From a virus: a stretch of 26,482 nucleotides of DNA. Shown here piece after piece: positions 1-26,482 of this stretch. The position numbers and the translations under genes are program-made. Below the pieces are notes generated by a model, which saw nothing but the letters and a program-made list of their open reading frames with translations, did not search any database and was not told the DNA's origin. Location: IMG/VR virus record IMGVR_UViG_3300037584_002639, positions 1 to 26,482 of that record. One strand, 5' to 3'. Each line of letters starts with the position of its first letter. Positions within the stretch are counted from its first letter, which is position 1.

Positions 1-471
1 ATGCCGTGGAAACATAATTCAAGAACCATAAGCGAAGGACGAAGCTGGACTTCTGACGATGGTTTAAAACACCCTCAAAACTGGGCAAGTTGTTGGTCAG
101 ACGCTGACAAAAAGTCTTTTGGCTTAACATGGGAAGACCCGCCAGCCGTTTTTGACAGCCGTTTTTATTGGGATGCAAATACAGCAAAAGCACTTGATGA
201 TTTAAAAACTCAATGGGTTACAACCACTAAGCAAACCGCCAACAGTTTGTTGTCCTCTAGTGATTGGTATGTAACTAGAAAAGCAGAGTCTGGTTCAGGT
301 ATCCCTGCTACAGTGCAGGATTACAGGTCTGCGGTGCGTGTTAAATGCACGGAGATAGAAACCACAATAAACAGTGTTACTAGCATAGATGATTTTATTA
401 AATTGTTTGAGTCGAGCGATGGGTCTACCCCTGAAATCAACGATTGGCCGACAGCTCCGGAAGGTCTTTAA
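1..471 (+). CDS. Putative tail-fibre-assembly-like virion protein
   Basis: A 156-aa protein whose ATG is the first base of the window, so its ribosome-binding site is not visible. The C-terminal half (about residues 80-125) has the pattern LLSSSDWYVTRKAESGSGIP followed by a YRSAVR segment. This resembles the C-terminal domain of small phage tail-fibre-assembly or XkdW-like proteins, where DWY/DWT and an Arg-rich helix recur. The N-terminal half is Trp-rich (WTSDDG, NWASCW, FYWD) and looks like the start of a common marine-phage tail protein. The next gene starts at the base after its stop, so it belongs to the virion operon. The role in folding or attaching a fibre is inference from the resemblance. 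Confidence 0.6.
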   Translation: MPWKHNSRTISEGRSWTSDDGLKHPQNWASCWSDADKKSFGLTWEDPPAVFDSRFYWDANTAKALDDLKTQWVTTTKQTANSLLSSSDWYVTRKAESGSGIPATVQDYRSAVRVKCTEIETTINSVTSIDDFIKLFESSDGSTPEINDWPTAPEGL

Positions 472-942
472 ATGCCGGTAACTAAGTTACAGTTTAAACC
501 CGGAATAAACAAAGAAACAACCTCTTATAGTAATGAGGGTGGTTGGAACGACTGTGACAAAATTAGATTTCGTTTTGGTTATCCTGAAAAAATAGGCGGC
601 TGGGAAAAGCTGACCAACAACACCTATCTTGGTACTCCTAGAACCTTACACACTTGGACAAACTTAGCTGGCGACAAGTTTTTAGGTTTGGGGACAGATA
701 GAAAGTATTACATTGAGTCTGGCGGGACATATAACGACATTACGCCTATAAGACTTACGGTTAAAAAAGCTGTTAACGAAACTTTTACTTTAACAGGTTT
801 AACTTTAACTTCTGGCCTTGGTTCTGTTACACTTGATGCAACACAAGTGGTTGACACTAACACTGAAATAGTCGGTGTAACTGTTCTTGGCACAGTAGAA
901 GTATCTATAGAGCCCGGTGTTCTTGTTCCTGTTGGTAATTAA
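472..942 (+). CDS. N-terminal part of a split virion protein
   Basis: A 156-aa protein that opens with a conserved phage virion signature (KLQFKPGINKETT, then SNEGGW, DKIRFRFGYPEKIGGW). In related marine phages, as I recall them, this module forms the N-terminus of a single protein of about 600-700 aa, probably a tail or head-closure protein. Here the ORF stops at TAA 940-942 inside a repetitive beta-rich stretch (TGLTLTSGLGSVTLDATQVV, then a weaker copy). The C-terminal module is the next ORF. The combined length of 692 aa matches an intact family member. The start directly abuts the preceding stop. Whether the two halves assemble as separate chains is unknown. Confidence 0.65.
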   Translation: MPVTKLQFKPGINKETTSYSNEGGWNDCDKIRFRFGYPEKIGGWEKLTNNTYLGTPRTLHTWTNLAGDKFLGLGTDRKYYIESGGTYNDITPIRLTVKKAVNETFTLTGLTLTSGLGSVTLDATQVVDTNTEIVGVTVLGTVEVSIEPGVLVPVGN

Positions 943-952
943 AGGATGAGCA

Positions 953-2563
953 ATGACAAATGTAAATGTTTCTCCTTTAAGTGTTTCCACCACTTCCACC
1001 CTTGGGTCTGCCTCTGTTCATATTAATTCTGCACCTGTTTCAGGTGCCGTTATTACGGTTACAAGCACTTTCAACAGTACAACTGTAACAATAAACCACA
1101 CTGGTCATGGAGCGTTACAGGGTGACTTTGTTACGTTTACCAGTTGTGAACTGCCTTCACAACTTAGCTCTTTAGTCACTTTGTTGGTAAAAGAACATGA
1201 GATCGTAACCGTCCCTAACAGCGATACATATACGATTACTCTTTCTGCAAATGCCGGTTTTACGTTAACGGATTCCGGTTTAATTGAAGCTGAATATCAA
1301 TTAAACAGAGGTTCAACAACACAATTACTGGGCTCTGGTTGGGGTGCAGGAACTTGGGGTGCTGATGGTTGGGGTTTAGCTTCCTCTGACCCGATTTCAT
1401 CGACCACGGGCCTTCGTATATACACACAAGACAATTTTGGTGAAAATTTAATACTTTGTCCAAGAGGTGGAGAACTATTTTTCTGGCGCGAAAATGACGG
1501 TGTATCTACTAGAGCCTTCAAGATAAGTGACTTTAGTACGTCCGTACCTTTAAAAAATAGGCAAGTTATGGTCACAAGTGATCGTCATGTTCTTGTCTTT
1601 GGTACTACACCACAAGGGTCTACCGAACTAGATAGGCTTTTAATTAGATTTAGTGACCAAGAAAACGCTTTTGATTGGGCCGCAACCGCCACCAATACTG
1701 CGGGTGATTTAAGAGTTGAGAGCGGATCAGCAATCGTACAAGCGGTTAAAACACGTAGAGAAATAATAGTTCTAACCGATTCTTCCGTTCACAGTATGCA
1801 GTTTATAGGCCCTCCTTTTACTTTTGGCATAAACCAAATATCTACCAACACAACCGCTATATCCCCAATGGGGGCAGTGGCTGTAGAAGATGCCGTCTTT
1901 TGGATGGGTAAAAACAGGTTTTATGTTTATGAGGGCCGCGTCCAACCTATTCCCTGTACCGTTAGAGATCACGTGTTTAACGATCTAAACGAAGATGCTA
2001 TTGAAAAAATTGTAGCAGGCGTTAATTCTGAGTTTGGGGAGGTGTTTTGGTTCTACCCTTCTGCTTCATCAACCGAAAATGATAAGTATGTAGTTTATAA
2101 CTATGAACAAAAGATTTGGTATGTAGGTGCATTTGGTAGGTCTGCTTGGATTGACAAAGGTATCTATGAGTATCCAATGGCTAGTGTTACTACTTTAATA
2201 TACAACCATGAAAAAACAAACGATGATGACGGCACAGCAATGACCTCGTTTATTGAGTCCAGTCCAATAGATATTGGGGACGGGGATGATTTTGTCTTTA
2301 TACAACGTTTGATACCAGACATTAGTTTTAATAACTCTGAAACAAACGCAGTTAATCAGGCGGTCTTTACTATAAAAGGAGAGCGTTTTCCGGGTACAGG
2401 GTATGTAACATCTAAGGCGGTGAATATTGGAGACAATGCTACTCAAAACTATGTTCGCGTAAGAGGCCGGGCTTTTGGTGTACGGGTGGAGTCTAGCAAT
2501 AGTTTAATGAACTGGAGACTTGGTTCTCCTCGTGTAGAGCTTAGAGCGGACGGTAAGCGATGA
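953..2563 (+). CDS. C-terminal part of a split virion protein, probably beta-propeller
   Basis: A 536-aa protein that starts at ATG 953 with its own ribosome-binding site (AAAGGA at 941-946, 6 nt upstream). An in-frame TGA at 947-949 excludes a longer start. It opens with a repeat resembling the end of the preceding ORF (STTSTLGSASVHINSAPV). It then shows the family core: GWGAGTWG near residue 130, a LLIRFSDQENAFDW segment, TRREIIVLTDSSVHSMQF, and VFWMGKNRFYVYEGRVQ. Repeated W/F-rich blades suggest a beta-propeller. The family is a widespread structural protein of marine podo- and siphoviruses, possibly a tail hub or DNA-stabilising closure protein; the exact role is unproven. The stop overlaps the next start (ATGA). 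Confidence 0.7.
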   Translation: MTNVNVSPLSVSTTSTLGSASVHINSAPVSGAVITVTSTFNSTTVTINHTGHGALQGDFVTFTSCELPSQLSSLVTLLVKEHEIVTVPNSDTYTITLSANAGFTLTDSGLIEAEYQLNRGSTTQLLGSGWGAGTWGADGWGLASSDPISSTTGLRIYTQDNFGENLILCPRGGELFFWRENDGVSTRAFKISDFSTSVPLKNRQVMVTSDRHVLVFGTTPQGSTELDRLLIRFSDQENAFDWAATATNTAGDLRVESGSAIVQAVKTRREIIVLTDSSVHSMQFIGPPFTFGINQISTNTTAISPMGAVAVEDAVFWMGKNRFYVYEGRVQPIPCTVRDHVFNDLNEDAIEKIVAGVNSEFGEVFWFYPSASSTENDKYVVYNYEQKIWYVGAFGRSAWIDKGIYEYPMASVTTLIYNHEKTNDDDGTAMTSFIESSPIDIGDGDDFVFIQRLIPDISFNNSETNAVNQAVFTIKGERFPGTGYVTSKAVNIGDNATQNYVRVRGRAFGVRVESSNSLMNWRLGSPRVELRADGKR

Positions 2564-2790
2564 GTGTTAGTAAAGTACCTTTACCGCAGTTTCCTTTACC
2601 ACCAGAAGAATACGACCGTGTTTATTTTGACGAACTTGTTAGGTCTCTAACTCAACTCGTGACCCAAATACAGAACCCCGGTGAGCTGCGCGGCACAAAA
2701 ATAACACTAACTGACTTACCGACCTCTGACACAGGGTTAGAAAGTGGAGCTTTGTATAACGATGGTGGCACAGTAAAGATAGTCACCTAA
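2560..2790 (+). CDS. Small conserved virion-operon protein
   Basis: A 76-aa protein translationally coupled to the preceding gene by an ATGA overlap. The pattern FPLPPEEYDRVYFDELVRSL, then QIQNPGELRGTKITLTDLP and ESGALYNDGGTVKIV, matches a short family that commonly sits next to this type of tail protein in marine phages. The N-terminal half could form one helix. The C-terminal half looks like a short beta segment of the kind seen where small tail or fibre-adaptor proteins attach. No catalytic residues are visible and the exact function is unknown. Confidence 0.65.
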   Translation: MSVSKVPLPQFPLPPEEYDRVYFDELVRSLTQLVTQIQNPGELRGTKITLTDLPTSDTGLESGALYNDGGTVKIVT

Positions 2791-2841
2791 TGGACTAGAC
2801 GGGAAAAACATTGTATATTATGGGCGTAGGACCAGATTTGA

Positions 2842-4569
2842 GTGGTTAATATGAAAAACACAGCGGTAAAAAAAGAAGAGTTTAGCTTCCCTGACGGCGG
2901 AATAGCCGACTTTTACATGGAAGATCATGAGATTGAGGCCCTTGAAAGGGAAGAAGCTGAGCAGGAATTTGGTTCCGAAGGCATTGCTACTTTCAATCCG
3001 GTTGCTCAACGCATGGCTTCTTATGGTCGATTTGGCGACGACACGGTTGCTCACGTTGAGACGGGCGAACTTATTGTCCCAAAAGCTCTTATTGAGAACA
3101 ACCCTAAGCTCCGCGATTCTATTTTTACTCATCTTAAAGAGTTGGGCGTAGAAAACCCTGAGCGTTATGTCGTTGGTTCCGGCATAAACTCCATCAATCC
3201 TGAAACAGGTATGCCTGAATTTTTCTTAAAGAAAATATTTAAGGGCGTTAAGAAAGCTGTTTCCGGAGTTGCTAGAGGCGTTAAAAAGACATTTAAAGGT
3301 GTGGGTAAAGTTCTTAAAAAAGTAGCCCCTATCATTTTGCCTATCGCATTAGCTATGACCCCGCTTGGTCCTATTTATGGTGCCGCCCTTGGTTCTGGTA
3401 TCGGAACTTTAGCATCTGGAGGAGACTTAAAAGATGCTTTCAAGAGTGCGTTGATTGCAGGCGGCACGGGCGCGTTGTTCTCAGGGTTTACCGGAAAAGG
3501 AGCTACTTTCACTGAAAGAGTGGGCAACGCTTTGTCCGATCCAGCCGGTCGTCTTGCTCAAACAGCGTCTGGAGTAAGGGGCACCTTTACCGGTAAGGGG
3601 TTAACTGGTGAAGGCACGTTGTTCACTGATTTTGTGCCAACTACAGACGTTCCTACAGTAACGTCCGACGCAAGCACTGGGTTCCAAAGCCAATATGCGG
3701 ATTCCGGGGCAACCATGACAGATGCGGGCACTGGTCCACTAAAAGTGGGAGAGCCCTTAAAAACCGGTTCAGACGCGTCCGATTTCTTAGTAAAACAAGC
3801 GCAGGACAGGAATCTTTTAGCTCAAAACACTGGTATAACATCTCCTTTAGATAGCATACCAAAAGAAAACTTAATTCCTTCGGGAACAGGGACTACAGAA
3901 CCGGGGCTGTTTGAAAATTTAACCGGTAAGTTTGACACCACTATGGACTTTTTGACTGGCGGCACACCCAGCCAAGACGCGATTTTACAAAGAGCTTCTG
4001 AAATAAATACAGAATTGGCTTCAAAAGGTCTTAAAGAGTTAAGCACTAAAGACGCGATAGCCCGAGCTACTGAACAACTTTCCCCCGGTTTTATTCGTAA
4101 GTTTGGCCCCTCTGCGGCATTAGCTACAGCCGGTCTTGCCGCAGGCGGTTTCTTCGACAAGCCGGAAGAACCAGAGTTAAACATTGATGATATCCAAGGA
4201 ACCACAGGTTCCGACCTTCTTAGAGCCAATCCAGACAAATATATGTTAGCCGGTAGAGGCGAGGGTACAACAGGCCCGGTTGTCGTGCCTACAGATTACC
4301 AGTTTACGGGTCAAATGCCTGATTTTAGGTCTATCTACCCACAATTTGCAGCAGACGGTGGCGAAATCTTCCCAAGGCGTACCGGCGGCATCATGCCAAA
4401 TGAAGGAACACCCGGAAAAGATAGTGTAAGAGCCATGCTGATGCCCGGTGAGTTTGTTATGACTACGGATGCGGTAAAAGGCATGGGCGGCGGTAACAAC
4501 GAAAAGGGTATAAATCGTATGTATGACATGATGCGTAACCTTGAGTCTCGTGGAAAGGCAATGGCATAA
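2842..4569 (+). CDS. Internal or ejection-type virion protein with cationic helix
   Basis: A 575-aa protein. The start is uncertain: GTG 2842 has AGGA at 2828-2831 about 10 nt upstream, while ATG 2851 lies 19 nt from it and would shorten the protein by three residues. Residues about 65-125 carry a conserved phage block (DTVAHVETGELIVPKALI, NPERYVVGSGINSINPETG). Residues about 127-165 form a strongly cationic, amphipathic stretch (FLKKIFKGVKK, GVKKTFKGVGKVLKK). A hydrophobic Gly/Ala-rich segment follows to about residue 217 (APIILPIALAMTPLGP, AALGSGIGTLASGG). The C-terminus has the common virion motif GTPGKDSVRAMLMPGEFVMT and ends NLESRGKAMA. The layout suggests a capsid-internal protein that meets or crosses the host membrane during DNA entry; this is inference. 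Confidence 0.65.
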   Translation: MVNMKNTAVKKEEFSFPDGGIADFYMEDHEIEALEREEAEQEFGSEGIATFNPVAQRMASYGRFGDDTVAHVETGELIVPKALIENNPKLRDSIFTHLKELGVENPERYVVGSGINSINPETGMPEFFLKKIFKGVKKAVSGVARGVKKTFKGVGKVLKKVAPIILPIALAMTPLGPIYGAALGSGIGTLASGGDLKDAFKSALIAGGTGALFSGFTGKGATFTERVGNALSDPAGRLAQTASGVRGTFTGKGLTGEGTLFTDFVPTTDVPTVTSDASTGFQSQYADSGATMTDAGTGPLKVGEPLKTGSDASDFLVKQAQDRNLLAQNTGITSPLDSIPKENLIPSGTGTTEPGLFENLTGKFDTTMDFLTGGTPSQDAILQRASEINTELASKGLKELSTKDAIARATEQLSPGFIRKFGPSAALATAGLAAGGFFDKPEEPELNIDDIQGTTGSDLLRANPDKYMLAGRGEGTTGPVVVPTDYQFTGQMPDFRSIYPQFAADGGEIFPRRTGGIMPNEGTPGKDSVRAMLMPGEFVMTTDAVKGMGGGNNEKGINRMYDMMRNLESRGKAMA

Positions 4570-5351
4570 TGGCAACAGATACCCAAATTCAAATTGTCCG
4601 CGAAGATCCAGAAATTGAAGCCTATCGGTTAGGCTTACTAGAATCTGCAAAAAAGTTAGCTGACCAACCGGTTGATTTACCTGCACAGCAAGTTGCAGGA
4701 ATGTCCGGACTTTCTACCGCCGCGATTGATATGGCTCAGCAAGGGCTAGGCTCGTATATGCCGTTTCTTCAACAAGCTGGTCAGGCCATGGACCCCTCTG
4801 GCATTTCTAGATACATGAATCCGTATCAACAGGCCGTTCAGGCAGAAATAGACCGTTCCTTTGATATGCAACAAAACCAAGCGGCAGGGCAAGCCTTTGG
4901 CGCAGGGGCTTTTGGTGGTGGTCGGGCGGCCATTCAACAAGCAGAAATAGGCCGCAACAGAGCGCAGGCACTGGCACAGTCTCAGGCGCAAAACTTTTTA
5001 CAGGCACAACAAGCACAAAGACAAGCCGCACAAGACTTCGGTCGCATGGCAGAGCTTAGTCAGGGTCTTCAACAACGTGAGACAGGCTACTTGTTTGATT
5101 TAGGCAAACAGCAGCAAGCTCAGCAACAGGCTGAACTTGAAGCAGGTCGTCAAACTCAAATGCAGCAACTGTATGAGCCGTATCAGCGTTATGCTTTTCT
5201 TTCAGATATTTACAAGGGTGCGCCGTCAACTCAGCAAACTATTGCGTCGGGCATATCTCCTAGTGTTTCACCAGCTCAGCAGTTCCTTGGTCTGGGCATA
5301 GCAGGATTGTCCGCGGCAGGCGGAGCAGCAAAAGCGGGGTTATTCGGATGA
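4569..5351 (+). CDS. Gln/Ala-rich coiled internal virion protein
   Basis: A 260-aa protein that starts in a TAATG overlap with the preceding gene. Residues about 75-200 are very rich in Gln and Ala with long helical stretches. They include MDPSGISRYMNPYQQAV and a GAGAFGGGRAAIQQAE segment, both typical of a family of phage virion proteins that resemble T7 gp14-sized ejection proteins in length and composition. The C-terminal 25 residues are hydrophobic and Gly/Ala-rich, which could be a membrane-inserting tail. Its position between two other large internal-type proteins supports a structural role. No enzymatic motif is visible. Confidence 0.6.
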   Translation: MATDTQIQIVREDPEIEAYRLGLLESAKKLADQPVDLPAQQVAGMSGLSTAAIDMAQQGLGSYMPFLQQAGQAMDPSGISRYMNPYQQAVQAEIDRSFDMQQNQAAGQAFGAGAFGGGRAAIQQAEIGRNRAQALAQSQAQNFLQAQQAQRQAAQDFGRMAELSQGLQQRETGYLFDLGKQQQAQQQAELEAGRQTQMQQLYEPYQRYAFLSDIYKGAPSTQQTIASGISPSVSPAQQFLGLGIAGLSAAGGAAKAGLFG

Positions 5352-8287
5352 ACAGAAGTGTACTAGCGCGGCAAATGTTTGCTAAAGGCGGAGCCGCTGG
5401 TTTTCCTGACCTGAATAAAGACGGTGATATTACACAAGCCGACATCCTGATGGGACGCGGCGTAGAGTTCAAGCAAGAAGGCGGTATTGCCGGTATGATG
5501 CCAGAACAGCCTCCTGCCATGGCCGCCGGTATGGCCGCCGGACAGGCGGCTATGATGCCAAACCCCGGTGCTCCTGCCCAACAAGCGGCAGGTGTTGTTG
5601 ATCCTGCGGTTATAGAACAGATGCTTGCGGGTGCCGTAGAAAGCGGTATCGGGGATTTAGAGAACATAGAAGACCCCGAAGATATGATGAATGCTATACG
5701 TGGCGACGAAGCTAGTGTCGAGGAGCGTTATGCTGAGCTGGCTCAAGTTGTGGGTCCGGAAGACGCGCAACAGACTCCGGAATCGGTTTTGGCTCTGGTT
5801 CAGCCCGTTATGATGATGTCCTTTGTAGACCAAGGCATTGGCGAGCTTGCTCAAGAAGAAATGTCTGCTCCGGTAGAGGGTGCGATGGCACAGGGCATAA
5901 TGTCAACAGTGCCCCAGCCTGAACCGCAGCCGATGCCCATGGAGGGGGCACCTCCCGTAAATTTTAAAGATGGCGGGCTGGTCCGCCGCGGAGACAACCA
6001 GCCGGTTCAATACTATGCAAAAGCTGGAGAGGTAGCCTTACCCGGAACTTTACGGTCAGGTATGCGCTTTCCTGTAAACGATTTAATTCGTCAAAACACC
6101 TTGCGGAATATAGATGCGGCTCAGGAAGCCACGGCTAATCGTGCGTTATATAGCCCGGAAATAGCCGCACTTATGCCCCCTATTGACAAGCGTGGTGATG
6201 GCTCTCGTCTTCGTGAGCTGGTAGAGGGTCAGCGCGAACTATATCGTGAATACGGGTTGGGTGACCCAGAATCACGCGCCGCGGACCTTGAAGAGCAGAA
6301 GAACTTAACTCAGTCACAAATGTTGTTTGACATTGCTAACACTGCCTTAACTTTTGCTGGGGGCATTCCCGGTGAACGGCCCGGTATGAGTGCGGCAGAA
6401 CGTCTTGCAGCCGCCGCAGTGGCGACTAAACTACCACAAACTATCGGTGCGCGGGCACAGGCGCAACGTGAATTTGAAAGAGACTTGAAAAAAGAAGGTC
6501 GCACCATGGACCTTGCCGCTCTTCAGTCTGCCGAGACTAAACTTGCCGCAGAGGTCGCTCAAGAAGATGCACTTGAGATTGCAAGAGCTAAACCTAAAAA
6601 GGCTTCCTTCATAAACGTGCTGGATAAAACTGGCACTAAAAATCTAGGGTCGCCGGACATAAGCACCGCCGCAGGTCGTGCCGAAGCAGAAAAGCTGTTG
6701 TCTGAAAACGAAGGTTCGTTCTCAACAACTAATATGCCTCGTGAGCCAAAAGAAAAAGATGTAGTGCTTTACGACGTTAAGACCGGTGCTCAATCTCCGA
6801 TCTTTGACAAAAACTCTGAGCAGGGGAAAGCTGATATGCAGGCTTGGCGTAAAGCCAATCCTTTACCAGAAGGCGAATCATATATGATGCTGAAGCCTCC
6901 GACAGCTCCTACCCCGGACAAGCCGATTACGGAAAGAGCCTTCTTCGACAAGTTTGGGTTCAGTTTTGCCGCCTTTGAGCAATTATCCCCAGATATGCAG
7001 AATTATGTACGCGGCCTGCCTGTCCTTACGAATAAGGATTACTTTGCTAAGTACGGCGTTACTAAAGAGCAGTTCAGTGCTCTTGATCAAGAGACACAAC
7101 AATTTATGATGGGTCTGCCTGTCCTTACGGATAAGGATTACTTCAGCAAGTACGGCATGAACAAAGAAGAGTTTATGGCGTTGCCAACAGAAACTAAGAA
7201 CCGTCTGTCACGGGTTGAACCTGACCGCAAAACCGTGGTTGTTGAAGGTCAAATTATCGACATCACTGAGGGCAAAACCCCCGTCGCAATCTTTGGTGAT
7301 AAAACTCGCAAAACGCTTACTGTTGACGGTGAGGTCATCGACATTACTGATCCAAACAATGTCGAAGTTATCTACGGTGATAAAAAACGCGACATTCGCT
7401 TGGTTGACGGTCAGCTCGTGGAGATTAAAGAGGGGCAAGAAACACCGGTTGCTATCTTCGGTAAGAAGACACCTAAGAATGGTACTTTCGAGAACATGAT
7501 ACTAAAGAACGGTGATAATATTATCGTTAAGAAGGTTGGCTCTACCTTGTATGATGTAAACGGTGAGGTCATTGACCTAGCTACCCCGCAATACGAAGGC
7601 GCAGTGCTTGTAAGTAAAGACAGAGCTTTTGCTGATGTTAAGCTGGCTCGCTCTCAGGCGGACGCCTCTCGTAGATTGCGTGGGCTTCAGCAAGACCAAG
7701 GCGACGACTTCATTGCTCGCCAGATTTCAGGCTCTGACGACATTTTAGGTATGCAGGGCGGAAGAAACACTTCCAGAGTGGTTCTGGATGCTTTAGGTGC
7801 CGCCCGTAAAGGTGTTGGATTCTGGTCTAAACTCAAGCAGGTATTCAGTGAAGCCGGTGGAGCCATCGTCCCCGCTCTTAGAGACGTGGCCGCAGATGAA
7901 GTTGAAGCCGGTAACTTTATTGACTCCATCAACATTCTTGGCCGTGTAGCGTTGGCAAACAGCCCGCGTATTGCAGAGGGCGAACAGCAACGCTTGGCTA
8001 GCTTGTTCCCAAGCACAGATAACTTCTTAGCCAACCCTGAAAACGCTGTACGTAAACTGGTGGGCTTGAAACGCTTGATGCGCGAAGAGTATAAAACTAA
8101 TCTTGAAACGCTAGCTTCGTCTAGTGATTCTACAATCCGCAGAAAAGCGGAACAGCAAAACCACTCTATTCGTGGCGTTTTGAAACTGCTAGAAACTATA
8201 CCTGATCGCGGCTTTGTAAGTGATACACAGTTTGACGAAACTATTTCAGGTTTGGTAGACATGAGAAATCAACGGACGGGGCAGTAA
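5348..8287 (+). CDS. Large repeat-containing virion protein with EF-hand loop
   Basis: A 979-aa protein coupled to the preceding gene by ATGA. Residues 21-32 (DLNKDGDITQAD) form a dockerin or EF-hand-type calcium loop with acidic residues at positions 1, 5, 7 and 12. Residues about 45-210 are Met/Ala/Pro/Glu-rich and probably disordered. Residues about 235-420 look helical. Residues 529-627 are three tandem 33-residue units, and residues 628 to about 758 are a different set of 26-28-residue beta-type units. The C-terminal 220 residues are again helical. The gene lies inside the virion operon, so it is most likely a structural or ejected protein. I recognise no enzymatic domain. Confidence 0.6.
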   Translation: MNRSVLARQMFAKGGAAGFPDLNKDGDITQADILMGRGVEFKQEGGIAGMMPEQPPAMAAGMAAGQAAMMPNPGAPAQQAAGVVDPAVIEQMLAGAVESGIGDLENIEDPEDMMNAIRGDEASVEERYAELAQVVGPEDAQQTPESVLALVQPVMMMSFVDQGIGELAQEEMSAPVEGAMAQGIMSTVPQPEPQPMPMEGAPPVNFKDGGLVRRGDNQPVQYYAKAGEVALPGTLRSGMRFPVNDLIRQNTLRNIDAAQEATANRALYSPEIAALMPPIDKRGDGSRLRELVEGQRELYREYGLGDPESRAADLEEQKNLTQSQMLFDIANTALTFAGGIPGERPGMSAAERLAAAAVATKLPQTIGARAQAQREFERDLKKEGRTMDLAALQSAETKLAAEVAQEDALEIARAKPKKASFINVLDKTGTKNLGSPDISTAAGRAEAEKLLSENEGSFSTTNMPREPKEKDVVLYDVKTGAQSPIFDKNSEQGKADMQAWRKANPLPEGESYMMLKPPTAPTPDKPITERAFFDKFGFSFAAFEQLSPDMQNYVRGLPVLTNKDYFAKYGVTKEQFSALDQETQQFMMGLPVLTDKDYFSKYGMNKEEFMALPTETKNRLSRVEPDRKTVVVEGQIIDITEGKTPVAIFGDKTRKTLTVDGEVIDITDPNNVEVIYGDKKRDIRLVDGQLVEIKEGQETPVAIFGKKTPKNGTFENMILKNGDNIIVKKVGSTLYDVNGEVIDLATPQYEGAVLVSKDRAFADVKLARSQADASRRLRGLQQDQGDDFIARQISGSDDILGMQGGRNTSRVVLDALGAARKGVGFWSKLKQVFSEAGGAIVPALRDVAADEVEAGNFIDSINILGRVALANSPRIAEGEQQRLASLFPSTDNFLANPENAVRKLVGLKRLMREEYKTNLETLASSSDSTIRRKAEQQNHSIRGVLKLLETIPDRGFVSDTQFDETISGLVDMRNQRTGQ
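6932..7228 (+). repeat. Three tandem 33-residue coding repeats
   Basis: Three in-frame units of exactly 99 nt each, at 6932-7030, 7031-7129 and 7130-7228. They share an aromatic-K-aromatic-G core (FFDKFG, YFAKYG, YFSKYG), a following F-x-A/L and a run before GLPVLT. The last two junctions are also similar at DNA level: CTGCCTGTCCTTACG occurs at 7016 and again at 7115. Unit 1 is the most diverged, suggesting older duplication and recent homogenisation of units 2 and 3. Confidence 0.85.
7229..7621 (+). repeat. Tandem 26-28-residue beta-type coding repeats
   Basis: Directly after the 33-residue units come at least three units built on a V-D/E-G-x-x-I/V-D/E-I core followed by V-x-I-F/Y-G-D/K-K. 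Examples are VEGQIIDITEG, VDGEVIDITDP, VDGQLVEIKEG and a degenerate fourth VNGEVIDLATP. Spacing is 26, 27 and 28 residues. Alternating hydrophobic residues suggest a stacked beta structure. Confidence 0.75.
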
Positions 8288-11200
8288 ATGGCAGAAGACA
8301 ACACCACTCAAGATCAGCCGGTTTCCGTCTTCTCTGAGGATAACCCGTACAAAATCATAGATTACACTAAAGACGAGCTTCAGTTTGTTTATGACCGGCA
8401 TGGTGGGGAGTCAGAAGAGGCCCTTGCTAAAGCCACGGCATCTATAATCAATAAAATGCCTCAGTACCAAGGTATGGCCGATTACACCGACCTTGTTCAA
8501 GGCCGTGCCCCTATACTTGACATGGTTCCGTTGCCACCAGATGCAAGAGGTTCTGCGCTAACCGATGATCAGATCTTGCGCCTGTTTACATCTCTTAAAG
8601 GCACAGGAGACGAAGGCGTTCCAACTGAAACAGATATGTTTCTTAAAGGTCTTTCCAGAGGTACACTATCTCTGGCTGGCGGTTTTGCTGGAGCAAAAAC
8701 TGCGGCTACCGTCGCTCCGCCATATGTCCCTCTTCCGGGTCCAGCCGCTCCGTTAGGTGTTTTGTCTAAGCCCGTTTCGGGATTGGGCGGCTTTATCGTT
8801 GGATCTGGTGTCACCGATCTGTTTGTTGGTAAGCCCGCCGCGGACGCCTTGTTCGGCGACCTTGTTGATATCCCGCTTACGCCAAAAACTGAGGCTTACT
8901 TACGGAACTTCGAGTCCGCAGGTAGTGTCGCACCTTTTATTGCTTCCCCGTGGCTGGCCCCAAGAGCCGCGTTTAGCACAATAGATAGCTTGAGAAAACT
9001 TCCAGTAGCTAATCAGGTAACTGTGTTATCTGCGGATGACATGGCGAACCCTTTAGTTACGCGCTACCTGTCTGGAAAGATTTCAGGTATGCCAACCAAT
9101 CGTCAGTTTACCTTCTTACGTGATCAGATATTCCGTCAGAGTAAAGAAGCGGGCGAGGACATTACATTAAAAGAAGCTGGAAAGTTAGCGGCCCAACAAC
9201 TCAATAGACCCGGAAAATTTACTCGTGGTGCAATAGCCACCGTAGATTTTGCAGAAAAAGCTTTAGTGGGTGGGGGTCAGGCTTTTCGCTCGTTAACTCC
9301 TCTACAAAAATCCGGGGTTGTCGCAGTGGAAACGACTGCGGTCCCTGCTACGTTTGGGGCAGTTGATATTGCACAAGATATGTACGGCCCTAGAGCAGAA
9401 GGGCCGCGACTAGGTGCCGAAGTGATTGGTAGCTTGGCACCCTCTGTTAGTCTTCTTAAGCTTGCGCCAAAAATCTATGGCTCAACGGTTAGCTATTTAA
9501 GCAGGCTTAGGGAAAACCAAATTTTAAAAAAGCCTATAGATGTTTTTGGCACACGGGCCAAAGCTCAGAACCGCGCCAGAGAAGACTTGTTCCAAGCGTT
9601 TGAAGACAATCGAGAAGACCCGGATGCGTTGCTAAAAGCACTGGAAGAAAAGCTAGTTGATCCTGTGTATAAAGACGGGAAAATTGTTGGTTATAAGATG
9701 AAGCCTGAGTTTCAGCCGAAAACGGGTGAAACCAAAACACCAATTTTTTCTGGTCAGTTTTTAGACGATGAGTTCATGGCGTTGAACAGGCTTGAGCAGT
9801 TGGTTCTTGACCGTGGTGGCCCGACGCTAGGCACTGATCGTGACCTTAATTTTATTAAAAGTATGGAAATGCAACGCGGTACAGTGTTCGCGCTCCGCGG
9901 AACTGGCGATCCAGAACTTGTTCGTCTTGCCGGTCAGATGATGCAAGACCGCATCGGTATGCTTATCAATATGCGTATGGAAAAGGCTGTTAACCAAACC
10001 ATTGCGGCAGTTCAAAAGATATACCCCGAGGGTGGCGCAGAAGCTAGCCGTATTCTAGGACAGCGTTTAAACGGTGTTATTAAAAATCAACAACAGCTAT
10101 TCCGTCGGCTTGAGAAAAATGCGTGGAGTAGTATTGATCCTAACCAGACGTTTACAAAATTCTATCGTGTAGACGAAGAGACCGGAGAGTTTGTAGAAAA
10201 CGCTGTTCCTAACTTTATTGAAGAATGGGATGCTACCATAAACGGTCTGGACGATTTAGGTAAAAGCTCTCTTATAGCCGATCCGGCTATGACAAGGATA
10301 AATGAGCAGATCGTCAACCTGAAAAAACAGTTAGGTTTGGATGCTACAGACACTCTTGGCCCATCTACGCTCCCTGCCGTAGCTAAATTTGACGAAGCCT
10401 TCCAAGGCTCTATGGGAACCGGTGGGCGTGACAGCTTCCTGCGTATCTTAGATCAGGCGGGTCTGACAGGCCCGATCAACTCTCGCGTGGATGACTTGCT
10501 TGGAAGTGTTTCACAAAATGCTCGCAACCAATATCAAACAAGGCTAACAAGCGGTGGATTAAACATGAACAACGCCGATGAAGTCCGTAGTGCCGCCCAA
10601 ACAGCGGATGAAATAGCTGAAAATTATAGAAATATTGCAGCTCAAGATCCGGGCGGTGAGCAAGGTAAAAGGTTGTTAGCGGATGCACAAAATTCTCAAG
10701 ACGACGCTACTCTTTTAAGAGCTCATGCGGACGACCTCGAAAACCCACAGACGGGCACTGTTGGTTTGAATGACATAGAGCCCACAGAAGCAAACATCAA
10801 AGCTTTGGGCGACCTTGAGCAAAGATATGGTGGTCGTAAGAACAGAAACTCTCCTGTAGCTAACCTGATACGTTTAAAACGTCAGGCGTTGATTGCACAG
10901 CTATCTTCCGAGCAGGGCGCGGCGGCAACAGGCGTAGCGGTAGAGCCTATTACAAATCGTAATTTGACCACACTTTATTCCGAAGCCCGAGCCTTGGCTC
11001 GGTCTAAGGACGCTAGCCCAAATATAGCCCGTATTGCTAACCAGCTTGCAGAAGCCGTTCTTGAAGATTTAGGAAACGGCCCTGTTGGTAATCGCGCGTT
11101 TGATTCGGCTAGAGATATCTCTTACGCCTACAACCAGTTCTTAAAAAGAGCTTTTGGTGGGGATATCTTAGCAAAAAACGCTCGTGGCAAAGACATCATT

Positions 11201-12754
11201 GATGAATCCCTGCTTGTAAACAAGCTTATGTCAGGTACTCCGGACGCCACCGCCTTAAAAATCAACCAGATACACAAACTGGGCGACGAGATAAAACGGT
11301 ATGCAAAACAAACAGGTTTTGAAGTGGTCTCCGCCGAAGAGGTCAAGGGGGCCATAACCTCTACTGATCAGGTTTTGCTAGATGCACTCAAGCTTACCCT
11401 TAGAGACATCGAAGCTCCGATTGAAGCTCGCGCTTTGGTTCGTACACCAGAGTCTGTGGCTGTTGCACAACAACAAGCTATGGAACAATTCCGGGCTAAA
11501 AACCCGCAGATATTTGAAGTGTTTCCAGAGCTTGGTCAGATGATGGATGAAGCTGGGGACGCCGCTACTTTCTTACAGCGCGTAAAAGGAACAGCTAAGC
11601 GTTTAGAAAAACGTGTAAATGAACAGAAGGCTTTTGCAAAGCTAATAGATGCAGAAAACCCAGAAAGAGCCGTATTACACGCCCTGCAATCGGATAACCC
11701 CGTCAAAGAGCTGGATGGGCTTCTTCGGGTATTAAAAGCGTCAACTAAAGCAGAAAACCTGAAAAATATAAATAAACGCTCTTACCGGTCCGCGACTACT
11801 GGAATACCGCAATACGCAAGAGCCATACCGTTAGATGAAGCACTTGCAGGTGCTCGCCACGTTTTTCTTGGTCTAGCCTTTTCTAAAGGCGGTAAATTCA
11901 GCCAAACCGATTTCAACGCTAAGGGTGCTTACGATATGTTGTTTGACCCCATTCCGAACGCGGCCCGCGGAACACCGACCTTGTCTGACATTATGCTAAA
12001 AAATAACATAATGTCTGAGAGGGAGATGAACAGCCTTCGGACCGGTTTAACTAGAATTATCAAATCAGAAACAAAACAGGATGTTTCTCAGGCTATTATC
12101 AGAAATGAGACCCCTGCGTTGTTGGATATGTATACTCGTATCCTTGGCTCTCGAATTGGTACTGGTGTGGGTCAAATGTTGCCCGGTGGCCGCGCTACAG
12201 GTGCGGGCTTGATTGAGGCTGAGGCTGGTTCTCGCTATCTTCGTCAGTTGACTCAAGAAATTCCGGCACTGCAAGAATATGACGCTTTGGAAGCTATTCT
12301 GTTAGATCCTGAGCTGTTAGCTCTATCTTTACGGACGCCACGATCCCCCTCCGAAAAGGCTGGCATTGTAAACGCTATTGTAGATAAGTTAGGTACAATA
12401 GGTGTCGCGATCCCACTTCCCGTTGGGACACGAGCTATTCCTCTGGGCGTTCAAGAGTTTAACGAAGAAGAGGGTGGAGGCGATCAGCCGCTACCGGGAA
12501 CTATTCGCGCAACTGTTCCGCAAACCTTGCAACAGCGTACAGATGACGTAAAACAACGTGCAGACGAGCTGATCAACCAACAGTCTTCTCTGCAAGTACC
12601 AGTTCCGGCGCAACCGGTGGCACAACCCACAACCACTCTTGCGTCGGCACCCCCGCCTCCTGCACCGTCAGGTCCGGTTGACCGTGCGCGGTTCGCGGCT
12701 CTTTTCCCAGAAGACAGGGACTTAATTCAAGGCATTGGGAGCTTGATGGGATGA
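8288..12754 (+). CDS. Very large internal or ejection-type virion protein
   Basis: A 1488-aa protein, the largest in the window, starting at the base after the preceding stop. Residues about 120-185 are Gly/Ala/Pro-rich and hydrophobic (LSLAGGFAGAKTAATVAPP, then GLGGFIVGSGVTDLFVG), which could be a membrane-interacting region. Most of the rest is charged and helical. The last 60 residues are a Pro-rich linker ending in DRARFAALFPEDRDLIQ and GIGSLMG, a tail that I associate with internal virion proteins of marine podoviruses. Its size resembles T7 gp15/gp16-class ejection proteins. I see no convincing lytic transglycosylase or peptidase motif. Its stop overlaps the start of the acyltransferase gene by ATGA, so the two are probably co-translated. 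Confidence 0.6.
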   Translation: MAEDNTTQDQPVSVFSEDNPYKIIDYTKDELQFVYDRHGGESEEALAKATASIINKMPQYQGMADYTDLVQGRAPILDMVPLPPDARGSALTDDQILRLFTSLKGTGDEGVPTETDMFLKGLSRGTLSLAGGFAGAKTAATVAPPYVPLPGPAAPLGVLSKPVSGLGGFIVGSGVTDLFVGKPAADALFGDLVDIPLTPKTEAYLRNFESAGSVAPFIASPWLAPRAAFSTIDSLRKLPVANQVTVLSADDMANPLVTRYLSGKISGMPTNRQFTFLRDQIFRQSKEAGEDITLKEAGKLAAQQLNRPGKFTRGAIATVDFAEKALVGGGQAFRSLTPLQKSGVVAVETTAVPATFGAVDIAQDMYGPRAEGPRLGAEVIGSLAPSVSLLKLAPKIYGSTVSYLSRLRENQILKKPIDVFGTRAKAQNRAREDLFQAFEDNREDPDALLKALEEKLVDPVYKDGKIVGYKMKPEFQPKTGETKTPIFSGQFLDDEFMALNRLEQLVLDRGGPTLGTDRDLNFIKSMEMQRGTVFALRGTGDPELVRLAGQMMQDRIGMLINMRMEKAVNQTIAAVQKIYPEGGAEASRILGQRLNGVIKNQQQLFRRLEKNAWSSIDPNQTFTKFYRVDEETGEFVENAVPNFIEEWDATINGLDDLGKSSLIADPAMTRINEQIVNLKKQLGLDATDTLGPSTLPAVAKFDEAFQGSMGTGGRDSFLRILDQAGLTGPINSRVDDLLGSVSQNARNQYQTRLTSGGLNMNNADEVRSAAQTADEIAENYRNIAAQDPGGEQGKRLLADAQNSQDDATLLRAHADDLENPQTGTVGLNDIEPTEANIKALGDLEQRYGGRKNRNSPVANLIRLKRQALIAQLSSEQGAAATGVAVEPITNRNLTTLYSEARALARSKDASPNIARIANQLAEAVLEDLGNGPVGNRAFDSARDISYAYNQFLKRAFGGDILAKNARGKDIIDESLLVNKLMSGTPDATALKINQIHKLGDEIKRYAKQTGFEVVSAEEVKGAITSTDQVLLDALKLTLRDIEAPIEARALVRTPESVAVAQQQAMEQFRAKNPQIFEVFPELGQMMDEAGDAATFLQRVKGTAKRLEKRVNEQKAFAKLIDAENPERAVLHALQSDNPVKELDGLLRVLKASTKAENLKNINKRSYRSATTGIPQYARAIPLDEALAGARHVFLGLAFSKGGKFSQTDFNAKGAYDMLFDPIPNAARGTPTLSDIMLKNNIMSEREMNSLRTGLTRIIKSETKQDVSQAIIRNETPALLDMYTRILGSRIGTGVGQMLPGGRATGAGLIEAEAGSRYLRQLTQEIPALQEYDALEAILLDPELLALSLRTPRSPSEKAGIVNAIVDKLGTIGVAIPLPVGTRAIPLGVQEFNEEEGGGDQPLPGTIRATVPQTLQQRTDDVKQRADELINQQSSLQVPVPAQPVAQPTTTLASAPPPPAPSGPVDRARFAALFPEDRDLIQGIGSLMG

Positions 12755-13263
12755 GTTGCGTCTGCTCTAACAAAGTGTCCTCTAACATACCGGCCGTTAT
12801 TGAGTTGATGTTACAGTCTGAAATGCACCGTGATTGGTTTTTGCATGATCTTGAACGGCTGGTCATACCTGCACTAAAAGAAGACAAGCTTCTTGTTATG
12901 TATGACTATGGCGACACTAAAGAGAAAGCGCACAAGGAAGCGTGGCCCACGGGCCTTTTTTCATACGCGTTTCTAAACAAGGAACAAGAGGCGGGTTATA
13001 AGGACGGGTCTAAAAAATTAACTCCAGACATCTGGAGCAACGGTCCCAATGATGGTATGTTATACGTGATAGATTTCATAGCACCGTATAACAACGCATT
13101 AAAAGTAGGTAGATTTGTACAAAAGGTTTTGACGGAACGCTATATTGAAAGCTATCCATTTGATGGAGCTAATTTTATCCGTCAGGCTCTGGGTAAACGG
13201 TTGGGCTACGCAACAGCATTACAGTCCGAACTTGATGTAAGGAGATATTGCTGTGCTGTATAA
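12751..13263 (+). CDS. HlyC/RtxC-type protein lysine acyltransferase
   Basis: A 170-aa protein, close in length to E. coli HlyC (170 aa). Members of this family transfer a fatty acyl chain from acyl-ACP to internal lysines of RTX protoxins in the cytoplasm. The hallmark segments line up in order: SEMHRDW (HlyC SPLHRNW), IPALKEDKLLVMYD (LPAIQANQYALLTRD), GLFSYAFL, LTPDIWSNG (VAEDWTSG) and VIDFIAPY (FIDWIAPF). Catalytic His23 and Asp92 of HlyC correspond to His26 and Asp108 here. The nearby Asn implicated in ApxC appears replaced (Leu37), and about 13 extra residues lie between His and Asp. The start lies in an ATGA overlap with the 1488-aa virion gene, and the 3' end overlaps the next gene. 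No RTX toxin or type I secretion gene is present, so the substrate is probably a phage protein or an unlinked host protein. Family assignment is strong; activity and substrate are inferred. Confidence 0.8.
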   Translation: MSCVCSNKVSSNIPAVIELMLQSEMHRDWFLHDLERLVIPALKEDKLLVMYDYGDTKEKAHKEAWPTGLFSYAFLNKEQEAGYKDGSKKLTPDIWSNGPNDGMLYVIDFIAPYNNALKVGRFVQKVLTERYIESYPFDGANFIRQALGKRLGYATALQSELDVRRYCCAV

Positions 13264-14209
13264 AAAGCGTTGGTCTGACGGCCTGAGCCAAGATTTTGAT
13301 TACCTTAACGAGTTTGAAGCAAAGGTTTATTGTTTTGGCGGTGATGGCGGTGGTAACGGTGGTGGTGCTTCTTCAGAACCAAAAGGAACTACCTTTAGAG
13401 GCGGCAAAATAAGTGGTGAAACAAAAGTAAATGTTCCCGACGCTCCTCCTTCTAGACCTTCGTCTAATATAATTGAACAGAGGAACAAGCAACGCACTTT
13501 AGATATGGTTAATCGCGCTGCTCAGGATTCTTTGCGGAGTAAACAAAACATTCAGCCGCAAGCTTTGCCTGCCCCACCACAAAACGCAACTAGCCTTGGC
13601 GATATTTTTGGGGCAAGAGTACCGAACAGTTTATCACAGGGTGCCCCTGAGCAAAACGTGCCAACATTTACTCCGGCTTCTTTCACCACAGAGCTTCCTA
13701 GCGTAACTTCTCTGCCGTCAACAGCAGATATGATAAACATGGCTCCAGCCATGAACGTAAATACTTACAGTCCGCCTACACAACAGAACGTAAACCCTTT
13801 AAGCGTTGATTTGGGGCCCGGAACATTAACTCCTACTTTTGACCCAAGAGGTCAAGGCGTTGGTTTAGAGTTTAATATGCCCTTCAACACCTCTAGTGTT
13901 AGCCAACAGGGTATTGGTTCCTTAGACCAAAGTGCCGTGATGGAGGCTTTAACGCGGGGTGTAAACAATCCGACCCCCATGCCTGCTGGATCGGTTCAAA
14001 CCGCAGGTATGTTTGACAACGTGTTTGGAACGCTTACCGCTCCACTTGAATATGTCGGAAACAACTTGGTAAAAAAGGGTAACACTTATACTCCGCGTGG
14101 TAGCGGCGGCATAACCTCCACGCGCCAAGAACCTTCAATGTTTGACCAGATTGCAGGTACAGGTAAACAACTTGCCGATCAGGTTGGCCTTGGTAGCGTG
14201 TTCGACTAA
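13253..14209 (+). CDS. Low-complexity Gly/Pro/Asn-rich protein, probably virion-associated
   Basis: A 318-aa protein. The GTG start at 13253 is chosen because AAGGAG at 13239-13244 lies 8 nt upstream. It overlaps the acyltransferase gene by 11 nt in another frame. After a short charged N-terminus (YKKRWSDGLSQDFDYLNEFE) comes a GGDGGGNGGG run. About 250 residues rich in Pro, Asn, Gln, Ser and Thr follow, probably disordered, and the C-terminus (APLEYVGNNLVKKGNTYTP, then MFDQIAG) may be ordered. It is the last gene of the virion operon. The Gly-rich run is not a true RTX nonapeptide array. It could be a structural linker, or a partner or substrate of the upstream acyltransferase. No function is recognised. 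Confidence 0.55.
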   Translation: MLYKKRWSDGLSQDFDYLNEFEAKVYCFGGDGGGNGGGASSEPKGTTFRGGKISGETKVNVPDAPPSRPSSNIIEQRNKQRTLDMVNRAAQDSLRSKQNIQPQALPAPPQNATSLGDIFGARVPNSLSQGAPEQNVPTFTPASFTTELPSVTSLPSTADMINMAPAMNVNTYSPPTQQNVNPLSVDLGPGTLTPTFDPRGQGVGLEFNMPFNTSSVSQQGIGSLDQSAVMEALTRGVNNPTPMPAGSVQTAGMFDNVFGTLTAPLEYVGNNLVKKGNTYTPRGSGGITSTRQEPSMFDQIAGTGKQLADQVGLGSVFD

Positions 14210-15651
14210 AGCAACCAATCCCGCGCTTCTTCGCCCAAGACTTTACCAGCAAGGTCAATCTTGCTTCTTAGAGCTTTAAGTATCTTTTCGTCAATAGTGT
14301 CCGGCGCAACAAGGTCAACATAGGTGACCTTGTTAGACTGACTTATGCGGTGAGCACGATCTTCAGACTGTAATCTTATCTCTAAATCGTAGCTGTTGCT
14401 AAAATAAATGACCGTATTGGCCGCAGTTAGCGTGATGCCGTAGCCACCGGTTTTTGGCTGGCCGACAAAAAACCGTAGCTCGCTGTCCTTATCTTGAAAC
14501 TTTGACACAATATCTTGGCGGTCATCCTGAACCGTTGCGCCGTAGTAGGTTGCGACCGCTTCGGGCCCAAAGCGGTCGCGCAGGGCCGAGGCTATCTGTT
14601 GGATGTCCTGTGTATAGGTCGCCCAAATGATTGCCTTTCCCTGTAACTCGTCGCAGATGTCAACCAACTCTTTATATCTGTTGCTTGTCACAGACACGAT
14701 GTTACCGTCGTCATCTGTGATATGCCCGCAACAGATTTGCTGTAACCGCATAATTTGTGTCAACACACTAGCGGTTGTGGACAGCTCGCCATTGTCTAGC
14801 TGAGCGAGAGCAAGCTTTTTCATCTGGACATATAACTTTTTCTGCTCGTCTGTCAGAGGCACCTCACGTTTAGTGTAGACTTTGTCTGGCAAATCCAAGC
14901 AGTCTTCCTTCAAAATACGGTTGCTAAACTTTTCTAATTTTTCGTTCAGTTCATCCAGCCGACGGTAGGCTACGATCTCTTGGAACGCACGGTTGCCCAT
15001 TTTTCGTTTTTGGACAACAGCATACCTGTTTTGAAAGGCATAATAACTATTGAAGCCAAGAGCACGTTCCGCCAAAAAAGTGCACTGAGCAAACAAGTCC
15101 ATCGGGGACTTTGTGACAGGCGAGCCCGTTAAGATTCGCCGATACTTAGCTTCGTCAGACAGCATCATCACATTTTTTGTGCGAGTAGCCTTGCGGTTTT
15201 TAATCGTAGTGCTTTCGTCCACTACCATAATATTGTCAGGATTGTTTTTTAAAAAAGCAAAAGCGGCCTTTGTGCCACGTGGTGTGGATAACGCCTCTAC
15301 GTTCATTACAAATATTTTAAGCCCCTCAAACGACTCGTACACCAGCTCTTTCATCTCTTCTTGAAACTTTTTAGCCGATGACGGTGTCCAGCGCACAATC
15401 ATACGTTTTACATTGTCAGACAGATGCGCGGGTATTTCTCCCTTGACCCAGTTGTCATACACACCCTTTGGAGCTACGATTAAAGCCGCGTTAATTTTTT
15501 CAGTAGTGTACAGGGCACCAATGGTATCTATTGCGACTTTCGACTTACCTGTTCCCATTTCCATGAACAGCGCATAGTATTCCGCGGACCACGAGTCTTT
15601 CCATGCCTGATGCTGATGGTCATAGGGCTTTGTTTTAAAATTATATTCCAA
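14206..15651 (-). CDS. SNF2-like superfamily 2 helicase/ATPase
   Basis: A 481-aa protein on the minus strand. It starts at TTG 15651, supported by AAGGAG at 15666-15661, 9 nt upstream on its own strand; no in-frame ATG lies nearby. Motif I is MGTGKSK (Lys36). Motif II is VVDESTTIKN, a DExx form typical of phage SNF2-like ATPases. Motif III is LTGSPV. Motifs V and VI in the C-terminal RecA-like domain are GYGITLTAANTVIYF and QSEDRAHRISQ. It lacks N- or C-terminal accessory domains and is near the minimal two-RecA-domain size. It probably remodels DNA or nucleoprotein during replication or recombination. It ends tail-to-tail with the virion operon (4-nt overlap) and is divergently transcribed from the replication operon through a shared promoter region. 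Confidence 0.9.
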   Translation of the reverse strand: MEYNFKTKPYDHQHQAWKDSWSAEYYALFMEMGTGKSKVAIDTIGALYTTEKINAALIVAPKGVYDNWVKGEIPAHLSDNVKRMIVRWTPSSAKKFQEEMKELVYESFEGLKIFVMNVEALSTPRGTKAAFAFLKNNPDNIMVVDESTTIKNRKATRTKNVMMLSDEAKYRRILTGSPVTKSPMDLFAQCTFLAERALGFNSYYAFQNRYAVVQKRKMGNRAFQEIVAYRRLDELNEKLEKFSNRILKEDCLDLPDKVYTKREVPLTDEQKKLYVQMKKLALAQLDNGELSTTASVLTQIMRLQQICCGHITDDDGNIVSVTSNRYKELVDICDELQGKAIIWATYTQDIQQIASALRDRFGPEAVATYYGATVQDDRQDIVSKFQDKDSELRFFVGQPKTGGYGITLTAANTVIYFSNSYDLEIRLQSEDRAHRISQSNKVTYVDLVAPDTIDEKILKALRSKIDLAGKVLGEEARDWLL

Positions 15652-15664
15652 TACGTTTTTCTCC

Positions 15665-15693
15665 TTGACAATGCGAGTATATAAGAATATATA
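15665..15693 (+). promoter_or_regulatory. Sigma70-like promoter for the replication operon
   Basis: TTGACA at 15665-15670, a 17-nt spacer, and TATATA at 15688-15693. The predicted start is near 15700, about 45 nt before ATG 15745. It fully overlaps a divergent promoter on the other strand. Confidence 0.7.
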
Positions 15694-15705
15694 TGATTAT
15701 GTCAA
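15676..15705 (-). promoter_or_regulatory. Divergent sigma70-like promoter for the SNF2 helicase
   Basis: On the minus strand, TTGACA covers 15705-15700. An 18-nt spacer follows, then TATACT at 15681-15676. The predicted start is near 15669, giving a leader of under 20 nt that begins just before the AAGGAG ribosome-binding site. Confidence 0.65.
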
Positions 15706-15744
15706 GGCCCGAACGGTGCCTTTAACAACGAGAGGAGAAACGCG

Positions 15745-16323
15745 ATGAGCGATGTATTCGATCAGATGGAAGCCGATTTTGAAAGTAGTATGGCATCTTC
15801 CATCGAAAAAATGGACCAAGGTGACTTAACTACAGTTGCCGGTATGGCCCGAGCAATCCGTGACAAAGAGCAAGAAGTCGCCGCCCTTGAGCAAAAGCTG
15901 AAGGACGAAAAGAAAGTTTTGCTCAAACTCACTGATGAAGAATTGCCTACCATGCTTGCAGAGATAGGTCTGACTAGCATGAAACTTGACGATGGCTCTG
16001 AGGTGACCGTCAAGCCAACTTATGGGGCATCTATCCTCGTTGACAATCGACCAGCCGCATATGACTGGCTGAGGGAGCATGGTCACGATGACATCATCAA
16101 AAATACGGTTGCCTGTGCGTTTGGTAGAGGCGAAGACGACCAAGCGTCGGCCTTCAAGTCCTTCGCTGAAAAGCAAGGCTACTATGCCGAACAAAAAACG
16201 GAAATCCATCCGCAAACACTCCGTGCGTTCGTTAAAGAACGGGTGGAAAGTGGTGACGAATTTCCGATGGAACTCTTCGGAGCATACATCGGACAAAGAG
16301 CCGTCGTGAAAAGGAGCAAATAA
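15745..16323 (+). CDS. Conserved phage protein, first gene of replication operon
   Basis: A 192-aa protein with a good ribosome-binding site (AGGAG at 15733-15737, 7 nt upstream). Residues about 25-70 are a charged helical or coiled-coil stretch (AIRDKEQEVAALEQKLKDEK). A short beta-rich segment follows (MKLDDGSEVTVKPTYGASI), then a conserved block DWLREHGHDDIIKNTV and CAFGRGEDDQASAF. I recognise this as a recurrent hypothetical family directly upstream of putative ssDNA-binding proteins in marine phages. No catalytic motif is evident. Its operon position suggests a helper role in DNA replication. The stop overlaps the next start (TAATG). Confidence 0.7.
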   Translation: MSDVFDQMEADFESSMASSIEKMDQGDLTTVAGMARAIRDKEQEVAALEQKLKDEKKVLLKLTDEELPTMLAEIGLTSMKLDDGSEVTVKPTYGASILVDNRPAAYDWLREHGHDDIIKNTVACAFGRGEDDQASAFKSFAEKQGYYAEQKTEIHPQTLRAFVKERVESGDEFPMELFGAYIGQRAVVKRSK

Positions 16324-17111
16324 TGGCTGAAAAGAAAAATGCTGTAGCAGAGCAAAAAACTGCTGAAATCGTCCAGTTTGACCCAACAATGTTCGAGGAA
16401 GACGCTGGTGTTGGTCTGGAAAATATGGGTCAAGACGATCTTGCCCTGCCGTTTCTTAAAATTCTGGGCGGCATGAGCAAGGAGCTTGATGATCTGGAAG
16501 ACGCTCGTAAGGGTGATATCTACAACACTGTGACCGGCGCGGTCTACAAAGGTAAGGACGGTATCAGAGTAATACCTGTTGCCTACCAGCGTCGTTTTAT
16601 TCAGTGGGCACCTCGCGGCGAAGGCACTGGCGCACCCACGGCTATCTATAGCCCCGGCGAAGCTATGCCAAAGACTGAGCGGTCCACAGAGGACAACAAA
16701 GAATACGTCATGGACGGTTCCGGTCAGTACATTGAAGAGACGCATCAGCACTTTGTTATCGTACTGCATGAAGATGGTGCGGCAGAAACTGCACTTATCG
16801 CCATGAAGTCCACGCAACTGAAGAAGTCACGTAAGTGGAACAGCATGATATCGTCACTGACGATGCAAGGTAAGAACGGGCCCTTCACACCGCCACGTTT
16901 TAGTCACGTTTATCTACTGAAGACCCTGCTTGAAGAAAATAGCAAGGGTAGCTGGCATGGCTGGGAAATGAGCCGTGTCGGTCCGGTAGAGGATGCGGCT
17001 ACATACAATCGCGCTAAGGATTTTGCCAAGAGCATCACCGAGGGCGATGTGGTTGTGAAGCATCAAGATGAGTCCGCTGGTAACGAAACACCGGACAACA
17101 TCCCGTTCTAA
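16323..17111 (+). CDS. Putative ssDNA-binding protein
   Basis: A 262-aa protein coupled to the preceding gene. The centre holds several aromatic and basic beta-strand-like segments (GIRVIPVAYQRRFIQWAP, HQHFVIVLHEDG, STQLKKSRKWNSMIS) of the type seen in OB-fold phage SSB-like proteins. The last residues are ETPDNIPF, very like the acidic, Pro-Phe-ending tip by which bacterial SSB recruits partner proteins. T7 gp2.5 likewise ends in an acidic tail with a terminal Phe. The location immediately before primase and helicase genes fits. The fold is inferred from pattern and context. Confidence 0.6.
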   Translation: MAEKKNAVAEQKTAEIVQFDPTMFEEDAGVGLENMGQDDLALPFLKILGGMSKELDDLEDARKGDIYNTVTGAVYKGKDGIRVIPVAYQRRFIQWAPRGEGTGAPTAIYSPGEAMPKTERSTEDNKEYVMDGSGQYIEETHQHFVIVLHEDGAAETALIAMKSTQLKKSRKWNSMISSLTMQGKNGPFTPPRFSHVYLLKTLLEENSKGSWHGWEMSRVGPVEDAATYNRAKDFAKSITEGDVVVKHQDESAGNETPDNIPF

Positions 17112-17118
17112 ACAGTAG

Positions 17119-17147
17119 GGACGGCAGAATTCTTCTGTCGTCCTTTT
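17119..17147 (+). terminator. Intra-operon rho-independent terminator or attenuator
   Basis: GGACGGCAGAA (17119-17129), loop TTC, and TTCTGTCGTCC (17133-17143) form an 11-bp stem with one G-T pair, followed by TTTT. It sits between the ssDNA-binding-like gene and the primase gene, with no obvious promoter after it, so it probably lowers rather than stops downstream transcription. Confidence 0.75.
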
Positions 17148-17161
17148 CCTTGGGAATTATC

Positions 17162-18706
17162 ATGTCTGTAGAAAAGTTTTCAGCCATCTTTGACGGGCTC
17201 AAGCTCGCATATGGCACATATAAAATCGAAAAACAGCAGGCGAACGGAAAGCACTCCGGACGGGCCGCCATCGTGCGCGAACCACGGACCACGGCTCTCT
17301 GGGAGGGACACCTGTCCGGTAAAGGACGTTCTGTTGGCATTATTCCAATCAATGAAGACAACCTCTCTGTTTGGGGCTGTATCGACATTGACCAGTATCC
17401 ATTAGATCATAAGCTTCTTGTCGAAAAGATAAGAAAAATGAAACTGCCTCTTGTGGTCTGCCGGTCAAAGTCCGGTGGGGCGCACTGCTTTTTGTTCACC
17501 ACAGAATGGGTAGAGGCCAAAGATATGCAATCTACCCTGCAAGAGATATCTGCCGCGCTCGGTTACGGCGGGTGCGAAATTTTTCCAAAACAGGTCAAGC
17601 TTCGTCTCGACAGGGATGACGTAGGTAACTTTCTGAACCTGCCTTACTACGACGCTGAGGATGGCCTACGTTACGCGATCAAAGACGATGGCACCTCGGC
17701 TACCCTAGACGAGTTTATCGCACTGTACGAGGCTCACAAGCAAACTCCTGAGCAGTTGCTTAAACTCCAGATAGGGGATGACGCCAAAGAGTCCGCCCCA
17801 ATGAAGGACGGCCCGCCATGTCTACAGCATTTGCTGAAGGACAAAATTAGTGAGGGCGGCCGAAACAACGGCCTGTTCAATATCGGTGTGTACTTACGCA
17901 AGGCATACCCCGATAGCTGGGAGTCCGAAATCCTGACATATAATCTGACTTATCTTGAGCCGCCGTTGCCGCTGAATGAAGTCAATATTGTGGCAAGGCA
18001 GTTAGAAAAAAAGGACTACGCCTACCGCTGTGGGGACAGTCCGATCAACGCACATTGCAACAAAGAACTATGCCAGACCAGAAAGCACGGCATCGGGGCG
18101 GCCATACAAGGCGCGGCTATCGCGAACCTTCGTAAGTACGACTCCATCCCACCTGTCTGGTTTGTCGATGTAAATGGCGAGCCGTTAGAGCTAGACACCG
18201 AAGGGCTGATGAGCCAGCCGACTTTTCAGAAAGCCTGCATGGAGCAACTTAACTTTATGCCACGCTCTGTGAGCAAGCAGGTGTGGGAAGGCCGTATCGG
18301 TGGACTGTTGACTGAGATGAAGGACAACGAGAGTGCGGTTATAGAAGTGGCAGAAGATGCCAGCATCAGCGGCCAGTTCTATGATTATCTCGAAGAGTTC
18401 TGCGTTCACTTACAGACAGCAAACGACAAAGAAGAAATCTTGCTGAAGCGTCCATGGACAGACGAGGAAACCAACGAGACCATCTTCCGGCTGAAAGACT
18501 TTGAAGCGTTCTTAAAGCGAAATAAGTTCTTTGAATATAAGACGCACAAGGTTGCTCAACGCCTACGTGATATGGGCGGCGAAAGCCGTCAAATGAAAAT
18601 CAAAGGACGACCCGTGAGAGTGTGGGTAATACCCGCATACCAGATAGCAGAGGTGGATATGAAACCACCTAAGTTTCAGGCAGAACAATCGGAGGCACCC
18701 TTCTAA
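17162..18706 (+). CDS. Archaeo-eukaryotic-type primase (AEP)
   Basis: A 514-aa protein from ATG 17162. A TTG at 17150 would add four residues but overlaps the terminator region and has no better ribosome-binding site. AEP motif I is CIDIDQY (Asp75, Asp77). Motif II is SKSGGAHCF (Ser104, His108). A following EIFPKQ block (139-144) resembles primase-polymerases of the TOTE/phage type. Residues about 220-285 look like a helical primase C-terminal region, and Cys residues near 290-307 (YRCGDSP, then NAHCNKELC) could bind zinc. The protein probably makes primers for the downstream family A polymerase. It ends in SEAPF, another Pro-Phe terminus. It is coupled to the next gene by TAATG. Confidence 0.85.
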   Translation: MSVEKFSAIFDGLKLAYGTYKIEKQQANGKHSGRAAIVREPRTTALWEGHLSGKGRSVGIIPINEDNLSVWGCIDIDQYPLDHKLLVEKIRKMKLPLVVCRSKSGGAHCFLFTTEWVEAKDMQSTLQEISAALGYGGCEIFPKQVKLRLDRDDVGNFLNLPYYDAEDGLRYAIKDDGTSATLDEFIALYEAHKQTPEQLLKLQIGDDAKESAPMKDGPPCLQHLLKDKISEGGRNNGLFNIGVYLRKAYPDSWESEILTYNLTYLEPPLPLNEVNIVARQLEKKDYAYRCGDSPINAHCNKELCQTRKHGIGAAIQGAAIANLRKYDSIPPVWFVDVNGEPLELDTEGLMSQPTFQKACMEQLNFMPRSVSKQVWEGRIGGLLTEMKDNESAVIEVAEDASISGQFYDYLEEFCVHLQTANDKEEILLKRPWTDEETNETIFRLKDFEAFLKRNKFFEYKTHKVAQRLRDMGGESRQMKIKGRPVRVWVIPAYQIAEVDMKPPKFQAEQSEAPF

Positions 18707-18951
18707 TGTTAGTAGCAGATGGATTTGACGATGCGTTTTTAGGTATCGGCCAACGCGCCGGTCAGGACGATATTGCGGTATATGACTTTGATAAATGTGT
18801 CGCAATCTTGTGTGAGCGAGACGGTATGAACTTTGATGACGCCGTGGACTATATGTATTACAACGTCCTTGGCGCATGGGTGGGAGACAAAACTCCGATG
18901 TTCATTAAGATCTTGCCCAGCATTCAGGCTCTGCACGATGAAGAATACTAA
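18706..18951 (+). CDS. Small conserved acidic phage protein
   Basis: An 81-aa acidic protein that starts inside the stop of the primase gene (TAATG). The segment RDGMNFDDAVDYMYYNVLGAWVG followed by TPMFI is a recurrent small-protein pattern in phage replication operons. No enzymatic residues are recognisable. It overlaps the helicase start by 14 nt, so all three genes are translationally linked. Confidence 0.65.
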   Translation: MLVADGFDDAFLGIGQRAGQDDIAVYDFDKCVAILCERDGMNFDDAVDYMYYNVLGAWVGDKTPMFIKILPSIQALHDEEY

Positions 18952-20461
18952 GATATTCCGCATCTATGGTCCGCCCGGAACGGGTAAGACCACCACGCTT
19001 CTGAACAAGATTGACGAAGCTCTTCACGCTGGTGTGAACCCTTCACATATTGGCTACTTTGCTTTTACAAGGCAGGCGGCAAATGAAGCTGTAGAGCGGG
19101 CCTGCTCTCGTTTTAATTTGGACAAATCACAACTGCCGTGGTTTCGGACATTACATAGCTTTGCATTGAAGCTGTCTGGCATTCGTCAGGAACAGGTCAT
19201 GCAACCGGAACACTATAAAGAACTGGGTTTCGCGCTAGGCTTTGACCTGACCGTGGATAAAACAGGAAGCGACGACGTGTTTGATTTGACTAAAACAGAT
19301 AACCCTGCCATCAGCCTGATTAATCTTGCCCGATTACGTAAGGTAGACCTGCGCGAGCAGTACGACCAGAGCGACATTAATCTAGATTGGACTACGGTAA
19401 AATATATAGCCGACAGCCTGCAAGAATATAAAAACCGCTGGAACCTGTATGACTTCACCGATATGCTCGAAGTCTTTGTGCGAGAGGGCGCGGCCTTTTG
19501 CCCACGGCTCGCGCTTACTTTTATTGACGAAGCGCAAGACTTGTCCCCACTGCAATGGGACGTAGCTCATGTGCTCGAAGAACACAGCTCACGGATCTAC
19601 TGCGCGGGTGATGACGACCAAGCCATCTACCGCTGGGCTGGCGCAGATGTTGAGCACTTCATCGGTCTAAATGGCGGCTATGACGTACTGGAGCAATCCT
19701 ATCGTGTGCCCGCTTCTGTACACCCCCTAGCGGAGCGGGTAGCCAAGCGAATTAAACGTCGCGTCCCAAAGAACTATCTGCCTCGTGACGAAGAGGGCCT
19801 CGTTCAACATATACCGGATACCAGCTACCTTAACTTTGACCAAGGCTCGTGGCTGATACTAGCGCAAGCCGGTTACTTTTTAGAGCGGGCAACCGAAGAC
19901 TTGAAGAGCCGTGGGTATCTGTTTGCCTACCGCGGCCGACGGTCCATATCCGAAGCAATAAGCGAGGCCGTCAACGGCTGGGAGCAGTTGCGTAAAGGCA
20001 AATCAGTCACGGGAAAAGTTGCACGTTCTATATATAACTTCATGTCCGTAGGTGACCGCGTTCGTCGTGGTTTTAAGAAACTGCCCGCGCTGGACGATGA
20101 TGAATTAGTTAACTTGCAAGAGTTGACAACTAACCACGGCCTTGTCGCTACCATAGATATGATATGGCATGAGGCCATGGATAAAATGCCCAGCCGAGAG
20201 CGGGCATACATCACGGCTTTGTTACGACGGGGCGAAAAGTTTAATGCCATACCCCGTATAAATCTGTCCACGATTCACGGATCTAAGGGTGGGGAAGCGG
20301 AAAATGTTGCGTTGTACACGGACCTATCTCCGGCGGCAGTGAAAGCGTCAGAGACAGCCCCAGATGATTTACATCGTGTGTTTTACGTCGGGGTAACCAG
20401 AACAAAACAAAACCTGTACTTGATGGAACCAGAAGATATGAATAGGAGTTATTGGATATGA
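18938..20461 (+). CDS. UvrD/Rep-like superfamily 1 DNA helicase
   Basis: A 507-aa protein from ATG 18938. The frame is open upstream but that stretch overlaps the preceding gene and is not helicase-like. Motif I is GPPGTGKTT (Lys17). A helicase motif Ia-like TRQAANEAV follows. Motif II is DEAQDLSPLQW (Asp197, Glu198). Motif III is GDDDQAIYRWAGA. Motif IV is EQSYRVP. Motif V lies in LSTIHGSKGGEAENV and motif VI in VFYVGVTRTKQNLYL. All SF1A motifs are present, and the length resembles compact phage helicases such as Dda rather than full-size UvrD. It probably unwinds the fork or acts in recombination alongside the primase and polymerase. Its stop overlaps the next start. Confidence 0.92.
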   Translation: MKNTKIFRIYGPPGTGKTTTLLNKIDEALHAGVNPSHIGYFAFTRQAANEAVERACSRFNLDKSQLPWFRTLHSFALKLSGIRQEQVMQPEHYKELGFALGFDLTVDKTGSDDVFDLTKTDNPAISLINLARLRKVDLREQYDQSDINLDWTTVKYIADSLQEYKNRWNLYDFTDMLEVFVREGAAFCPRLALTFIDEAQDLSPLQWDVAHVLEEHSSRIYCAGDDDQAIYRWAGADVEHFIGLNGGYDVLEQSYRVPASVHPLAERVAKRIKRRVPKNYLPRDEEGLVQHIPDTSYLNFDQGSWLILAQAGYFLERATEDLKSRGYLFAYRGRRSISEAISEAVNGWEQLRKGKSVTGKVARSIYNFMSVGDRVRRGFKKLPALDDDELVNLQELTTNHGLVATIDMIWHEAMDKMPSRERAYITALLRRGEKFNAIPRINLSTIHGSKGGEAENVALYTDLSPAAVKASETAPDDLHRVFYVGVTRTKQNLYLMEPEDMNRSYWI

Positions 20462-20658
20462 AAAAAGATACAAGGACAAAACATACAATAAAGTTTTTTA
20501 TAAATATTATTCTGTTTTTTAAACTGCCTCTCCAGATAATTTTGGCGGCCTATGCTTCTTTTGTTCTAATTGCTATAACTATAGCGGTAGCTAATCATCA
20601 CGGTGTTGACCAGCATATTATGGGGGCGAAATATGAAACGCGAAGAAATCCTGTCTAA
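20458..20658 (+). CDS. Small single-pass membrane protein
   Basis: A 66-aa protein. ATG 20458 is preferred over TTG 20452 because AGGAG at 20444-20448 is 9 nt from the ATG but only 3 from the TTG. A basic N-terminus (KKDTRTKHTIK) precedes a long hydrophobic stretch (about residues 14-46), consistent with one transmembrane helix. It overlaps the helicase stop by ATGA. I do not recognise the family. Inner-membrane location is inferred. Confidence 0.5.
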   Translation: MKKDTRTKHTIKFFINIILFFKLPLQIILAAYASFVLIAITIAVANHHGVDQHIMGAKYETRRNPV

Positions 20659-20887
20659 GGCAGAGTCTTTAGTCAACGGCCCACGGGCCCACGAATACGG
20701 CGATGCTCACGAAAATCATGCTCGAATTGCTAGGATGTGGTCTGTGCTTTTGGACGCAGATGTTTCTGTAGAACAGGTGTATCAGTGCATGATAGCTGTG
20801 AAGCTCTGCCGGTTGATAGAAACACCGGAGCATGAGGATAGCTGGGTAGATATTTGCGGGTACGGCGCATTGGGGGGAGAGGACTAA
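20633..20887 (+). CDS. DUF6378-like small phage protein
   Basis: An 84-aa protein. ATG 20633 is preferred to a start 30 nt upstream because a purine-rich GGGGG (20622-20626) is well spaced from it. It follows the pattern KAESLVNGPRAHEYGDAHEN, then HARIARMW, then MIAVKLCRLIETPEHEDSWVDICGYGALG. That matches a widespread phage family that I recall as DUF6378, whose members resemble MazG-like all-helical folds. Nucleotide metabolism is possible but unproven. It overlaps both neighbours. Confidence 0.7.
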   Translation: MKREEILSKAESLVNGPRAHEYGDAHENHARIARMWSVLLDADVSVEQVYQCMIAVKLCRLIETPEHEDSWVDICGYGALGGED

Positions 20888-20988
20888 TGGTTCGATTTGT
20901 CCCAATACAACATCTGGAAGAGTATCTAGCTCAAGGTTGGGTGCTGATTAAATGTGGTAAGGAAATAGCCACGGTAAGGAAAGATTGA
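20887..20988 (+). CDS. 33-residue coupled ORF
   Basis: A very short ORF that begins in a TAATG overlap with the preceding gene and ends in a TGATG overlap with the polymerase gene. Its product reads MVRFVPIQHLEEYLAQGWVL and ends CGKEIATVRKD. The EYLAQGW pattern recurs in short phage proteins, and the start/stop architecture matches real genes around it. It may be a genuine microprotein or serve mainly to couple translation into the polymerase gene. Confidence 0.55.
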   Translation: MVRFVPIQHLEEYLAQGWVLIKCGKEIATVRKD

Positions 20989-22880
20989 TGTCACTACAAA
21001 TGACAATGTGGGCACCAAAGAGTGAATGGGTTCCACCGGCAGAGTTACCGGACATTTTTGATGCCAAGCAAATTGCCATCGACGTTGAAACACGTGACCC
21101 GAACATCAAGACCAACGGGCCCGGATGGACAACAGGTGATGGAGAGGTTGTGGGTTATGCCGTAGCCGTTGCAGATTGGGCAGGTTATGTGCCTATTCGA
21201 CATTTGGGCGGCGGCAATCTGGATGAGCGCATTGTCAATAAATGGCTAAAGAAAGTATTCGAGTGTCCTGCCGATAAGATTATGCACAATGCTCAGTATG
21301 ACGCCGGTTGGATTAAGCGTATGGGCTTCACAATTAACGGGCGCATCATCGACACAATGCTAATCGCATCTCTGCTTGACGAGAACCGTTTTAGCTACAG
21401 CCTGAACAGCCTTTGTTACGAGTTGTTGGGTAAAATAAAAACAGAAAAGACTTTGCAAGAGGCCGCCAGAGAATTTGGTCTCGACCCAAAAGCAGAAATG
21501 TGGAAGATGCCTGCCATGTATGTCGGGCCCTACGCACAGAACGACGCGGAGATTACGCTTGAGCTGTGGAACTACTTATCTACTCAGCTTACCAAAGAAG
21601 AGCTTTGGCCGATAGCTAACCTTGAGCTCGACTTGCTACCGTGCCTAGTTGATATGACATGGCGCGGTGTTCGCGTTGACCAAGACCGCGTTGAGCGCAC
21701 CAGAAACCATCTGGTCAAAAAAGAAAAAGAAGTGTTGACACAAATTAAGCGGGTTGCCGGTTCCGAAGTAGAACTGTGGGCGGCCGCGTCAATAGCTAAA
21801 GCTTTTGACAAGTTATCTATCCCGTACCCGAAAACTGAAAAGGGTGCGCCGTCATTTACAAAAGCTTTTCTATCTGACCACTCGCATGAACTTGCACAAC
21901 TTATTGTACAAGCCCGCAACCTGAATAAGACCAGCGGAACATTTATTAATACCATAATGAAGCACTGCCACAGTGACGGCCGGATACACAGCCACATTAA
22001 CCAGATACGCTCTGACGATGGCGGTACTGTCTCCGGACGCATTTCAATGAACAACCCCAACCTCCAACAAATTCCCGCTCGCGACCCTGAAATGGGGCCG
22101 ATGATACGTAGCCTGTTTTTGCCGGAAGAAGGTGACCAGTGGGCGGCTATTGATTTCTCGCAACAGGAACCACGGATCTTGGTTCACTATGCTTATGTAT
22201 ACGGCAAGTCTCGCGGCAAACAAATGTCAGGCGTCGAAGAGTTTGTAGACAATTACCGCAACGACCCCAACATGGACTTCCATACCATGGTGGCAGAGAT
22301 GGCTAGTATCCCACGTAAGCAGGCCAAGACAATTAACCTTGGCATGATGTACGGCATGGGCGTAAACAAACTGTCAGACCAGCTCGACATTGACGTAGAT
22401 GAAGCAAAAGGTCTGGTTAAGCAGTACCACGAGCGTGTCCCCTTTGTTAAAGGTCTGATGAATGGTGTGCAGAACCGTCTGAACGACCGCGGATCTAGCG
22501 GGTCTATTCGGTCAATACTAGGACGTAAATGTCGGTTTGACCTTTGGGAGCCCGACACGTTTGCTATGAACAAAGCTTTGCCTTATCAAGATGCCGTTAA
22601 AGAATATGGGGATACTACTCGATTGAAACGAGCGTATACATACAAAGCTTTGAACCGGCTCATTCAGGCATCTGCCGCGGACATGACAAAGCAGGCAATG
22701 GTGAACTTGTACAAAGAAGGGCTTTTGCCTCTGATACAGATACACGACGAGGTTGCTATGTCTGTTAAAGATAAAGAACAGGCTGAGCACATTGCCAACA
22801 TTATGGAAAATGCTGTACCCTTAGAAATACCCAGTAAGTGCGATGTCGAAATCGGGCCTAGCTGGGGCGAGGCAAAGTAA
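20988..22880 (+). CDS. polA: Family A DNA polymerase with 3'-5' exonuclease
   Basis: A 630-aa polymerase. ATG 20988 is chosen over TTG 20985 because it overlaps the previous stop (TGATG) and has AAGGAAA upstream. The 3'-5' exonuclease is complete: Asp32/Glu34 in AIDVET, Asp105 in HNAQYDAGW, and Tyr182/Asp186 in YAQNDAE. The polymerase domain has motif A DFSQQEPR (Asp389), motif B RKQAKTINLGMMYG (Lys447, Leu451, Tyr455) and motif C HDE (586-588). There is no 5'-3' exonuclease domain, as in T7 DNA polymerase. Leu451 aligns with E. coli Pol I Phe762. It is the replicative polymerase of this phage and ends the replication operon. Confidence 0.95.
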   Translation: MSLQMTMWAPKSEWVPPAELPDIFDAKQIAIDVETRDPNIKTNGPGWTTGDGEVVGYAVAVADWAGYVPIRHLGGGNLDERIVNKWLKKVFECPADKIMHNAQYDAGWIKRMGFTINGRIIDTMLIASLLDENRFSYSLNSLCYELLGKIKTEKTLQEAAREFGLDPKAEMWKMPAMYVGPYAQNDAEITLELWNYLSTQLTKEELWPIANLELDLLPCLVDMTWRGVRVDQDRVERTRNHLVKKEKEVLTQIKRVAGSEVELWAAASIAKAFDKLSIPYPKTEKGAPSFTKAFLSDHSHELAQLIVQARNLNKTSGTFINTIMKHCHSDGRIHSHINQIRSDDGGTVSGRISMNNPNLQQIPARDPEMGPMIRSLFLPEEGDQWAAIDFSQQEPRILVHYAYVYGKSRGKQMSGVEEFVDNYRNDPNMDFHTMVAEMASIPRKQAKTINLGMMYGMGVNKLSDQLDIDVDEAKGLVKQYHERVPFVKGLMNGVQNRLNDRGSSGSIRSILGRKCRFDLWEPDTFAMNKALPYQDAVKEYGDTTRLKRAYTYKALNRLIQASAADMTKQAMVNLYKEGLLPLIQIHDEVAMSVKDKEQAEHIANIMENAVPLEIPSKCDVEIGPSWGEAK

Positions 22881-22904
22881 TGTTTATTGCCGGAGAATGG
22901 AATA

Positions 22905-23120
22905 GTGTTCTATGCAATTTTGTTTGCCTGTTGGGCAAATAACCCACAGTTGTGTGTTAAAATATTAGATAACCGCGGCCCGTATGAAGATGTAAAGCAA
23001 TGCGAAGCTCGAGTGGTTGAAATGGTCAGAGATGTGACATTTATGTGGGCAAAAACCGGTCAGCTTTTTATAATCAACCATACATCTTGCCAAAAAATAG
23101 ATAATTTTCTTGCTACTTAA
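22905..23120 (+). CDS. Small Cys-containing, possibly exported protein
   Basis: A 71-aa protein. GTG 22905 is chosen because GGAG at 22892-22895 is 9 nt upstream; TTG 22887 would add six residues without a ribosome-binding site. It starts with a short hydrophobic stretch (FYAILFACWA). It continues QLCVKILDNRGPYEDVKQCEARVVEM, a spacing of Cys around RGPY and EC that recurs in small phage proteins with an N-terminal export signal. The signal here is short, so export is uncertain. Function is unknown. Confidence 0.5.
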   Translation: MFYAILFACWANNPQLCVKILDNRGPYEDVKQCEARVVEMVRDVTFMWAKTGQLFIINHTSCQKIDNFLAT

Positions 23121-23161
23121 TTTTTTAAAAAGTAAAATATAAGCTCCTCCCTTAGAAAACT

Positions 23162-23192
23162 GGGCTCTGTAGGCGATACAGGGCCCTTTTTT
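23162..23192 (+). terminator. Rho-independent terminator after the replication operon
   Basis: GGGCTCTGTA (23162-23171), loop GGCGA, and TACAGGGCCC (23177-23186) form a 10-bp stem with one G-T pair, followed by TTTTTT. It closes the long replication transcript. Confidence 0.9.
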
Positions 23193-23194
23193 AC

Positions 23195-23223
23195 TTGCAT
23201 CTCTACAAGATATCCTATATCCT
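23195..23223 (+). promoter_or_regulatory. Candidate sigma70-like promoter for the RHH gene
   Basis: TTGCAT at 23195-23200, a 17-nt spacer, and TATCCT at 23218-23223, directly behind a terminator and about 30 nt before a GTG start. Match to consensus is moderate. Confidence 0.45.
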
Positions 23224-23256
23224 CGCTTATATAAACACAATATCTTGGAGAAACCT

Positions 23257-23397
23257 GTGGATATAACAAAGTGGAAATCTGTTCTTGTGCCGATTGAGGT
23301 GTATGAAGAGATTAAGAAAATGGCAAAGGCTGAAGGCCGAACCATCAGCGGACAACTCCGCATGATGTGGGAGCATTGGCGCAAGACTCACGCTTGA
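23257..23397 (+). CDS. 46-residue ribbon-helix-helix DNA-binding protein
   Basis: A short ORF from GTG 23257, with GGAG at 23247-23250 six nt upstream. It reads as a minimal Arc/CopG-type fold. The beta strand is WKSVLVP, helix A is IEVYEEIKKMAKAEG, the turn is RTISGQ, and helix B is LRMMWEHWRKTH. This order and spacing match phage RHH repressors, which act as dimers on inverted operator sites. It stands alone between a terminator and another promoter region, as expected for a regulator. Targets are unknown; the nearby promoters at 23419-23471, 24959 and 25069 are candidates. Confidence 0.7.
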   Translation: MDITKWKSVLVPIEVYEEIKKMAKAEGRTISGQLRMMWEHWRKTHA

Positions 23398-23481
23398 TTT
23401 TAAAAAAAGAAAAAAATCTTGCAAAAAAAATTTACCCATGGTATGGGATAAATAAGACTAAATCTTATATAGGAGAGACCT

Positions 23482-23793
23482 ATGCAAAAGCAAACCATTA
23501 ATTTTCTGTTTGACGCTATTGACGATGTCGTTAATGGCTATAACCGCAACGGCCGTGTCAACCGGCTAGACGTTGAATTGCTAGCTTCTTGGAAAACTAT
23601 TCTGAAAGCTGAAATGGAAAAACGTCAGTTGACTTTGAAGGACGTTCATCCCAGCATGATTAAAGGGGTTCAATTTGAAGCGGACTTCTCTGTGCCGGAA
23701 ACAAAGAAAAAGGTAAGTCGTCCTAAGAAAAAGACTGTTGCTAAGAAACGTCCGGTGGGCCGTCCGCGCAAAACAGAATTAAAGGTGGTCTAA
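23482..23793 (+). CDS. Small basic protein with AT-hook tail
   Basis: A 103-aa protein with a good ribosome-binding site (AGGAGAG before ATG 23482). The N-terminal 60 residues look helical (FLFDAIDDVVNGYN, LASWKTILKAEMEKRQ). The C-terminal 30 residues are very basic with a canonical AT-hook core GRPRK at 93-97 in KKRPVGRPRKTE. Such proteins bind the minor groove of AT-rich DNA and can act like nucleoid or transcription factors. Its stop overlaps the first zinc-ribbon gene (TAATG), suggesting shared control. Confidence 0.7.
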   Translation: MQKQTINFLFDAIDDVVNGYNRNGRVNRLDVELLASWKTILKAEMEKRQLTLKDVHPSMIKGVQFEADFSVPETKKKVSRPKKKTVAKKRPVGRPRKTELKVV

Positions 23794-23996
23794 TGATTAG
23801 CGGAGTAACTAAATGCTCCAAGTGTGACAAAAAAGCGGACGCCGTGGATAACGGCGTCCCTTATTGTTCGGAGCACTGGTTCAAATATGCTTTGGTGGAT
23901 ACAAATGGAATACGTGATTTGTCCGGAATGCGGCGGGGAAGGGAAATGCGAATACGAGGTAGCGTTCCCAGATCCGATGGCATGGCGAGGCGGTGA
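23793..23996 (+). CDS. Small zinc-ribbon protein 1
   Basis: A 67-aa protein starting in a TAATG overlap. Cys8, Cys11, Cys25 and His28 (CSKC, then YCSEHW) form a plausible zinc site typical of small phage proteins. The C-terminal 35 residues are Arg-rich and lie in the region that overlaps the next gene by 92 nt, so this tail may be recently acquired by readthrough of an alternative frame. Function is unknown. Confidence 0.55.
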   Translation: MISGVTKCSKCDKKADAVDNGVPYCSEHWFKYALVDTNGIRDLSGMRRGREMRIRGSVPRSDGMARR

Positions 23997-24072
23997 GCTT
24001 CGCGGCGTCATAATGGAATGTGAAAAGTGCCACGGTGCAGGGGAAATAGAGAATGACGATTATGATGGGTGA
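23905..24072 (+). CDS. DnaJ-type zinc-finger microprotein
   Basis: A 55-aa protein from ATG 23905; the frame is open further upstream but only as an overlap of the preceding gene. It contains two CxxCxGxG-like motifs, CPECGGEG (6-13) and CEKCHGAG (39-46), the signature of the DnaJ central zinc-binding domain, with an extra Cys15. There is no J domain. Such stand-alone fragments occur in phages and may bind unfolded proteins or nucleic acid. Confidence 0.65.
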   Translation: MEYVICPECGGEGKCEYEVAFPDPMAWRGGELRGVIMECEKCHGAGEIENDDYDG

Positions 24073-24286
24073 TGGCACCTTTAAAAAGTATCTCGATATT
24101 AACCTCTGCCCACGATGCATGACCCAACTACCACCCGTAGAGGTGCACGGGCATATTCAATGCTCCGTCTGTCATCTCTACATATCAGAATGTTGTCAGG
24201 GAGAACGCTGTGAATTGCCCAAAGTGCAAGAGCAAGAGCAAAGTGTACGACAGCCGGTCACGAAGGGGGACGGTACACAGGTATAG
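24053..24286 (+). CDS. Small zinc-ribbon protein 3
   Basis: A 77-aa protein that overlaps the preceding gene by 20 nt. Cys19, Cys22, Cys37 and Cys40 (CPRC, 14 residues, CSVC) form a zinc ribbon, followed by ECCQGERC with three more Cys. The loop LPPVEVHGHIQC is reminiscent of small conserved phage proteins. Function is unknown. The 3' part overlaps the next gene by 77 nt. Confidence 0.6.
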   Translation: MTIMMGDGTFKKYLDINLCPRCMTQLPPVEVHGHIQCSVCHLYISECCQGERCELPKVQEQEQSVRQPVTKGDGTQV

Positions 24287-24509
24287 AAAATGCCTGTCTT
24301 GCGACCACAAATATCAAACCGAAGAAGTCTTAGTTCAACCCACCAGAAAAGAACCGCGGCCCACGGCTCCAGTTAAACCGAAAAAACGGGCATTGAAACC
24401 CAGACCGCGGCGCACGGATCCGCTCATGTTAGACATAGATAGTATGTCAGATGATGAACTGATGGCGGCACTAGAAGACGGAAGCGTCAGTCCAGATATG
24501 CTAGACTAG
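24210..24509 (+). CDS. NrdR-like zinc-ribbon protein without ATP-cone
   Basis: A 99-aa protein from GTG 24210, supported by AGGGAG at 24198-24203 six nt upstream. The first 40 residues (CPKC at 3-6, YDSRSRRG, YRKCLSCDHKYQT with Cys28 and Cys31) closely follow the N-terminal zinc ribbon of NrdR, the bacterial repressor of ribonucleotide reductase genes. The ATP-cone of NrdR is absent and is replaced by a basic Pro/Arg-rich linker and an acidic end (DIDSMSDDELMAALEDG). It may be a phage transcription factor. The 3' end overlaps the minus-strand nuclease gene by 23 nt. Confidence 0.65.
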   Translation: MNCPKCKSKSKVYDSRSRRGTVHRYRKCLSCDHKYQTEEVLVQPTRKEPRPTAPVKPKKRALKPRPRRTDPLMLDIDSMSDDELMAALEDGSVSPDMLD

Positions 24510-24885
24510 CTTCCCAAGTCTTACTTTCTAAAAATTTATTATCAAACTTTCGGGGCAGGATACGTTTAGTAATTTGCCCCAATAAACTTTCGACCGGTTT
24601 AAACAAAACACGCTCGCAGTCCAAAGCTACGAGCGCGACAAGGTCACAATCTTTTTTATTTAAGGGTCTTTTCTTGCCGCCCACGCTGGTAACAAATTGA
24701 TATGTCCAATATCTTCTTTGTCTTTTTAGCTCGCTAGACTTTACCTGTATACGAATAAGCCGACCCTCATGGTTCGCGACAATATCTATCGTGTCGAGAT
24801 TTACTATCTCACAAGATACACCTAGCTTCATTAGGCGAACTGCACATATAAATTCGCCAAGCTTTCCCGCTTCAAAATTACGCAA
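24487..24885 (-). CDS. PD-(D/E)XK family nuclease
   Basis: A 132-aa protein on the minus strand from TTG 24885; no in-frame ATG lies upstream, and a GGGGA run is the only nearby ribosome-binding candidate. The conserved core is present: Glu11 in KLGEF, Asp34 in TIDIVA, and the QxK element Gln47-Val-Lys49 in IRIQVKSS. This arrangement fits the small PD-(D/E)XK group that includes I-SspI-type homing endonucleases and Holliday-junction-resolvase-like proteins. It could resolve or trim phage DNA, or act as a homing-type nuclease. It is convergent with the zinc-ribbon operon. Confidence 0.65.
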   Translation of the reverse strand: MRNFEAGKLGEFICAVRLMKLGVSCEIVNLDTIDIVANHEGRLIRIQVKSSELKRQRRYWTYQFVTSVGGKKRPLNKKDCDLVALVALDCERVLFKPVESLLGQITKRILPRKFDNKFLESKTWEASLAYLD

Positions 24886-24939
24886 TCCATTCCCCGATGG
24901 CCGCGCCAGTTCCCATATTTAGTATAACTTTTTTAAAAT

Positions 24940-24948
24940 ATTATAGCA
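24940..24948 (-). promoter_or_regulatory. Extended -10 promoter for the nuclease gene
   Basis: On the minus strand TGCTATAAT, a TGn extension plus a perfect TATAAT, covers 24948-24940. No good -35 is seen. The predicted start is near 24933, about 48 nt before TTG 24885. Confidence 0.55.
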
Positions 24949-24958
24949 AAAATATTTC

Positions 24959-24987
24959 TTGCCTTTTACCCCATAATGTCTTATATA
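24959..24987 (+). promoter_or_regulatory. Sigma70-like promoter upstream of a short untranslated unit
   Basis: TTGCCT at 24959-24964, 17-nt spacer, TATATA at 24982-24987. It is followed within about 70 nt by a terminator and has no credible gene between. It is divergent from the nuclease promoter. Confidence 0.55.
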
Positions 24988-24993
24988 GAATGT

Positions 24994-25062
24994 GCAAACA
25001 GCGATGGTTGCAATTCCCGTAGTAGAAGCCCTCAGAGTGTCCAACAGACTCTGGGGGCTTTT
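24994..25062 (+). ncRNA. Candidate short phage RNA
   Basis: A promoter ending at 24987 predicts a start near 24994. The transcript would end at the terminator T-tract near 25062, giving about 70 nt with a strong 3' hairpin. No protein of convincing size is encoded. It might be a small regulatory RNA, or the remains of a gene reduced to promoter and terminator. Confidence 0.35.
25027..25062 (+). terminator. Rho-independent terminator
   Basis: AGCCCTCAGAGT (25027-25038), a 9-nt loop, and ACTCTGGGGGCT (25048-25059) form a 12-bp stem with one T-G pair, followed by TTTT. It insulates the next promoter, whose -35 starts 7 nt later. Confidence 0.85.
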
Positions 25063-25068
25063 CATTAC

Positions 25069-25097
25069 TTGACATATGGGATAATGTAGGATATATA
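25069..25097 (+). promoter_or_regulatory. Sigma70-like promoter for the terminal small-gene operon
   Basis: TTGACA at 25069-25074, 17-nt spacer, TATATA at 25092-25097. Both boxes and the spacing are identical to the replication-operon promoter at 15665. The spacer contains TATGGGATAA, also found at 23442-23451. The predicted start is near 25104, before ATG 25130. Confidence 0.75.
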
Positions 25098-25129
25098 GAG
25101 AAGACAATCTTAACTACGGGAGAATAAGA

Positions 25130-25408
25130 ATGACAGATGGTTTTATAAAACCTGAAAATCTTGACGCGGTGATGGCTGAGTCAAGACAGTGGCTTGAAGA
25201 AGTTAAGAACTGTGATGATGACGAACAGTATGCTCACGCCTGTGAGATTGGTGGGCAGATAATGGACATCAACATTTGGGATGGTTCAAAACTTTCTAAC
25301 GATAATATGTGGCACTGCGAAGCTATAGAATGCTTTGATGAAAACGGCTTTCATACTCGCGGCTATAGATATCAAAATCTGTGGTCTGTGGCTAAGGAGG
25401 TAAGCTGA
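25130..25408 (+). CDS. Small acidic protein, first of a promoter-led operon
   Basis: A 92-aa acidic protein with GGGAG about 9 nt before ATG 25130 and a strong promoter upstream. It is rich in Asp, Glu and Trp (SRQWLEEVKNCDDDEQYAHA, DINIWDG, MWHCEAIECFDENGF). No known motif is recognised. Its position first behind a strong promoter suggests early, abundant expression, as for small phage proteins that bind host factors. That is inference. Confidence 0.6.
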   Translation: MTDGFIKPENLDAVMAESRQWLEEVKNCDDDEQYAHACEIGGQIMDINIWDGSKLSNDNMWHCEAIECFDENGFHTRGYRYQNLWSVAKEVS

Positions 25409-25560
25409 TGCCAAAATTCAAGGTTTACGTCACGGTGTATCACCGAATTGATGTTGAAGCTAACAGCGTGGAAGAGGCGAAAGAATTAGCTGAAGAAGAA
25501 ATTTGGGACGATCACATTAAGGATGTGATTATTGATGTTGAGGAGAATGAAAATGACTAA
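25408..25560 (+). CDS. 50-residue small protein
   Basis: A 50-aa ORF with a near-perfect ribosome-binding site (AAGGAGG at 25394-25400, 7 nt upstream) and a TGATG overlap with the preceding stop. The product has a beta strand (KFKVYVTVYHRIDVEA) and then an acidic helix (SVEEAKELAEEEIWDD). This beta-alpha pattern, with VEAxSxEEAxxxAEE, recurs in small DpnD/PcfM-like proteins of phages and plasmids. Function is unknown. Confidence 0.7.
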   Translation: MPKFKVYVTVYHRIDVEANSVEEAKELAEEEIWDDHIKDVIIDVEENEND

Positions 25561-25891
25561 CGAATTGCCACCAATCACGGTGGATATCATTAATCACGTG
25601 AGCGGCCTGTCAAATATCGTAGGCCACGTAACTGCAATCGGGGGCGATGCTCGCCTTATGGCATGGGACGGCAATGATGATTACTGGGTCTGGCTCGAAG
25701 TTGACGAAGATAATAAATTTAACGTCTTGGTCAACCTTGATGCCGCTCCGTCTCTTGATGACAAAGTGTTAAACGTAATCGGCTATTGTGGGTTCCACAA
25801 CATTCCTTATCAAATCAATCATAAAGAGGAGATAGCGGATAATGATTGGTTCTTGGAATATGGAGATGATGATGCCAATGAAGAAAGATGA
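25553..25891 (+). CDS. Small acidic protein of unknown function
   Basis: A 112-aa protein. ATG 25553 is preferred because AGGAG at 25541-25545 is 7 nt upstream; ATG 25547 is too close to it. It overlaps the preceding gene by 8 nt. The product is acidic, with alternating hydrophobic segments (PPITVDIINHVSGLSNIVGHV, DDYWVWLEVDEDNKFNVLVNL). No family is recognised. It is probably part of the early small-gene operon. Confidence 0.6.
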   Translation: MTNELPPITVDIINHVSGLSNIVGHVTAIGGDARLMAWDGNDDYWVWLEVDEDNKFNVLVNLDAAPSLDDKVLNVIGYCGFHNIPYQINHKEEIADNDWFLEYGDDDANEER

Positions 25892-26060
25892 AATATTTAA
25901 CCTGTCTAAAAACATAGACTTCACTGAAGCTCTGGGCGATGTTAATATGTGTGTACAGTTATATGCATCCCGCATTGCCGCTGAAGGCGAACACAGTCCA
26001 GAGGCCGTGGCCCGCGCACAACGGGTCTTGGCATCATGGGAAAGGATTAAACGCGGATGA
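25872..26060 (+). CDS. Small helical protein of unknown function
   Basis: A 62-aa protein. ATG 25872 has GGAG six nt upstream (25862-25865). ATG 25842, with AGGAG at 25827-25831, is also possible and would extend the overlap with the preceding gene to 50 nt. The product looks all-helical with a basic end (SPEAVARAQRVLASWERIKRG). It is coupled to the next gene by ATGA. Confidence 0.5.
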   Translation: MPMKKDEIFNLSKNIDFTEALGDVNMCVQLYASRIAAEGEHSPEAVARAQRVLASWERIKRG

Positions 26061-26296
26061 GCGAAACAGACTTCGACAGAGCTGGTGATGAGATAAACGC
26101 CCTTATTGATGAAATGATGGACGAAGACCTCAACGCCGGTGCCGTGCTCGGTGGTATGCTCACTGCAATTGTGTTCCGCCTCATAGTCAGCTCACCAAAC
26201 AGCACAACAGCTATAGGCATGATTACATCGTGCATGGCCAGCGGTGCGCGTATCGCGGCTGAATATGAGGAAACCGAAAATGAAACCTGCCATTAA
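26057..26296 (+). CDS. Small protein with hydrophobic centre
   Basis: A 79-aa protein coupled to the preceding gene by ATGA. An acidic N-terminus (DEINALIDEMMDEDLNAG) precedes about 40 mostly hydrophobic residues (AVLGGMLTAIVFRLIV, then AIGMITSCMASGARIA). This could be two short membrane helices or a helical bundle core. No family is recognised. It is the last gene before the terminal non-coding stretch. Confidence 0.55.
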   Translation: MSETDFDRAGDEINALIDEMMDEDLNAGAVLGGMLTAIVFRLIVSSPNSTTAIGMITSCMASGARIAAEYEETENETCH

Positions 26297-26352
26297 ACAC
26301 GGTTCAAGATGCAGGTGATAAAAACCAAAAAGGGCAAAGGCTCGTATAAAAG

Positions 26353-26377
26353 AAAAGACCGCACTCAGCGGTCTTTT
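26353..26377 (+). terminator. Rho-independent terminator of the small-gene operon
   Basis: AAAAGACCGC (26353-26362), loop ACTCA, and GCGGTCTTTT (26368-26377) form a perfect 10-bp stem that continues into TTATTTTTTA. The A-rich left flank means it could also work on the minus strand. Confidence 0.9.
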
Positions 26378-26383
26378 TATTTT

Positions 26384-26434
26384 TTAGGGGCAGAGAAAGT
26401 TTTAACCAGCCGATCCCAATATCTCTGCCCCTAA
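26384..26434. repeat. Perfect 13-bp inverted repeat after the terminator
   Basis: TTAGGGGCAGAGA (26384-26396) and TCTCTGCCCCTAA (26422-26434) are exact inverted repeats around a 25-nt loop that itself contains CCAGCC. A further imperfect hairpin, CCGGCCT/AGGCTGG, follows at 26441-26461. This non-coding stretch (26297-26482) holds the terminator, this structure, and no convincing gene. Confidence 0.8.
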
Positions 26435-26482
26435 CATATACCGGCCTGTAACCAAGGCTGGAAGCTAAAAATGCGATGAGCA

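Follow-up and report, generated by a model that had tools for sequence, protein, structure and literature searches.

Two of the zinc-binding modules described below have well-known counterparts, namely the N-terminal zinc ribbon of NrdR, a protein that also includes an ATP-cone domain and binds NrdR boxes at ribonucleotide reductase genes, and the central zinc domain of DnaJ, which contains four CxxCxGxG repeats. A precedent for a stand-alone protein of this kind is Brz of Halobacterium salinarum, which is described as a small CPxCG zinc finger whose gene lies immediately upstream of bop and which regulates bop (PMC2253796). Brz and the four proteins of the present study have in common that they are stand-alone small zinc-finger proteins, but Brz is archaeal.

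For virus genomes, it has been reported that 84% of overlaps are shorter than 50 nt, although 61% of dsDNA virus genomes contain one or more that exceed this length (PMC7017920). Unidirectional overlaps have been explained by elongation of the 3' end of the upstream gene, and according to that work long overlaps in the phase encountered here (92, 20 and 77 nt, each 2 modulo 3) need no selection (PMC3887535). Termination-reinitiation coupling, in turn, requires short overlaps (PMC10666635). Long overlaps are therefore no rarity among dsDNA viruses and the length of an overlap alone is not remarkable, so that the view of the sequence-only reading that overlaps of this size are unusual even in phages cannot be upheld. 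What is of interest at the present locus is the occurrence of three overlaps in a row, a ladder of stop positions in relatives, and a reading frame that is protected in relatives while its sequence is free.

The window, i.e. the whole stretch of DNA that was analysed, is a linear virus record of 26,482 bases, and its DNA polymerase is closest (50-56% identity) to those of Phage DSL-LC04, phage 023Pt_psg01 and the Pelagibacter phages HTVC023P and HTVC027P. The phages that carry the overlapping zinc-protein genes are marine and uncultured. The explanation that we consider fairly probable as a whole is that the genes A, B, C and D form one unit of four separately initiated small zinc proteins, the long overlaps of which arose by 3' extension of the upstream genes.

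Four close-packed zinc-protein genes

The features of the locus are as follows.

23162..23186, + strand: stem-loop resembling an intrinsic terminator (stem of 10 bp followed by TTTTTT; by consensus only)
23245..23397, + strand: gene for a ribbon-helix-helix protein, 5' of the cassette (Pfam RHH_5, 3.4e-6)
23482..23793, + strand: gene AT, small protein with the C-terminal AT-hook-like motif PVGRPRK (Pfam AT_hook)
23793..23996, + strand: gene A, 67 aa, CxxC/CxxHW zinc finger and basic tail over B
23905..24072, + strand: gene B, 55 aa from ATG, two CxxCxGxG repeats, DnaJ/anti-TRAP-like zinc module
24053..24286, + strand: gene C, 77 aa, 'CPRC..VEVHGHIQC..C..CCQGE' zinc ribbon, low-confidence C-terminal tail
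24210..24509, + strand: gene D, 99 aa, GTG start, NrdR-type zinc ribbon
23905..23996, + strand: A/B overlap, 92 nt, the same in four other contigs of the window clade
24053..24072, + strand: B/C overlap, 20 nt
24199..24204, + strand: Shine-Dalgarno-like GGGAGA for D, within the CCQGE codons of C
24210..24286, + strand: C/D overlap, 77 nt, the longest step of a 14/20/32/41/77-nt ladder in relatives
24487..24885, - strand: PD-(D/E)XK nuclease-like gene, convergent, its 3' end overlapping the 3' end of D by 23 nt

The four open reading frames in their different frames and the overlaps of 92, 20 and 77 nt are as the sequence-only reading had given them, and its description of a dense row of distinct small zinc-protein genes downstream of an AT-hook-like gene holds. 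All four are probably real genes and probably translated, because A-B-C-D with identical overlaps is present in four other viral contigs (0, 1, 49 and 84 differences from the window per 717 bases; 73-92% protein identity in one of them) and because homologues of A, B, C and D are each present outside the four-gene arrangement. With profiles built from these homologues, a scan of 194 sequences at an E value of 0.01 (193 fetched loci, designated by L numbers, plus the window, repeats of the same contig included) detected A in 50 sequences, B in 137, C in 147 and D in 117. Chance open reading frames are ruled out by the homologues of all four in other contexts, and an assembly artefact is ruled out by the same arrangement in four contigs that bear four different metagenome numbers; one of these numbers may stand for the sample of the window, given that one contig has the identical sequence. 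The disappearance of a single frame without effect on the others, which had been named as counter-evidence, was not encountered in the closest relatives, which keep all four genes; it does occur at greater distance, where B-C-D is retained without A. The ATG of B is the first possible start in L004, because it is directly preceded there by a stop codon in the frame of B; counted from the ATG shared by the clade, the A/B overlap is 92 nt (83 nt in two loci if counted from a GTG nine bases into B).

The family scans and protein alignments were performed with chosen members, namely 20 of 34 distinct D proteins and 17 of 34 distinct B proteins. Residues 2-39 of D match Zn_ribbon_NrdR (PF22811) with 32.6 bits, above the curated cut-off of 27.2, and all 20 aligned D proteins, including that of the window, match this ribbon at E <=0.05 (best 3e-14). 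D thus shares the N-terminal zinc ribbon with NrdR, but differs from it in its length of 99 aa and in having a basic Pro/Lys linker and, at the C-terminus, a conserved acidic SDDELxAAL-like motif instead of an ATP-cone, which was detected neither in the D of the window (E 1) nor in the 20 aligned D proteins (E 0.05). All 17 aligned B proteins have weak matches to the DnaJ zinc domain (PF00684) at E <=0.05 (best 7.8e-5), and two of the 17 match anti-TRAP (PF15777; best 4.9e-5). B shares the CxxCxGxG repeats with both families and differs from the DnaJ domain in having two of them, in being a stand-alone protein of ~55 aa and in its score, which for the B of the window is 17.4 bits and thus far below the cut-off of 32.7. 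The earlier assignments of D as NrdR-like and of B as DnaJ-like are in agreement with these results.

In C, eight residues are invariant (C19, C22, H32, H34, C37, C40, C47 and C48) in an alignment of 26 members that includes the window and leaves out reduced forms. Nine of the 26 have weak matches to Zn_ribbon_TFIIB (PF13453; best 4e-4), the C of the window matches no family at E 0.05, and the best fold match of its model, likewise weak, is TFIIB (PDB 7ui9 chain M, TM by target 0.64, E 0.21). The likeness of C to the TFIIB zinc ribbon is thus weak both in sequence and in predicted fold, and C differs from it in having the VEVHGHIQC core and a further CC-x-GE block. The Cys sets that had been read from the sequence stand for A (CxxC/CxxH), B (two CxxCxGxG) and D (CxxC..CxxC), whereas C is richer than had been stated. 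Reduced C proteins (CPKC..C.VC, devoid of the VEVHGHIQC and CCQGE blocks) lie between B and D in L055, L058, L060, L066 and others.

The A of the window matches no family at E 0.05. Its homologues (19 aligned, 30-94% identical over the length) have C8, C11, C25 and W29 invariant; the zinc core comprises about residues 7-38, followed by a basic tail up to residue 67. The model of A contains a hairpin and a helix at residues 17-38, a pattern that we take to be treble-clef-like, and a low-confidence tail. Structure prediction, which had been proposed for each protein, was run for A and C and yielded AlphaFold models of low confidence (mean pLDDT 59 and 61), which were therefore used solely to distinguish core from tail; in both, the core is more confident than the tail. 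Fold searches with these two models gave no match with E < 0.001.

It is conceivable, although we regard it with some doubt, that A-D act as nucleic-acid- or RNA-polymerase-binding regulators in infection. This guess from motifs, from which the nucleic-acid binding proposed by the sequence-only reading is plausible, is based on the types of zinc ribbon, on the neighbouring AT-hook-like gene and on Brz as an example of a small regulatory zinc protein.

The B-C-D cassette and its ladder of stops

The long overlaps are mostly places where the tails of A and C cover the first part of the gene that follows, B or D. The A and C frames end far inside this following gene, and the overlapping parts are thus C-terminal tails outside the zinc cores. 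A packing of two zinc modules in one stretch was rejected, since the zinc cores of A and C are upstream of the overlaps; the first CPKC of D and the first CPEC of B do lie under the tail of the neighbour.

B-C-D would be an old cassette of stand-alone zinc modules. It was found in the same order and on the same strand in 44 distinct viral loci among the scanned sequences, distinct meaning different DNA over the compared stretch, so that related loci are counted more than once. The start of D is conserved and the position of the C stop is variable: the C/D overlap comprises 14 nt in 3 loci, 20 nt in 7, 32 nt in 21, 41 nt in 9 and 77 nt in 4, the last class being the window clade. A motif resembling a ribosome-binding site lies within the codons of C, not more than 15 nt before D, in 44/44 loci. 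GTG is the start codon of D in 40 of these; the C frame forces it wherever the C residue over the start is Cys, Arg, Ser or Gly (codons NGT). In the other four loci D starts with ATG, and the C residue over the start is Asn or Asp.

The rival account that survives best is a neutral one, in which the overlap simply extends to the next in-frame stop after loss of the original one and only the downstream protein is under selection. The ladder fits chance, since overlaps of 20, 32 and 41 nt have probabilities of 0.71, 0.35 and 0.23, respectively, in synonymous shuffles given the D protein, and the overlaps are in the phase that allows long overlaps without selection. The tails also look free in their amino acids; in the window clade, where substitutions are few, those of the C tail show no constraint beyond that imposed by D, and the substitutions follow the codon positions of B and D. 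In 14 of 15 D regions without an adjoining C, the C frame closes at 5-29 nt; in the remaining one it extends to 89 nt. The 77-nt overlap is reached in 2.7% of D-synonymous shuffles (three sequences) and the 92-nt A/B overlap has a null probability of about 5%; each of them is unlikely by chance, though each represents one clade. The evidence for selection for the window's own C/D overlap is no more than suggestive. Together with the protection of the A frame over another gene in relatives (see below), these values make the neutral account rather unlikely for the locus as a whole.

The preferred reading of separate initiation would operate in the following way. Each of the four proteins would have a separate initiation site within the 3' end of the preceding gene; ribosomes that translate A or C would cross the start of B or D, respectively, which would initiate on their own sites, and the small proteins may be made together because ribosomes cross the next start. 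Joint production would be useful, as is suggested by fusions of A and B (see below). For A/B and C/D, it is unlikely that the terminating ribosome reinitiates, since coupling of this type needs short overlaps and the stops lie 77-92 nt past the next start. RNA structure predicted at the starts of B, C and D is no stronger than in shuffled sequences and thus gives no support for the unmasking of a hidden start. The site of B (GGTGGA) looks weaker than that of gene E, the usual follower of A, which has GGAGG in 19/20 cases.

The reading frame of A over the next gene

A is usually coupled to the small gene E and directly precedes B in the window clade. Among 31 distinct A homologues, 29 continue for 89-110 nt over the gene that follows, in a different frame from it; this gene is E in 21 cases, an E-like gene in four (89 nt, counted by hand) and B in four, the latter being confined to the window clade. 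The remaining two are in-frame fusions of the A core with B (L136 and L183); the A part of L183 scores only 18 bits, but the CxxC..CxxHW pattern is present. The gene that follows A begins with ATGG at 9/9 junctions inspected, and the gene order A, E, B occurs in L134 and L184.

Viewed from B, the upstream junction in the 44 loci is a 4-nt overlap in 23, an 8-nt overlap in 8, a gap in 6, the A-B fusion in one (L183) and the 92-nt overlap in the four loci of the window clade, and no upstream ORF was listed in two; these counts were tallied by hand, and a second upstream ORF was left uncounted in L027, L059, L074, L087 and L125. A 92-nt A/B overlap was not seen in the other 40 B-C-D loci, including the two without a listed upstream ORF. 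The simplest account of the history of A/B would be that E was lost and that B moved into its place, out of frame in the window clade and in frame in L183 and L136. The B of L034 (2567-2731) and the A-B fusion of L183 (2110-2376) begin with the same leader, MGVYGM, which would fit either an insertion of the A finger into the N-terminus of B or a loss of the finger from there.

In each of the 20 distinct E genes that have A upstream, the frame of A stays open over E for 98-110 nt, and it is open in 7% of synonymous shuffles of E, so that 1.5 of 20 would be expected. At third positions of E where a T would create a stop in A, T was found at 0/113 sites, in comparison with 54/224 other T-capable sites in the A-E overlap, 42/147 such sites downstream of it, and 7/21 stop-making sites in three E genes without A. 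In the latter genes (L047, L049 and L050, of which L047 and L049 are nearly identical), the A frame closes after 8 nt and is thus open in 0/3. These loci, in which another gene precedes E and stops 8 nt inside E, are natural controls. The third frame over E closes at 13-55 nt. When the A-E loci were clustered at 80% identity, six clusters resulted, and the product over them was 9e-5, with codon usage taken from the longest open frame of each locus. Purifying selection keeps the A frame open over E in the relatives. This argues against the neutral account and is the point of difference from the published model of 3' extension, which needs no such selection (PMC3887535); the elongation of the upstream gene and the phase of all three overlaps agree with that model.

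What is kept is an open frame and not a sequence, because the amino-acid identity of the A tail is not above that of the third frame (0.54 versus 0.56 in 20 A-E loci, 0.66 versus 0.73 in a subgroup of eight) and because no clear drop of synonymous differences of E in the overlap was found in the same 20 loci (0.364 versus 0.398) or in the subgroup of eight (0.275 versus 0.216). Of the constraint in both frames that had been suggested as a check, the openness of A over E was observed in the relatives, and amino-acid constraint in both frames was not found in the A-E loci. A selection for basic charge in the A tail received no support, charge and Arg content being near the null; hydrophobic residues are somewhat rarer than in the stop-free null, by a mean of 1.4 over E and of 3.1 over B (kinship ignored). 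Selection for an open frame is thereby separated from selection for a protein sequence, two things that are usually lumped together as 'dual coding'. The loci constitute a natural series for the origin and persistence of overlaps, with five stop depths and one upstream gene over different followers, and the same series includes controls without the upstream gene and in-frame fusions.

In the window clade, the A frame may be kept open over B in the same way as over E. It is open in 3/3 sequences, which are related, with a null of about 5% each for random B-synonymous codons (openness being scored from the CPEC of B to the stop of A). Since only a few B-synonymous single changes would close A (6/55), its lasting openness is weak evidence, and selection for the window's own A/B overlap is no more than suggestive. 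In the other B loci (the B loci being the best 80 of 146), the equivalent frame is open in 1/64, fewer than the 5.7 expected, and T is present at 161/319 stop-making sites, so that these loci are no neutral control.

A more speculative extension, which we consider unlikely, is that A carries a portable overlap, that is, an open tail of ~30 codons, free in sequence, that covers the first 90-110 nt of the follower and through which translation of A sets the output of the follower. If this were true, replacement or fusion of the follower (E, E-like or B) would re-wire the partner that is made together with A.

A programmed +1 frameshift in the open frame of A, which would produce an A-B or A-E fusion protein and of which the fusions in L136 and L183 would be the fixed form, could account for an openness that is selected without sequence conservation of the tail and for the existence of two in-frame fusions; it is nevertheless very improbable, since E keeps its own start in the A-E loci, preceded by GGAGG in 19/20. 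The proposal that only B, C and D are genes and that the tail of A, or all of A, is a spurious ORF, to which the presence of A in merely 5/44 B-C-D loci (four of the window clade and the fused L183) might point, is extremely improbable, because the homologues keep C8, C11, C25 and W29 in other gene contexts and the A frame is protected in the A-E loci.

Neighbouring genes and wider distribution

Under the preferred reading of four separately initiated proteins, A-B-C-D would probably be one transcription unit of an uncultured tailed phage. Judged by its consensus, the stem-loop at 23162-23186 is possibly the end of the preceding unit; if it closes that unit, the ribbon-helix-helix gene, AT, A, B, C and D would be one unit. 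A ribbon-helix-helix gene also precedes the cassette in L004, L027, L034 and L183. The AT product scores 17.0 bits against AT_hook (PF02178), with a cut-off of 17.4, and is 87% identical in L003 and L004; the junction of AT and A is TAATG, an overlap of 1 nt. Similar AT-hook-like tails (KKRGRPRK, KKRGRPPK) are present on several small ORFs (L019:2399-2575, L028:3237-3416 on the minus strand, and L136:2533-2700). Within the coding sequence of A and 5' of the A/B overlap, a 9-bp perfect hairpin is located at 23837-23859 (GGACGCCGTGGATAACGGCGTCC), which could possibly be an attenuator or a product of chance. The product of the convergent nuclease-like gene matches Pfam PDDEXK_5 (1.6e-5) with 25.3 bits, slightly below the cut-off of 26.1, and such a convergent gene is also present in L004 (23-nt overlap with D) and L027 (16 nt).

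A tblastn search of 50,697 phage records revealed no clear homologue of A, B or C: C had no match, A had one at E 0.1, and B had five at E 0.2 or worse. D matched 15 records with its zinc-ribbon end (best E 0.02). Profiles run against partial sequences of three named phages (L196-L198) detected A once (0.009) and B twice (0.002 and 0.006), reached 0.07 or worse for C, and gave no match for D. Among the titles listed in literature searches, none dealt with the cassette, which is no proof that a description is absent. The results include several families of phage zinc proteins in many viral contigs, mostly without specific annotation, which are candidate host-takeover or transcription factors.

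A scan of a genome collection for C yielded one locus (L195) on a contig assigned to a Planctomycetota MAG, which is perhaps a binned viral contig. Elsewhere in the window, two adjacent genes at 15745-17111 match Pam3 phage families (DUF7307, 2.1e-31, and Pam3_Gp34, 2e-66), and an SNF2-type helicase is encoded beside them on the opposite strand at 14206-15651.
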